A DNA stretch of 64,000 nucleotides from Solirubrobacterales bacterium (lineage in GTDB: Bacteria; Actinomycetota; Thermoleophilia; Solirubrobacterales; 70-9), in contig JADGPJ010000002.1 of assembly GCA_017882505.1 (NCBI GenBank), forward strand, positions 17,073 to 81,072, in the 5' to 3' direction. Made by a program: the position numbers and the translations under genes. Shown here one piece after another: positions 1-64,000 of the stretch (position 1 is the stretch's first letter; every line of letters starts with the position of its first letter). Below the pieces are notes generated by a model that searched no databases, was not told the DNA's origin, and saw only the letters and a list, made by a program, of their open reading frames with translations.

Positions 1-710
1 ATCTCGATCCGGACCGGCCGTTCCTCGCCCGCCTCGATCCGCACCTCGTCGATCGCCGCGGCCGAGATCGAGTGGATCCCCTCGTGGCCGGCCTCGATCG
101 GGATCCGGGTCCGGCCCTGGGCCATGTCGAGCGCATCGGCGACCCGGACCACCCCGGCCTCGAGCGTGTAGGGCTCGCCGCGGCGGCGGTGGCCGATGAT
201 CGCGTGGAGGATCTCGGAGGCGACGATCGTGCGCTCGGGCTCCTTGTAGGAGCTCGCCAGCAGCCGTTCGAGGGCGCCGCTGGCGAGGAATAGCGAGTAG
301 GCCTCGTGGTCGGCGCGGTGGATCGACATGCCGACGTCATGCAGGAGCGCCCCGCCGGCGACGACGACCTCGGCGTCGCGATCCTTCATCCCGTGGTCGG
401 CGACGATCGCCGGCTCGACCCCGGCCTTGACCAGCAGCCGCAGCAGCCGCAGAGAGATGTTGAGGACGATCTGCATGTGGACCCAGGAGTGGTCCGACAT
501 CCCCAGCCGCTCGGCGTGGACCTGGGCCATGTACCACCAGGCCCGCACCTGCTCGTCGTCATTGACCGCATCGAGGAAGCCCTCGAGCTTGCGGTTGCCG
601 CGGGTCGGCGCCCGCACCTTCGCCTCGGCGACCGCCTCTTTCGGCGGCTTGCGACTCGGCCCGCCGGGATCAGGCGCCGGGATCTGCTCCTCGGGCGTCA
701 TTGCCGCCAT
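1..710 (-). CDS. HD-domain phosphohydrolase-like protein (3' end beyond window)
   Basis: Minus-strand reading frame MAAMTPEEQIPAPDPGG...VNDDEQVRAWWYMAQ...ALLHDVGMSIHRADHEAYS...HAIIGHRR; HD motif; open to window edge. Confidence 0.7.
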   Translation of the reverse strand, partial: MAAMTPEEQIPAPDPGGPSRKPPKEAVAEAKVRAPTRGNRKLEGFLDAVNDDEQVRAWWYMAQVHAERLGMSDHSWVHMQIVLNISLRLLRLLVKAGVEPAIVADHGMKDRDAEVVVAGGALLHDVGMSIHRADHEAYSLFLASGALERLLASSYKEPERTIVASEILHAIIGHRRRGEPYTLEAGVVRVADALDMAQGRTRIPIEAGHEGIHSISAAAIDEVRIEAGEERPVRIE

Positions 711-745
711 CGTAGGGAAGGGGTCGGGTGCCCCCGACGGGGCGC

Positions 746-1237
746 TCAGCCGCAGACGGGCCAGGGGCTGGAGCCAGAGCGCGAGTACAGCAGCGCGGCG
801 CGGTAGTCCTGCTCGGCCTCCGGGGCGGCGGCGGGGTCGCCGTGGCCGCCGACCGATTCCCAGGTTCCGTAGTCGAACTGGTATTTGCCGCGGTAGGTGC
901 CGTCGGAAGAAACGGCTTTCGGATCGCCGCCCGACTCGCAGGCCGCGATCGATTCGAGCGTCTCGATCGAGACGCCGCCCGGCAGAGTGGCGAAGGCCTC
1001 GCGACGTTCCCGGCGCTTCGTCTCGCGTTCCTGGACGTGGACCCGGTGCGCGATCTGGTGAGCCAGGCGCTGGAAGCGGTCGACGGGGGCTCGCGGCGGA
1101 GCGAGGGCGACGGCCTTGAAGTCGCCGACGGCGGCCTTGGCGTCGGCGCCGCCGGTCCCGCTCGCCGCCAGGGCGGCGGCCGGAAAGACGAGGGCGGCGG
1201 TCACGAACGCGACGATATATTTGCGTTTGATGAGCAA
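746..1237 (-). CDS. Secreted transglycosylase-like (Rpf-type) protein
   Basis: Signal peptide plus IAACESGGDPKAVSSDGTYRGKYQFDYGTWESVGGHGDPAAAPEAEQDYRAALLY; TTG start. Confidence 0.8.
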   Translation of the reverse strand: MLIKRKYIVAFVTAALVFPAAALAASGTGGADAKAAVGDFKAVALAPPRAPVDRFQRLAHQIAHRVHVQERETKRRERREAFATLPGGVSIETLESIAACESGGDPKAVSSDGTYRGKYQFDYGTWESVGGHGDPAAAPEAEQDYRAALLYSRSGSSPWPVCG

Positions 1238-1470
1238 GCGGTGAACCGTTGCAGGTCATCACTGCTCCAATGTGTGCGCCCAATCACACAAGGATCTTCG
1301 GTCCGAACCCGCCATCATTGCCGCGAGATGGCCGAGCACTCGACCTCACGCCTGCTTCTTCAGCTGGTCGGCGCGACCGCACGATCGTCTTCTGATCCAC
1401 CTCCCCCCGCGCCACCCGGTGGGCAGCCAAACTGGCTGACTGGCCAGTGATCCCTTAGTGTCTGGACGAG

Positions 1471-2814
1471 ATGGAGCAGGCCACTCTCCCCCACCCCTCC
1501 CGGACCGACACCAATTCGCCGCCGCCAGGGTCGAACGCACCCGCTTTCCTGCAGGGCATCCGCTACATACGCGACCCGCTCGGCGTTCTCACCGACCTCC
1601 GCCGGCGCTACGGCGACGTCTTCACGGTCCGTTTCCCCTTCTTCGGCCGCATCGTCTACGTCGCCAGCCCGGAGCTGGTCAAAGAGGTCTTCACGGGGTC
1701 GCCGGCCGTGTTCCACGCCGGTGAAGCGAACGCGACCGTGCTCGAGCCGGCGCTGGGCCCGAACTCGGTCCTCACCCTCGACGACGAGCCCCACTTGCAG
1801 CAGCGCAAGCTGCTGCTGCCGCCGTTCCACGGCGAGCGGGTGCGCCGCTACGGCGAGCTGATCCGCGAGGTGACCAGGCGTGAGATGGCGAGCTGGCCGG
1901 TGGGCGAGCCGTTCGCGCTGCGGCCCCACGCCCAGAAGATCACCCTGACGGTGATCCTACGCGCCGTCTTCGGCATCGAGGACGTGCGGCGCATCGACCG
2001 CGCCACCGTCCTCCTCGACGCGTTCAGCGCCCGCGTCTCGCTGATCACCAAGTTCCCCAACCTGCGCCGCGACCTGGGGCCGGTCAGCCCCTGGCGGCGC
2101 TTCCTCAAGGCCCGCGCCGCGCTCGACGAGTTCCTCTACGAGGAGATCTCGATCCGCCGCGGCGAAGCCGGCGGCGAGGAGCGCGACGACGTCCTCTCGC
2201 TGCTGCTGGAAGCGCGCCACGACGACGGCAGCCCGATGAGCGACGAAGAACTGCGCGACGAGCTGCTGACCGTGGTCGGCGCCGGCCACGAGACGACGGC
2301 GACGGCGCTGGCCTGGGCGATGGAGCGGCTACTGCGGAACCCCCGCGTGCTCGCCCGCCTGCGGGAGTCGCTCGTCGCCGGCGAGGACGACTACCTCGAG
2401 GCGACGGTGAAAGAGACGCTGCGGGCGCGGCCGGTGATCATCGACGTCGCCCGCAAGCTGACCGCCCCGGCTCGCGTCGCCGGCTACGAGCTCCCCGCCG
2501 GCAGCTTCGTCCTGCCGGCGATCGGTGCCCTCCACTATCGCGAGGACGTGTTTCCCGAGCCGGATGAGTTCCGCCCCGAGCGCTTCCTCGACGGCAAGGC
2601 CGACAACTACGCCTGGATCCCCTTCGGCGGCGGCATCCGCCGCTGCATCGGCGCCGCCTTCGCCGAGTACGAGATGCGGATCGTCCTGCGCGAGTTCGTC
2701 GAGCGCGCCGAGCTGAGCGCGCCCGACTCGCGGCCCGAGCGGGTGCGGATTCGGCACATCACCCTGGCGCCGCAGCGGGGGACGCGAGTCCAGCTCGAGC
2801 GGCCGCTGAGCTAG
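1471..2814 (+). CDS. Cytochrome P450
   Basis: AGHETTA I-helix, KETLR, heme motif FGGGIRRCIGAAFA. Confidence 0.97.
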   Translation: MEQATLPHPSRTDTNSPPPGSNAPAFLQGIRYIRDPLGVLTDLRRRYGDVFTVRFPFFGRIVYVASPELVKEVFTGSPAVFHAGEANATVLEPALGPNSVLTLDDEPHLQQRKLLLPPFHGERVRRYGELIREVTRREMASWPVGEPFALRPHAQKITLTVILRAVFGIEDVRRIDRATVLLDAFSARVSLITKFPNLRRDLGPVSPWRRFLKARAALDEFLYEEISIRRGEAGGEERDDVLSLLLEARHDDGSPMSDEELRDELLTVVGAGHETTATALAWAMERLLRNPRVLARLRESLVAGEDDYLEATVKETLRARPVIIDVARKLTAPARVAGYELPAGSFVLPAIGALHYREDVFPEPDEFRPERFLDGKADNYAWIPFGGGIRRCIGAAFAEYEMRIVLREFVERAELSAPDSRPERVRIRHITLAPQRGTRVQLERPLS

Positions 2815-4712
2815 CCGGCGGGGGTGCCCGACTCGGCAGTCGCCTGCGCCTTTTCCCACTGCCCGAAGAGGTCTTCGAGTGAGCGCTTGGCCTCCTTGTG
2901 GCGCTCGTTCGCCCGCTCGGCGCGGCCGGGGCTCGACCAGGCGGCGGGATCGGCCAGCTCCTCCTCGACCTCCTTCAGTTCAGCTTCGGCGCGCTCGATC
3001 CGCTCCTCGAGCCGGGCCGCTTTGCGCGCCGCCTTCTGCTCGGGTTTGGCGCCGCGGCGCTTGCGGCCGCCGCCGGACCCGGCCGGCTTCGCCGCCGCGG
3101 CGGTGGCCGAGGACTGCTCGTCGCGGCGGCGCTGGTACTCCGCCCAGCCGCTGGGGTAGCTCGTCAGCCGACCGTCCTCGCAGACCAGAGTGCGACTGCC
3201 GACGGCCTCGAGCAGGGCGCGGTCGTGGGAGACGAGGACGATCGCGCCCTCGAACTCGATCAGCGCGTCCTCGAGCGCCTCGCGGCTCTCGATGTCGAGG
3301 TGGTTGGTGGGCTCGTCGAGGATCAGGACGTTGGCGCCGGAGGCGACCAGGATCGCCAGCGAGAGGCGCCGCTGCTCGCCGCCGGAGATGTCGCTGAGCT
3401 GCTTCTCGGCGTCGGCGCCGGAGAAGAGGAAGCCGCCGAGAAGCGCCCGCGCCTTCGGGCCGGCGAGGCCGGTCTCGCGCTGGGCGGCGTCGAGGACGGT
3501 GCCCTCCCCCGCCGCGGTGTCGGCGTGCTGGGAGAGGTACCCGAGCCTGACGTTGTGGCCGGTGCGGACGCTGCCCGAGGCTGGCTCGCGACGGCCTGCG
3601 AGGGTCTCGATCAGGGTCGTCTTGCCGCTGCCGTTGGAGCCGACCAGGACGACGTGCTCACCGCGTTCGACTTCCAGCTCGGCGCCGGAGAGCAGGACCC
3701 GGCCCGGCACCTCGATCCTCCCTTTGACCAGTTTCAGCACCACCCGGCCGGGGCGCTCGGGCGGCTTGAAGGAGAAGCGCAGCTTGCGGGTGTCGCGGCG
3801 TTCGGCCTGCGGTCCGCTGCGCTTCTTCTTGTCGATCTGTTTGATCCGCGACTGCGCCTGTTTCGCCTTTGTCGCCTTGTAGCGGAAGCGCTCGACGAAG
3901 CGCTCCATCCGCTCGATCTCCGCCTGCTGGCGATCGATCGCTTTGCCAAGGGCTATCTGGCGCGCCGCCTGCTCCTGGCGCCAGGCGTGCCAGGGGCCGG
4001 CGAAGAAGCGCGCCCGCTGCGCCTCCAGCTCCAGCACCGAGGTGCCGACGGCCTCGAGGAACCAGCGGTCGTGGGCGACCAGGACCACGGCGGCGTCGAG
4101 GTCGACGAGATAGCCCTCGAGCCACTCCAGCGAGGGAATGTCGAGGTGGTTCGTCGGCTCGTCGAGCAGCAGCAGATCGGGCTTGGTCGCCAGCGCCCGC
4201 GCCAGCGAGGCCCGCGTCAGCTCGCCGCCGGAGAAGGTCGAGAGCGAGCGCTCGGACTGCTCCAGGCCGAAGCCGAGCCCGCGCAGGACCGCGAGGACGT
4301 CGTCGCGCCAGCGGTAGCCGCCGCCGGCTTCGAGCCGCTGCTGCGCCGCCGCATAGGCGGCCATCGTCTCCTCGCCGGCGTCCTCGGACATCTGCCCCTC
4401 GAGCCGCTCCAGCTCCTTCTCGGTCTCGAGCATGTCGTTGCGGCCGGAGAAGACGTAGTCGCCGAGCGTGGCCTTCGATTCGCGCGGCGGCCGCTGGTCG
4501 TGCAGCGCCAGCCGCGCTCCCCGCTGCACGGTCAACGAGCCGGTGTCGGGCGTGAGCTCGCCGGCGAGGACCCGCAGCAGGGTCGACTTGCCGGCGCCGT
4601 TGCGCCCGGACAGGGTCATCCGCTCTCCCGGCTCGAGCTTGAAGGAGACGTCGGCGAACAGCAGCTTGCCGCCGACGTGGACGTCCAGTGAGGTTGCGGT
4701 TGCGATAGCCAT
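2811..4712 (-). CDS. ABC-F family ATP-binding protein
   Basis: Two Walker A (GRNGAGKST, GSNGSGKTT), two signature and Walker B motifs, no TM domain; start at MAIATATSLDVHVGG. Confidence 0.95.
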   Translation of the reverse strand: MAIATATSLDVHVGGKLLFADVSFKLEPGERMTLSGRNGAGKSTLLRVLAGELTPDTGSLTVQRGARLALHDQRPPRESKATLGDYVFSGRNDMLETEKELERLEGQMSEDAGEETMAAYAAAQQRLEAGGGYRWRDDVLAVLRGLGFGLEQSERSLSTFSGGELTRASLARALATKPDLLLLDEPTNHLDIPSLEWLEGYLVDLDAAVVLVAHDRWFLEAVGTSVLELEAQRARFFAGPWHAWRQEQAARQIALGKAIDRQQAEIERMERFVERFRYKATKAKQAQSRIKQIDKKKRSGPQAERRDTRKLRFSFKPPERPGRVVLKLVKGRIEVPGRVLLSGAELEVERGEHVVLVGSNGSGKTTLIETLAGRREPASGSVRTGHNVRLGYLSQHADTAAGEGTVLDAAQRETGLAGPKARALLGGFLFSGADAEKQLSDISGGEQRRLSLAILVASGANVLILDEPTNHLDIESREALEDALIEFEGAIVLVSHDRALLEAVGSRTLVCEDGRLTSYPSGWAEYQRRRDEQSSATAAAAKPAGSGGGRKRRGAKPEQKAARKAARLEERIERAEAELKEVEEELADPAAWSSPGRAERANERHKEAKRSLEDLFGQWEKAQATAESGTPAG

Positions 4713-4761
4713 GGTCGTGTCGCGATGAACCTCGCGACTTCTTCGAGCGTAACCTTCGAGC

Positions 4762-5274
4762 ATGGACCGTGATCAGCTGAGGGCGATTCAGGCCCCGATC
4801 AAGGAGAGCTACGAAGCCTCTCCCGAGAGCGCCGTCGTCACCCTCGAGGCTTCGGGAAGCCTCGGCGACGGCATCTCCTGCTCGGTCCAGACCGGCCGCG
4901 CGATCGCCGAGGCGGGCCTCCACCCCGCCTCCGGCGGCGACGGCACCCTGCTCTGCTCGGGGGACATGCTGCTCGAGGCGCTCGTCGCCTGCGCCGGGGT
5001 GACCCTGCGCGCCGTCGCGACCTCGATCGGGATCGTGGTCGAGTCCGGGCGGGTCCACGCCGAGGGCGACCTCGACTTCCGCGGCACCCTCGCGGTCGAC
5101 CGCGAGGCGCCGGTCGGGTTCCGGAACATCCGGCTCGCCTTCGAGCTCGACACCGACGCCGACCAGGAGCAGCTCGACACCCTGCTGAAGCTCACCGAGC
5201 GCTACTGCGTCGTCTTCCAGACGCTGGCGAGCCCGCCCGCGCTCTCGGCGACGGCCGTGGCCGCCGTCAGCTGA
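4762..5274 (+). CDS. OsmC family peroxiredoxin-like protein
   Basis: Conserved Cys context LLEALVACAGVTLRAVA ... ERYCVVFQTL. Confidence 0.85.
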   Translation: MDRDQLRAIQAPIKESYEASPESAVVTLEASGSLGDGISCSVQTGRAIAEAGLHPASGGDGTLLCSGDMLLEALVACAGVTLRAVATSIGIVVESGRVHAEGDLDFRGTLAVDREAPVGFRNIRLAFELDTDADQEQLDTLLKLTERYCVVFQTLASPPALSATAVAAVS

Positions 5275-5337
5275 GACCCGGCGCCCGTCACGCGGCTGCT
5301 GCCTGTATCCCTGTGGGCGACAAGTGGCAACCGCACC

Positions 5338-5886
5338 CTAGCCGGCCGCGCAGTGCTTGGCGGCGATCTGCGCGACCGTGCCCATGGTCCGCATCGTCCC
5401 CTTGCCAAGGGAGCTGTCGATTGCCTTCAGGTCGAGGTCGGAGTCGATCGTGCCGCCGCTCGGCAGCCAGTAGAGCTCGCGACCCTCGATCGCCAGCAGG
5501 TCCTCGCCGGTGGCGAGGCCGAGCACGGTCTTACGGGCTTTCGCCGTCGGTCTATTCGTCAACAGCAAGACCTGGAGCTTGCCGCTGGACGCCGCCACCA
5601 GGTTTGCCTCGAACGGTTCGCGGGCCGCGATCGACTCGACCTCGGCGGCGCTGCGGAGGAAGACCGGGACGTCGTAGCCGAGGCCGCCGACCAGGCCGGA
5701 TTCGATCGTCTTCGTCAACGCCGCCTCGCTCTCGCCGCCTTCGGAGCCAAAGATGACGTTGCCGCTGGCGCGGAAGGTGGCCACGTCGGCGAAGCCGAGC
5801 TGCTCGAACTCGACTCGCAGCTCGGGGTTCTTGATGCGGCGGTTGCCGAGATTCATGCCCCGCAGGAAGGCGACGTAGCGGTCGAT
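5338..5886 (-). CDS. DUF1697 domain protein (start codon uncertain)
   Basis: RYVAFLRGMNLGNRRIKNPELRVEFEQLGFADVATFRASGNVIFGSE is typical of DUF1697; no ATG/GTG/TTG at the expected N-terminus. Confidence 0.8.
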   Translation of the reverse strand: MDRYVAFLRGMNLGNRRIKNPELRVEFEQLGFADVATFRASGNVIFGSEGGESEAALTKTIESGLVGGLGYDVPVFLRSAAEVESIAAREPFEANLVAASSGKLQVLLLTNRPTAKARKTVLGLATGEDLLAIEGRELYWLPSGGTIDSDLDLKAIDSSLGKGTMRTMGTVAQIAAKHCAAG

Positions 5887-5900
5887 CGCGACACCGTAGC

Positions 5901-5946
5901 CGCCTGAAGCATTGTGGGTGCCATGGCCACCGCAATGCTTCAGGCG
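5901..5946. promoter_or_regulatory. 46-bp near-perfect palindrome between divergent genes
   Basis: cgcctgaagcattgtgggtgccatggccaccgcaatgcttcaggcg; 20 of 23 base pairs symmetric about ccatgg. Confidence 0.75.
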
Positions 5947-5964
5947 CGGCGATAGCGTTGGGCG

Positions 5965-6465
5965 ATGGATCCGATCCTCCCCGACCTGCTCGGACCCGGC
6001 CTTCCGCTCGTCTTCTGCGGCAGCGCCGCCGGCACCGCGTCGGCGCGCGCCGGCGCCTACTACGCGGGACCCGGAAACGTCTTCTGGGAGGCCCTTTACG
6101 AGGTCGGCCTGACGCCCGAGCTTCTGTTCCCAGGCGAATTCCGCCGCCTGCCGGAGTTCGGCATCGGCCTCACCGACCTCTGCAAGGTCAGACACGGATC
6201 CGACGCCGAGATCGGCGCCGACTACGACGTCGACCGGCTGCGAGCCGCGATCGCCGAGGCCGAACCGGCCCGCCTCGCCTTCAACGGCAAGAGCGCCGCC
6301 CGGGCCGCGCTCGAAGCGGCGGTCGGATACGGCGTGCAGGAGGAGACGATCGGCGGCGCCGAGGTCTGGGTGCTGCCGTCGACCTCCGGCAGGGCTCGCC
6401 GCTTCTGGAAGATCGAGCCCTGGCGCGAGCTGGCCGAGGCGGTAGCGGGAGACGGCGCCCGATGA
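5965..6465 (+). CDS. Mug/TDG-superfamily mismatch/uracil DNA glycosylase-like protein
   Basis: LVFCGSAAGTASARAGAYYAGPGNVFWEALYEVGLTPELL...AFNGKSAAR...VWVLPSTSGRARRFW. Confidence 0.8.
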   Translation: MDPILPDLLGPGLPLVFCGSAAGTASARAGAYYAGPGNVFWEALYEVGLTPELLFPGEFRRLPEFGIGLTDLCKVRHGSDAEIGADYDVDRLRAAIAEAEPARLAFNGKSAARAALEAAVGYGVQEETIGGAEVWVLPSTSGRARRFWKIEPWRELAEAVAGDGAR

Positions 6466-6684
6466 GCGACTACTGGGCGGTGCCAGCCGACCTGCCGGTA
6501 CCCGAGGACGACGGCGCCGCCGACCACCTGCCGGGCCTCACCGTACCCGCCCTGGCGCCGCCCGTCGTCGGGGCAGCGCCAGGACGGCGCCGACCAGGCC
6601 GAGTTCTCGCAGCGCGACCCGCCCGACCGCGACGCCGCCGAGGTGCTCGCCTGGCTCGCGGCGGACGACGGGCGCCCCGGCTGA
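6462..6684 (+). pseudogene. Truncated/frameshifted peroxiredoxin-like remnant
   Basis: MSDYWAVPADLPVPEDDGAADHLPGLTVPALAPP, then after a 1-nt shift SSGQRQDGADQAEFSQRDPPDRDAAEVLAWLAADDGRPG*; ATGA overlap with upstream gene. Confidence 0.55.
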
Positions 6685-6820
6685 GCTGGGCGCCGGCCGT
6701 CAGGTGGACAGCGCTCGGCGTCCGAGACCGCTCCACATCTGCACGAACTCCCCTTAAGCGGACCTTTACCGCTGCCCAAGCCGCGCTCTAAGTTGTCGTG
6801 AGAAATCTCGCTTAATTGCG

Positions 6821-6849
6821 CAGCCGCCGGCCCTTGGGCCGGCGGCTGA
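6821..6849. terminator. Strong GC hairpin 3' of ssrA
   Basis: CAGCCGCCGGCCC-tt-GGGCCGGCGGCTG perfect 13-bp stem directly after the tmRNA 3' end; no clear U-tract. Confidence 0.65.
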
Positions 6850-6853
6850 TTGA

Positions 6854-7214
6854 TGGAGGCGCCGAGATTCGAACTCGGATCCGCGGACGCGGCGCGAGGG
6901 TGTCTACAGGTTTAGCTGGCGCTTGATTCTCGTCTCCCGGGGTCCGCGCCAGCAGGCACTACGGGAGACACAGCCCTCTGAAATTTCCCCTGGAAGACGG
7001 GGCGATCCGCCTGGGTGAGCCCGCATTCTGAAGCCGGCTCCCCTCCCTGCGGGCGAGGGAGGACCGACTCTCACAGCGCTTAGGTTCTAGCTAAGCGGCG
7101 AGGGCGAACTCATGGTCCGCACGTATTGGTTTGTGCCGGGGTTTAACGAGGCCTCCGGCAACCTCGACCTGCAACCTTTCGCACGAATCGACCACGTCGA
7201 AGCCTGTCGCCCCC
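6854..7214 (-). ncRNA. ssrA: Transfer-messenger RNA (tmRNA)
   Basis: 5' GGGGGCGACAGGCTTCGACG, acceptor stem GGGGGCG/CGCCTCC, T-arm CCGAGTTCGAATCTCGG, tag frame GCG GAC CAT GAG TTC GCC CTC GCC GCT TAG (ADHEFALAA*). Confidence 0.95.
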
Positions 7215-7260
7215 GTGCGCACTGCGCTTTGAATTGTACGGTGTCGGGAATGGCGGGGGT

Positions 7261-7416
7261 GTGAGCGAGAAGGTCTACGACGCGATCGTGCTCGGAGCGG
7301 GGCCCGCCGGCGAGGTCTGCGCCGGGCGCCTGGCGGACGCGGACGGCCTCGACGGTGTCCGTGCCTGGAACAACCGGCAGGCGACTACCGCCAAGCGGAG
7401 AAAGAGGCGTCGTTAG
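7261..7416 (+). pseudogene. N-terminal fragment of FAD-dependent pyridine-nucleotide disulfide oxidoreductase
   Basis: VSEKVYDAIVLGAGPAGEVCAGRLADADG Rossmann motif, then abrupt unrelated basic tail and stop. Confidence 0.6.
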
Positions 7417-9365
7417 ACGGTCGAGCGGGTCTTGATGTCCGCCAGAACGTCTTGAGGGAAGCCGGCCACCTGGTCGAGGTCGTCGACCGAGCGGAAGCCG
7501 CCGAGACGCTCGCGGTGAGCGAGCAGCCTGGTCGCCTGGGTGACCGAGAGGTTCTGGGCACGCAGCTCCTCGAAGGTGACCGCGTTGAGGTTGATCTGAC
7601 CCCCGGCGGCAACCGGAGCGGCCGCGGCGGGCGGCGGCGAGAACGGCTCGCTCGGCGGCGGCGGAGGTGGCGGCGGTGAGGTCACGGGCGGTGCCGGCGG
7701 GGTCATCGGCTCCGGGGCCGCCGGCGGCGGACCGACGGCGGGCATCGGCGGCGGCGTCGGCTGCTCCGGTGCCGGAGGGAAGGCAGACGGGAGTGGCGGC
7801 GTCGGCGGCTCAGGCGCGAAGGCAGGCTGAGGGGGTTGCGCAGCTGGTTGCGGGGGCGCTGGAGGCATCGGCGGCGCCGGGCCCGCACCCGGCGGTGGGG
7901 TGGGCAGCGAGAACTCGGACGTCGCCGGCGGAGGTGGTGCGGCGCTCGTGCCCTGAACCGAGCGGACGATGGCCTGCTCCGCCTCGATCGCCCGGCGCTC
8001 GGCCTCGCGGGCGCGCTCCTCGGCTTCGGCGACGCTCCGCTGCATCTCCTGGAGACGCTGCTGGCGCGCCTCCTCCTCCGCCTTCAGGCCCTCAAGGCGC
8101 TTCGCCTCGGCCGCTCGCTGTTCGGCGGCTTTGGTGCGTTCGTCGATCTGGCGCAGCTTCTCCTCGGCCTCCGCCATCGAGCGCTCCTGAGCCATGCGTT
8201 CGTCCTGCAGCCTCTGCTCGGCGCTGTGCAGGTCCGGCGGCGGGGGCAGCTGCAGGGCGGCGGGCGGCGGCGGAGCCTGGGCGGGCTCGGGAGAAACGGG
8301 GAGCGGCGCCGGCGCCTGCCGTTGAAGGCCTTCCGCTGCCTCGATCCGGCGATCGGCCTCGGCACGGATGCGCTGCTCCTCGAAGCGGACCTGCTCGACC
8401 TTGTCGCGGACCCGCTGTTCAGCGGCGACCGGGTCGTACTCCGCCGGCGCCGGGGTGACGGCGCCGGCGACCGGCGGCGGTACTGCCGGGATCGCCGCGG
8501 GCTGCTCGACCGCGGCGGGAACCGAGGGCTGCGCCGGGGGAACGGCCCCGGGCGGCGTCGAGTCGACGACCTGGCCCGCCTGCGCCTGCGCGGGCGCCCT
8601 TTCGTTGGCGGCGCGGGCGGCGGCGAGGCGCTGCTCGGCCATCGCGGCTTCCTGCTTCTGCTTGCCACCGCCGTACTTGATGCCGAAGAACTTCTTCTGC
8701 TTCACCGGCGCCGGCTCCGCGACGTCGCCCGAGACCGCGGGGACTCCCGCGACCGCGGCCGCGCCGGCCGTGGCGCCGGCGGCGGTCGCAGCGGTGGGTG
8801 AAGGCTTGCCGCGCTTGCCGGCTCGCTCTTCCTTGCGACGTTTGACCTCCTCGCGGCGGGCCTGGCGTTTTTCGTTGCGCAGAGCCCGCTGCGTCTCACG
8901 TTCGCGTTTGCGCTGCTCCCTGGCGGTCTCCGGGGCCCATTTGCCCGGCGGCGGCGAGGGCGGAGCCTGGCTCGTTCCGGGTGGAGGCTGCGAGGCGGCC
9001 GCGCCCGGGACGGCTGGCAACTCGGTCGTCGCGGCTCCCTGCGGGCTGCCGGGCGGGGGCGGTGGTGGGGTCAAGCCAGGGGCCGGGGCGGCGGGCGCGG
9101 GCGCCGCCTGCGCGGGAGCCAACGGCGAAGCCGGCACACCAGCCTGCTTCTTCGCCTTCTCCTTGCTGCGCCGCTGGGTGATGCTGACGACCAGGAGCAG
9201 CAGGAGGATCGCCACGACCAGGCCGCCGACGAAGTAGGCGGTGTGGTCGCTGACGTAGTTGCTGGCCTTGTCCGGGAAGGATTCGGCCTTGGCCTGCGCG
9301 GGCGCGACCACCGCAAGCGAGGCGAGCCCCAGGGCACTCGAGGAAAGAAGTAGTCGGATGCGCAT
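7413..9365 (-). CDS. Pro/Ala-rich, coiled-coil, single-TM protein with C-terminal helix-hairpin-helix (ComEA-like) domain
   Basis: Signal peptide MRIRLLLSSSALGLASLAVVAPAQA, TM YFVGGLVVAILLLLLVVSI, long Pro-rich and E/A/R coiled regions, C-term INLNAVTFEELRAQNLSVTQATRLLAHRERLGGFRSVDDLDQVAGF. Confidence 0.75.
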   Translation of the reverse strand: MRIRLLLSSSALGLASLAVVAPAQAKAESFPDKASNYVSDHTAYFVGGLVVAILLLLLVVSITQRRSKEKAKKQAGVPASPLAPAQAAPAPAAPAPGLTPPPPPPGSPQGAATTELPAVPGAAASQPPPGTSQAPPSPPPGKWAPETAREQRKRERETQRALRNEKRQARREEVKRRKEERAGKRGKPSPTAATAAGATAGAAAVAGVPAVSGDVAEPAPVKQKKFFGIKYGGGKQKQEAAMAEQRLAAARAANERAPAQAQAGQVVDSTPPGAVPPAQPSVPAAVEQPAAIPAVPPPVAGAVTPAPAEYDPVAAEQRVRDKVEQVRFEEQRIRAEADRRIEAAEGLQRQAPAPLPVSPEPAQAPPPPAALQLPPPPDLHSAEQRLQDERMAQERSMAEAEEKLRQIDERTKAAEQRAAEAKRLEGLKAEEEARQQRLQEMQRSVAEAEERAREAERRAIEAEQAIVRSVQGTSAAPPPPATSEFSLPTPPPGAGPAPPMPPAPPQPAAQPPQPAFAPEPPTPPLPSAFPPAPEQPTPPPMPAVGPPPAAPEPMTPPAPPVTSPPPPPPPPSEPFSPPPAAAAPVAAGGQINLNAVTFEELRAQNLSVTQATRLLAHRERLGGFRSVDDLDQVAGFPQDVLADIKTRSTV

Positions 9366-9451
9366 TCCCCTGCATCCTTGCATGCGAACCGGCAGTTGCA
9401 AGCCTGCACGCGGCTTTGCGGCGGACCGACGTTCGAGGCGCCGGCCCGCGT

Positions 9452-9946
9452 TCATCGCATCCGCCCCTTGAACTCGCGCTCCACCTCACGACGAACGTCG
9501 CGGTCGGCGATCTCCCGGCGGCGGTCGCGACCCTCCTTGCCCCGGGCCAGCGCCAGCTCGACCTTGGCCCGCGATCCTTTGAAGTAGATCCGCGTCGGGA
9601 CCAGCGTCAGGCCTTTCTGAGCCGTTTTCCCGATCAGCCGCTCGATTTCCGCCCGGTGCAGCAGCAGTTTGCGCGGCCGCTCGGCTTCGTGGGCGTCGCT
9701 GTTGGAGAACTCGTAGGGCGGGATGTGGAGCTTGCGCAACCAGACCTCGCCCTTTTCGACGACGGCATAGGCGTCGGTCATCTGCGCTTTGCCGCTGCGC
9801 AGCGCCTTGACCTCGGAGCCCTTCAGCACGATCCCGGCCTCGATCTTCTCCACCCATTCGAACTTGTGCCGGGCGCGGCGGTTGGTGACGACGTCGCCGG
9901 AAGCTGGCAGGCGCGGCTTCTTGGATTTCTTCGGGCCCCTAGCCAT
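9452..9946 (-). CDS. smpB: SsrA-binding protein SmpB
   Basis: NRRARHKFEWVEKIEAGIVLKGSEVKALRSGKAQMTDAYAVVEKGEVWLRKLHIPPYEFSN. Confidence 0.97.
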   Translation of the reverse strand: MARGPKKSKKPRLPASGDVVTNRRARHKFEWVEKIEAGIVLKGSEVKALRSGKAQMTDAYAVVEKGEVWLRKLHIPPYEFSNSDAHEAERPRKLLLHRAEIERLIGKTAQKGLTLVPTRIYFKGSRAKVELALARGKEGRDRRREIADRDVRREVEREFKGRMR

Positions 9947-11528
9947 CGGCGGGCTCCAAGTCGACGCGCCCCCGCCCCACCTCGACGCCGGTGACCCGGA
10001 CGGCGATCGGGTCACCCAGGCGCACCGTCGCCCCGGAGCCCCGACCGACCAGCGCCACCTCGGCGCGGTCGAGCTCGTAGCGCTCGCCGGGCAGGCGCCG
10101 AGCCGGCAGCATCCCCTCGTAGACGTCGCCGAGCTCGCCGCCGAAGGAGATGAAGGCCCCGGCCCGGATCACTCCGGAGACCTCCCCCTCGAACCGCGTC
10201 TGCGGCCCGCGCTCGCCCAGCTCCCGTTCGAGCAGGTAGGCGGCGCAGACGTCGTCGGCGCCGCGCTCGATCTTGGCCGACTCGCGCTCCCGGGCCGAGC
10301 AGTCGGCGGCGACGTCGCGTGCCTCCTTCAGCCGCGGCGCCTCCTCCCCCTCCCCCAGTGCCGCCAGCAGCGCCCGGTGCACGACGAGGTCGGGATAGCG
10401 GCGGATCGGCGAGGTGAAATGGGTGTAGGCGGCGCTTCCGAGCCCGGCGTGGCCGCTGTTGCGCTCACTGTAGGCAGCCTGTTTTAGAGAGCGGAGCACG
10501 AGCGATGTATACGCCTCGCGGCCGTGTCCGCGCCGTTTGGCCTCTCGCCGCGCCATCCGGCTCGCCTCGGCCGCCATCTCGCCGGCGCTGCGCGGCGAGA
10601 GACCCTGACCGAGGGGCGGGGTCGGGACCCCCAGCGCGTCGAGCTGCTCCAGCAGCCGCTCGATCCGGGCCGGGTCGGGCTGGGCGTGGACGCGGTAGAT
10701 CGCCGGCACCCGGCGGCTCTCCAGCAGCTGTGCCACCTGCTCGTTGGTGAGGATCATCAGCCGCTCGATCAGCCGGTGCGACTCGGTCTGGGCGACCCCG
10801 CGGGCGGCGGTCACGTTGCCCTTGGCGTCGAAGCGAAACTCCGGCTCGAAGGACTCGACGTCGAGGCTGGTGACGCCGCGATGCTCGCCCAGCCCCGCGG
10901 CGACGTCACGGGCGGCCGCAAGCGGTTCGGCGACCGGCTCCGGCGCCCTCGCGCGGCCCGAGAAGATCGCGTCGAGCTGCTCGTAATCGAGGCGGGCATC
11001 GGAGCGGATGCGGCTGCGATAGAAGCGCGCCGAGCGCGGCTCCGCCCCCGGTCCGAGCTCGATCTCGGCCGTCACCGCGAGGCGGTCGACCCCGGGCGCG
11101 AGGCTGCAGGCGTCGCTGCTGAGCGCGTGCGGCAGCATCGGCTCGACCGCACCTGGGACGTAGGTGCTGTTGGCGCGGCGGCGCGCCTCGACGTCGAGCG
11201 GGGTCCCGGGCCGCACGTGCGCGGCGACGTCGGCGATGTGGATCCAGACCCTGGCGCCATCCCCCTCTCGCTGGGCTGAGACCGCGTCGTCGAAGTCGCG
11301 GGCGGTGGCCGGGTCGACGGTGAAGGTCTGCAGCGCGGTCAGGTCCCGGCGCGGGCCGGAGTCGCGCTCGGCCGCCTCCGCCGCCCGCGAGGCCTCGACC
11401 TCGAGCGAGGCGCGAAAGCCGCCGAAGCCGAGCTGCTCGCGGAGCATCACCTCGACCGCGTCGCGGGCCCGCGGGACCTCGCGGCGCTGAGCGCGCGGGG
11501 TCGCCGATCGGCGCCGAGCGCCGCTCAA
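9939..11528 (-). CDS. rnr: RNase II/R family 3'-5' exoribonuclease (RNB), lacking a visible N-terminal cold-shock domain
   Basis: TVDPATARDFDDAVSAQREGDGARVWIHIADVAAHVRPG; HFTSPIRRYPDLVVHR; C-terminal S1-like region; TTG start overlapping upstream stop. Confidence 0.9.
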   Translation of the reverse strand: MSGARRRSATPRAQRREVPRARDAVEVMLREQLGFGGFRASLEVEASRAAEAAERDSGPRRDLTALQTFTVDPATARDFDDAVSAQREGDGARVWIHIADVAAHVRPGTPLDVEARRRANSTYVPGAVEPMLPHALSSDACSLAPGVDRLAVTAEIELGPGAEPRSARFYRSRIRSDARLDYEQLDAIFSGRARAPEPVAEPLAAARDVAAGLGEHRGVTSLDVESFEPEFRFDAKGNVTAARGVAQTESHRLIERLMILTNEQVAQLLESRRVPAIYRVHAQPDPARIERLLEQLDALGVPTPPLGQGLSPRSAGEMAAEASRMARREAKRRGHGREAYTSLVLRSLKQAAYSERNSGHAGLGSAAYTHFTSPIRRYPDLVVHRALLAALGEGEEAPRLKEARDVAADCSARERESAKIERGADDVCAAYLLERELGERGPQTRFEGEVSGVIRAGAFISFGGELGDVYEGMLPARRLPGERYELDRAEVALVGRGSGATVRLGDPIAVRVTGVEVGRGRVDLEPADG

Positions 11529-12715
11529 CCTTCGGCCCGACCCGCGAGAACGCCGAACGCCCGCTGCTTCCCCTCGTCGACCTTGGTTTCCGGATCGTCG
11601 CTGGCCCGCACGTCGGGATGGATGCCGTGGCTCTTGGCGAGGTTGACGCCATTGGGAGTGAAGTACTCACCCACCGTCAGCTTCAGCGCACCGCCGTTGG
11701 AGAGGTCCTTCGTCTCTTGGAAGACGCCCTTGCCATAGGAGCGGGTGCCGACCACGGTCGCGCCGCCGTCATCGGCGAGCGCCGCGGTGAGGATCTCCGC
11801 CGCGGAGGCGGTGTTGCGGTTGATCAGGACGGCGAGCGGGACCTTCGAGACGTCGCCGCCGGCGGTCTTGTGGACGCTGTGACCCTGGGTGCGGGAGTTG
11901 GTCGAGACGACCACTTCGTCTTCCGGCAGGAAGACGCTGGCGCTCAGCACCGCCTCCTCGAGCAGCCCGCCGGGGTTGCCCCGCAGGTCGAGGACGATCC
12001 CTTCGGCCCCTTCCCCCTGGACTTCTTCCACCGCTTCCGCCAGCTCGGCGTGGGCGCCTTCGCTGAAAGTCAGCATGCGGACATAGCCGAGCTTGCGACC
12101 ATCGACTTTCTTCGTCTGGCTGCTGACGTTCGGCAGCGAGACTTCGGCCCGGGTCAGCGTCAGCTCGCGGACCTCGCCGGTCTTGGCGTCGAGCACGCCG
12201 ACCGTGACCGTGGTGCCCTCGGGGCCTTTGATCAGCGCGGTCGCTGCGGTGCTGGAGAGGCCGGCGATCGACTTGCCGGCGACCGAGACGACGGTGTCGC
12301 CCGCTTCGATCCCGGCTTCGGCGGCGGGGGAGCCCGGGAAGACGCGCGCGACGCGCAGGCCGCGTTTGACTTCGATCACCGAGAGCCCGATCCCGGAGAA
12401 GTGACCTTCGATCTCCTGGTTGAAGCTTTCCAGGGCTTCCGGCGAGAAGTAGTCGGAGAAGCGGTCGTCGTGGCGCCGGCGCAGCTCCCGGATCATGCCC
12501 TGCAGGGAGGAGTTGCCGAGCTCGGCCTTGCCGACCGGGCGGTAGTAGTTGTCCTCGATCACTTCGGCCGCTTCGGCGGTCAGCCCGGCCGGTTCGCCGA
12601 CGAAGGCGTCGCGCACGAAGCCGGGCAGGCCAGACGGATGGCCGCCGAGCCAGAGGCCGGCGCAGAGGAAGGCGATCAGCGCCGCGGCGAACGCCACGGC
12701 CCCGCGTGCTCTCAC
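11525..12715 (-). CDS. S41 family C-terminal processing peptidase
   Basis: PDZ region and GIVLDLRGNPGGLL...NRNTASAAEILTAALADDGGATVVGTRSYGKGVFQ. Confidence 0.93.
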   Translation of the reverse strand: MRARGAVAFAAALIAFLCAGLWLGGHPSGLPGFVRDAFVGEPAGLTAEAAEVIEDNYYRPVGKAELGNSSLQGMIRELRRRHDDRFSDYFSPEALESFNQEIEGHFSGIGLSVIEVKRGLRVARVFPGSPAAEAGIEAGDTVVSVAGKSIAGLSSTAATALIKGPEGTTVTVGVLDAKTGEVRELTLTRAEVSLPNVSSQTKKVDGRKLGYVRMLTFSEGAHAELAEAVEEVQGEGAEGIVLDLRGNPGGLLEEAVLSASVFLPEDEVVVSTNSRTQGHSVHKTAGGDVSKVPLAVLINRNTASAAEILTAALADDGGATVVGTRSYGKGVFQETKDLSNGGALKLTVGEYFTPNGVNLAKSHGIHPDVRASDDPETKVDEGKQRAFGVLAGRAEG

Positions 12716-12722
12716 GAGCGCC

Positions 12723-13640
12723 TCAGACCTTGAGGAAGCGCCGCAGGGTGACGCCGGACCCGATCGTCGAGACCAGCACCGCGGCGGCGAAGAGGATCGC
12801 GATCATCGCCGGGAAGTTCAGCGTGCTGTTGTTCTGCGCCGCCAGGAAGGAGAACGTGTTGCTGAGGGGGTCGACGATCGTGATCTTCCCGAGCCACAGA
12901 ATCAGTATGGCCACCAGGCCTCCGGTGAAGCCGACGACGACGCCCTCGATCATGAACGGCCAGCGGATGAACCAGCGGGTGGCGCCGACGAGGCGCATCA
13001 CCTCCACCTCGCGGCGACGGGTGTAGATCGAAAGCCGGATCGTGTTGCTGACCAGCATCAGCGAGGCGAGGATCAGCAGCACGGTGATCACCGTGAGGAC
13101 GATCTTCAGGGCGCTGGTGACCTGGGCGATTTTGCTCGATTCGTCCTGGCGATCGAAGATCTTGTCGATGATCGAGGAGATCGGCTGCGGTTTGCCGTTG
13201 GGCCCGGTCGGGATGATCGCGGCGCGGATCCCGGCCAGGTTGGCGGCGTCGTCGGGGATGATTTTGAAGCTCGCCGGCAGCGGGTTTTCGTTCAGCTGCG
13301 AAGTCAGTTCCTTGCTCTTGTCCGCGCCCAGCGTTTCCTTCAGTTCCTTGAGGGCCTGCGATTTGGTGATCAACTCGACCGAATCGACGTGCGGAATCGC
13401 TTTCAGTTCCTTTTCCAGGGAGACGATTTCGGCATGCGTCGCGTCGGCGTAGAGGGCGACCTGGAAGTTCAGCTCGCCTCGCACCTGATCGCTCTTGGCC
13501 TGCGCCGTCTGGAAGATCGGGATCAGGACGCCGAGCAGGACCACGGTGACGACCGTGGTTATGATCGCGGCGAGACTCGGCGCGGCGTTCCGACGCAGGG
13601 CGCGGATCGCCTCCTGGAGGAAGAAGATCAGGCGCGACAT
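12723..13640 (-). CDS. ftsX: Cell division protein FtsX
   Basis: [18 protein letters not shown]...RRREVEVMRLVGATRWFIRWPFMIEG; adjacent to ftsE. Confidence 0.93.
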   Translation of the reverse strand: MSRLIFFLQEAIRALRRNAAPSLAAIITTVVTVVLLGVLIPIFQTAQAKSDQVRGELNFQVALYADATHAEIVSLEKELKAIPHVDSVELITKSQALKELKETLGADKSKELTSQLNENPLPASFKIIPDDAANLAGIRAAIIPTGPNGKPQPISSIIDKIFDRQDESSKIAQVTSALKIVLTVITVLLILASLMLVSNTIRLSIYTRRREVEVMRLVGATRWFIRWPFMIEGVVVGFTGGLVAILILWLGKITIVDPLSNTFSFLAAQNNSTLNFPAMIAILFAAAVLVSTIGSGVTLRRFLKV

Positions 13641-14488
13641 CAGATCAGCGCGTCTTGGCCGTGGCCGTTGGACTGACCCTCACCCTGGTGGCCGACGCCC
13701 ATCTCGGCCCGCATCCGCAGGCCGAATTCGGTCGTCGACTCCTCGGTGTAGCCGCCGCTGACCTCGTCGCGGACGACACGGCCCTCGTAGAGCTCGACCA
13801 CCCGACGCTGCATGTTGTCGACCATCTCGCGGTCATGGGTGACGACAAGGACCGTGGTGCCGGTCTTGTTGATCCGGTAGAGCAGCTGCATGACCCCGAT
13901 CGAGGTGACGGGGTCGAGGTTGCCGCTGGGCTCGTCGGCGAGCAGCAACGGCGGGTGGTTGACGAAGGCGCGGGCAATCGAGACGCGCTGCTGCTCGCCG
14001 CCCGAGAGCTGATCGGGGTAGCTGTGAAGCTTGGTCGAGAGGCCGACGAGGCGCAGCGTCTGCGGCACCTGCTCGCGGATTTCGGCGCGGCTGGCGCCGA
14101 TCACCTGCAGCGCGTAGGCAACGTTGTCGTAGACGGTGCGGTCGGGGAGCAGCTTGAAATCCTGGAAGACGGTGCCGATGTTGCGCCGCAGCTGCGGGAT
14201 CTTCTTCTCCGGCAGAGCGCCGATGTCGCGGCCGGCGATCTTGACCGTCCCCTCCGTCGTCGCCAGCTCGCGGATCAGCATCTTGATCAGGGTCGACTTG
14301 CCGCAACCGGTCGGGCCGACCAGGAAGACGAACTCGCCGCGGCCGATCGCCAGCGAGACCCGGTCGAGGGCCATGTGGCCCCCCGCGTAGACCTTGGTCA
14401 CGTCGTTGAGCTCGACGATCGGCGCCCGGCGGCCGCGGGGCCGCCGCGGCTCGTCGTCACGGGGTTGTCTCTTCTTCGATCTCGCCAT
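13640..14488 (-). CDS. ftsE: Cell division ATP-binding protein FtsE
   Basis: [65 protein letters not shown]. Confidence 0.95.
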
Positions 14489-14630
14489 AGGGGGATTGGG
14501 TTCGGCGGACACAGGGTGACTCCTTCGCACCTTCGGCCGCGCAAGACTGCGCCCATCTCGGATTGGTGAAATCTTAGCGAACCGTTAGCGATTGCTCATA
14601 TCTACCGGTTGCCCCCAGGCCGCACCGTCG

Positions 14631-14939
14631 TCAGGAGGAGCTGGTGACGACCGGTTCGATTTCTTCTTCGGCGACCGCTTCGGCTGCTTCTTCGGCTTCG
14701 GCTGCGGTCGTTTCGGCGGCTTCCGCGCTCGCGGCCTTGCCGGTCGCGACAGAGGATCGCTGGAGAGCGGTGCTAGCCGAGCCGGCGCTGGCGCTGAGTT
14801 GGAAGGTGAGAAGCGCGAAGAGCACCGCGAACAGGGAGAACGACCCGTAGATCACCGCCCGCGGGCCCGGGCGCCGGGATCGGGACGAGCGCGGAGTCTG
14901 GGACGGGCGTCGCGGGAGGTTCGGTTCTGGGTGGGACAT
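14631..14939 (-). CDS. Small single-TM protein, E/A-rich, C-terminal EPVVTSSS (protein A)
   Basis: RRPGPRAVIYGSFSLFAVLFALLTFQLS...EPVVTSSS; homologous N-terminus to ORF 18136..18426. Confidence 0.75.
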   Translation of the reverse strand: MSHPEPNLPRRPSQTPRSSRSRRPGPRAVIYGSFSLFAVLFALLTFQLSASAGSASTALQRSSVATGKAASAEAAETTAAEAEEAAEAVAEEEIEPVVTSSS

Positions 14940-15030
14940 CGGGCTCCTTCGGGGTAGCGGTACCCCCGCAGGGTGAGAGCGGTGGATAACACCGGCCTGA
15001 AGCCCGTGTGAGAGTGCTCTGAGAATCGAA

Positions 15031-15074
15031 GAGCTCGCACTCTCGCCCCAGCAGACGGGGAAAAGTGCGAGCTC
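15031..15074. terminator. Inverted repeat between ferredoxin and protein A genes
   Basis: GAGCTCGCACT...CCCC-agcagac-GGGG...AGTGCGAGCTC, perfect 11-bp outer arms. Confidence 0.55.
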
Positions 15075-15086
15075 GAGCGGGCGGGC

Positions 15087-15293
15087 TCAGGGGAAAACCG
15101 CCTCCCCCGTCTCATCGTCGACGACGGAGATCGCCACCGCCGGACAGGACTCGGCCGCCTTCAAGATCAGCTCCGGCGGTCCGCTGCCGATCACCACGGC
15201 TACGTCCTCGAGCTGGAACACCTCCGGGGCCACCTCGACGCAGTCGCCGTGGGCGCTGCACTCGTACGGGTCCACCACTGGGACGTAGGTCAT
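15087..15293 (-). CDS. Single-cluster ferredoxin
   Basis: PYECSAHGDCVEVAPEVFQLED...AAESCPAVAISV. Confidence 0.92.
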   Translation of the reverse strand: MTYVPVVDPYECSAHGDCVEVAPEVFQLEDVAVVIGSGPPELILKAAESCPAVAISVVDDETGEAVFP

Positions 15294-16477
15294 GCCACTT
15301 CCTCCTTTGGTTCGGGGGCAAACCTGTCGCTGCCCTCTATGCGCCTACGCAAGGCGGGGATCGAGCGCGGCCGGCCGACCGCCAGGCCGGCGACGGGAAC
15401 GCCACTGCGGGTGAAGAGCGCCTCGAAGTCGCGCTCGGCGGGATCGCCGTCGAGGACGACGGCGTCGCCGAGGTGGGGATGCCCCACGCACTGGATCCGC
15501 ATCCCGTACTGGTCGCTCCAGAAGCTCGGCAGCGGCGGCGTGCCCGGGTACTCGCCGATCATCGCCTTTGCCGCTGCGGCGCCCTGCCAGGCGGCGGCGT
15601 CCCAGTGCTCGGTGCGGGAGTGGACGCCGAAGCGCGGGTCGAAGGGGACGCAGGCGTCGCCGGCGGCGAAGACGTCGGGCAGGCCGGTACGACCGCAGGT
15701 GTCGACGTGGACGCCGCCCTCGTCGAGGCCGCTTCCCCGCAGCCACCGGGTCGCGGGGGCGGTGCCGACGCCGACGACGACCGCGTCGCACTCGAACCTG
15801 CGGCCGTCGGCGAGGATCAGCTCCTCCACCCTCTCGCCGCCGCGGGCGCTCTCCAGCATCGCGCCGGTGATCACCCGCACGCCCTCTTCGAGATGGAGAT
15901 CGGCGAACCAGCGCCCGAGGTGGGCGCCGACGATCGGCTCGAGCGGCGTATCGAGCGCCTCGATGATCGTCACCTCGACGCCGAGGTGACGCGCGGTCGC
16001 CGCCACCTCCTGGCCGATGAAGCCGGCACCGACGATCGCCAGGCGAGCGCCCGGCACCAGTTCGGCCCGCAACCGCCGGGCGTCGGCCAGGGTCCGCAGC
16101 GCATGGACGTTGGCGTGGTCGAGGAAGGGAAGCCGTCGCGGCCCGCTGCCGGTGGCGATCAGCAGCTTCCCGTATTCGAGCGCCACGCCGCAGTCGAGGA
16201 GGACCGTCCGCGCCTGCGGATCGAGCGCCTCGGCACGGACGCCGAGCAGGAGCTCGATTCCTTTCTCCTCATACCACCAGGCCGGCCGGTAGGAGACCGA
16301 CTCGTCCTCGGCGCCGCCCGCCAGCACCTGCTTCGACAACGGCGGCCGGTCGTAGGGCGGGTCGGGCTCGGCGCAGACGATGCGAATCGGTGCCTCGTAG
16401 CCGCGGCGACGGAGGGTCTCGGCGGCGCGCTGCGCCGCCAGGCCCCCGCCCACCATCACCACACCAGGGTCTTTCAT
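15290..16477 (-). CDS. NAD(P)/FAD-dependent oxidoreductase (ferredoxin reductase type)
   Basis: MKDPGVVMVGGGLAAQRAAETLRRRGYEAPIRIVCAEPDPPYDRPPLSK; second Rossmann LAIVGAGFIGQEVAATARHLG; overlaps both neighbours. Confidence 0.92.
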   Translation of the reverse strand: MKDPGVVMVGGGLAAQRAAETLRRRGYEAPIRIVCAEPDPPYDRPPLSKQVLAGGAEDESVSYRPAWWYEEKGIELLLGVRAEALDPQARTVLLDCGVALEYGKLLIATGSGPRRLPFLDHANVHALRTLADARRLRAELVPGARLAIVGAGFIGQEVAATARHLGVEVTIIEALDTPLEPIVGAHLGRWFADLHLEEGVRVITGAMLESARGGERVEELILADGRRFECDAVVVGVGTAPATRWLRGSGLDEGGVHVDTCGRTGLPDVFAAGDACVPFDPRFGVHSRTEHWDAAAWQGAAAAKAMIGEYPGTPPLPSFWSDQYGMRIQCVGHPHLGDAVVLDGDPAERDFEALFTRSGVPVAGLAVGRPRSIPALRRRIEGSDRFAPEPKEEVA

Positions 16478-17124
16478 CACGCCTCCTCTAGGACTGGGGT
16501 TCGGGAAATCGTCCGGCTGCGTTCTAGACCGGCAGGGTGGGGGTGCTTCGGGCGAGCCTCCTTGGCACGTTTCTTGGCCCGCTCCGAGAGCACCCGGTAG
16601 ACGAGCAGCCCGCCGATCAGCGGCGCCGTCAGCACCACCCACCACCTGAACCAGACGGCGGAGGCATCGGTGCCGGCGCCGAGCGCGTGGACCAGGCCCA
16701 GGACGTAGACCAGGATCGTCGCCCGGTGGGCCTTGCGCCAGAGCTTCGGCCCGACCCGTTTGCGGACGTAGAAGCTGAGGCCGAGCAGGGCGGCGAGGTA
16801 GCCGCCGATGACGCCGAGGCCGGTGAAGGCGGTGCGGAAGCTCATCGCGAAGGGCACGGTCACCCCGGCGACGCCCGGGTGCAGCCAGGGGTCGCCGAGC
16901 AGGGTGATGCCGTGGATCGCGATCGCGACCAAGCCGGCGAGCGCCGTCTGCTCGTGGATCGCCATCAGCTTGCGCGAGAGGCCGGGCCGGCGCATGACCT
17001 TGCCGGCCATGGCGAGACCGAGGCCGACCGAGACCGTGACCAGGACCAGCGCGACGAGCCCCGAGGCCCGGCTCGCCAGCCACCAGCCGTGGCTTTGGAG
17101 GGTGGTCGAGACAGCCGCGATCAT
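16477..17124 (-). CDS. Ferric reductase-like transmembrane (heme b) protein
   Basis: Six hydrophobic segments with conserved His (KLMAIHEQTALAGL, AIAIHGITLLGD, RKAHRATILVYVLGLVHALGAG). Confidence 0.85.
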   Translation of the reverse strand: MIAAVSTTLQSHGWWLASRASGLVALVLVTVSVGLGLAMAGKVMRRPGLSRKLMAIHEQTALAGLVAIAIHGITLLGDPWLHPGVAGVTVPFAMSFRTAFTGLGVIGGYLAALLGLSFYVRKRVGPKLWRKAHRATILVYVLGLVHALGAGTDASAVWFRWWVVLTAPLIGGLLVYRVLSERAKKRAKEARPKHPHPAGLERSRTISRTPVLEEA

Positions 17125-18110
17125 CAATGGGCTCCTTCCAGGGTCGGGATCTGCGGCAAGCGAATGCGGGGCGCGGCGGCAAGGGGGCCGACGAGCTCGA
17201 TCCGGCCGCCGTCGTGGACCAGCAGCCCGCCACGGTCGGCGAGCAGCCGGCGGCCACCCTCGGGACCGGAGAGCAGCGCCGCCTTTGAGAGGGTCTCCGC
17301 CTCGACCGCGGTGTCGCCGAGCGCCGTGGCACCGACAAGGCCGGTCCAGGCCGGCTCGCCGGTCGCGGGGTCGAGCAGGTGGTGGGCGAAGCGGCCGTCG
17401 GCGTCGCGCCAGATGCGGACGTTGAGGCCGGAGGTGGCGACGCCGCCGGAACCGAGCCGCAGGACGTGGGCGCGCTCACCCGTCTGCGGATGTTCGACGA
17501 AGACCTCATAGGGATGGACGAGGGCGTCGGCGCCGCCGATCCGGATGTCGCCGCCGCAGTCGACTATGAAGCGCGAGTAACCCCGGAGGCTGATCGCGAT
17601 CAGGTCGGCGGCCAGGCCCTTGCCGGTGCCGCCGGTATCGAAGCGAAGACCGGGCGGGCGCACGATCTCGCCGGCCTCTTCGTCGATCTCGAAGCCGCGC
17701 CAGCGCTGCTCGGGGCTCGGGGACGCGGCCCGCCGCGGCGGCGCCTCGGCCAGCGCCTCGTCCAGCGGCGCCCCGGTCATCCCAGCCCGTGAGGACTGAT
17801 AGCCGGCGCCCTCGATCTCCCGCAGCAGGGTCGGGTCGACCAGACCGCCGCTGTGCTCGGCGGCCTCGAGGCCGGCCTTCACCGCTCGGCGCAGCAGCGG
17901 CGAGGCGGGGACGCGCTCGCGCGGGTCCTCGTTGAAGGCGCAGAGCTCGCTGCGGGGTTTGAAGCGCGACAGCGCGAGGTCGAAATCGAAGATGAACCGC
18001 CTCGCCATCTCGGCCGCCTCGGCGGCCGGGGCCATCTCCGGCCCGGGCTCGCCGATCAGCAGCCGGACGTGGCTGCCCATCGCATCGAAGGTGATGTCGT
18101 GTTCGCTCAT
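17124..18110 (-). CDS. apbE: FAD:protein FMN transferase (ApbE family)
   Basis: ITFDAMGSHVRLLI; RFDTGGTGKGLAADLIA; FIVDCGGDIRIGG; VATSGLNVRIWRDADGRFAHHLLDPATGEPAWTGLVGATALG. Confidence 0.92.
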   Translation of the reverse strand: MSEHDITFDAMGSHVRLLIGEPGPEMAPAAEAAEMARRFIFDFDLALSRFKPRSELCAFNEDPRERVPASPLLRRAVKAGLEAAEHSGGLVDPTLLREIEGAGYQSSRAGMTGAPLDEALAEAPPRRAASPSPEQRWRGFEIDEEAGEIVRPPGLRFDTGGTGKGLAADLIAISLRGYSRFIVDCGGDIRIGGADALVHPYEVFVEHPQTGERAHVLRLGSGGVATSGLNVRIWRDADGRFAHHLLDPATGEPAWTGLVGATALGDTAVEAETLSKAALLSGPEGGRRLLADRGGLLVHDGGRIELVGPLAAAPRIRLPQIPTLEGAH

Positions 18111-18135
18111 GTGAGTATCCGTTTGGTAGTGGGGC

Positions 18136-18426
18136 TCAGGAGGCGCTGGTCGTGACCGGTTCGGCTCCGTAGGAGGAGCTGGACGCCGGACCGCTGACGA
18201 TGCTGTTCTTGCCGGGGGTCGGGACGACGGTGGTGACGATGCGGCGTTTGATCACCTTCCGTACCTGCACCGGTCCCGTCGCCGTCGCCGTCGATCCGCT
18301 CAGCGAGGGGTCGGCGCCGATGCTCAGCTGGTAGGTGAGCAGGGCGAAGAGCACTCCGAAGAGGGCGACCGAGCCCCAGAGAACCGCTCCGGGGCCAGGT
18401 CGCCGGTTGCGGCGAGCGTCAGTCAT
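18136..18426 (-). CDS. Small single-TM protein ending EPVTTSAS (protein B)
   Basis: RRPGPGAVLWGSVALFGVLFALLTYQLS...AEPVTTSAS; 8-nt overlap with upstream gene. Confidence 0.8.
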   Translation of the reverse strand: MTDARRNRRPGPGAVLWGSVALFGVLFALLTYQLSIGADPSLSGSTATATGPVQVRKVIKRRIVTTVVPTPGKNSIVSGPASSSSYGAEPVTTSAS

Positions 18427-19081
18427 TGCGGCCGCCCTTGGACTCGTGCTCGCCACCGCCACCTGCGCCACCGCCGCTGGACGCGGTCGTGACCGGGGTG
18501 CTGCCGCCACCGGATGATCCGGAGCCGGCGCTGGCGCCACTGGTGTGGGTTACGACCGGGGTGCTGTGTGAGCCGCTGCCCGAGCCGGCCTTGGTGCCGG
18601 AGCCGCTGGTGTGGGTGACCACCGGCGTGCTGTGGGAGCCGCTGCTGCCCGAGCCGGCCTTCGTGCCCGTGGCGGAGCCGCTGGTGTGGGTGACCACCGG
18701 CTGCGTGGCCGACCCGGAGCCGGAGCTGACGGGCGCCGAGTAGGAGCCGCTGGTCGAAGTCGTGACCGGGGTCGACGATGAAGAGTAGGACGGGGTCGAG
18801 CCGCTCGAGGACGACCCGGTGGTGGCGCTGCCGTAAGCGCTCCCAGCGGAACCGCCGGCACCTGCCATCGCCCCTCCCCCGGTCCCGGTTGCGGCGGGAT
18901 GCTTGGGCTTGGCGTGCTTGGTCACGTGGATCGTCCTGCGGATCACTTTGGTGCGGACAAGCGGTTTGGCGGCGACCGTCGCGCTCGACTGGCTCTGGCC
19001 GTTGCTCAGCGCCAGGCCGGCGAGTCCTCCTAGGCCGACGATGGTTGCTGCGGCAGCGATGCGGGTTCTCAGTCTGTTCAC
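18419..19081 (-). CDS. Secreted/membrane-anchored Ser/Thr/Gly repeat protein with five P-V-[VT]-T-x-[ST]-S motifs (protein C)
   Basis: GTG start behind GAGGAG RBS; TM VGLGGLAGLALS; TPVTTSTSGS, QPVVTHTSGSATG, TPVVTHTSGSGT, TPVVTHTSGASAG, TPVTTASSGGG. Confidence 0.8.
   Translation of the reverse strand: MNRLRTRIAAAATIVGLGGLAGLALSNGQSQSSATVAAKPLVRTKVIRRTIHVTKHAKPKHPAATGTGGGAMAGAGGSAGSAYGSATTGSSSSGSTPSYSSSSTPVTTSTSGSYSAPVSSGSGSATQPVVTHTSGSATGTKAGSGSSGSHSTPVVTHTSGSGTKAGSGSGSHSTPVVTHTSGASAGSGSSGGGSTPVTTASSGGGAGGGGEHESKGGRND
18541..18700. repeat. Degenerate tandem repeat inside protein C gene
   Basis: tggtgtggg-t-[t/g]a-[c/g].. units beginning at 18541, 18607 and 18682 (spacing 66 and 75 nt) encoding PVVTHTSG. 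Confidence 0.75.
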
Positions 19082-19220
19082 GGCGATCTCCTCTTTGGCT
19101 GAAGTTGCCGGGCCATCTTGCAAGCGGCCCATGCAAGGGCAGGTCAGACGCGGGTAAAGGGCTGGCAAAACCTCTTCGCGTCCCGCTCGGAGGCCCACGT
19201 CGCGCCGGTACAGTGGCCAG

Positions 19221-19946
<726 letters not shown>

Positions 19947-19981
19947 GCCTCAGGGCCACCCTCCTGCTGGCGCTGGCCTAC

Positions 19982-21310
19982 GTGCTGCTGCTGGCGCTGA
20001 TCGCGCTCGGCGTGCCGCTGGCGCTGAGCCTGCGCGACCGGGTGGGCTCGGAGGTGCGCAGCCAGGCGCTCAGCCAGGCACAGGTGGTGGCGACTTCGGC
20101 GGCGGAGCTGGTCGAACCGGCGCGCACCGGCGTGCTCAACCGGCTGGTGCGACGCTCGGCGGAAAGCGTCCGCGGCCGGGTCATCGTGGTCGACTCGAAC
20201 GGCCGCCTGCTTGCCGACTCGGCGGGGGAGAACGTCGGGCGCAGCTACGCCGACCGCCCGGAGATGAAGGCGGCGCTGCGTGGCCACACCGAGCAGATCA
20301 CCCGCAACAGCGAGACCCTCGGCACCGAAATCCTCGCCACCGCCGTCCCCGTCCTCGAGCACACCAAGCCCCACGGGGCGGTGCGGATCACCCAGAGCGT
20401 CGATGCGGTCAACCGGGCGGTGCGGACCTCGATTCTCGACGTCGCGGCGCTGGCGGCGATCGTCCTCGCCCTGGGGATGATCGCGGGCGCCCTGATCGCC
20501 GCGCAGATCGCCCGACCGATCCGGCGACTGGACCGGGCCGCGCGGCGGGTCGCGGACGGTGACCTCGACGCCACGGTGGCCGTCGAGGGGAGCACCGAGC
20601 AGCGCTCCCTGGCGCGGACCTTCAACGAGATGACCCTTCGCGTCAAACGACTGCTGCGGGTGCAGCAGGACTTCGTCGCCGACGCCTCGCACCAGCTGCG
20701 CACGCCGCTGACCGGTTTGCGACTGCGGCTGGAGGGACTGGGAGAGCGCTTCCGCGGCAACCGAGAGGTCGACGCGGAGGTCGGGGCGGCGATGCGCGAG
20801 ATCGACCGGCTCTCGTCGATCGTCGACGAGCTGCTGATCCTCAGCCGCGCCGGCGAGCACGAACTTCCCGGCGAGGAGCTCGACCTCGCCGCGGCGAGCC
20901 ACCGCGCCGGCGAGCGCTGGCGGGCGACCGCCGCCGAGCGCGAGATCGAGCTCGAGGTGCGGGGCGTTGACGAGGGTGCCGTGGGATGGTGCGCCGGGCC
21001 GGACCTGGACCGTTCGATCGATGCGTTGGTCGAGAACGCGTTGCTCTACTCGCCGGCCGGGTCGACCGTGACGATCGCCTTCGGCCCCGGACGGATCGAG
21101 GTCCTCGACCGCGGCCCCGGCCTCGCCCCCGGCGAGGAGAACGCGGTCTTCGAGCGCTTCAGCCGCGGCAGTGCCGGCCAGCGCGGCCCCAGCGGGACCG
21201 GGCTCGGGCTGCCGATCGCGCGGGAGCTGACGCGCCAGTGGGGTGGCGACGTGCAGCTCTTCAACCGCGACGGCGGTGGCCTGCGCGCCATCATTGAGGT
21301 GCGCCAATGA
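19982..21310 (+). CDS. HAMP-containing sensor histidine kinase (start uncertain)
   Basis: DASHQLRTPLTGLRLRLEGLGERF; ALVENALLYSPAGSTV; GPSGTGLGLPIARELTRQWGGDV. Confidence 0.95.
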   Translation: MLLLALIALGVPLALSLRDRVGSEVRSQALSQAQVVATSAAELVEPARTGVLNRLVRRSAESVRGRVIVVDSNGRLLADSAGENVGRSYADRPEMKAALRGHTEQITRNSETLGTEILATAVPVLEHTKPHGAVRITQSVDAVNRAVRTSILDVAALAAIVLALGMIAGALIAAQIARPIRRLDRAARRVADGDLDATVAVEGSTEQRSLARTFNEMTLRVKRLLRVQQDFVADASHQLRTPLTGLRLRLEGLGERFRGNREVDAEVGAAMREIDRLSSIVDELLILSRAGEHELPGEELDLAAASHRAGERWRATAAEREIELEVRGVDEGAVGWCAGPDLDRSIDALVENALLYSPAGSTVTIAFGPGRIEVLDRGPGLAPGEENAVFERFSRGSAGQRGPSGTGLGLPIARELTRQWGGDVQLFNRDGGGLRAIIEVRQ

Positions 21311-21669
21311 GTCTTCCCGCCACCGCCAAGTGGATCGGACTGGCCCTGCTCGGGCTGGCGATCGCGGCCGCGGTCGCGATCGCGGCCACCAACCTCGTCA
21401 GCCAGCAGATCGGAATCGCTTCCGAGTCGATCTCCGCCGGCGACGCGCTGGCGCCCGCTGTCAGCGCGGCGAAAGGGGGCGGCGGCTCGACCGGCAACAG
21501 AGGGGAAAGCACCGGTCCAACGACGTCCGAAGAAACCACGACGACGACGCCAACTCAGCCGCCCACGACCGAATCAACGGAACCGAGTGTCCCCACCGAA
21601 TCGAGCGAACCACGTGACGAGCACGGCGGCAGCAGCAGCCACGGTGGCCACGAGAGTTCAGACGACTAA
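21307..21669 (+). CDS. Small single-TM, Ser/Thr/Glu/His-rich protein coupled to histidine kinase
   Basis: ATG overlaps kinase stop; TM WIGLALLGLAIAAAVAIAATNLV then TTSEETTTTTPTQPPTTESTEPS...DEHGGSSSHGGHESSDD. Confidence 0.7.
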   Translation: MSLPATAKWIGLALLGLAIAAAVAIAATNLVSQQIGIASESISAGDALAPAVSAAKGGGGSTGNRGESTGPTTSEETTTTTPTQPPTTESTEPSVPTESSEPRDEHGGSSSHGGHESSDD

Positions 21670-21796
21670 CTCAGGCAGCGGCGCCGACCAGCTCGCGCTC
21701 GCTGGGGGCGGCGCTCTCCCGGCGCGGCTCGATCGTCACCTGCGTGACCGGCAGCTCGATCGCCCGCCCAAGCCGGTCGGGGAGGCCGAGCCGGAG

Positions 21797-22138
21797 CTAG
21801 CGTGAGATCCCGCGCGGCAGGGTCGAGACGATCACCTCGTCGAACTCGCGGGCGTGGAGCACGTCGCCGACGGCGGCGAAGGGGTCCGGATCGCCGACGA
21901 TCGCCCCGTCGAAATCGAGTCCCGAGCCGCGCATGCGCTCGGCCGCAGCCTCGGCCCGGCCGATCGCGTCCCCCCAGCCAGCTTTCATGTCAGCCGCCCA
22001 GGCGAGGCCTCGCGGCACCGCCGGGACCAGCAGGGTGAAGCGGGCGGAGGAGCCGGCGGCATGGCGCTCCAGCTCCGAGATCAGCTGCGGGGAATCGGCG
22101 GTGCGATTTGCGACTACCAGGATCTTCTGCTTCGACAT
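21797..22138 (-). CDS. Universal-stress-protein-like small protein
   Basis: MSKQKILVVANRTADSPQLISELERHAAGSSARFTLLVPAV...GDPDPFAAVGDVLHAREFDEVIVSTLPRGISR. Confidence 0.65.
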   Translation of the reverse strand: MSKQKILVVANRTADSPQLISELERHAAGSSARFTLLVPAVPRGLAWAADMKAGWGDAIGRAEAAAERMRGSGLDFDGAIVGDPDPFAAVGDVLHAREFDEVIVSTLPRGISR

Positions 22139-22229
22139 CGTTGCCTCCTTTGCGGATTGCCCGACCAACCCTGCACGCACTCCGTAACCGGGAGCTAAGG
22201 CCGGGCTCAGAGTTGGCCGAAGATCGGCG

Positions 22230-22502
22230 CTAGTCGTCGCGGATGGCGATCCCGCCGCCGCCGCCGCTCGCCCGGGTCACGATCGGGGCCCTGGCGGTCG
22301 CCCCGCTCTTGACCGCGACGGTCTGGCTTGCGGGCACCGCGGAGGCGCCGCTGGCGGTGGTGACGACGGACGCGGTGGTGCCGGCGCTCGTCTGCTGGGT
22401 CGCGGCGGGCACGCCAGGGTTGGACCCGAGTGCGGCACCGCCGAGGGCGCCGAGTCCCAGCACCGTCGCCGTCGCAAACACCTTCGCTCTTCGGTTGCTC
22501 AT
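22230..22502 (-). CDS. Small secreted/anchored protein with SVVTTASG and APIVTRASGG motifs (protein D; paralog of protein C N-terminus)
   Basis: MSNRRAKVFATATVLGLGALGGAALGSN...SVVTTASGAS...VKSGATARAPIVTRASGGGGGIAIRDD*. Confidence 0.7.
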   Translation of the reverse strand: MSNRRAKVFATATVLGLGALGGAALGSNPGVPAATQQTSAGTTASVVTTASGASAVPASQTVAVKSGATARAPIVTRASGGGGGIAIRDD

Positions 22503-22708
22503 GGTTCGCTCCTTAGCAGTTGGTCGATCCATACTGCGCCACGGCCGGCAAGCCAACGGCCAAGCGAAGGCCAAGAGTTGGTGAAGTCGGAGCCCCGCGA
22601 GTGGGGTCCAGCCGAGCCCCACCCTCACATCGAAGCACGCCGGCTGTCTATTTTGGGAGTTTGGGTGAGTCTCGTGGGGACGCCAAAGCCCACCGCGGAA
22701 CCGACCGT

Positions 22709-23167
22709 TTAGCCCCCGCCGCCGCCCGGCGGGGGCGGATCGGTGGCGTAGAGCCTGGTGAGAGCGGCGACGAGCTGCGCCTGCTCGGACGAGGAGAGGC
22801 TGGCGGCAGGGTGGATCAACGTGTACTGCGTTGGCGGCATCTCGCCGCTGGAGACGTTCTCGACGACATCGCCGAGTTCGGGCTGGCCCCGGTTCCATTC
22901 GGAGAAGTTGAGAATGCCGCGACCGTCTTCGACGTCGTGCTGGACCAGCCAGGAGACGGGAGCGATGTTCGAATACCAGCGCCACTTGGTCAGGTTGCTG
23001 TGACAGTCGTAACAGGACTGCACGGCGAGCTGCCCCCCGGTGCCCGGAGGCCACTTTGCGGCCTGGGTCACGGGCGGGTTGGAGTGGTCACGCCCGTAGG
23101 GGACCAGCTGGATCAGGAGCAGGCCCGCGAGCCCGCCGAGAACCACGTACCTGAGTACTCGTCGCAT
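22709..23167 (-). CDS. Membrane-anchored c-type heme-binding domain protein
   Basis: N-terminal TM, SCYDCHSNLTKWRWYSNIAPVSWLVQHDVEDGRGILNFSEW typical of the Haem_bd family. Confidence 0.88.
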   Translation of the reverse strand: MRRVLRYVVLGGLAGLLLIQLVPYGRDHSNPPVTQAAKWPPGTGGQLAVQSCYDCHSNLTKWRWYSNIAPVSWLVQHDVEDGRGILNFSEWNRGQPELGDVVENVSSGEMPPTQYTLIHPAASLSSSEQAQLVAALTRLYATDPPPPGGGGG

Positions 23168-23198
23168 GCGGGAAGAGCATGACGACCCGGCCAGACCC

Positions 23199-24230
23199 TC
23201 AGCCGATCGCCACCATGCGCTCGATCGGGATCCGCGCCCGCTCGGCGATGTCGGCCGGAACGCTGACCTCGAACCTCATCTCCGCCAGTGAGTCGCGCAG
23301 CTTCGGCAGCGTGATCATCTTCATGTATTTGCAGAAGGCCATCCGGTTGGCCTCGATCAGGTTCGCCTGCGGCGCCGCCTGCTGCAGCGGGTAGAGCATC
23401 CCGTTCTCGGTGGCGACGATGAAGCTGCCGTCCGGGTGCTCTTCGACGTGCTTCAGCATCCCCGAGGTGGAGAGCATGTGGACGCCGTCGGGCTCGATGT
23501 CGCCGGCGGCGACGTACTCCATCGCCTGCGTCGAGCAGCCGCACTCGGGGTGGATCAGGAACTCGGCCTCGGGGTTTTCGGCCCGGGTCTGGGCGATGTC
23601 CTCCGGGCGGATGCCGGCGTGGACGTGGCACTCGCCGTCCCAGATGTGGAAGCGGCCGCGCCGCTCGGGTTCGTCGATGAGCCCGGTCTCGCGCTCGACG
23701 AAGGCGCCGAGCCACATGTCGGGGCCGAAGAGGATCTCGGCCTCGGGGCCGTGCTCGGCCCAGATGTGCTCGACGACGCTGACCGCGTTCGAGGAGGTGC
23801 AGCAGTAATCGGTCTCCGCCTTCACCTCGGCCGAGGTGTTGACGTACATCACGACCAGGGCGCCGGGGTGCTCGGCCTTCCAGGCGCGCAGCTGGTCGGC
23901 GTCGATCGAGTCGGCAAGCGAGCAGCCGGCGTCGAGGTCGGGGATCAGGACCTTCTTCTGTGGCGAGAGGATCGAAGCCGTCTCGGCCATGAAGTGGACG
24001 CCGCAGAAGGCGATCACCTCGGCGTCGGTGGCGGCCGCCTGGCGCGAGAGCGCCAGCGAGTCGCCCATCTGATCGGCGACGTCCTGAACCTCGGGCAGCT
24101 GGTAGTTGTGGGCGAGGATGACGGCGTTGCGCTGAGCGGCGAGCGCTCGGATCTCCTCGCTGAGGGCAGCGATCTCGTCGGGCGTTAGAGCGTCCGGTGC
24201 CGTGGGTTGGATCGTCGGGAGCTCCTGCAT
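23199..24230 (-). CDS. nadA: Quinolinate synthase NadA
   Basis: NAVILAHNYQLPEVQDVADQMGDSLALSRQAA; HPECGCSTQAMEY; TENGMLYPLQQAAP. Confidence 0.97.
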   Translation of the reverse strand: MQELPTIQPTAPDALTPDEIAALSEEIRALAAQRNAVILAHNYQLPEVQDVADQMGDSLALSRQAAATDAEVIAFCGVHFMAETASILSPQKKVLIPDLDAGCSLADSIDADQLRAWKAEHPGALVVMYVNTSAEVKAETDYCCTSSNAVSVVEHIWAEHGPEAEILFGPDMWLGAFVERETGLIDEPERRGRFHIWDGECHVHAGIRPEDIAQTRAENPEAEFLIHPECGCSTQAMEYVAAGDIEPDGVHMLSTSGMLKHVEEHPDGSFIVATENGMLYPLQQAAPQANLIEANRMAFCKYMKMITLPKLRDSLAEMRFEVSVPADIAERARIPIERMVAIG

Positions 24231-24260
24231 GAGCCCTTCCTTTCCTGCTGTTCGCCGGCA

Positions 24261-24290
24261 GACCTTCGAAGGTCGAACCAGGTCGAATGA
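24261..24290. promoter_or_regulatory. Candidate operator upstream of nadA
   Basis: Perfect 14-bp palindrome GACCTTCGAAGGTC (24261..24274) merging into direct repeat AGGTCGAA-cc-AGGTCGAA. Confidence 0.5.
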
Positions 24291-24415
24291 ACGTGGAACG
24301 GAGTCTAGCGGCCGGCTTTGCCTGGCCGGCGTGGGGAGGGTCCTACGGACGGGCCAAACAGGGTCCGTTCTCGACCCTCCCCCCGCCGGCCCCACGGAGG
24401 CGGCAGACTTTGTTC

Positions 24416-25261
24416 ATGCCCGAGCTGCCTGAGGTCGAGATCGTCGCGCGGCGGCTGAACAGCAGTCTCTCCGGAGCTGTCGTCGAATCGGCGTCGGCTC
24501 CCGGGATGAATGTGATGAAGACCTTCGAGCCGCCGCTGGAAGCCTTGACCGGGCGCAACGTCACGCGAGTACGACGGGTCGGCAAGATGCCGGTGGTCGA
24601 GTTCGGCGACCTGGCGCTGCTGGTCCACCTGATGTCGGCGGGCCGGCTGAAGGCGTTCGACAAACGGGCGTCGGCGAAAGACCGGGCCTCGCGGGTGCTG
24701 ATCCGCCTCGCCGACGGGCGCGAGCTGCGGCTGCGGGAGTTCGGGACCAAGCAGCGGGCCTGGGCGAAGCTGCTGGCGACCGAGGCCGTGGCCGAGGACG
24801 AGATGGTGAAGTCGCTGGGCCCCGAAGCCTGGCCCCCTCCTTCGCTCGAGGAGCTGGCCGCGGCGGTCGATCACCCCAGGCACCTGCATCCGCTGTTGCG
24901 CCACCAGAAAGACATCGCCGGAATCGGCCGCTCCTGGGTCGACGAGATCCTCTGGGAGGCGCGGCTATCGCCGTTCAAGAAGGGGTCGGAGCTGGACCCG
25001 GGGGAGATCGAGCGCCTGCACGCCGCCCTCCACGTCCTCGGCGACGCGATCGACCACTACGAGCAGACGATCGGCGAGCAGGTCCCCGACAAGGTGCCGA
25101 TGCCGCTCCAGGTCCACCGTCGCGAGGGGCAGCCCTGCCCCCGTTGCGGAACCACGATCGAGGCCGTCTTCTTCTCCGAGCACCAGACCAACTACTGCCC
25201 CAAGGAGCAGACCGGCGGCCGCGTCCTCAAAGACCGCCGCCTCTCGCGGCTACTCAAGTAG
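24416..25261 (+). CDS. mutM: Formamidopyrimidine-DNA glycosylase
   Basis: MPELPEVEIVARRL; HLMSAGRLK; zinc finger CPRCGTTIEAVFFSEHQTNYCPKEQ. Confidence 0.96.
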   Translation: MPELPEVEIVARRLNSSLSGAVVESASAPGMNVMKTFEPPLEALTGRNVTRVRRVGKMPVVEFGDLALLVHLMSAGRLKAFDKRASAKDRASRVLIRLADGRELRLREFGTKQRAWAKLLATEAVAEDEMVKSLGPEAWPPPSLEELAAAVDHPRHLHPLLRHQKDIAGIGRSWVDEILWEARLSPFKKGSELDPGEIERLHAALHVLGDAIDHYEQTIGEQVPDKVPMPLQVHRREGQPCPRCGTTIEAVFFSEHQTNYCPKEQTGGRVLKDRRLSRLLK

Positions 25262-26114
25262 CTGGTTCGAGCAGGAGACTGAAGTCGAGGGTCGGGGCCG
25301 AATGGGTGAGGGCGCCGATCGAGATGAAGTCGACGCCGGTCTCGGCGATCGCCCGCACCGTCTCCATGCTGACGCCGCCCGAGGCCTCGAGCGAGGGTCC
25401 CTTGCCGGCGCCCGAGTTCTCGTCGCGAAGCTTCACCGCGCCGCGCAGGGTCTCGGTGTCCATGTTGTCGAGCAGCAGCAGGTCAGCGCCCGTGCCGAGC
25501 GCGTAGGCGGTTTCGTCGAGGTTGCGGACCTCGACCTCGATCGCCAGGTCCGGATATGAAGTGCGGGCGCCGTGGACGGCCTTGGCGAGGCTTCCGGCGA
25601 GGGCGATGTGGTTCTCCTTGATCAGGATCGCGTCGTAGAGGCCCATGCGGTGGTTGCGACCGCCGCCGGCGGCAACCGCGGCCTTCTCCAGCCGCCGCAG
25701 CCCCGGCGTCGTCTTGCGGGTGTCGAGGATGCGGGCGCCGGTGCCGGCGACCGCCTCAACGAAGCGGGCCGTCAGCGTCGCCACTCCGGAGAGGTGCCCA
25801 AGGAAGTTGAGCGCGGTCCGCTCCGCCACCAGCAGCGAACGCGCCGAGCCGGTGGCGAGCAGCACGTCGGCCGGCACCTCCTCCCTCCACCGCCCCTCGA
25901 CGACGAGGTTGTCGACGTCATCGACCCCGCACTGGCGCATCGTCTCGGCGACCACCGCCAGACCGCTGACCACTCCCGGCTGTTTCTGGACGATCCGGGC
26001 GCGGGCGCGGGCGGCGGCCGGCACCGTCGACTCCGAGGTCACGTCGCCGGTGCCGACGTCCTCGGCGAGGGCGCGGGCGACCAGGTCCTCGAGCGGCTCC
26101 CCGGGTTCGGCCAT
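25254..26114 (-). CDS. nadC: Nicotinate-nucleotide pyrophosphorylase NadC
   Basis: EDVGTGDVTSES; ERTALNFLGHLSGVAT; ILDTRKTTPGLRRLEKAAVAAGGGRNHRMGLYDAILIKENH. Confidence 0.97.
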   Translation of the reverse strand: MAEPGEPLEDLVARALAEDVGTGDVTSESTVPAAARARARIVQKQPGVVSGLAVVAETMRQCGVDDVDNLVVEGRWREEVPADVLLATGSARSLLVAERTALNFLGHLSGVATLTARFVEAVAGTGARILDTRKTTPGLRRLEKAAVAAGGGRNHRMGLYDAILIKENHIALAGSLAKAVHGARTSYPDLAIEVEVRNLDETAYALGTGADLLLLDNMDTETLRGAVKLRDENSGAGKGPSLEASGGVSMETVRAIAETGVDFISIGALTHSAPTLDFSLLLEPAT

Positions 26115-26226
26115 CGCGCCAGCCTAGATCACCGCCGAGCTCGGTTTCGTTCGGCATAGCGCAACAAAACGCGAGCTCAGCGGTCGGACCTCACGTTTCG
26201 GGCTATCGCCGCGTTTAATCCACAGA

Positions 26227-26688
26227 GTGAGTGCACTGCCGCCCTTCCAGGTCCTGATCGACGAGCACGCCGGCGACGTGATGGCGGTGCTGCGCGCGGC
26301 GGTCGGCCGCGACGGCGCCGAGGACTGCTTCCAGGAGACGTTCCTCTCCGCCCTGCGGGCCTACCCGCAGCTGAAAGACAGCGGCAACCTGCGCGGCTGG
26401 CTGATCACGATCGCCCACCGCAAGGCCGTCGATCACCACCGTGCCCGCGGCCGCAGGCCGCTGCCGGTCGCCGAAGTGGCCGAGGTGGCGGTCGAGGACC
26501 CGCGGCCGGGTGGGGATATCTGGGCGGCGGTCGGCGGCCTGCCACCGAAGCAGCGGGCAGCGGTGACCCTGCGCTACGCCGGCGATCTCCCCCACGCCGA
26601 GATCGCCGACGCCCTCGGCTGCTCGCCCGCGGCGGCGCGACGCAGCCTGCACGAGGGAATCAAACGACTGAGGAAGGAGCTGGCATGA
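26227..26688 (+). CDS. ECF-type RNA polymerase sigma factor
   Basis: DCFQETFLSALRAYPQLKDSGNLRGWLITIAHRKAVDHHR; PPKQRAAVTLRYAGDLPHAEIADALGCSPAAARRSLHEGIKRLR. Confidence 0.9.
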   Translation: MSALPPFQVLIDEHAGDVMAVLRAAVGRDGAEDCFQETFLSALRAYPQLKDSGNLRGWLITIAHRKAVDHHRARGRRPLPVAEVAEVAVEDPRPGGDIWAAVGGLPPKQRAAVTLRYAGDLPHAEIADALGCSPAAARRSLHEGIKRLRKELA

Positions 26689-27254
26689 CCAAGCATGCGC
26701 TGAGGAGCCTCACCGAGCGCGCCTCCGCGGAGGGCCTGCTCGACGTCGCCTACACCACGACCGACTCCCCGTTCGGCACTCTGCTGCTGGCGAAGACGCC
26801 GCGGGGGCTGGTGCGGATCGGCCTGCCGAACCAGGACGCCGACGATCTGCTGGTCGATCTGGCGCGGCGGGTCTCGCCGCGCGTCCTCGAGGCCCCGGCC
26901 GAGCTCGACGAGACGCGGCGCGAGCTCGACCTCTACTTCGAGGGCAAGCTCGACCGCTTCGACCTGCCGCTCGACTGGCAGCTCAGCGCGGGCTTCCGCC
27001 TCAAGGTGCTGCGGGCGATCGCCCGCATCCCCTACGGACAGACCCGCAACTACACGCAGATGGCGAGGAGCGCCGGCAACCAGCGCGCGGTGCGCGCCGC
27101 CGGCACCGCCTGCGGCCGCAACCCGATCCCCCTCGTCGTCCCCTGTCACCGCGTCCTGCGCAGCGGCGGCGCTCTCGGGGGCTACGGCGGCGGGTTGCCG
27201 ATGAAGCGGCGGCTGCTGGAGATCGAGGGCGTACTGGACGCAGAGGCCGCTTAG
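26685..27254 (+). CDS. ogt: Methylated-DNA-[protein]-cysteine S-methyltransferase
   Basis: VLRAIARIPYGQTRNYTQMARSAGNQRAVRAAGTACGRNPIPLVVPCHRVLRSGGALGGYGGG. Confidence 0.96.
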   Translation: MTKHALRSLTERASAEGLLDVAYTTTDSPFGTLLLAKTPRGLVRIGLPNQDADDLLVDLARRVSPRVLEAPAELDETRRELDLYFEGKLDRFDLPLDWQLSAGFRLKVLRAIARIPYGQTRNYTQMARSAGNQRAVRAAGTACGRNPIPLVVPCHRVLRSGGALGGYGGGLPMKRRLLEIEGVLDAEAA

Positions 27255-27290
27255 CTAAAGGGTTTCCGCCGACGTTCCGATCGAAGGAGC

Positions 27291-27980
27291 ATGAGACGGA
27301 AGTTCGGGATCACCGACAGCGAGGACCCACGCGCGATCAGGCTCGCCTGGTGGGCGTCGTTCTTCGCCACGGTGATGCTGATCGCGTTACTGGGCGTCGC
27401 CCGGTCGGCCCAAGCCCTGACGTCGCCCGGTGCCGCCGGCCCAACCACCTCCGCCATCTCGCTTCCGGTTGAAGAAGGCGAATCTGAAGCAGAAGGCGAA
27501 GAAGAAGAATTCGAAGCCGAAGAATGCGAAGCCGAAGAAGAAGGCGAAGAAGAAGAATGCATAGCCGAAGAAGCAGCGGCCGAAGCTTCTGAGGAGTGCG
27601 TTCTGAGCAGCGCCTCAGCCTCCGTCTCCGCCAGTCTCGCCAGCGACAAGGTCCGCCTCTCGATCCACTACACGGCCTTCTCCCCCGGCAGCGTCGAAGT
27701 CCTCTACTGGCTGCGCGGCAGCAAGGGCCCGCTGAGCCTCGGCAGGGAAAAGGACCGCCTCGGCAGGAAGGGCGTCCTCCGCCAAACCGAGATCCTGACC
27801 GCGGCGCAGATGACCAAGGCGGCGGCGGCCAAGAGCTTCACCGTCCAGCTCCGCCCCGCCAACGCACCGCGCTACTGCCACAGCCTGCTCGACCGGCACC
27901 TGACCATCCGCCATGCCACCGCCGGCCGCCTCACCTGGTCGGACCCCGAAATGGGCTACCGCTTCTCGCGGCAGCCCTAG
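27291..27980 (+). CDS. Hypothetical TM protein with acidic E/C repeat tract
   Basis: TM region then EEGESEAEGEEEEFEAEECEAEEEGEEEECIAEEAAAEASEEC, followed by predicted globular domain. Confidence 0.65.
   Translation: MRRKFGITDSEDPRAIRLAWWASFFATVMLIALLGVARSAQALTSPGAAGPTTSAISLPVEEGESEAEGEEEEFEAEECEAEEEGEEEECIAEEAAAEASEECVLSSASASVSASLASDKVRLSIHYTAFSPGSVEVLYWLRGSKGPLSLGREKDRLGRKGVLRQTEILTAAQMTKAAAAKSFTVQLRPANAPRYCHSLLDRHLTIRHATAGRLTWSDPEMGYRFSRQP
27466..27590. repeat. GAAGAA/GAAGCC polypurine-rich low-complexity tract
   Basis: gaagaaggcgaatctgaagcagaaggcgaagaagaagaattcgaagccgaagaatgcgaagccgaagaagaaggcgaagaagaagaatgc. Confidence 0.8.
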
Positions 27981-27999
27981 AGACCCCCACGCCGGTACT

Positions 28000-28644
28000 T
28001 CAGGCGGGAAGGGTCTCGCGCAGCCAGACGGTCGCGTCGGCGAGGTGCGAGGGATCGATCTGGTGGCCGATCTCGGACTCGCGGTACTCGACCTCGAGAC
28101 CGCCCGCCACGATCAGATCGCGCGCCCGCTGGGCGAACTCGATCCCGATCACCGGGTCGGGGCGACCGTGGGCGATGAAGACCCGCGTCTGCCGGCGGTC
28201 GGCGAACGACGGCTCCCAACCTTCCACCGTCGGCACGAAGCCGCTGAAGGCGAGGATCCCGGCGACCGCGGGCCGATCGGCGCCGAGCCCCATCGCGTAG
28301 CTCATCACCGTGCCCATCGAGAAGCCGCCGAGGACGGTCCGCTCGGGTCCGACCCCGGTCTCCTTCCAGAGCCGGTCGTGGAGCTCGGCGAGGGCGGCCC
28401 GGGCAGCCCGGAAGGTGTCGGGGTCGGGGAAGCCGACCCGCGGCACCAGGTACCAGTGGTACCCGGCCGAGCCGGGCAGGGTCAGCGGCGCCCGCGGCGT
28501 CACCACCCGCAGCCTCGCCGCCGGGTCGAGGTGGTCGGCCAGCCGCAGCAGGTCGCGCTCGTCGGTGCCGCGGCCGTGGTGGAGCACCAGCAGCCCCTCC
28601 GGCTCGGCGGCCGCCGGTCGCTCCAGGTGTCGCAGCGCATCCAC
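28000..28644 (-). CDS. Alpha/beta hydrolase (phospholipase/carboxylesterase type)
   Basis: LLVLHHGRGTDERDLLRLAD; GGFSMGTVMSYAMGL; VFIAHGRPDPVIG. Confidence 0.88.
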   Translation of the reverse strand: MDALRHLERPAAAEPEGLLVLHHGRGTDERDLLRLADHLDPAARLRVVTPRAPLTLPGSAGYHWYLVPRVGFPDPDTFRAARAALAELHDRLWKETGVGPERTVLGGFSMGTVMSYAMGLGADRPAVAGILAFSGFVPTVEGWEPSFADRRQTRVFIAHGRPDPVIGIEFAQRARDLIVAGGLEVEYRESEIGHQIDPSHLADATVWLRETLPA

Positions 28645-28646
28645 CG

Positions 28647-29766
28647 CTAGGAGGCCGAGGAGGCCGCCGTCTTGTTCAGGTAGTCGCGCACGAACTCGTC
28701 GAGGTCGCCGTCGAGCACCCGCTGCACGTCGCCGACCTCGTGCTCGGTGCGGTGGTCCTTGACCATCGTGTACGGGTGAAGGACGTAGCTGCGGATCTGC
28801 GAGCCCCAGGCGACGTCTTTGACCTCACCCCTCGCCCGCGCCATCTCCTCGGCGCGTTTGCGCTCCTCCAGCTCGATCAGCTTCGAGCGCAGGAACTGCA
28901 TCGCCACCGCCTTGTTCTGGGTCTGCGAGCGCTCGTTCTGGCACTGGACGACGGTGCCGGTCGGCAGGTGGGTGATCCGCACCGCCGAGTCGGTCTTGTT
29001 GACGTGCTGGCCGCCGGCGCCGGAAGCGCGGTAGGTGTCGATCCGGAGGTCGGCGTCGTCGACCTCGACCTCGACCCCGGCGTCGACCAGCGGGCCGACG
29101 TCGACCTGGGCGAAGCTGGTGTGGCGCCGCGAGGAGGAGTCGAAGGGGGAGATCCGGACCAGCCGGTGAACGCCTCGCTCGGCCGCGAAGAGGCCGTAGG
29201 CGTTCTCGCCGCGGGCGATGAAGGTCGCCGACTTGAGGCCGGCCTCCTCCCCCGGCGAGGCCTCCTTCATCTCGACCTCGAAGCCGCGCCGTTCGGACCA
29301 GCGCAGGTACATCCGCAGGAGGATCTCGGCCCAGTCCTGGGAGTCGGTCCCCCCCGCCCCCGCGTGAACGGTGACGACGGCGTCGCCGGCGTCGTACTCG
29401 CCGCTGAACAGGCGTCCCTCCTCGAGCTCGCCGAGGCGCCGCTCGGCTGAGCTCAGCTGCGAGCCCAGCTCGGCGGCGATCTCCTCGTCCTCCGCCGCCA
29501 TCTCCGCCAGGTCGGCGAGGTCGGCGACATCGGACTCGAGGCCGCGGAACAACTCCAGCCGGCGCTGCGCCCGTGCGTGCGCGGCGGAGGTGCGGGCGGC
29601 CGCCTCCTGGTCGTCCCAGAAGCCGGGCCGGCCCATCTCCTCCTCCAGGCGCGCCGCCTCGGTCTCTAGCGCAGCTGGGTCAAAGGTAGTCCGAGAGCAG
29701 GGACAGCTGCTCGCGGACGGCGGCCAGGCGCGGCGCTACGGATTCGGTAGGGGCGGCCTCGGCCAT
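28647..29766 (-). CDS. prfB: Peptide chain release factor 2 with programmed +1 frameshift
   Basis: MAEAAPTESVAPRLAAVREQLSLLSDYL-TGA then +1 frame DPAALETEAARLEEEMGRPGFWDD...GAGGQHVNKTDSAVRITHLPTG; CTT TGA C at 29679..29685. Confidence 0.95.
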
Positions 29767-29775
29767 GGTTGAAGA

Positions 29776-30171
29776 CTACCCATGGGTGAAGCCATAGCCC
29801 CGCAGCGCCTCGGCGCGGTCCTCGTAGGGTCGCCAGCTCAGAACCCGGCGATCGTGCAGCTCGAACGCCCAGGCCATCTCGTCCTCGCTCGCCAGCGTGC
29901 CGTCCTCTTCCCAGTGCCAGCGGCGGCGGATCAGGGCCACAGCTCGCCCACCACCGCCCTCCAGCCCTTCCTCGTAGAGCTGCTCGAGCTCGATCGTCTG
30001 CTGGACGCCGCCCGGCGCCCGGGTCGCCCAGAGCCGCGCCGCCGCGGGCCCCTTGCGCAGCCCCCTGCTCGCGTGCAGCTCGACCTCCGGATCGAGCACC
30101 GCGACGAACCCGTCGAGGTCCCGCTCGTTGAAGGCCCGAATGAACTCCCGGACCGGGTCAGAAACCTTCAT
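29776..30171 (-). CDS. SnoaL/NTF2-like family protein
   Basis: VREFIRAFNERDLDGFVAVLDPEVELHASRGLRKGPAAARLW. Confidence 0.8.
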   Translation of the reverse strand: MKVSDPVREFIRAFNERDLDGFVAVLDPEVELHASRGLRKGPAAARLWATRAPGGVQQTIELEQLYEEGLEGGGGRAVALIRRRWHWEEDGTLASEDEMAWAFELHDRRVLSWRPYEDRAEALRGYGFTHG

Positions 30172-30325
30172 GGCTCAGCCCGAGGAAAGTCACGGCCGCG
30201 AAAAGCAAGCAGGTCGGTGGACGCAGGAAGCGAGGTGAGGGGAGCGCACTGGTTAGTGCGTGACCAGATCCGAGCGACCGAGGACGCCGAGATGCGCCGC
30301 TTTGCAGCGGCCGCGCCGGCCGCTC

Positions 30326-33154
<2,829 letters not shown>

Positions 33155-33268
33155 TGCTCAAGAGTAGCGAGGGGGGACGGCTCGCCCTTTCCGCCCAGGT
33201 AGAAAACCCCCTTGCCCTCGGCAAGTGACGGGCGTAGCATCGAGGCTCGAACCCAAAGGAGGTAACTC

Positions 33269-33628
33269 GTGCGGATTGAGATTCGGGGCCGAAACGTCGA
33301 GATGACGGATGACCTGCGTGAGATGGTGCGGAAGCGATTCCAGCGCTTGGGTCAGCAGGTCTCAGTCCTGGCGACCCTGGAGGTCGTGCTCTCGGAGGAG
33401 CGCAACCCCTCGATCACTGACAGCCAGGTGGCGGAGGCGACCTTCTACCTCAAGGGAGTGACCCTGCGGGCGCGCGAGGCGTCGCCGGAGATGACCCATT
33501 CCGTGCATGAACTGGCCGAGGACGTGCGACGCCAGGTCAAGAAGCACCGCGACCTGCGGCGCAAGCGCCGGCGGACCCGGCAGCTCGTCGACCGGATGCG
33601 CGGCCGGCCGGCCGAGTCGCATCCGTAG
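33269..33628 (+). CDS. hpf: Ribosome hibernation-promoting factor (short form)
   Basis: GTG start with AAAGGAGG; RIEIRGRNVEMTDDLREMVRKRFQRLGQQVSVLATLEVVLSEE. Confidence 0.88.
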   Translation: MRIEIRGRNVEMTDDLREMVRKRFQRLGQQVSVLATLEVVLSEERNPSITDSQVAEATFYLKGVTLRAREASPEMTHSVHELAEDVRRQVKKHRDLRRKRRRTRQLVDRMRGRPAESHP

Positions 33629-33643
33629 CGCCCCGATCCGTCT

Positions 33644-34267
33644 CTAGAGGCGGCGGGCGAAGGTGACGGCGACGACACGAGCGGCGCCGCTCGAACGCAG
33701 CGCTTTGGCGCAGGCGGTGAGGGTGGCGCCGGTGGTCAACACGTCGTCGACCAGCATGACGCTGCGGGGCGCCGCTCTCGTGGCCTGAATCCGGGGTGGG
33801 TGGCCGATCCGCTCGGCGCGGCGACGGCCGACCTGACGGCGCGCGCCGCGCCGCGCCAGGCACGGCTCGAGCGAGGCCCCGAGGCGCTCCGCGAGGGCGG
33901 CCGCGAGCTCACCGGCGGGATCGAAGCCGCGGCGCCGCAGCCGCGACGGCGCCGCCGGGACGGGGACGATCGCGCCGCTCAGCATGTGAGCCGGGGCGAG
34001 CCAGTGAATTCGGTCAGCCATCAGGTCGGCGACCGGGAGCAGATGGCGGAACTTCAGCGCCCCGACCAGGTTGCGGGCAACACCCTCGTGCGGGGCCGAG
34101 GACCAGGCACGGTCGAGGCCGGACGGGCCCTTGCCGAGCAACGGCTCGGCCGCCGCGAGCCGGCGTCCGCAGCGACCGCAGAGGACCGCCTCGGGCCGGC
34201 ACGAACGCCCGCAGGCGGCGCAGATGGACGGCACCAGCCCGGTCGCGACTGCGCGGAGAATCTCCAT
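33644..34267 (-). CDS. ComF family phosphoribosyltransferase
   Basis: N-terminal CxxC zinc pairs ICAACGRSCRPEAVLCGRCGRRL; PRPP motif VMLVDDVLTTGATLTACAKAL. Confidence 0.93.
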   Translation of the reverse strand: MEILRAVATGLVPSICAACGRSCRPEAVLCGRCGRRLAAAEPLLGKGPSGLDRAWSSAPHEGVARNLVGALKFRHLLPVADLMADRIHWLAPAHMLSGAIVPVPAAPSRLRRRGFDPAGELAAALAERLGASLEPCLARRGARRQVGRRRAERIGHPPRIQATRAAPRSVMLVDDVLTTGATLTACAKALRSSGAARVVAVTFARRL

Positions 34268-34349
34268 GCACCGATCCTGCGGCGCGGCGGCGCACGCGTT
34301 GCTCGCGAATCGTCAAATATGCGTCAGAACTTCGTCGCCGCCGGCGCGC

Positions 34350-35363
34350 TCAGCCGCGGCGAGCGGCGATCGCGCCGACCAGAACCGTGCCGGCGGCGAT
34401 CTCGGCGCCGGGCAGGACGATCACCTCGCGCAGACGGCTGTTGGCGCCGATCCGTACTCGATCGCCGATCACCGCCGGACCGTCGATGCGGACGTCGTCG
34501 GCGATCTCGCAGCCTGGGCCGAGCAGCACCGGCCCCTTCAATGCGCCCTCGTCGCCTTCGGGCTCACCGCTGCGGAACCCGTCCACGACTTCTCCCTCGC
34601 TCTCGACCTCGACGGCGGCGCTGAGCGCGTCGAGGTTGCCGCTGCGCAGCTCCTCGAGGTTGCCGATGTCGTTCCAGTAGTCGTCGATCTCGTGCGAGTA
34701 GAACGGCACGTCGGCCTCCAGCAGGCGGGGGAAGACGTCCATCGCCCAGTCGGCGAACCCGGGCGGGTCGCCGGGACCGGCGGCCTTGCTGGTTGCCGGG
34801 TCGGGGAAGAAATCGAAGATCTCCGAGCGGAACATGTAGATGCCGCAGTTGGCGAGGTCGGAGAGCGCCTCGGCGGAGTCGGGCTTCTCCTGGAAGCCCT
34901 GGATGCGGCGATCGGCGCCGGTGATCGCGACCCCGAACTGGCTGGTGTCCTCGACCCGCTTCGTCGCCAGCGTCGCGATCCCGTCGTGGGACTCGTGGAA
35001 CTGCCGCATCGACGTCAGGTCGATGTCGGTGAGGGCGTCGCCGGAGATCACCAGGAAGCTCTCGCCGAGGAACTCGGCGGCCTTGCGGACGCCACCGGAG
35101 GTGCCCAGCAACTGCTCCTCGCGACTGTATGAAAGCTCAACTCCGCAGCCTGAACCGTCGCCGAAGCGCTCTTCGATCAGCTCCGGGAACCAGTGCAGGT
35201 TGGCGATCGTCTGAGCGAAGTCATGGCGGGCCAGGAGGCGAAGTATGTGCTCCATCACCGGCCGGTTGAGAACCGGCACCATCGGCTTCGGCATCTCGTA
35301 GGTGATCGGGCGCAGGCGCGTGCCCAGGCCGGCGGCGAGGACCATCGCCCGCATCGCGCTCAT
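34350..35363 (-). CDS. NDP-sugar pyrophosphorylase
   Basis: AMVLAAGLGTRLRPITYEMPKPMVPVLNRPVMEHIL and hexapeptide repeats. Confidence 0.93.
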   Translation of the reverse strand: MSAMRAMVLAAGLGTRLRPITYEMPKPMVPVLNRPVMEHILRLLARHDFAQTIANLHWFPELIEERFGDGSGCGVELSYSREEQLLGTSGGVRKAAEFLGESFLVISGDALTDIDLTSMRQFHESHDGIATLATKRVEDTSQFGVAITGADRRIQGFQEKPDSAEALSDLANCGIYMFRSEIFDFFPDPATSKAAGPGDPPGFADWAMDVFPRLLEADVPFYSHEIDDYWNDIGNLEELRSGNLDALSAAVEVESEGEVVDGFRSGEPEGDEGALKGPVLLGPGCEIADDVRIDGPAVIGDRVRIGANSRLREVIVLPGAEIAAGTVLVGAIAARRG

Positions 35364-36340
35364 GGCTGTCCCATCGCCTGCTTGAACCGATCGAGCTCAC
35401 TGGTCACGGCGGGGTCGACGCCGCGCAGGCGGGCCAGCTCGAGGGAGACGAGATCGCCCAGCATCGTCGCCCAGAAGAGGCGGGCGACCCGGGTCTCGCC
35501 CGCGGTCTCGACCTGCACCGCGGCGGCACCGTCGGCGCTGACCACTGCTGCCGTCAACTCGATTCGCCGCCGCTCGCGCGGGTGCTGGTCGGAGTCTTCG
35601 AGGAAGACGGCGGCGAGGCCGGCCTCGGCGGCAGCCTCGGTCCAACCGCAGATCTCGTTGTGGTCGGCCTCCGGCAGCTCCGAGTGGAAGCAGGGCAGCT
35701 TGGCGTTCTCGTTGACCTGGGTCTTCCAGCGACGGGCGACCGGACCGGTCAGATCGGCGCCGTAGACCACCGGCAGGGTCCCGTCGAGCTGAGCCGCGAT
35801 CTCGACGGCGCGGGCCTGGAGCGCCTCGGCCTGCTCGGAGAGGAAGGCGGCGGCGGCATCGATCTCGGTGTGAAGGCGGGGAGCGATGCCGCAGAGCGCC
35901 GCCACCTCGGCGGCGACGACGAACATGTAGGCGACGGCGACCCGAGGCTGGAAGATGCCGGGAAGGCCGACCACGGGGACCCCGGCCTTGCGGGCTTCGT
36001 CGACCAGGGTGCCGCCGGTGCTGGCGACGACGCGACGGGCGCCCAGCGCCTCGGCCGCGGCGAAGCAGGCGAGGGTCTCCTCGGTCATGCCCGAGTAGCT
36101 GGAGCAGAGCACCGTCCACTCCGGCGTCGCCCAGCTCGGCAGCTCGTAGCCGCGCACCGAGACCAGCGGCCGCGTCAGCCGATCCCCCAGCGCGGCGGCG
36201 GCGAGATCGCCGCCGATCGCCGACCCGCCCATCCCGCAGACCATCAGCCCGGCGGCGTCGGCGGACTCCAGACGCGCCGATTCGATCCGCCAGAGGGCGT
36301 CGCGAAGCTGGTCAGGTATGCCGAGTACGTCGTCGATCAT
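35360..36340 (-). CDS. Bifunctional phosphoglucose/phosphomannose isomerase (SIS domain)
   Basis: GLMVCGMGGSAIGGDLAAAAL; CSSYSGMTEETLACFAAA; C-terminal HNEICGW. Confidence 0.9.
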   Translation of the reverse strand: MIDDVLGIPDQLRDALWRIESARLESADAAGLMVCGMGGSAIGGDLAAAALGDRLTRPLVSVRGYELPSWATPEWTVLCSSYSGMTEETLACFAAAEALGARRVVASTGGTLVDEARKAGVPVVGLPGIFQPRVAVAYMFVVAAEVAALCGIAPRLHTEIDAAAAFLSEQAEALQARAVEIAAQLDGTLPVVYGADLTGPVARRWKTQVNENAKLPCFHSELPEADHNEICGWTEAAAEAGLAAVFLEDSDQHPRERRRIELTAAVVSADGAAAVQVETAGETRVARLFWATMLGDLVSLELARLRGVDPAVTSELDRFKQAMGQP

Positions 36341-36344
36341 CAGG

Positions 36345-37331
36345 TCACCTCCGGGCCGGGACTATCTCATCCCGCCCGACGACGGCGCCGGAGAGGCAAG
36401 CCCCGGCCCCGACCTTAACGCCAGGAGCGAGAACGGAGCCGGTGATCCGGGCCCCCGCGCCAACGTCACAGCCGCCGAGCAGGACCGAGTCGCGCACTTC
36501 CGCCCCGGCGGCCACGGTGCAGCCCGGGCCGAGGACCGCGCGCGGGCCGACCGCGGCGCCCTCGGCGATCTCGGCGCCGGCGCCGACGAGCAGACCCGGG
36601 GCGGTGGGCCTGACCCGGGTCTGGACCCGGCCCTCGAGGATGTCCCAGGTCGCCTGCAGGTAACGCGCGGGCGTGCCGATGTCCATCCAGTAGCCGTCCA
36701 GGAGTAACCCGTGAAGCCCGTCGCCGACCAGCCGCGGGAAGACATCGCGCTCGATCGAGACCTCCCGCTCCGGTGGGATCAGATCGAGGACCGAGCGCTC
36801 CAGCACGTAGGCGCCGGCGTTGACCTCACCCGGCGCGGCCTCGCCGGTCTTCTCGAGGAACTGCAGCACCGCGCCGTCGCCGTCGCTGCGGACGAGACCG
36901 TAGGCGGCGGCGTCCTCGACCGCGAACAGCGCCAGGGTCGCCCGCGCCCGGCGCTCCTCGTGGGCGCGGAGCAGGGCGTCGAGGTCGAAGTTGGTGAGGA
37001 CGTCGCCGTTGAGGGCGAGGAAGCGCTCATCCAGGCGGTCGCCGAGGCTGTCGGCGGCAAAGCGGATCGCCCCCGCGGTGCCGCGCCGATCCGGCTCGAT
37101 CACGTAGGTGAGCCGGACCCCGGCGTGCTCGCCCTCACCGAGCGCCGCCCGCAGGACATCCGGCAGGAAGCCACAGGCGAACACCACCTCGCTGACGCCG
37201 TGCTCCGCCAGCCACTCGACCATGTAGGCGAGAAACGGCCGGTCGACCAGGGTCAGCGCCGGCTTCGGGATCGTGTCGGTAAGCGGCCGAAGTCGCGTCC
37301 CCTCGCCCCCGACCAGCACTATCGCCTGCAT
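36345..37331 (-). CDS. NDP-sugar pyrophosphorylase with hexapeptide repeats
   Basis: MQAIVLVGGEGTRLRPLTDTIPKPALTLVDRPFLAYMVEWL. Confidence 0.93.
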   Translation of the reverse strand: MQAIVLVGGEGTRLRPLTDTIPKPALTLVDRPFLAYMVEWLAEHGVSEVVFACGFLPDVLRAALGEGEHAGVRLTYVIEPDRRGTAGAIRFAADSLGDRLDERFLALNGDVLTNFDLDALLRAHEERRARATLALFAVEDAAAYGLVRSDGDGAVLQFLEKTGEAAPGEVNAGAYVLERSVLDLIPPEREVSIERDVFPRLVGDGLHGLLLDGYWMDIGTPARYLQATWDILEGRVQTRVRPTAPGLLVGAGAEIAEGAAVGPRAVLGPGCTVAAGAEVRDSVLLGGCDVGAGARITGSVLAPGVKVGAGACLSGAVVGRDEIVPARR

Positions 37332-38642
37332 CTACTCGGAGGCGGCGGGAGCAGGCGCCACCTGCGGCTTGCCGATTCCCTCGTAATCGAAGCCGGCGGC
37401 CCGCAGCGTCGCGGCGTCGAGGAAGTTGCGGCCGTCGATGATCAGCGCCTGCGCCATCCGGCCAGCCACGTCGGCCCAGTCGAGCTCGGCGAACTCGGGC
37501 CACTCGGTGACGAGGACGGCGGCATCGGCCCCGTCGAGCGCCTCCAGCGCCGATCCGGCCATCTCGACCGAGTCGAGGAGCTCGCTGGCGCGTCCGGTGG
37601 CGACGGGATCGAAGGCGACGACTTCGGCGCCCTCGCCCTGCAGCCGCGCCGCAAGGACCAGGCTCGACGCCTCGCGCATGTCGTCGGTGTCCGGCTTGAA
37701 GGCCAGGCCCAGCAATGCCACCCGCTTGCCGATCAGGCTCCCGAGATGCTTCTCGAGCTTCCCGACCACCCGCCGCTTCTGCAGCTCGTTGACCTCGATC
37801 ACCGCGGTCAGCAACTGGAAGTGGTAGCCGGTGTTGCCCGCCAGCATCTTCAGGGCGCTGACGTCCTTGGGGAAGCAGGAGCCGCCGTAGCCGATGCCGG
37901 CGCGCAGGAACGAGGAGCCGATCCGCTGATCGAGGCCCATGCCCTCGGCCACCTCGGCGACGTCGGCGCCCACCTCCTCGCAGACGTTGGCGATCTCGTT
38001 GATGAAGGAGATCTTGGTCGCCAGGAAGGCGTTGGAGGCGAGCTTGATCATCTCGGCGCTGGCGACGTCGGTTCGGTGGATGGTGCCGCCGAGCGGTTCG
38101 TACAGCGCGGCCACGGCGGCGGCGGCGGCCTCGTCGCCCGGGTCGGTGCCGACGACGACGCGATCGGGGTGCATGAAGTCCTCGACCGCCGAACCCTCCT
38201 TGAGGAACTCGGGGCAGGAGACGTAGGCGAGGTCGGGCAGGTCACGGCGGATCGAGTTGCCGGTTCCGGCGGGGACGGTGCTCTTCATCACCAGCACGTG
38301 GCCGCCGCCGGCGGGGAGGTTGTCGACGACGGTGCGAACCCGCGAGAGGTCGGCGTCGCCCGAGTAGGTCGGCGGCGTGTCGACGCAGACGAACAGCAGC
38401 CGCGCCCGCTCCAGCAGCTCCGCCATCTCGGTGGTGAAGGTGATCCTCTCCGCGTTGCGGCGAAGCATCTCTTCGAGACCCGGCTCGTGGATCGTCGTCT
38501 CTCCCCGCGAAAGCGCCTCGATCTTCTCGGGGAGGATGTCGCGGGCGACCACCTGGTGTCCCAGCTCGGCGAAGCAGACCGCGGTGACCAGACCCACCCA
38601 GCCGACTCCGATCACTCCGACTGCGTCCGAGTTCTTGCTCAT
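37332..38642 (-). CDS. UDP-glucose/GDP-mannose dehydrogenase family protein
   Basis: VGVIGVGWVGLVTAVCFAELGHQVVARD; GIGYGGSCFPKDVSAL. Confidence 0.95.
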   Translation of the reverse strand: MSKNSDAVGVIGVGWVGLVTAVCFAELGHQVVARDILPEKIEALSRGETTIHEPGLEEMLRRNAERITFTTEMAELLERARLLFVCVDTPPTYSGDADLSRVRTVVDNLPAGGGHVLVMKSTVPAGTGNSIRRDLPDLAYVSCPEFLKEGSAVEDFMHPDRVVVGTDPGDEAAAAAVAALYEPLGGTIHRTDVASAEMIKLASNAFLATKISFINEIANVCEEVGADVAEVAEGMGLDQRIGSSFLRAGIGYGGSCFPKDVSALKMLAGNTGYHFQLLTAVIEVNELQKRRVVGKLEKHLGSLIGKRVALLGLAFKPDTDDMREASSLVLAARLQGEGAEVVAFDPVATGRASELLDSVEMAGSALEALDGADAAVLVTEWPEFAELDWADVAGRMAQALIIDGRNFLDAATLRAAGFDYEGIGKPQVAPAPAASE

Positions 38643-40291
38643 GGCGTCTTCTTTCCTTCGCGCTTGCGCTTTTTGTTGGGGATGATCACGTGCGCCGAGC
38701 GCGCGATGCCCAGCATCTGGTCGTTGGTGAGCGACATCTGCAGGCTGTTGGACACCCAATAGGTGTTCTCCCCCCGGTGCCAGGCGACCAGCTTCACCTT
38801 GCCGCTGTCGACGAAGATCTCGTATTCGCGTCCGTTGATCGTCCTGGTTTCGCTCGGGTTATCGAGGATCGGCGGGTCCGACCAGCCCTGAATCCCCTGC
38901 ACCCCGAAGTAGTTTATTTCGTATTCGGGCTGATACTCCGCGACCATCCGATACGCGGGGTGACGATCCTGGCTTTTGTCCCTGAGGTGGTAGACGCGCG
39001 GGTCAACGATGCGTTCGTAGGGATCGGTTTCGACGTAGGAGGCGCCGGACGGGAGCCGGCTTACGTAGAAGACCGGGAAGCCACCGCTGACCTTGCGGGC
39101 GACGATCTTTCCCTCCGCCAATCCTGCTTCGCCGGCGGCGACGAGACCGTCGCTCCCGGGCGGGCCCAGGTGGACGACGGACTTCGGCTTCGTCCTCGTC
39201 TTCGGCTTGGACTTGCCCTTCTTCCCCTGCTTCGACTTCGCGCTCTTCTTCGAATGCTTTTCGGAGCGTTCCGGGAACCCTTCGGCCTCCGGGCCGGATT
39301 CGCCGAGGAATTCCTTCACCGCTCCGTGGATCGCGCTCTCGGAGGCGTAGACGTAGCTGGGCCCCAGTTCGGCCGGAAAATGGACCTGACTGACTTCGGA
39401 GTGGCGCGATTCGACGAAGAGATCGAGCAGCTGGATCAGCGTCGCCGTATCGCTGATGTCCGAGGTCGTGTATTCGGTGAAGATGTCGACCAGGTTGTTG
39501 TTGTCGGTGAGGAAATCCTGGAGCGGCAGCTCTTGGCGGGCCTGGCTGAGGAAGGCCTGCTGGCGGGCCGAGCGGACGATGTCCGTGTCGGTATGGCGGT
39601 AGCGCACGTACTGGAGCGCTTTTTTCCCGCAGAGCAGCTGGTAGCCCGGCTGGATGTTGATTTCCGAATACTGTTCGGAGGCCGGCACGCCTTCGTTGGA
39701 GTGGTAATAACGGCGGTCGACGTCCGTATAGACGCAGCCGATCGCGTCAACGGCGCGGACGAAGCCGAGGAAGTCGACGTTGACGACGTGGTTGATCTTC
39801 AACCCGGTCAGTTCCTTGACCACCTGCAGGGTCAGTTTCGGCCCGCCGTAGGTATAGGCGGCGTTGAACTTTTCGGTCCCGAAGCCGGGGATTTCAACCT
39901 TGAGGTCGCGCGGGATCGACATCACCGAGATCAGGTTCTTGCTCGGATCGAGGCGGAGCAGGATCGTCGTGTCCGAGCGCCCTGGGTCTTCCTGCAGGTT
40001 CGCCCGCTTGTCGGAGCCGAGGACGAGGATCGTCTCGGGCCCGCCGCCGTGGACGTCTTCGAGCTCCTTTTCGATCTTGGTCTTGAAGTTCCCGTTTTCC
40101 CCGATCGCCTGAGCGATGCTGTCCAGGTAGAGCAGGATGCTGGTCGCGGTCGCCGCGGCGGAGACGGCGACGATGATCACCGCGGCCAGCGTGAACCGCC
40201 ACCAGAAGCGCTTGGGCTTCGGCGCCGGCTCGCTGTCGCCGCCCGGAGGCGGCTTCTTCGGTGCCCGGCCCGGAACTTGCGGCTCAGTCAT
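38639..40291 (-). CDS. LytR-CpsA-Psr (LCP) family protein
   Basis: ILVLGSDKRAN...RSDTTILLRLDPSKNLISVMSIPRDLKVEIPG; VRYRHTDTDIVRSARQQ. Confidence 0.95.
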   Translation of the reverse strand: MTEPQVPGRAPKKPPPGGDSEPAPKPKRFWWRFTLAAVIIVAVSAAATATSILLYLDSIAQAIGENGNFKTKIEKELEDVHGGGPETILVLGSDKRANLQEDPGRSDTTILLRLDPSKNLISVMSIPRDLKVEIPGFGTEKFNAAYTYGGPKLTLQVVKELTGLKINHVVNVDFLGFVRAVDAIGCVYTDVDRRYYHSNEGVPASEQYSEINIQPGYQLLCGKKALQYVRYRHTDTDIVRSARQQAFLSQARQELPLQDFLTDNNNLVDIFTEYTTSDISDTATLIQLLDLFVESRHSEVSQVHFPAELGPSYVYASESAIHGAVKEFLGESGPEAEGFPERSEKHSKKSAKSKQGKKGKSKPKTRTKPKSVVHLGPPGSDGLVAAGEAGLAEGKIVARKVSGGFPVFYVSRLPSGASYVETDPYERIVDPRVYHLRDKSQDRHPAYRMVAEYQPEYEINYFGVQGIQGWSDPPILDNPSETRTINGREYEIFVDSGKVKLVAWHRGENTYWVSNSLQMSLTNDQMLGIARSAHVIIPNKKRKREGKKTP

Positions 40292-41375
40292 CGTCGAGCC
40301 GGCCCGGGATCGCCCGGAGGAACGATTCGAGAGCCTGGCGGTAGGTCTCCAGCGAGGAGACCGAGACCCACTCCTCGGGGCCGTGGTGGCCGGCGCCGAC
40401 CGGTCCGAACTCGACCGCCGGCACTCCCACTCGCAGGAAGGAGACCGCGTCGGAGGCGCCGTCGCGCCCGACGCTCATCGGCTCGCCGTGATGGTGCGCG
40501 GTCGCCGAGTCGCGCAGCGCCCGCACGAAGACGGACTCGCGGTCGACCGTGGCCGGGGGGCGGGTCAGCAGCGGCGTCGCCTGGACGCCCGAGAGGCCAC
40601 GCACTTCCTCCAGGATCGCGGCCGGATCCTGGTCGGGCAGATAGCGGATGTCGACGTCGATCACGCATCGGTCTGGCACCTTGTTCAGCGCGTCCCCGCC
40701 CCAGATCCTCCCCAGGTTGATCGAGGGGCGATCGAAGAGCTCCGAACTGTGCCGGGCAAACGGTAGCGACTCGATACTGCGAAAGACGTCGATCGCGTTG
40801 AGGACGGCGTTGTCGCCGAGCCAGGGGGTGGCTCCGTGGGCCGCCCTTCCGCCCACCTCCAGGCGCAGCGCCAGCACTCCCTTGGCCTCGACGCCGATGT
40901 GGAGATCGGTCGGCTCGCCGGTGATCGCGAAGTCGCCGATGAAGCCGCAGTCAACCAGGTGGTCGCAGCCGCGCTCGTCTCCCTCCTCGGACTCCTCGTC
41001 GCCGACGACGCCCAACCGCACCCGGACGCCGGCCTGATCGCGCATCGCCGCGGTCGTCAGCAGCATCGCCGCCAGCGCGCCCTTCATGTCGTAGGCGCCG
41101 CGGCCGTATAGGCGATCGCCGTCGATTCGCGGCTGGAACTGCTCAGCGGGGGCGGGGACGACGTCGAGGTGGCCCTCCAGGACGACGGTCGGAGCCGACT
41201 CGGGACCGACCTCGGCCTTGATCACCGGCAGGCCGCGGACCTCGTCGCGCTCGGCCTCGATCCCGCGCGCCTCCAACCAGCCCTTGACGAATCCCGCCGC
41301 CTCCCAGATCGCCTCGGGCTCAGAGGTCTCGTACCCGATCAGTCGCTCGGTGAGCACTACAAGCTCCTCGCTCAT
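40284..41375 (-). CDS. M20 family metallopeptidase / succinyl-diaminopimelate desuccinylase-like
   Basis: VVLEGHLDVVPAPAEQFQPRIDGDRLYGRGAYDMKGALAAML; GDEESEEGDERGC. Confidence 0.92.
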   Translation of the reverse strand: MSEELVVLTERLIGYETSEPEAIWEAAGFVKGWLEARGIEAERDEVRGLPVIKAEVGPESAPTVVLEGHLDVVPAPAEQFQPRIDGDRLYGRGAYDMKGALAAMLLTTAAMRDQAGVRVRLGVVGDEESEEGDERGCDHLVDCGFIGDFAITGEPTDLHIGVEAKGVLALRLEVGGRAAHGATPWLGDNAVLNAIDVFRSIESLPFARHSSELFDRPSINLGRIWGGDALNKVPDRCVIDVDIRYLPDQDPAAILEEVRGLSGVQATPLLTRPPATVDRESVFVRALRDSATAHHHGEPMSVGRDGASDAVSFLRVGVPAVEFGPVGAGHHGPEEWVSVSSLETYRQALESFLRAIPGRLDDD

Positions 41376-41445
41376 CGGACGCCCCGCAACGACGAGCCCC
41401 CGCCAGCTCCAGATATGAAGGGTGCGGCCTGGTTGCCAGCTTCAC

Positions 41446-41477
41446 CGAAGAAGGACGTTTGCCTGGGCGTCCTTCGG
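41446..41477. terminator. Hairpin downstream of atpC
   Basis: GAAGGACG-tttgcctggg-CGTCCTTC within cgaagaaggacg...cgtccttcggcg. Confidence 0.5.
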
Positions 41478-41538
41478 CGAGGGATCGAGTGAGGGAGCCG
41501 ATACCCCTCCACTTGCGGCCTCGTCCCGAGGGACCGAC

Positions 41539-41949
41539 TCATCCCGCGATCGCGAGGAAGGCCTCCGCCCGGTCGCGGTCTTTCTGCGCCCGCGCGAAGT
41601 CGGCGCTCCCTTTCTCGTTCTCGGAGAGCCGCTGCTCGGCATCGGCGAGCTGCTCTTTCAGCGCTGCGGCGTCGAGGTCCTCGGGCGCGATCGCCTCCTC
41701 GAGCAGGAGGCGGGCGCGGTTGCCGAAGACCTGCAACCAGCCGTGCGCCTGGGCGTAGCGCACGGTCTCGGAACTGGAGAGATGCAGGCGCAGCTCGGTC
41801 GGCCGCAGCGCCGCCAGCAGCGGCGCATGGTTGGCGAGGATGCCGATTTCGCCGACCTCGGTCCGGGTCGAGACCTGCTGCACTTCGCCGTTGAAGACCT
41901 CCCCCTCCGGGGTCAGAACCTCGACGTCCACCATGTGCTCCGCCGCCAC
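41539..41949 (-). CDS. atpC: F0F1 ATP synthase epsilon subunit
   Basis: VDVEVLTPEGEVFNGEVQQVSTRTEVGEIGILANHAPLLAAL. Confidence 0.95.
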   Translation of the reverse strand: MAAEHMVDVEVLTPEGEVFNGEVQQVSTRTEVGEIGILANHAPLLAALRPTELRLHLSSSETVRYAQAHGWLQVFGNRARLLLEEAIAPEDLDAAALKEQLADAEQRLSENEKGSADFARAQKDRDRAEAFLAIAG

Positions 41950-41957
41950 GTCAGTCC

Positions 41958-44332
<2,375 letters not shown>

Positions 44333-44350
44333 AGCGAAACGCCGGACGGA

Positions 44351-45979
44351 CTACGCCGGCGTCGCCTCCTTGTCCTCGGCGGCGGCGCGGGCCGGGGCCT
44401 CGCGCTCCTCGGGGGACTTGATGCGGTCGGACTCGCCGGCCTCGACCGGCTCGCCGTTCTCGTCGAAGTCGGCGCCGAAGTCGTCGACGAAGTCGGCGAT
44501 CGCCTTGCCCAGTTCCTCCTCGGCGTCGTCCTCGAGCTTGCCGGTCTCTTCGATCTGCTTCAGCAGGTCGGCCTTCTCGGCGTGCAGGCGGGTGCGCAGG
44601 TCGGCGAGGAACTCGCCGACGCGCTCGACTTTGATCCGGTCGAGGTAGCCGCCGGTGCCGGAGTAGATCGACGCCACCTGGTCGCCGACGCTGAGCGGTT
44701 CGCGCTCTTTCTGTTTCAGCAGCTCGACCAGGCGTTCGCCGCGGGTCAGAGCTTTCTGGGTCTCCGCGTCGAGCTCGGAGCCGAACTGGGCGAAGGCCTC
44801 GAGGTCGCGGTACTGAGAGAGGTCGAGGCGCAGTTTTCCGGCGACTTTCTTCATCGCCTTGATCTGCGCGTCGCCTCCAACCCGCGAGACCGAGATGCCG
44901 ACGTTGATCGCCGGCCGCACGCCGGAGAAGAAGAGGTCGGACTCGAGGAAGATCTGACCGTCGGTGATCGAGATCACGTTGGTCGGGATGTAGGCGGAGA
45001 CGTCGGAGGCCTGGGTCTCGATGATCGGCAGCGCCGTCAGCGAGCCGCCGCCGAGGTCGTCGTTCAGTTTCACCGCGCGCTCGAGCAGGCGGGAGTGCAG
45101 GTAGAAGACGTCTCCCGGGTAAGCCTCGCGACCGGGCGGGCGCCGCAGCAGCAGCGACATCTGGCGGTAGGCGGAGGCGTGTTTGGTGAGGTCGTCGTAT
45201 ACGACGAGGGCGGCTTTGCCGTTGTAGAGGAAGTACTCGCCCATCGCGCAGCCCGCGTAGGGAGCGATGTACTTGATCGGCGCCGCCTCGTCAGCGGGGG
45301 CGGCGACGATGATCGTGTTCTCCATCGCGCCGTTCTCCTCGAGCACCTCTTTCAGCTGCACGACGGTCGACATCCGCTGGCCGATCGCCACGTAGATGCA
45401 GACCATGTCCTTGTCGCGGGCGTTGATGATCGTGTCGATCGCAATCGCCGTCTTGCCGGTCTGGCGGTCGCCGATGATCAGCTCTCGCTGGCCGCGGCCG
45501 ATCGGGATCATCCCGTCGATCGCCATCAGACCGGTCTGGACCGGTTCGGTCACCGGCTGGCGTTCGACGACGCCGGGGGCTTTGAACTCGGCGGGGCGGG
45601 TCTCGGTCGTGGCGATCTCACCGCGGTTGTCGAGCGGGCGCCCGAGAGGGTCGACCATGCGGCCCAGCAGCTCCTCGCCGACGGGGATCCGCAGCAGGTG
45701 GCCGGTCCGCTTGACCGTGTCGCCCTCGACGATCTTTTCCCACTCGCCGAACAGCACGACGCCGACGTTGTCGGACTCGAGGTTCAGCCCCAGCCCGGTG
45801 ACCCCGTGCGGCAGGTCGAGCATCTCCAGCGCCATGCAGTTGTCGAGGCCGTGGACACGGGCGATGCCGTCGGCCACGGAAAGGACGGTTCCAACCTCCG
45901 AGAGGTCGGCGGAATCCGTCTCCAACCCCTCGATCCGCTCGCGCAGAATGCTTGCGATCTCGTCCGGCTTGATCTCCAT
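44351..45979 (-). CDS. atpA: F0F1 ATP synthase alpha subunit
   Basis: [60 protein letters not shown]. Confidence 0.98.
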
Positions 45980-45996
45980 CGGGTGCTCTTGCCTCC

Positions 45997-46530
45997 TTAC
46001 GCCGCTTGCGCGACGCTTTTTCGAAGTTTCTCCAAGCGATTGCGGATGCTCGCGTCAAGGACCATGTTTCCTACTTGCAGGACGACGCCGCCGAGGATCT
46101 CCGCGTCGACGCGACTGGCCAGATCGACCTCCTGGCCGGTCTGGCGCTCGATCTCCTCGCCGATCTTGCCGACGACGGCCGGGTCCAGCTCGACGGCGCT
46201 GGTCACAGTCACGTCGATGCGACGGTTCTCGTGCTTCCAGAGCTCCTCGAACTGGCGCCGGATGCGGAAGACCTCGGTCATCCGCTGCTTCTCGATCAGC
46301 ATTTCGAGGAAGTTGACGAACTCGGGCTCGGCGCCGTCGATCGCCCGCCTCGCCCCGTCGCTCTTCTCAGCCGAGGAGAAGTAAGGGCTGAAGAAGAAGA
46401 CCTGGAGGTCGCGATTGCCGTCGACGGCGTCGGCGAACTGCCCGAGCTGCTCGCGGACGGCGTCCAGCTTGCCCTTCTGCTTGGCGACATCGAAGAGCGC
46501 GCTGGAGTAGGCGTGGGCGACGTCCTGCAT
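45997..46530 (-). CDS. atpH: F0F1 ATP synthase delta subunit
   Basis: [30 protein letters not shown]; operon position. Confidence 0.93.
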
Positions 46531-46541
46531 CAGTACCCCAC

Positions 46542-47114
46542 CTAGTTCTCCGACCCCGAGAGTCGCGAGAAGTCGACCTCGCTGAGCGCCTCCTCGACGA
46601 GGCGGCGCTGATCCTCGGCGTTGAGGCTCTTGCGGGTCACCTTCTCGGTCGCGAGAACCGTCAGATCGGCGACCTCGGTGCGGATCTGCTCCAGCGAGCG
46701 GCGAGTCTCCGCTTCGATGTCGCGTTTCGCCGCCGCGACCAGCTCCTCGCGCTTCTCGCGGCCGGCGACGGTCGCCTCGGCCTCCACCGTCTCTGCCGCT
46801 TTGCGAGCGCGGACCATGATGTCGTCAGCCTGCTCCCGCGCCTCGGCGAGGCGGCCGCGGTACTCCTCGAGCAACTCGTCGGATTCACGACGCTGGCGCT
46901 CGGCCGCGTCGAGCGACTCGGCGATCGTTTTCGCCCGCCGGTCCAGGGCCTCCTGGATTTTCGGGAAGGCGACCTTGCTGAGCACCCACATCGTGAAGAG
47001 GAAGAGGACCAGCGTCCAGATCATCAGGCCGAGGCCCGGTGAGACCAGGAAGCTGCCGCCTTCGCCCTTCTTAGCGGCGAGCGGAATCGCGCCTATGTAG
47101 CCGAGCAACTCCAT
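46542..47114 (-). CDS. atpF: F0F1 ATP synthase subunit b
   Basis: N-terminal TM then FPKIQEALDRRAKTIAESLDAAERQRRESDELLEEYRGRL. Confidence 0.95.
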   Translation of the reverse strand: MELLGYIGAIPLAAKKGEGGSFLVSPGLGLMIWTLVLFLFTMWVLSKVAFPKIQEALDRRAKTIAESLDAAERQRRESDELLEEYRGRLAEAREQADDIMVRARKAAETVEAEATVAGREKREELVAAAKRDIEAETRRSLEQIRTEVADLTVLATEKVTRKSLNAEDQRRLVEEALSEVDFSRLSGSEN

Positions 47115-47118
47115 GCGC

Positions 47119-47385
47119 CTAGAGGAAGAAGGCGATCAGGCCGAAGATGAACGTGTAGAAGGCGACGGCCTCGGTCAGCGCGAAGCCGAGCCAGCGAATG
47201 CTCTGGAGCTCGTCTTTCATCTCGGGCTGGCGAGCAACCGACTCGATCTCCTTACCGAAGATGAAGCCGATGCCGATACCGGCGCCGATCGAGCCGAGGC
47301 CCGCGCCGACGCCAAGGGCGACGGCCTTGCCGGCAGCTTCAACGCCTTCGTCTGAGACGGCGGCGACGACAGGGGACAGGTCCAT
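47119..47385 (-). CDS. atpE: F0F1 ATP synthase subunit c
   Basis: GVGAGLGSIGAGIGIGFIFGKEIESVARQPEMKDELQSIRWLGFALTEAVAFY. Confidence 0.97.
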   Translation of the reverse strand: MDLSPVVAAVSDEGVEAAGKAVALGVGAGLGSIGAGIGIGFIFGKEIESVARQPEMKDELQSIRWLGFALTEAVAFYTFIFGLIAFFL

Positions 47386-47403
47386 GGAAAGAGTGCTCCT
47401 TTT

Positions 47404-48366
47404 CTAGTGACTGGCGGAGGTTGCTCCGCCGAGGTAAATGGCGGTGAGGGTCGAGAAGATGAATGCCTGCAACGTTGCGATAAGCCCGACCTCGAGGATG
47501 AAGAAGAAGAAGGCGAGCGGGAAGGTGAGGGCGCCCAGCGCGGCAATTCCCAGCAGCACCGCCAGCCCGCCGCCCATGAAGAGCAGTAGCAGGTGACCGG
47601 CGAGGATGTTGGCGAAAAGTCGGACGGAGAGCGAGATCAGGCGGGCGAAGTGGGAGATCGCCTCGATCACGAAGATGAACGCCTTGCCGATCGGGTTCAT
47701 GTCCTCCAGGCCTGGCGGCAGCCAGCTGCCCAGGTACTTGAAGAAGCCCTTGGCCCGGATCCCTTCGACGTGGTAGGAGACCCAGACGATCAGGGTCAGC
47801 ACCAGCGGGATCGAGAGGTTCGCGGTTGCGGCGTAGATCGCGAAGGACGGGATTTCGAGGCCGAAGACCGAGAAGGTGTGCTCGGTGTTGGTCGGCAGCG
47901 GCAGGAAGCCGATCATGTTCGAGAACCAGATCCAGAAGAAGAGCGCGGCGAGGAACGGGAACCAGCGGGCCGCCATCCCGGGCTCGAGGTTGCCACCGGT
48001 GATCGTGTTCTTGGTCAAGTCGTAGGCGACCTCGACCGCGGTCTGGACCCGGTTCGGCTTCTGGTGCATGCGGCGGGAGATCCAGACCATCGTGAAGATC
48101 GTCAGGGTGCTGGCGAGCAGCAGGTAGAAGACCGCTTTGTTGATGCTGAGGTCGATCCCGGCGAGGTGGATCGAGACCCACGGTTCGAGCTTGAACTCGT
48201 TCTGAGGCTTGAAGGATTCTTCCTTGCCGGAGCTGCCGAAGATCAGGAGCATCAGGATCGCGATGCCGAGGTAGACGCCGATCCCGATCAGCACCTTGTT
48301 CTTGGTGCTGAGGCCCGACTTCTTGGCGCTCTCGGGCGCCTCGACGGTTGCTCCCTCGGCGCTCAT
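47404..48366 (-). CDS. atpB: F0F1 ATP synthase subunit a
   Basis: EAISHFARLISLSVRLFANILAGHLLLLF. Confidence 0.97.
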   Translation of the reverse strand: MSAEGATVEAPESAKKSGLSTKNKVLIGIGVYLGIAILMLLIFGSSGKEESFKPQNEFKLEPWVSIHLAGIDLSINKAVFYLLLASTLTIFTMVWISRRMHQKPNRVQTAVEVAYDLTKNTITGGNLEPGMAARWFPFLAALFFWIWFSNMIGFLPLPTNTEHTFSVFGLEIPSFAIYAATANLSIPLVLTLIVWVSYHVEGIRAKGFFKYLGSWLPPGLEDMNPIGKAFIFVIEAISHFARLISLSVRLFANILAGHLLLLFMGGGLAVLLGIAALGALTFPLAFFFFILEVGLIATLQAFIFSTLTAIYLGGATSASH

Positions 48367-48749
48367 CCGACCCCCTGGCCCTCTGGCTCACCGAAGAGGT
48401 GAGAGAGGCCCTGGGCGGCGAAGGAGACGGTGAAGAGGACGAGGACGAGGATCGCGGCGGCGAGTCCGGCTTCGCGCTCGGCGAGGCCGACCAGCAGCAC
48501 CGCGGTCGCCATCAGCCAGACCCGGCCTAGCGTGGTCGCGGCGACGATGCCCATCGCCTTCTGCCGATTGCCGGCGGCGAGCTCGGCCGTGGCGCGGCGC
48601 GTCGCGACCGTCTGGATCCCGCGCTGGACCAGCCAGGAACCGGCCGCAACCGCGTATCCGAGCAGGGGAAACCCTCCGAGCAGAAAGACTGCGAGCGCGG
48701 CGGCCAGCACGAGTAGGTCGACGTACTTGGGAGGAGACATAAAAGGCAC
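48363..48749 (-). CDS. Small membrane protein in atpI-like position
   Basis: Overlaps atpB start; three to four hydrophobic segments. Confidence 0.65.
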   Translation of the reverse strand: MPFMSPPKYVDLLVLAAALAVFLLGGFPLLGYAVAAGSWLVQRGIQTVATRRATAELAAGNRQKAMGIVAATTLGRVWLMATAVLLVGLAEREAGLAAAILVLVLFTVSFAAQGLSHLFGEPEGQGVG

Positions 48750-48819
48750 CCGGCTCGGGGGTGAGCGGGCGGATGCCGACTATACCCAAAGGACCCCGCG
48801 ATCGGCATTCTGATGCGGG

Positions 48820-49953
48820 TTAGTGAGCCTTGCCACTTGGAGGAGACTCCAAGTCGATCGCCTCGAATTCTCCGGTCTCCGGATTGATCCGCCCGCGGCG
48901 CAGCTTGAGGATCTCGAGTACGAAGACGAGGTAGACGCTGGCGGCCAGCGCGACCAGCAGGCAGGCGGCCATCACCGCCGTCCAGAGAGCGTCGAAGTGG
49001 CCGTGGTTATCGCTGTAGGGGACGAAGCGCAGCGCCAGGGCCAGCCCCGCCATGACCAGGGTCCAGGCGTAGAGGTAGGCGATCGTGCGCCGCTGGGAGA
49101 AGCCGATGTTGGCCATCCGGTGGTGGAAGTGCCAGCTGTCGGCCTGGTAGATCGGCTGCCGGTATTTGAGCCGCTTGGCGACGACGAAGCCGGTGTCGAG
49201 GATCGGCACCGCGAGCACGATCAGCGGGAAGGCGAGGGCGATTACGGCGTTGGTCTTCAGCGCCCCCTGCACCGACGCGGTCGCCAGCAGGAAGCCGAGC
49301 AGGTTCGAGCCGGTGTCCCCCATGAAGCTGGACGCGGGTGGGAAGCCGTGGCGGAGGAAGCCGAGCGCGGCGCCGGCGGTCAACGCCGCCAGCACGCCGG
49401 CGGCGTTGCGTTCGAGCGAGAGCGCGATCGCGGCGAGGGCGATCGCGGCGATCGTGCAGACCCCGGCGGCGAGCCCGTCGACGCCGTCGAGGAAGTTGAT
49501 CACGTTGACCACGGCGACGATCCCGAGCACGGTCAGCGGGTAGGCGAGCCAACCGAGTTCGAAACCGCCGAAGAAAGGGAGGGTGAGGTTGTCGACGCGG
49601 ACCCCGGCCAGGACCGGGATCAGCGCCGCCCCGATCTGGCCGAGAAGCTTCGGCAGCGCCGGCAGGCTGTAGATGTCGTCAATGACCCCGACCGCGGCGA
49701 TCGCGACGGCGCCGAGCAGGATCGAGTGGCTCTCGCCGTCGCCCGGCAGCCAGATCCAGCCGGACACCTCAACCGCGACCAGGATCGCCAGCCCGGAGAG
49801 GCGCGGCATCGGCCGGTCGTGCAGGCCGCGCTCCTTCGGCTGATCGATCGCGCCCACCCTGAAGGCGAGCCTCTCCGCGTAGGGGACCAGCAGCCAGGCG
49901 ATCGCCGCGGCGGCGACGAAGGCGAGGACGGCGTCGGTGGTCGTCGGGCCCAT
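48820..49953 (-). CDS. MraY/WecA-family undecaprenyl-phosphate glycosyl-1-phosphate transferase
   Basis: DQPKERGLHDRPMPRLSGLAI; NVINFLDGVDGLAAG; GDTGSNLLGFLLA; DSWHFHHRMANIGFSQRRT. Confidence 0.93.
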   Translation of the reverse strand: MGPTTTDAVLAFVAAAAIAWLLVPYAERLAFRVGAIDQPKERGLHDRPMPRLSGLAILVAVEVSGWIWLPGDGESHSILLGAVAIAAVGVIDDIYSLPALPKLLGQIGAALIPVLAGVRVDNLTLPFFGGFELGWLAYPLTVLGIVAVVNVINFLDGVDGLAAGVCTIAAIALAAIALSLERNAAGVLAALTAGAALGFLRHGFPPASSFMGDTGSNLLGFLLATASVQGALKTNAVIALAFPLIVLAVPILDTGFVVAKRLKYRQPIYQADSWHFHHRMANIGFSQRRTIAYLYAWTLVMAGLALALRFVPYSDNHGHFDALWTAVMAACLLVALAASVYLVFVLEILKLRRGRINPETGEFEAIDLESPPSGKAH

Positions 49954-49988
49954 GCGCTTTGCCCATGCGGAGAGCGGGCCGGCTCAGG

Positions 49989-51005
49989 CTACTTGAGGCT
50001 GTCGACGGCGCCCAGCGCGCCCTCGACCAGCGGCGCCGGGTCGCGTGGGTGCAGCACCCCGACCGGAGTCTGGCGCTTGGCCAGTACGAGCGACGCCGGG
50101 TCGGCCAGAACCTGGAGGCGCCCCTCGGCGATCAGCGCCTCGTCGACGCCGCCCATCTGCCCCGTGAAGGTGGTGAAGACCGGCGTCCCGAGGGCGACGG
50201 CCTCGCGGTTCATCGTCCCCCCCGCGCTGACGACGAGGTCGGCATAGGCGATCAGGCTCTGGGCGTCGATCGCCCGCTCGGGGACTATCAGGTTGGCGGC
50301 GCCGATCGCCCGCGCTGCGATGCCCTGCTCCTCGGTGCGGGGGATGATCACCGCCTGCGCCTCGCTCGCCGCGGCAAGACGGCGGATCGTCTCTCCGTAG
50401 AGATCGTTGCGGGCGTGGTACTCGGAGGTCTCGGGCGGCGGCCGCACCACCACCAGCACCTTCTGCCGGTCGAGGCCGAGCTCGTCGAGGACCGCCGGGT
50501 CGGGCTCGAAGTCGGCCAGGTAGTACTCCTCCTTCAGGCCCGGGTAGCGGATCAGCTTCGATGCCTTGGCGCCGATCTTCTCCAGGCGATCGACCGGGAT
50601 CGACTCCGGCGCCAGCACCCGGCGCGCGAGCCGAAAGGCGATCTGCCGCTGCAGCCGCGCGAACTCGTAGTCCTGCATCTGCACCGAGGGGACGCGGAAG
50701 AGGTAGGAGACGACGGCGAGGTCGACCGAGCCGTGACCGATCGCGAGTTGCGGCCGCTGATCCCAGACGACCCCGGCCAGCCGCGAGGAGCGGCTGCCGA
50801 GCGCCCAGGCCTTGCCCAGCCGCGAAGCGCCGCCGTGCTCGCCGACGGTCGTGTACGGCAGCCCGAGCCGATCGAGGATGCCGAGCGTCTGCCCGTACTC
50901 ACGCGCGGTGATGAAGACCTCGTGTCCCTGCGCTTCGAGCCGCTCGACGATCGGCCGCAGCACCAGGGGGTGCGCCGCCGCCGTGCAATCGATCCAGACC
51001 CGCAT
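49989..51005 (-). CDS. DUF354 domain protein (glycosyltransferase-like)
   Basis: MRVWIDCTAAAHPLVLRPIVERLEAQGHEVFITAREYGQTLGIL. Confidence 0.88.
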   Translation of the reverse strand: MRVWIDCTAAAHPLVLRPIVERLEAQGHEVFITAREYGQTLGILDRLGLPYTTVGEHGGASRLGKAWALGSRSSRLAGVVWDQRPQLAIGHGSVDLAVVSYLFRVPSVQMQDYEFARLQRQIAFRLARRVLAPESIPVDRLEKIGAKASKLIRYPGLKEEYYLADFEPDPAVLDELGLDRQKVLVVVRPPPETSEYHARNDLYGETIRRLAAASEAQAVIIPRTEEQGIAARAIGAANLIVPERAIDAQSLIAYADLVVSAGGTMNREAVALGTPVFTTFTGQMGGVDEALIAEGRLQVLADPASLVLAKRQTPVGVLHPRDPAPLVEGALGAVDSLK

Positions 51006-51067
51006 GGCGCGACCCTAGCTATCGAGGGCGGCGCGATGCGGGTCAGGGGGCCGAGAGGCCCGTCGTC

Positions 51068-52348
51068 CTAGACCGCGGTCGGAGAGAGCTGCGGGTAGAG
51101 CGGGTAGCGATCGATCAGCGACGCGGTCCGGCCCTGGAGGCCGTCCTTCTCGAAGACGAAGTCACCGTTGAGGGCGATCGCGATCACCCTGGCGATCTCG
51201 GTCATGTCGTCCTCGACCATGCCACGGGTGGTCAGCGCCGGGGTGCCGATCCGCAGCCCCGACGGATTCATCGGAGGCCGCTCGTCGAACGGGATTGCGT
51301 TGCGGTTGACGGTGATCCCGATCGCCTCGAGCCGGTCCTCGGCGCTCTGGCCGTCGAGCCCGGTGGGGGTAAGGTCGACCAGGACCAGGTGGACGTCGGT
51401 GCCGCCGGTGAGGACCGGGATGCCTCCACCTTCGAGTCCGGCGGCAAGCGCCCGCGCGTTGGCGACGGTCTGGCGCTGACGCGCCCGGAACGGCGCCGTC
51501 GCCGCGATCCGCATCGCCACCGCCTTGGCGGCGATCGTGTGCATCAGCGGGCCGCCCTGCTGGCCGGGGAAGATCGCTTTGTCGACCGCTTTGGCGTGCT
51601 CCTCGCGGCAGAGGATCATGCCGCTGCGGGGGCCGCAGAGGGTCTTGTGGATCGTCGTCGTGACGACGTCGGCGTGCTCGACCGGGTTCGGGTGCTCGCC
51701 GGCGGCGACGAGGCCGGCGAAGTGGGCCATGTCGACCATCAACTTCGCTCCGACCGAGTCGGCGATCTCGCGGAAGGCGGCGAAGTCGAGCTGGCGCGGG
51801 TAGGCGGACCAGCCGGCGACGATCAGCTTCGGCTTGTGCTCGTTCGCCAGGCGCTCGACCTCCTCCATGTCGACCCGGAAGTCCTCACGGCTGACGTGGT
51901 AGGCGACCGGCTCGTAGAGCTTGCCGGAGACGTTCAGTTTCATCCCGTGGCTGAGGTGGCCGCCGTGGTCGAGCGCGAGGCCGAGAATCGTGTCACCGGG
52001 TTCGATCAGCGCCATGTAGGCGGCGTTGTTGGCCTGGGCGCCGGCGTGGGCCTGAACGTTGGCGTGCTCGGCGCCGAAGAGCTCCTTGGCGCGGTCGATC
52101 GCCAACTGCTCGGCGACGTCGACCTCCTCGCAGCCGCCGTAGTAGCGGCGGCCCGGATAGCCCTCGGCGTACTTGTTGGTCAGCACCGAGCCGACCGCTT
52201 CGAGGATCGCCTGCGGGACGAAGTTCTCCGAGGCGATCATCTCCAGGGTGCGCTGCTGGCGCCGTAGCTCGGCGTCGAGGACGGCGGCGATCTCACCGTC
52301 GACCTCGGCCAGGGGTGCGGTTTGGAAGTTCTCCGGCAACTCGCTCAC
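51068..52348 (-). CDS. glyA: Serine hydroxymethyltransferase
   Basis: GTG start; [62 protein letters not shown]. Confidence 0.97.
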
Positions 52349-52388
52349 AGAGGGCGACCATAGCAACGGCCCGGGATAGTCTCGCCAG

Positions 52389-53153
52389 GTGAAATACCGC
52401 CTACCGATCCTCGCCGCCGTCCTCCTCGCCGCCGCCGCGCTGCCGGCCGCGACCCAGGCCAAGGTCGAGAATCCCTGCCAGGGACCCGAAGCCCACGAGC
52501 TCCTCTGCCCCAACCTGCGTATCGGGGCGCCATCCGAACTCTACGTCCAGGACGCCGGCCTCGGGCGCCAGCTGCTGCGGGCGACGAGCGACGTGCGCAG
52601 CCGCGGTCGCGGCCCGATGGAGCTGCGCGGTCATCGTGACGGGCGCCGGACCATGCGCACCAACCAGCGGATCTACCGGGTCGGCGGCGGCCACCTCGAC
52701 GTCCGCAGCCAAGCCACCCTCAACTTCACCAACGTCGGCTACTACTGGGGAGGCTCCTACTGGAAGGTCCACCAGCTGGCTCGCTTCGAGCTGCGACGCG
52801 CCAGCCCCGGCGGCGAGCTCGGCCCCGTCGTCCGCGTCGGACCCAAGCTCAACTACTGCATGCGCGACCTCGAGCGCACGCGCCCGGGTGCCCACTCGCC
52901 GTCCACTCGTCATTACCCCGGCTGTAATCAGAACCCGTACCAGGACCACGTCACGCTGGGAACCTCGGTCGGCTGGTCGGACATCTACCCCGCCGACTAC
53001 GACAAGCAGTGGGTCAACGTCGCCGGCCTGCGCGGCTGCTTCGCGCTGACGATGACGGTCGACCCCCAGCACCTGCTCTTCGAGTCCAACGAGAACGACA
53101 ACACCTCCCGCCGCCTGGTCCGCCTGCCCTTCCGCGGCGACACGGGCTGCTAG
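52389..53153 (+). CDS. Secreted lysyl-oxidase-like protein
   Basis: Signal peptide; [86 protein letters not shown]. Confidence 0.6.
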
Positions 53154-53155
53154 CT

Positions 53156-53806
53156 CTAGCCGAGGCCGACCGAGGCCAGGGCGCTGGCGAGGTCGCCCGG
53201 GGAGAGCGCGCCCTGGCGCAGGATCTCCCAGCCACCGTCCTCCTCGATCGTGGCGATGTCGACCACGGTCGAGGGCAACCCGGTCAGCTCGCCGCCGTCG
53301 ATCGCCAGGTCGGCGCCGGCGATGACCGAGGCGGGTACGTCGGCGAACTTGCCGGGAGGCGGCTCGCCGCTGAGGTTCGCCGAGGTCTGGAAGACCGGGC
53401 ACATGGCGCCGGCCAGGGGACCGGCGAGAAGGCGGATGCCGAGCCGCCCGACGTCCTCGCGGCAAGCCAGCGGGTAGCGGTGCCCGGGGTTGGCGACGAC
53501 GAGCGTGACCGGGCCGGGGAGCAGGGCGCTGACGACCGCCGCCGTGCGCGGGCCGAGGCCGGCGACAAGCTCCCGCATCGCCAGCGGCGAGAAGTACATG
53601 ACCGCCGAGGATTTGCCCTCGTCGCGCCCCTTGAGGCGGTGGATCCGGGCGATCGCCGAGACGTCGAGCGGATCGCAGGCGAGGCCGTAGAGACCGTCGG
53701 AGGGGAAGACGACGACGCCGCCGGCGGACACGCAGCGCTGCAGCTCCTTGCGGGCGGTGCCGCTTGCCGCCGAGATGACCCGGGTCCTGTCCTCTGCGCT
53801 CACCAC
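53156..53806 (-). CDS. Sua5/YciO/YrdC family threonylcarbamoyl-AMP synthase
   Basis: GGVVVFPSDGLYGLACDPLDVSAIARIHRLKGRDEGKSSAVMYFS; TSANLSGEPPP. Confidence 0.93.
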   Translation of the reverse strand: MVSAEDRTRVISAASGTARKELQRCVSAGGVVVFPSDGLYGLACDPLDVSAIARIHRLKGRDEGKSSAVMYFSPLAMRELVAGLGPRTAAVVSALLPGPVTLVVANPGHRYPLACREDVGRLGIRLLAGPLAGAMCPVFQTSANLSGEPPPGKFADVPASVIAGADLAIDGGELTGLPSTVVDIATIEEDGGWEILRQGALSPGDLASALASVGLG

Positions 53807-54672
53807 TCACCCACCACGACCCGCTCGATGCCGGCCAGGTCGGCTCGGACGTCGACGGACGGGAATCCGACCGCGCCCAGCATCGCGGCCACGGCGCCGG
53901 CCTGTCCCTCCCCGACCTCCAGCGCCATCGCCGCCGAACTCGCGCCTTGTTGCGTATGGCCGAACAAAGCCCGAACTCGACCGCCGAGCAGGGCACGGTA
54001 GGCATCGAGGCCGTCAGTGCCGGCGAGCAGGGCCTCGCGGGGCTCCCACTGGGTCACCTCGGGTTGGAGGGACGCCCAGTCGGCCTCGGCGACGTAGGGA
54101 AGGTTGGCGACGATCAGGTCGAAGCCCTCCCCCGCCGGGATCGAGCCGTCGAGGAAACGGACGCGGTCGGCCAGGCCGAGGCGCTCGGCGTTGCCGCGCG
54201 CCACCTCCAGCGCCCGGGGCGAGGTGTCCGTCGCCGTGATCTCACAGCCCGGGAGCTCGGCGGCGATCGCCAGGGCGATCGCGCCGGATCCGGTGCCGAC
54301 GTCGAGCACGGTCGCCGGGCGGCGCTCCAGCGCCAGTTCGACCAGCAGCTCGGTCTCCGGGCGCGGCACCAGGACCCGCCGGTCGACCGCCAGCTCGATG
54401 TTGCGGAAGCCTTTGCGGCCGACGATGTAGGCGACCGGCTCGCGCCGCAGCCGCCGCCGCACCATTTCACCGAAGAGTCGCGCCGCCGCGGGCGGCACCT
54501 CCGCCCCGGGATCGGCGACCAACGCCGCTCGGTCGACACCCATCGCCTCGGCGAGCAGCAGTTCGGCGTCGAGCCTGGCCTGTTCCACGCCGGCAGCCCG
54601 CATCGCATCGACGGCCGCATGCATCGCTTCGCGAATTTCCGACATCTCAGCTGCGGTGGCGACCGAGGTCAC
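53800..54672 (-). CDS. prmC: Release factor glutamine methyltransferase
   Basis: EPVAYIVGRKGFRNIELAVDRRVLVPRPETELLVE; VLDVGTGSGAIALAIA; DLIVANLPYV (NPPY variant). Confidence 0.94.
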   Translation of the reverse strand: MTSVATAAEMSEIREAMHAAVDAMRAAGVEQARLDAELLLAEAMGVDRAALVADPGAEVPPAAARLFGEMVRRRLRREPVAYIVGRKGFRNIELAVDRRVLVPRPETELLVELALERRPATVLDVGTGSGAIALAIAAELPGCEITATDTSPRALEVARGNAERLGLADRVRFLDGSIPAGEGFDLIVANLPYVAEADWASLQPEVTQWEPREALLAGTDGLDAYRALLGGRVRALFGHTQQGASSAAMALEVGEGQAGAVAAMLGAVGFPSVDVRADLAGIERVVVGEW

Positions 54673-54677
54673 TCACA

Positions 54678-55742
54678 TCAGCCAACCGTGGCGGTCTCGA
54701 GGCGCTGGCGCTTCTCCTCCGCTGCCAGCGCGTCGGTGAACTCCGAAAGGTCGCCGCCGAGCACGCCGTCGAGGTTGTGCGAGGTCAGCTTGATCCTGTG
54801 GTCGGTGACCCGGCCCTGGGGGAAGTTGTAGGTGCGAACCTTCTCGGAGCGCTCGCCGCTGCCGACCTGGGCCTTGCGCTCGGAGGCGATCTTCGCCTGC
54901 TGTTCGGCCAGCTCGCGCTCGTAGAGGCGAGCGCGCAGCACCCGCATCGCCCGGTCCTTGTTCTGAAGCTGGGACTTCTCGTCCTGCATCGAGACGACGA
55001 TGCCCGTCGGTTTGTGGGTGATCCGCACGGCCGAGTCGGTCGTGTTGACCGACTGCCCGCCCGGTCCGGAGGAGCGGTAGACGTCGACCTGGAGATCGTT
55101 CTGGTCGACCTCGACCTCGACCTCCTCGGCCTCGGGCAGGACGGCGATGGTCGCGGTCGAGGTGTGGATTCGACCCTGCGACTCGGTCTCGGGGACGCGC
55201 TGGACCCGGTGGGTCCCTCCCTCGAACTTGAAGACCGAGTAGGCCCCGTCTCCCTTCACGCCGAGGGTGACCTCCTTGAAGCCACCGACCTCGGAAACCG
55301 ACTGCGAGAGGATCTCGGTCGAGAAGCCGCGCTCCTCGGCGTAACGGGTCAGCATCTTGTAGAGGTCGCCGGCGAACAGAGCCGCCTCGTCCCCCCCGGT
55401 TCCGGCCCTGATCTCGACGATCACGTTCTTGTCGTCGTTGGGGTCCCGCTCGACCATCGCCAGCCGGATCTCCTCTTCGAGCTCCGCCAGCCGCGCCGGT
55501 GCCTCGTCGACGACCTTGCGCATTTCGGCGTCCTCGGCCTCGGCGAGCAGCTCCCGCGCCCCTTCGAGATCGTCCTTCAGCGTCGAGTACTCCCCTGCCA
55601 GCTCGCGAGCCGGCTGCAGGTCCCTGTATTCACGCCCCACCTCGGCGTAGCGCTCGCGGTCCGCGATCACCGCAGGGTCGGACATCTGCCCCTCCAACTC
55701 GGAGAAGCGCGCCTCAATCTGCTCAACAAGCTGATCGATCAT
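54678..55742 (-). CDS. prfA: Peptide chain release factor 1
   Basis: GTGGDEAALFAGDLYKMLTRYAEERGF; RSSGPGGQSVNTTDSAVRITHKPTGIVVSMQDEKSQLQNK. Confidence 0.98.
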   Translation of the reverse strand: MIDQLVEQIEARFSELEGQMSDPAVIADRERYAEVGREYRDLQPARELAGEYSTLKDDLEGARELLAEAEDAEMRKVVDEAPARLAELEEEIRLAMVERDPNDDKNVIVEIRAGTGGDEAALFAGDLYKMLTRYAEERGFSTEILSQSVSEVGGFKEVTLGVKGDGAYSVFKFEGGTHRVQRVPETESQGRIHTSTATIAVLPEAEEVEVEVDQNDLQVDVYRSSGPGGQSVNTTDSAVRITHKPTGIVVSMQDEKSQLQNKDRAMRVLRARLYERELAEQQAKIASERKAQVGSGERSEKVRTYNFPQGRVTDHRIKLTSHNLDGVLGGDLSEFTDALAAEEKRQRLETATVG

Positions 55743-55794
55743 GGAGACAAGATAGACGGGAGAGCCACGTCGCCGACCCGGCTCGCCGCCTGTC

Positions 55795-56811
55795 TCAGGC
55801 GACTATCTCGATGTGCTGCTGCTTGGCGGCCTCCTCGGGATTCTCCCGAGCGAGGACGGCATTCAAGGAGGCGATCGCAACCGCGAGCTGCTCTTCGTCC
55901 GGCTCGCGGGTGGTCAGGTTCTGCAGCATCAGCCCTGGCCACATCACCGCCCGAACCCAGCGTTTGCGCCGGTTTTTGCCCGCCCACTTGATCACCTCGT
56001 AGGAGAGGCCGGCGATCAGCGGTATGCCGAGGATGCGTGAGAGCACCAGCCAGTACCAGGCGGGCAGTCCGATCGGGGCGAAGACGAAGATCGCCAGCAC
56101 CATCACGATCAGCAGGAAGCTGGTGCCGCAGCGCGGGTGCAACCGCGAGTAGAGCTTGGCCCGCGAGGGGACCAGCTCGTCTTCGGCCTCGTAGCAGGAG
56201 ATCGTCTTGTGCTCGGCGCCGTGGTACTCGAAGACCCGCCGCAGATCCGGCATCCTGCTGATCGCGGCGATGTAGCCGATGAAGATCCCCGTCCGCAGCA
56301 GGCCCTCGATCAGCCAGAAGAGGAAGGGTGAGCCGAGCTGGTCCTTGATCAGGCTGGTCAGACCGACCGGGACGACGAAGAAGAGGCCGACCGAGAGCAG
56401 CAGCGAGAAGACGATCGTCAGACCCCAGACCCAGCCGCCGATCTCCTCTTTCTCGCCCTCTTCGTCCTCCTCCATCTGGGCGTTGGCCGAGATCGCAAGA
56501 GCTTTGAAGCCGATCTTCATCGACTCGCCGAGGGCGACGACGCCGCGGAGCACCGGCAGGCGCCAGATCCGGTGACGCCGGGCCCAGGGGACCAGCTTCT
56601 CGGACTCGATTTCGATCTGGCCCTCGGGTGTGCGCACCGCGACCGCCCAGACCGAGACGCCGCGCATCATCACGCCCTCCAGCACCGCCTGCCCACCGAC
56701 CGGCGCGTCGCGCTTGGCGACCAGAGCGCCGTCGGGCATGCGGAGCTCGTCACCGCCGCCGTTGGCGGAGGTGACCTGGGATGCCTGTGCCGAGCCCGCC
56801 GGCGGGCTCAC
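55795..56811 (-). CDS. DUF1385 family membrane protein
   Basis: VGGQAVLEGVMMRGVSVWAVAVRTPEG; FEYHGAEHKTISCYEAEDEL; HPRCGTSFLLIV. Confidence 0.93.
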   Translation of the reverse strand: MSPPAGSAQASQVTSANGGGDELRMPDGALVAKRDAPVGGQAVLEGVMMRGVSVWAVAVRTPEGQIEIESEKLVPWARRHRIWRLPVLRGVVALGESMKIGFKALAISANAQMEEDEEGEKEEIGGWVWGLTIVFSLLLSVGLFFVVPVGLTSLIKDQLGSPFLFWLIEGLLRTGIFIGYIAAISRMPDLRRVFEYHGAEHKTISCYEAEDELVPSRAKLYSRLHPRCGTSFLLIVMVLAIFVFAPIGLPAWYWLVLSRILGIPLIAGLSYEVIKWAGKNRRKRWVRAVMWPGLMLQNLTTREPDEEQLAVAIASLNAVLARENPEEAAKQQHIEIVA

Positions 56812-56814
56812 CGG

Positions 56815-57027
56815 CTACTTCCCGGCCCGGTGCTTGGCAGCGCGGCGCTGGAAGCGCTCGACGCGGCCACCGGTGTCAACCAGCTTCTGCTTGCCGGTGT
56901 AGAACGGATGGCACTCTGAGCAGAGCTCTACATGGAGGTCGTCCTTGGTCGACCGCGTGTAGAACTGATTGCCGCACGAGCAATGCACGTTGGCAAGCGT
57001 GTAATCGGGGTGAATTCCAGTCTTCAT
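56815..57027 (-). CDS. rpmE: 50S ribosomal protein L31 (zinc-binding form)
   Basis: [59 protein letters not shown]. Confidence 0.97.
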
Positions 57028-57046
57028 CCCCATTAAGTCTAGAGGA

Positions 57047-58600
57047 GTGCGCAGGTGCTGCCGATACCACCAGGTGACAACCGCCGGACCGGCACCGCAA
57101 ACCGCGAGCACGCGCGCTCTGCGCATCGCGATCGGGGCATTGCTTTTCGGCGGCGCGGCCCTGGTGGCCCTCCACGACTGGCTCGGTATCGGCGGCTCCA
57201 GCCTCGACTCGACCGTCAATGGACCTCTGTACGACGCGGTGATCGCCAGCGCCGGCGTCGCCTGCCTCCTCAAGGCGCGCGGGGCCGGCCGCGAGCGTTC
57301 CGCCTGGCTGGCGATCTCAGCGGCGATCTTCGCCTGGGCCGCCGCCGAGGTCTACTGGGCCGCGTTCATCGAAAACGACCCCTCGGCCCCGTACCCCTCT
57401 CCCGCCGACATCGGCTATCTCGCCTTCTATCCGCTGGCGGCGACCAGCGTCTACCTGCTGATCCGCGAAAGGACCCGCGAGTTGGACTGGCGGTTGTGGA
57501 TGGACGGCCTGATCGCGGCACTTGCCACGGCTGCCCTCGGCACCGCGATCGTCTTCGAATACGTCGCCAACCGAGCTACCGGCACCCGGCTTCAGGTCAC
57601 GACGACGCTGGCCTACCCGCTCGGCGACATCCTGATGCTCTCCCTGGTGGTCGGCGTCGTCGCGCTCACCCGCTGGCGACCGGGCCGGATCTGGTTGCTG
57701 CTGCTGGCGGGCCTGGGTGCGCTGGTGGTCGCCGATATCGCCTACACGCTGGAATCGACCGGCGGTGGCGAATTCACCTCGTACTGGATCGAACCGATCT
57801 ACCTGCTCGGGGCGGTCTTCCTCGGCGCCGAGGCCTGGCAGGCGCAGACCGCAGAGATCCAGCCCGCCGCCCGCTTCGACGGCTGGCGCGAGCTGATGGT
57901 CCCGGTCTTCTTCACGGCCGTGATGATCGGGCTGTTCGCGATTCAGTATTCGAGGGGATCCACCCGACTGTCGGTGATGCTGACGGGGGCGACGATGCTC
58001 GCGGTCGTCGCCCGGCTGGCGATCGGCGTGCGGGAGAACAAGCGCCTGCTCGAACAGGTGCAGACCGATCACCTGACCGGGCTCGGCAACCAGGGGCGGA
58101 TGCAGGTGGACCTGGAGGCCCGCTGCGGGCGGGCTGCCGAAGAGCCGGTGACCCTGCTCCTGCTCGACCTCAACGGCTTCAAGCGCTTCAACGACACCTT
58201 CGGCCACCCGGCCGGCGACGAGATGCTGGCTCGATTGGGCCGCCAGCTGAGAGCGGCCGTCAGCGGCAACGGATTCGCCTACCGCGTCGGCGGCGACGAG
58301 TTCGCGGTCCTGATCGACGGCGACGCCGAGGATGAGGACCGCGTCGGCAAGCGAGCGGCGGAAGCCCTTACCGCGCGCGGAAGGGGCTTCGAGGTAGGAG
58401 CCTCCTGGGGAGCGGTCTCGATTCCCGCCGAAGCCGATACTCCAAGCGCCGCGATGCGGCTCGCCGACGTGCGGATGTACGCGCAGAAGGAGTCGCGCCG
58501 TCTCGCCGAGCCCGGCGAGTTCGACGAGCTCACCGCCGCCGAACTGCAGGTGGGCTCAGAGCTTCCGCGAGACGGAAAAGCCGTCGAGAAGCAAGAGTAG
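57047..58600 (+). CDS. Multi-TM GGDEF domain diguanylate cyclase-like protein
   Basis: Many TM segments; [54 protein letters not shown]. Confidence 0.92.
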
Positions 58601-59170
58601 GACCGCGGTCACCTCGGCCCGACTGGCCGGATCGTCGGAGCGGGCGACCAGCATCGCCGCCTCGTCGAGCGCACCGAGCAGCAGATGCGCCATCGGCTTC
58701 GCCGGCAGCGGGCGGATCTCCCCCGCCTCGATCGCCGCGGTGAGGCTGGCCTCGATCAGGCCGAGGCCGTTGGCGGCGGCGATCTCGCGCCAGCGATCCC
58801 ATCCCAGCACCGCGGGGGCGTCGTGGAGGGCGATCCGCTGCAGCTCCGGCTCCGCGCACTCGTCGAGGAAGGCCTCGACCCCGGCCTTCATCGCCTCCAG
58901 CGGGCTCTCCAGATCCGAGCCGAGAACGACCCTGGCGACGCGCTCCGTCGACTCGGCCTCGAGCCGCTCGTAGACCGCCTCGAGCAGCTCGGCCTTGCCG
59001 CCGAAGTGGTGGTAGAGGGCGCCACGGGTGACCCCGGCCGCGCGCACGATCTCCTCGGTGCCGACGCCGTCGTAGCCGCGCTCGGTGAAGAGGCGACGGG
59101 CGGCGGCCATCAGCGCCCCCCTGGTGACCTCGGTGCGCTCGGCCTGGCTCCGACGTGGATTATCATTCAT
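58556..59170 (-). CDS. TetR family transcriptional regulator
   Basis: LMAAARRLFTERGYDGVGTEEIVRAAGVTRGALYHHFGGKAELLEAVYERLE. Confidence 0.96.
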   Translation of the reverse strand: MNDNPRRSQAERTEVTRGALMAAARRLFTERGYDGVGTEEIVRAAGVTRGALYHHFGGKAELLEAVYERLEAESTERVARVVLGSDLESPLEAMKAGVEAFLDECAEPELQRIALHDAPAVLGWDRWREIAAANGLGLIEASLTAAIEAGEIRPLPAKPMAHLLLGALDEAAMLVARSDDPASRAEVTAVLLLLLDGFSVSRKL

Positions 59171-59182
59171 ACAGTCTGTATG
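59168..59182. promoter_or_regulatory. Candidate TetR operator
   Basis: CATACAG-T-CTGTATG perfect palindrome in divergent tetR/hydrolase gap, overlapping the tetR start codon. Confidence 0.7.
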
Positions 59183-59190
59183 TTATTGAG

Positions 59191-60036
59191 ATGAGCACTG
59201 ATGCGAGCCAGCGTAAGGAAATCGACCTGCCGGCGGGGCGGATTCGGTACCGCGAGGCGGGTACCGGCAAGCCGGTCGTCTTCGTCCACGGCTACCTCGT
59301 CGACGGCCGGCTCTGGGACGGTGTAGTCGACAGGCTCGCCGATCGCTTCCGCTGCATCGCGCCGGACTGGCCGATGGGCGCGCAGCAGATCGCGATGAAG
59401 CCCGCCGCCGACCTCTCCCCTCCCGGTGTCGCGGCGACGATCGCCAGCCTGCTCGACGCCCTCGACCTCGACGACGTCACGATCGTCGGCAACGACTCCG
59501 GCGGCGCCATGTCCCAGGTTCTGGTCACCCGCCACCCGGAGCGAATCGGCCGCCTCGTTCTCACCAACTGCGACACCCACGAGAACTTCCCCCCCGGGAT
59601 CTTCAAGGCGATGCCGCCGCTGGCCAAGCTGCCCGGCGGGATGCTGGCCCTCTCGGCGCCGTTCAGGATCGGGGCCGTCGCCCGCCAGGCCTTCAAGCCG
59701 TTCGCCAGGACTCGAATCCCCGACGATCTCGTCGCCTCCTGGATGGAGCCCGCCACCCGTGACCGCGGCGTCATGCACGACCTCAAGAAGGTCACGGTCG
59801 GAATGAACAAGCGCTACACGCTGGAGGCCGCGGCGAAGCTGCGCGGCTCCGAGCTGCCGATCCTGCTGACCTGGGCCCCCGGCGACAAGTACTTCCCGAT
59901 CTCCTACGCGGAACGCCTTGCGGCCGCAGCCGGGAACGCCCGGATCGTCCCGATCGCGGACTCGAAGACGTTCGTTCCGCTCGATCAGCCCCGGCGCCTT
60001 GCCGAGGAGATTGCGCAGTTTGCAGAATCGTCGTAA
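59191..60036 (+). CDS. Alpha/beta fold hydrolase
   Basis: VVFVHGYLVDGRLWDGVVDRLADRFRCIAPDWPMGA; VGNDSGGAMSQVLV. Confidence 0.92.
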   Translation: MSTDASQRKEIDLPAGRIRYREAGTGKPVVFVHGYLVDGRLWDGVVDRLADRFRCIAPDWPMGAQQIAMKPAADLSPPGVAATIASLLDALDLDDVTIVGNDSGGAMSQVLVTRHPERIGRLVLTNCDTHENFPPGIFKAMPPLAKLPGGMLALSAPFRIGAVARQAFKPFARTRIPDDLVASWMEPATRDRGVMHDLKKVTVGMNKRYTLEAAAKLRGSELPILLTWAPGDKYFPISYAERLAAAAGNARIVPIADSKTFVPLDQPRRLAEEIAQFAESS

Positions 60037-60240
60037 CGGCCGATACGAACACGCGTTCCCAAAAACCCGCAAAGTGCATGTTTTCGTCCGACCGGGGGTG
60101 GAATCTTTCCCAAACCCCCTACAGGACGGAGAGCTGGTGGCCAAGCAAATCTTCGACCAGGACCGGCCCAGGAGCACCATGGCACAGCAACTCGACGAAG
60201 CCTTCGCGGGCTGCGAGGTGTGGACGCTGGCACCGCCGAC

Positions 60241-60942
60241 TCAGCGGCGGAGCAGCCTCGATTTCAGTCCCCGTGCCTCGAGCTCCTCGAGGATCCTCGG
60301 CAGCGCCGCGGTGGTGCGCACCCAGGAGCCCGGCGCGCTGTAGTAGTCCGCATCGTGCAGCAGCAGGATGTCCCCGGCCCGGGCGCCGGCGGTGAGCCGA
60401 CGCGTGATTGACGCCGGGGTCGCCCGCCGTGCCCAGTCCCTGCCCCACTGCGACCACAGCACCGGCCGCCAACCGCGAGCGCGAATCGCGCGCAGGCCGA
60501 TCGCGCTGAAGATCCCGTAGGGGGGCCGGTAGTCGGCGATCGCCTGGCCGCTCGCCTCCTCGATCACGGCCCGGGCGCGTTCAGCGTCCTCGAGCAGCGC
60601 CCGCCCCCCCAGTCTCAGCTGGTTGCGGTGGCGGTGGCAGTGCAGCTCGACCCGGTGCCCGCCGGCGACGATCTCGGCGGCCAGTGCCGGCCGTCGCTCG
60701 ACCTGCTCCCCGGCGAGGAAGAAGGTGGCCTTGGCTCCGGCCTCGCGCAGCGTCTCGAGCACCGCCGGGGTCCCCTGCGGGTGGGGGCCGTCGTCGAAGG
60801 TCAGGGCGACCCCGTCTCCGCCGTCCTCGCGCAGTTTGATGCCGAGCGAATCCCCGAGGCGCGGGATCACCGGCGCCAGCGCCGGCCCCGCGTAGGCGAC
60901 GGTGGCCGCGGTCAGCCCCGCCCCGGCGGCGGCCCTGATCAA
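60241..60942 (-). CDS. Polysaccharide deacetylase family protein
   Basis: GVALTFDDGPHPQGTPAVLETLREAGAKATFFLAGEQVERRPALAAEIVAGGHRVELHCHRH. Confidence 0.95.
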   Translation of the reverse strand: MIRAAAGAGLTAATVAYAGPALAPVIPRLGDSLGIKLREDGGDGVALTFDDGPHPQGTPAVLETLREAGAKATFFLAGEQVERRPALAAEIVAGGHRVELHCHRHRNQLRLGGRALLEDAERARAVIEEASGQAIADYRPPYGIFSAIGLRAIRARGWRPVLWSQWGRDWARRATPASITRRLTAGARAGDILLLHDADYYSAPGSWVRTTAALPRILEELEARGLKSRLLRR

Positions 60943-63275
60943 GGAGTCGAGCTCGCCGCGGCTTCTTCGGCCGCGACGGATCCGACCGGGCCGATCGTCT
61001 TGGCGGCGGGCTTGGCCGTCGCCTGCGGGTCGGTGTCGGTGCCGATGTGGATGCGGCTGGTGACCGGTCGCAACGGCTTCAGCGGGCTCTCGCGCTTGAC
61101 GACGGAGAGCATCAGCACCAGCGCGATTGCGGCCAGGATTGCCGCCGCCGCGACCCGCTCGACGCGCAGGCGCCAGACCGGCTGCGGCCGTACCCGCGGC
61201 CGTACCGTCAGCGCCCGCGAGGCGATCGAGGGAAGCGAGGCGAACGAGGAGTCCGGCGACTGGCGCTCGCGGGTGACGTGGCGCAGGACCGACTCCAGCT
61301 CGTGCTCGGAGCGCGCGACCTCGGCCAGGCCAAAGCGTTCGAAGGCGGCGTTGTTCGCTCGCAGGTGGCCGGCCGAGAAGCCATAGGAGACCACGGGGCA
61401 GCCGCGAATGTGGGCCTCGAGGACGGTCAGGCCGGCGGTCGCATGGATCATCGCGTCGGCGGCGGCCATCCAGTCGCTCATCTGCTCGGTGAAGCCGAGG
61501 ACGCGAACGCGGTCGCTGTCGGCGAAGCGCTGCTCGAGCTTCTCGCGGGCGGCTTCGTTGCGGCCGGTGATGCAGACCACGAGCGTGTCGTCGTCGGACA
61601 GCGCCGTCTCGATCGCACCCTCGAGGTCACCGATTCCCCAGCCGCCACCGGAGACCAGAACCATCCGCGCGTGCGCCGGCACATCGAGCGCCTCGCGGGC
61701 GTCGCGACGGGTGCGCGGCATCAGGAACTCACGCGAGATCGGCGGCCGCACCCACTCGACGGTGCCGGGGCCGACCAGCCTCTCGACTTCCTCGATCGAC
61801 TCGGGATGGGTCACGTAGTGGAGGTCGACGCCGGGATGGGCCCAGTAGCGCAAACCGGCGAGATCGGTGATCGCCGATTGGACCGGGATCGCCAGGCGGC
61901 GGTTCTCGCGCAGCATGCCGAGCACCGCGGTCACCCCCGGGTAGGTGGAGATGACGACGTCGGGATCGTGCCGTTCGATCACCCGCATCAGGCCGCGGCC
62001 GGACAGCAGGTAGCCGAGGTGATGGAAGAGCCAGCGCGCCGGGGCGAACTTGGTGATCATCCAGTACTGAACGTCGAACATCCACGGCATCCAGCGAAAG
62101 GTCACTTTCGAGCCGTTGCGCAACACCGAGGCACTGATCTTGCCCATCGCCTCGAGGCCGTTCTCGATCGTGACTTCGGCGTCCGGGATCTCTTCTTCGA
62201 GGTCGGCTTTGATGATCCGCGCCGGCAGGTCGTGGCCCTCGCCGATGTCAGCGGTGAGGACGAGGACGCGCGGCGGGCGCTCCTCCTCGCGGGCGGCGCC
62301 GGCGAGGAGCGCCCCGGCGGCGTGGTCGTTGCCGTTGAGCGACGGCTTTTTGCCCGGGATCGGGTCCGGCGCGCGGGTGCTGCTGCGGACCCATTCGACG
62401 TACTTCTTGACGCCCTCGCGGAAGCTGGTTTCCGCTTTCCAACCGATCTCATCGAGGGCGCGCTGGTTCGAGATCACCTTGCCGGGGAAGTCGCCGGGCC
62501 GCGGCGGGGTGTGGACGATCTCGCAGCCGTCGGTGTTCTCCTGAACCCGCTCGGCGATTTCGAGGATCGTCACGACCTCGTCGCCGGAGAGGTTGTAGGT
62601 GCGGTTCGCGGCCTCGGGCGCCAGCGCGGCGACGATGCCGTCGGCGAGGTCCACGACGTAGATGAAGCTGCGGCTCTGGCTGCCGTCGCCGGCGATCGTC
62701 AGGGCTTTGCCTTCGAAGGCCAGATCGGTGAACTTGGCGACGACGCCGGCGGCGCGGGCGCGGGGCCCGTAGGGGATGCCGAAGCGCAGGACCGTGCTCT
62801 CGAGGTGGTAGAGCTCGGCGTAACCGGCGCAGTAGGTCTCACCGGCGAGCTTGGTCGCCGTGTAGAGGTGGCGCGGCGCCGGGATCAGCGTCTCCTCGCT
62901 GACGTCCTGCTCGACGCAGTCGCTGTACACCCAGGTGGTCGAGCCGTAGACGACGCGGCCGACCTTGGCGCGGCAGGCGGCCTCGAGCACGTTGAGCGTG
63001 CCGCGGGTGTTGACCTCCTCGGCCAGGACCGGGTCGGCGAGCACGTGGGAGACGTCGGCGACCGCCGCCAGGTGGATCACGGCGTCGCAGTCACGCATCG
63101 CCAGGTCGAGGTTGGCGGCGTCGGTGATGCTGCCGGTGAAGGTCTCGACCTCCCGCGGCGAGTGGTAGGGCGAGGCGCTGAGATCGAAGATGCGCGGCGT
63201 GACGCCGCGATCGAGCAGTCGATCGACCACGTGGGAGCCGATAAAGCCCCCTCCTCCGGTTACCAGAACCCTCAT
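60939..63275 (-). CDS. Fusion: NAD-dependent sugar epimerase + MGDG-synthase-like glycosyltransferase + C-terminal TM
   Basis: MRVLVTGGGGFIGSHVVDRLLDRG...RHLYTATKLAGE; then VLVLTADIGEGHDLPARIIKADLEEE...GFTEQMSDWMAAADAMIHATAGLTVLEAHIRGCPVVSYGFSAGH; TM VAAAAILAAIALVLMLSVV. Confidence 0.88.
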   Translation of the reverse strand: MRVLVTGGGGFIGSHVVDRLLDRGVTPRIFDLSASPYHSPREVETFTGSITDAANLDLAMRDCDAVIHLAAVADVSHVLADPVLAEEVNTRGTLNVLEAACRAKVGRVVYGSTTWVYSDCVEQDVSEETLIPAPRHLYTATKLAGETYCAGYAELYHLESTVLRFGIPYGPRARAAGVVAKFTDLAFEGKALTIAGDGSQSRSFIYVVDLADGIVAALAPEAANRTYNLSGDEVVTILEIAERVQENTDGCEIVHTPPRPGDFPGKVISNQRALDEIGWKAETSFREGVKKYVEWVRSSTRAPDPIPGKKPSLNGNDHAAGALLAGAAREEERPPRVLVLTADIGEGHDLPARIIKADLEEEIPDAEVTIENGLEAMGKISASVLRNGSKVTFRWMPWMFDVQYWMITKFAPARWLFHHLGYLLSGRGLMRVIERHDPDVVISTYPGVTAVLGMLRENRRLAIPVQSAITDLAGLRYWAHPGVDLHYVTHPESIEEVERLVGPGTVEWVRPPISREFLMPRTRRDAREALDVPAHARMVLVSGGGWGIGDLEGAIETALSDDDTLVVCITGRNEAAREKLEQRFADSDRVRVLGFTEQMSDWMAAADAMIHATAGLTVLEAHIRGCPVVSYGFSAGHLRANNAAFERFGLAEVARSEHELESVLRHVTRERQSPDSSFASLPSIASRALTVRPRVRPQPVWRLRVERVAAAAILAAIALVLMLSVVKRESPLKPLRPVTSRIHIGTDTDPQATAKPAAKTIGPVGSVAAEEAAASSTP

Positions 63276-63343
63276 GAAACCCCTTTCGCGCTTCGCTCAC
63301 TCGCGTTCATCATTACCGGCAGCTTCACTCGCTCGGTCCGCAC

Positions 63344-64000
63344 TCAGGCCTCCTCTTTCGCGCTCAGTGCCGCCTCGCGGCTCTCGGGGCGGTAGTAGAG
63401 CGGGACGCACCAGTGGTTCTCGGCCACCCAGTCGGTGTTCGGCAACTCGTCGGAGCGGCCCATGATCCGGTGGCAGGGTTGGTCGTAGACGCGGCCGGTG
63501 GACTTCTCGATCTCGTCGAAGACGACGTACTTGTAGAAGCCCGAGGTCATCCCCTCGGGGAGCTCGAGCCGCGCCGGGTGAACGGGATCGAGATGCTCGC
63601 GGGCGTACTCGTTCTTCCAGGCGACGATCTCCTCCATCCGCTCGGCCTGAACCAGGGCGAGAGCGGCGGTGAACTCGCTCATCCTGAAGTTGAGGCCGTC
63701 GACCTCGTGCTCGAACTTGCCGTAGTTGCGGAACTTGGAGGCGAACTCGATCAGCTGCTCGTTGCCGGAGACGAGGACGCCACCCTCGCCGGTCGAGACC
63801 GTCTTGGTCGCGTAGAGCGAGTAGACGCCGGCGTCGCCGAAGCCGCCCGGCTTGTCACCGTTCCAGTCGGCGCCGTGGGCGTGAGCGCAGTCCTCGAGCA
63901 GGAAGATCCCGTTCTCGCGGCAGTAGGCGGCGATCCGCTCGGAGTCGAAGGCGATGTGGCCGCCGATGTGGACGAGGATCGCGGCGCGAGGCCTCAGCCG
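63344..64000 (-). CDS. DegT/DnrJ/EryC1/StrS family aminotransferase (5' end beyond window)
   Basis: Open minus frame to window edge: FLLEDCAHAHGADWNGDKPGGFGDAGVYSLYATKTVSTGEGGVLVSGNEQLIEFASKFRNYGKFEHEVDGLNFRMSEFTAALALVQAERM. Confidence 0.9.
   Translation of the reverse strand, partial: RLRPRAAILVHIGGHIAFDSERIAAYCRENGIFLLEDCAHAHGADWNGDKPGGFGDAGVYSLYATKTVSTGEGGVLVSGNEQLIEFASKFRNYGKFEHEVDGLNFRMSEFTAALALVQAERMEEIVAWKNEYAREHLDPVHPARLELPEGMTSGFYKYVVFDEIEKSTGRVYDQPCHRIMGRSDELPNTDWVAENHWCVPLYYRPESREAALSAKEEA

What the first reader, a model, noticed from the sequence alone, without database searches (positions are those of the whole stretch)
14631..19081. Candidate undescribed extracytosolic flavin/heme electron-transfer operon: ApbE with ferric-reductase-like TM protein, oxidoreductase, ferredoxin and small Ser/Thr-rich membrane proteins
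Seen directly: on the minus strand, protein C (19081..18419) overlaps B (18426..18136); B is about 25 nt from ApbE; ApbE, the ferric-reductase-like protein, the FAD oxidoreductase and the ferredoxin each overlap at start/stop codons (17124, 16477, 15290-15293). Protein A follows after an inverted repeat. Established: ApbE covalently attaches FMN to Thr/Ser of extracytosolic proteins, and ferric-reductase-like domains move electrons through hemes b. There is no recognizable FMN_bind/NqrC/RnfG-type substrate here, yet ApbE is translationally linked to two small proteins of unknown function. Inference: A/B/C are the ApbE substrates or docking partners, with electrons passing NAD(P)H to FAD reductase to ferredoxin to membrane hemes to extracytosolic flavins.
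Basis: partly seen in the sequence, partly recalled or inferred. Interest (0 to 1): 0.85.

Follow-up and report, generated by a model that had tools for sequence, protein, structure and literature searches.

The report
Tail-tagged proteins for covalent flavin attachment
In a class of soil and water bacteria, small membrane-anchored proteins with no flavin-binding domain end in a short conserved tail that looks like the attachment site for a covalent flavin, which would explain what the flavin-attaching enzyme ApbE modifies in genomes where no target was known; nothing has been shown at the bench yet.

Summary
The operon is real at the stated coordinates: C–B–apbE–ferric-reductase-like (FR)–FAD oxidoreductase–ferredoxin on the minus strand, then a strong hairpin and A. 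The genome has three apbE genes and no FMN_bind or DUF2271 protein. In relatives, the gene just upstream of apbE usually encodes a one-TM protein with a low-complexity linker ending in [S/T]-x-x-S-COOH: 63 of 80, against 31 of 658 other proteins in the same loci. The register is that of the known ApbE site [S/T]GA[S/T]; some tails are literally SGAS. B (PVTTSAS*) and A (PVVTSSS*) carry it; C repeats it five times internally and D has it once. The tail sits on unrelated scaffolds, and B-type anchors occur only in apbE-bearing genomes (44 of 44). The companion ApbEs mostly have Glu/Lys where FMN_bind-type ApbEs have Asp/Thr. Best reading: B, A, C and D are domain-less ApbE substrates that carry electrons outside the membrane for FR. 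Flavinylation itself is untested. ApbE lacks a signal peptide, so where modification happens is open. Oxidoreductase and ferredoxin are an optional add-on (12 of 63 loci). New variant of a known kind: a candidate answer to part of the 'orphan apbE' problem.

The parts
18419..19081 (-). C: anchored Ser/Thr/Gly-rich protein; basic strand KPLVRTKVIRRTIHVTKHAKPKHP; five internal PV[VT]Tx[TAS]SG motifs (P codons start at 18769, 18700, 18625, 18559, 18496); C-terminus RND
   Evidence: 6 of the 9 back-translated pattern hits in the whole 2.63 Mb genome lie in C and D
18136..18426 (-). B: one-TM protein with juxtamembrane GADPSL, basic strand VRKVIKRRIVTTVVP and C-terminal tag PVTTSAS (18139-18159); predicted FMN acceptor Ser96
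   Evidence: T93 and S96 invariant in eight B-type proteins
17124..18110 (-). ApbE (FAD:protein FMN transferase), no signal peptide; H243/H244, E272, K276
16477..17127 (-). FR: ferric-reductase-like membrane protein, four invariant His (58, 72, 134, 147)
15290..16477 (-). FAD/NAD(P) oxidoreductase of the ferredoxin-reductase type (Pyr_redox_2 + Reductase_C)
   Evidence: optional: with ferredoxin in 12 of 63 loci
15087..15293 (-). ferredoxin (Fer4_13), CxxHxxC...CP
   Evidence: sequence
15031..15074 (-). strong hairpin between ferredoxin and A (terminator or processing site)
   Evidence: no T-run terminator called there
14631..14939 (-). A: B-like one-TM protein, C-terminal tag PVVTSSS (14634-14654)
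   Evidence: B-anchor profile hit 1.4e-6
19221..19946 (+). response regulator, divergent from C
   Evidence: regulator + kinase near apbE in 41 of 63 loci
19982..21310 (+). sensor histidine kinase with sCache-type sensor
21307..21669 (+). E: anchored small protein ending SSDD; look-alikes sit inside the apbE operons of other genomes (L092, L094, L097, L114)
   Evidence: resemblance by eye in the last
22230..22502 (-). D: C-like anchored protein with one PIVTRASG motif (22266-22286)
22709..23167 (-). anchored Haem_bd (PF14376) protein, a possible extracytosolic partner; association only by neighbourhood
   Evidence: homologue near the L033 cluster

Best explanation
B (and A) are minimal ApbE substrates: a membrane anchor, a flexible extracytosolic linker and a C-terminal tag [S/T]-x-x-S-COOH whose last Ser receives FMN from FAD. 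C (and D) carry the same tag inside a flexible chain, C five times, and would hold one or several FMNs. FR passes electrons through two b hemes across the membrane to these tethered flavins, which relay them to an extracytosolic acceptor. Where present, the FAD oxidoreductase and ferredoxin feed FR from NAD(P)H; elsewhere another cytosolic donor or quinol would. A two-component system controls the operon. Shown here: gene order, motif conservation and register, co-occurrence, the four FR histidines, the ApbE fold and altered active site, absence of FMN_bind and DUF2271. Inferred: flavinylation, the acceptor residue, the electron path, the acceptor, the regulation and the cell compartment of modification.
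For: 63 of 80 proteins encoded just upstream of apbE end in [ST]xxS, versus 31 of 658 other proteins of the same loci (Fisher p 2e-51; 6 expected from shuffled tails). The last position is Ser in 63 of 80 and position -3 is Thr/Ser in 65 of 80, the register of the known ApbE motif [S/T]GA[S/T], whose last residue is modified (PMC8238504, PMC12052999). Some tails are literally SGAS*. The same tail sits on linker, coiled-coil-like and lipoprotein scaffolds. A B-anchor profile hits 44 of 299 class genomes clearly and all 44 carry apbE (base rate 55%; hypergeometric 2e-13). 130 of 165 apbE genomes of the class lack FMN_bind. The C/D motif is nearly confined to C and D in the genome. Controls: upstream neighbours in FMN_bind-type and Coriobacteriia-like apbE loci lack the tail. 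Close relatives of this ApbE are E272/K276 (89 of 92), FMN_bind-type ones D/T (16 of 17). FR has four invariant His and its best folds are SpNOX and STEAP1. Published precedent: ApbE modifies motifs on an unstructured C-terminal extension of FMN_red proteins (PMC11334425), and flavin-tags work best at N- or C-termini (PMC12052999).
Against: No flavin has been shown on any of these proteins. The Asp of the published D-x-x-[S/T]-G-A-[S/T] motif is missing and Gly/Ala are usually replaced. ApbE has no signal peptide while the tails look extracytosolic. The E/K active site departs from the Asp (and Thr) of characterised ApbEs. 17 of 80 upstream neighbours lack an exact C-terminal tag (several carry it a few residues inside). 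The loci are related, so the p-values are not corrected for shared ancestry; gene calls are from my own codon-usage script.
Confidence: 0.72

Rival explanations
1. The tail is a recognition peptide (for ApbE, FR or an export or quality-control factor) but not the flavin acceptor; FMN is attached elsewhere in B/C or to another protein.
For: Only [S/T] at -3 and Ser at the end are strongly fixed; the positions between are loose. Other Ser/Thr abound in the linkers. The Asp of the canonical motif is absent.
Against: The register and the Ser at the last position match the known acceptor site; some tails are literally SGAS; the same motif recurs inside C followed by Gly, so a free carboxylate is not required.
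Confidence: 0.15
2. The ApbE homologue here is no longer an FMN transferase (E272/K276, shifted His): it hydrolyses FAD to supply FMN/AMP, or does some other nucleotidyl chemistry, and the small proteins are assembly factors or subunits of FR.
For: Asp285 of the Vibrio enzyme aligns with Glu272 and the usual Thr with Lys276; in 8 of 92 close relatives the canonical His position is Gln; no signal peptide.
Against: Ser227 and a His (243) are kept, the fold is intact, and tails of the same kind also accompany ApbEs with T276.
Confidence: 0.09
3. Tails and motifs are by-products of Ser/Thr-rich low-complexity sequence; B/C are cell-wall spacer or adhesion-like proteins that share an operon with apbE and FR.
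For: The linkers are low-complexity and lineage-variable.
Against: Shuffled tails give 6 of 80, not 63; tails rich in Glu/Ala also end in TTSQS or LVTSQS; co-occurrence with apbE is 44 of 44.
Confidence: 0.04

Closest known systems
Actinobacterial MsrQ-like flavinylation clusters (Meheust et al. 2021, PMC8238504)
   Same: apbE next to a PF01794 membrane heme protein, sometimes with a VIT1-like gene (4 of 63 loci here)
   Different: Those clusters 'typically include' an FMN-binding-domain gene and often a fused NAD-binding domain; here the substrate has no FMN_bind domain, FR is short, and the ApbE subfamily has E/K at the active site
FMN_bind / NqrC / RnfG substrates (PF04205)
   Same: anchored extracytosolic proteins with a linker and an ApbE motif ending in Ser/Thr
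   Different: A-D lack the folded domain altogether; the motif is at the very C-terminus (A, B) or repeated in a disordered-looking chain (C)
FMN_red substrates with unstructured C-terminal extension (Huang et al. 2024, PMC11334425)
   Same: motif on a disordered C-terminal extension, shown there to be flavinylated
   Different: there the tail folds back on a flavin-binding domain; here there is none
Multi-flavinylated proteins (PMC8238504, PMC10339131)
   Same: several predicted FMN sites in one extracytosolic protein, like C
   Different: those are strings of folded FMN-bind domains
Engineered flavin-tag (Tong et al. 2021, cited in PMC12052999)
   Same: a short terminal peptide is enough for ApbE
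   Different: artificial; uses the canonical D-x-x-[S/T]-G-A-[S/T]

Membership tests
ApbE FAD:protein FMN transferase (PF02424) | Pfam profile above the curated cut-off | tested here: met
   135 bits vs 25.6
ApbE FAD:protein FMN transferase (PF02424) | ApbE fold | tested here: met
   AF2 pLDDT 94, pTM 0.91; top 39 PDB folds are ApbE-family structures, best 1vrm at 2.7e-21
ApbE FAD:protein FMN transferase (PF02424) | catalytic Ser-His-Asp (Ser241/His257/Asp285 of V. cholerae) | tested here: inconclusive
   Ser227 and His243/244 kept; Asp replaced by Glu272, neighbouring Thr by Lys276
ApbE FAD:protein FMN transferase (PF02424) | export signal (typical, not universal) | tested here: not met
   no N-terminal TM or signal in this group or in FMN_bind-type actinobacterial ApbEs (hydropathy scan)
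ApbE FAD:protein FMN transferase (PF02424) | FMN transfer activity | not testable with these tools
   needs co-expression
FMN_bind substrate (PF04205) | FMN_bind domain in A, B, C or D | tested here: not met
   no Pfam match; none in the genome
ApbE flavinylation motif | [S/T]-x-x-[S/T] core with the acceptor last | tested here: met
   A and B in the window, 63 of 80 upstream proteins
ApbE flavinylation motif | Gly-Ala in between and Asp six residues before the acceptor | tested here: not met
   window tags are TSAS and TSSS; GA only in a minority of relatives such as SGAS*; no Asp
Ferric-reductase-like / MsrQ-like (PF01794) | Pfam match, helical fold, paired heme His | tested here: met
   28.6 vs 28 bits; H58/H72 and H134/H147 invariant in 23 sequences; top folds SpNOX, STEAP1, cytochrome b561 with weak E-values
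Ferric-reductase-like / MsrQ-like (PF01794) | heme binding and electron transfer | not testable with these tools
   needs spectroscopy

The most novel reading that the evidence does not exclude
A class-wide electron-transfer system in which covalent flavins sit on disordered tails with no flavin-binding fold: single-FMN swinging arms (B, A) and multi-FMN 'wires' (C). They would be loaded in the cytosol by a distinct ApbE subfamily whose Glu/Lys may replace the usual metal site, and be exported already flavinylated.
Probability: 0.3. Interest if true: 0.9.

Novelty: new variant of a known kind. Interest (0 to 1): 0.77.

Why it matters
Meheust et al. (PMC8238504) left about 4% of flavinylation genomes with an apbE but no known substrate. 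Within Thermoleophilia 130 of 165 sampled apbE genomes have no FMN_bind protein. A tail of four residues would explain many of them, would be invisible to domain searches, and gives a precise one-residue test. It would also mean that a flavin can serve as an electron carrier without any protein fold around it, and would supply natural counterparts to the engineered flavin-tag.

Tried and rejected
A known flavinylated domain accounting for apbE: FMN_bind and DUF2271 searched in the genome, none; DUF3570, NqrB/RnfD and Flavodoxin_4 were not searched. Plasmid collection: only distant ApbEs under 60% identity. NCBIfam and Pfam: no family for A/B/C/D. A sorting signal (LPXTG- or exosortase-like) was considered and set aside: no TM or basic patch follows the tail. 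Reading the C motif in an SGxx register was considered; only one window copy reads SGAS, whereas T-x-x-S is shared by A, B, C and D. The first tail scan printed every tail as 'open' because the translation dropped the stop; redone. In one search one ApbE coordinate (G270:C149) was entered without support, so 'B hits near a listed ApbE' is at least 44 of 65, not the printed 45. In the tree run two of the 12 'FMN' labels were false (L068 tag protein, L093 FR tail). Literature searches found no description of such tails, but subscription papers and preprints are not held and supplementary tables were not read.
Full report
WHAT IS THERE. The window is part of a 2.63 Mb, 93%-complete assembly whose nearest named relatives are Thermoleophilia/Solirubrobacterales MAGs. 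On the minus strand C, B, apbE, FR, an FAD oxidoreductase and a ferredoxin form one tightly packed operon. A strong hairpin (15031-15074; -38.8 kcal/mol, z -3.9) separates it from A. A divergent response regulator / sensor kinase pair and the small protein E lie on the other side of C; D and a Haem_bd protein follow. Pfam supports ApbE, Ferric_reduct, Pyr_redox_2 + Reductase_C and Fer4_13; A, B, C and D match no family.

THE SHARED MOTIF. A ends PVVTSSS*, B ends PVTTSAS*, C contains PVTTSTSG, PVVTHTSG (three times) and PVTTASSG, and D contains PIVTRASG. Back-translated, the internal pattern occurs nine times in the whole genome and six of the nine are in C and D. Among 68 genes called in the window only A, B and one other protein (28647-29636...KTAASSAS*) end in [ST]xxS.

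ACROSS RELATIVES. I fetched apbE neighbourhoods from the genus to the phylum. In 120 distinct loci, nearly all Thermoleophilia, 80 have a complete one- or two-TM protein encoded immediately upstream of apbE. 63 of these end in [ST]-x-x-S, against 31 of 658 other proteins of the same loci (Fisher p 2e-51); shuffling the last 25 residues gives 6. Examples: TTSQS, VTSQS, TTSAS, VTSSS, VTRTS, RSGAS, SSGAS, TSGGS, STGGS, TSKQS. Information content peaks at the last residue (3.0 bits) and at -3 (2.4 bits). Several 'untagged' proteins have the motif a few residues inside (VQTATSGAP*, VASSGGSKP*, TTRVSG*), like the copies inside C. Outside the class the same kind of tail recurs: VTTTHSS*, VTTSHAS*, VSQGS*, QTQGS*, TTGGSHP*. 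These loci are related, so the p-values overstate independence; but the linkers do not align while the tail does, and the tail sits on three unlike scaffolds: low-complexity linker, coiled-coil-like (L162, L174, L184) and lipoproteins (L160, L161, L173). Upstream neighbours in FMN_bind-type and Coriobacteriia-like apbE loci lack it.

WHY THIS LOOKS LIKE A FLAVINYLATION SITE. Published work gives the ApbE motif as [S/T]GA[S/T], with the last residue modified (PMC8238504, PMC12052999). The tail has the same register with the modified residue at the very C-terminus, and a minority are literally SGAS*. Seven residues suffice, and termini are the best place in engineered tags (PMC12052999); ApbE motifs on an unstructured C-terminal extension were predicted and flavinylation was confirmed in FMN_red proteins (PMC11334425). 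The Asp of the published seven-residue motif is missing here; its replacement by Ala is reported to have only minor effects (PMC12052999).

CO-OCCURRENCE. ApbE is present in 165 of 299 class genomes, FMN_bind in only 35, all of them with ApbE: 130 apbE genomes have no FMN_bind protein. In the phylum sample ApbE is in 122 of 248 and FMN_bind in 78. A profile of the B anchor (TM plus G-x-D-P-x-L) gives clear hits (E below 1e-6) in 44 class genomes, and all 44 carry apbE (hypergeometric 2e-13); at least 44 of the 65 clear hits lie within 6 kb of a listed apbE, the list being truncated. In the window's own genome the four hits fall in its three apbE clusters, whose B-type tails are PVTTSAS* and PVVTSSS* (this window), PVTTSQS* and IVSRTSPAPPP*.

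THE ENZYME. The ApbE model is confident and its nearest folds are ApbEs. FMN_bind-type actinobacterial ApbEs have D272/T276 (16 of 17); close relatives of the window enzyme are E272/K276 in 89 of 92, with an additional invariant His243. Rows labelled 'tail' and 'FMN_bind' need only 3 changes on a quick ApbE tree, though two FMN labels were false. So substrate type and active site tend to go together, not perfectly: some tail-type loci have T276, D272 or N272. None of these ApbEs has a signal peptide, nor do the FMN_bind-type actinobacterial ones. Either modification precedes export, or there is another route to the outside; this is unresolved.

THE ELECTRON PATH. FR keeps four invariant histidines in two pairs (58/72, 134/147) and its model resembles SpNOX and STEAP1, with weak E-values. 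FR is near apbE in 54 of 63 well-covered loci, the two-component pair in 41, oxidoreductase plus ferredoxin in 12, VIT1 in 4. The stable core is therefore tail protein + ApbE + FR; the oxidoreductase/ferredoxin pair is one of several possible donors. B has a very basic N-terminus (cytosolic by the positive-inside rule, my inference), and the lipoprotein variants should be outside. B and C share a basic strand after the membrane (VRKVIKRRIVTTVVP / VRTKVIRRTIHVTKH) that may dock them to FR or the membrane; its role is unknown.

VERDICT. The system is a new variant of the known ApbE/MsrQ-like electron-transfer clusters, with a substrate class that I did not find described in the papers available. 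Flavinylation itself, the compartment and the final acceptor remain to be shown.

Noticed in passing
L193-L195, L275-L279, L283-L286: ApbEs of FMN_bind-type actinobacterial clusters also lack any signal peptide although their substrates look anchored outside; flavinylation before export may be general in this phylum.
   Followed up: partly
C-, D- and E-type proteins: window 18419-19081, 21307-21669, 22230-22502 and about 60 relatives: Many C-type and E-type neighbours end in an acidic DD (or DN/ND) C-terminus; meaning unknown.
   Followed up: partly
window 28647-29636 (-): A 330-aa protein ends KTAASSAS*, the only other [ST]xxS tail among 68 called genes of the window; chance or another substrate.
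   Followed up: no
L160, L161, L173, L176, L179: Tail-bearing lipoproteins with a small Gly-rich domain overlap or directly precede apbE, without an FR gene in the short stretch fetched; perhaps a different sub-system.
   Followed up: partly
L036, L037, L064, L066: A VIT1-like gene lies next to FR in several clusters, matching the iron-uptake association reported for MsrQ-like clusters (PMC8238504).
   Followed up: partly
window 22709-23167 (-): Anchored Haem_bd protein (PF14376) near the system, with a homologue near the L033 cluster; possible electron acceptor.
   Followed up: no
L120, L124: Contigs titled 'Bifidobacterium breve' (CAMCUD01) carry Thermoleophilia-like apbE loci; the record label is probably wrong.
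   Followed up: no
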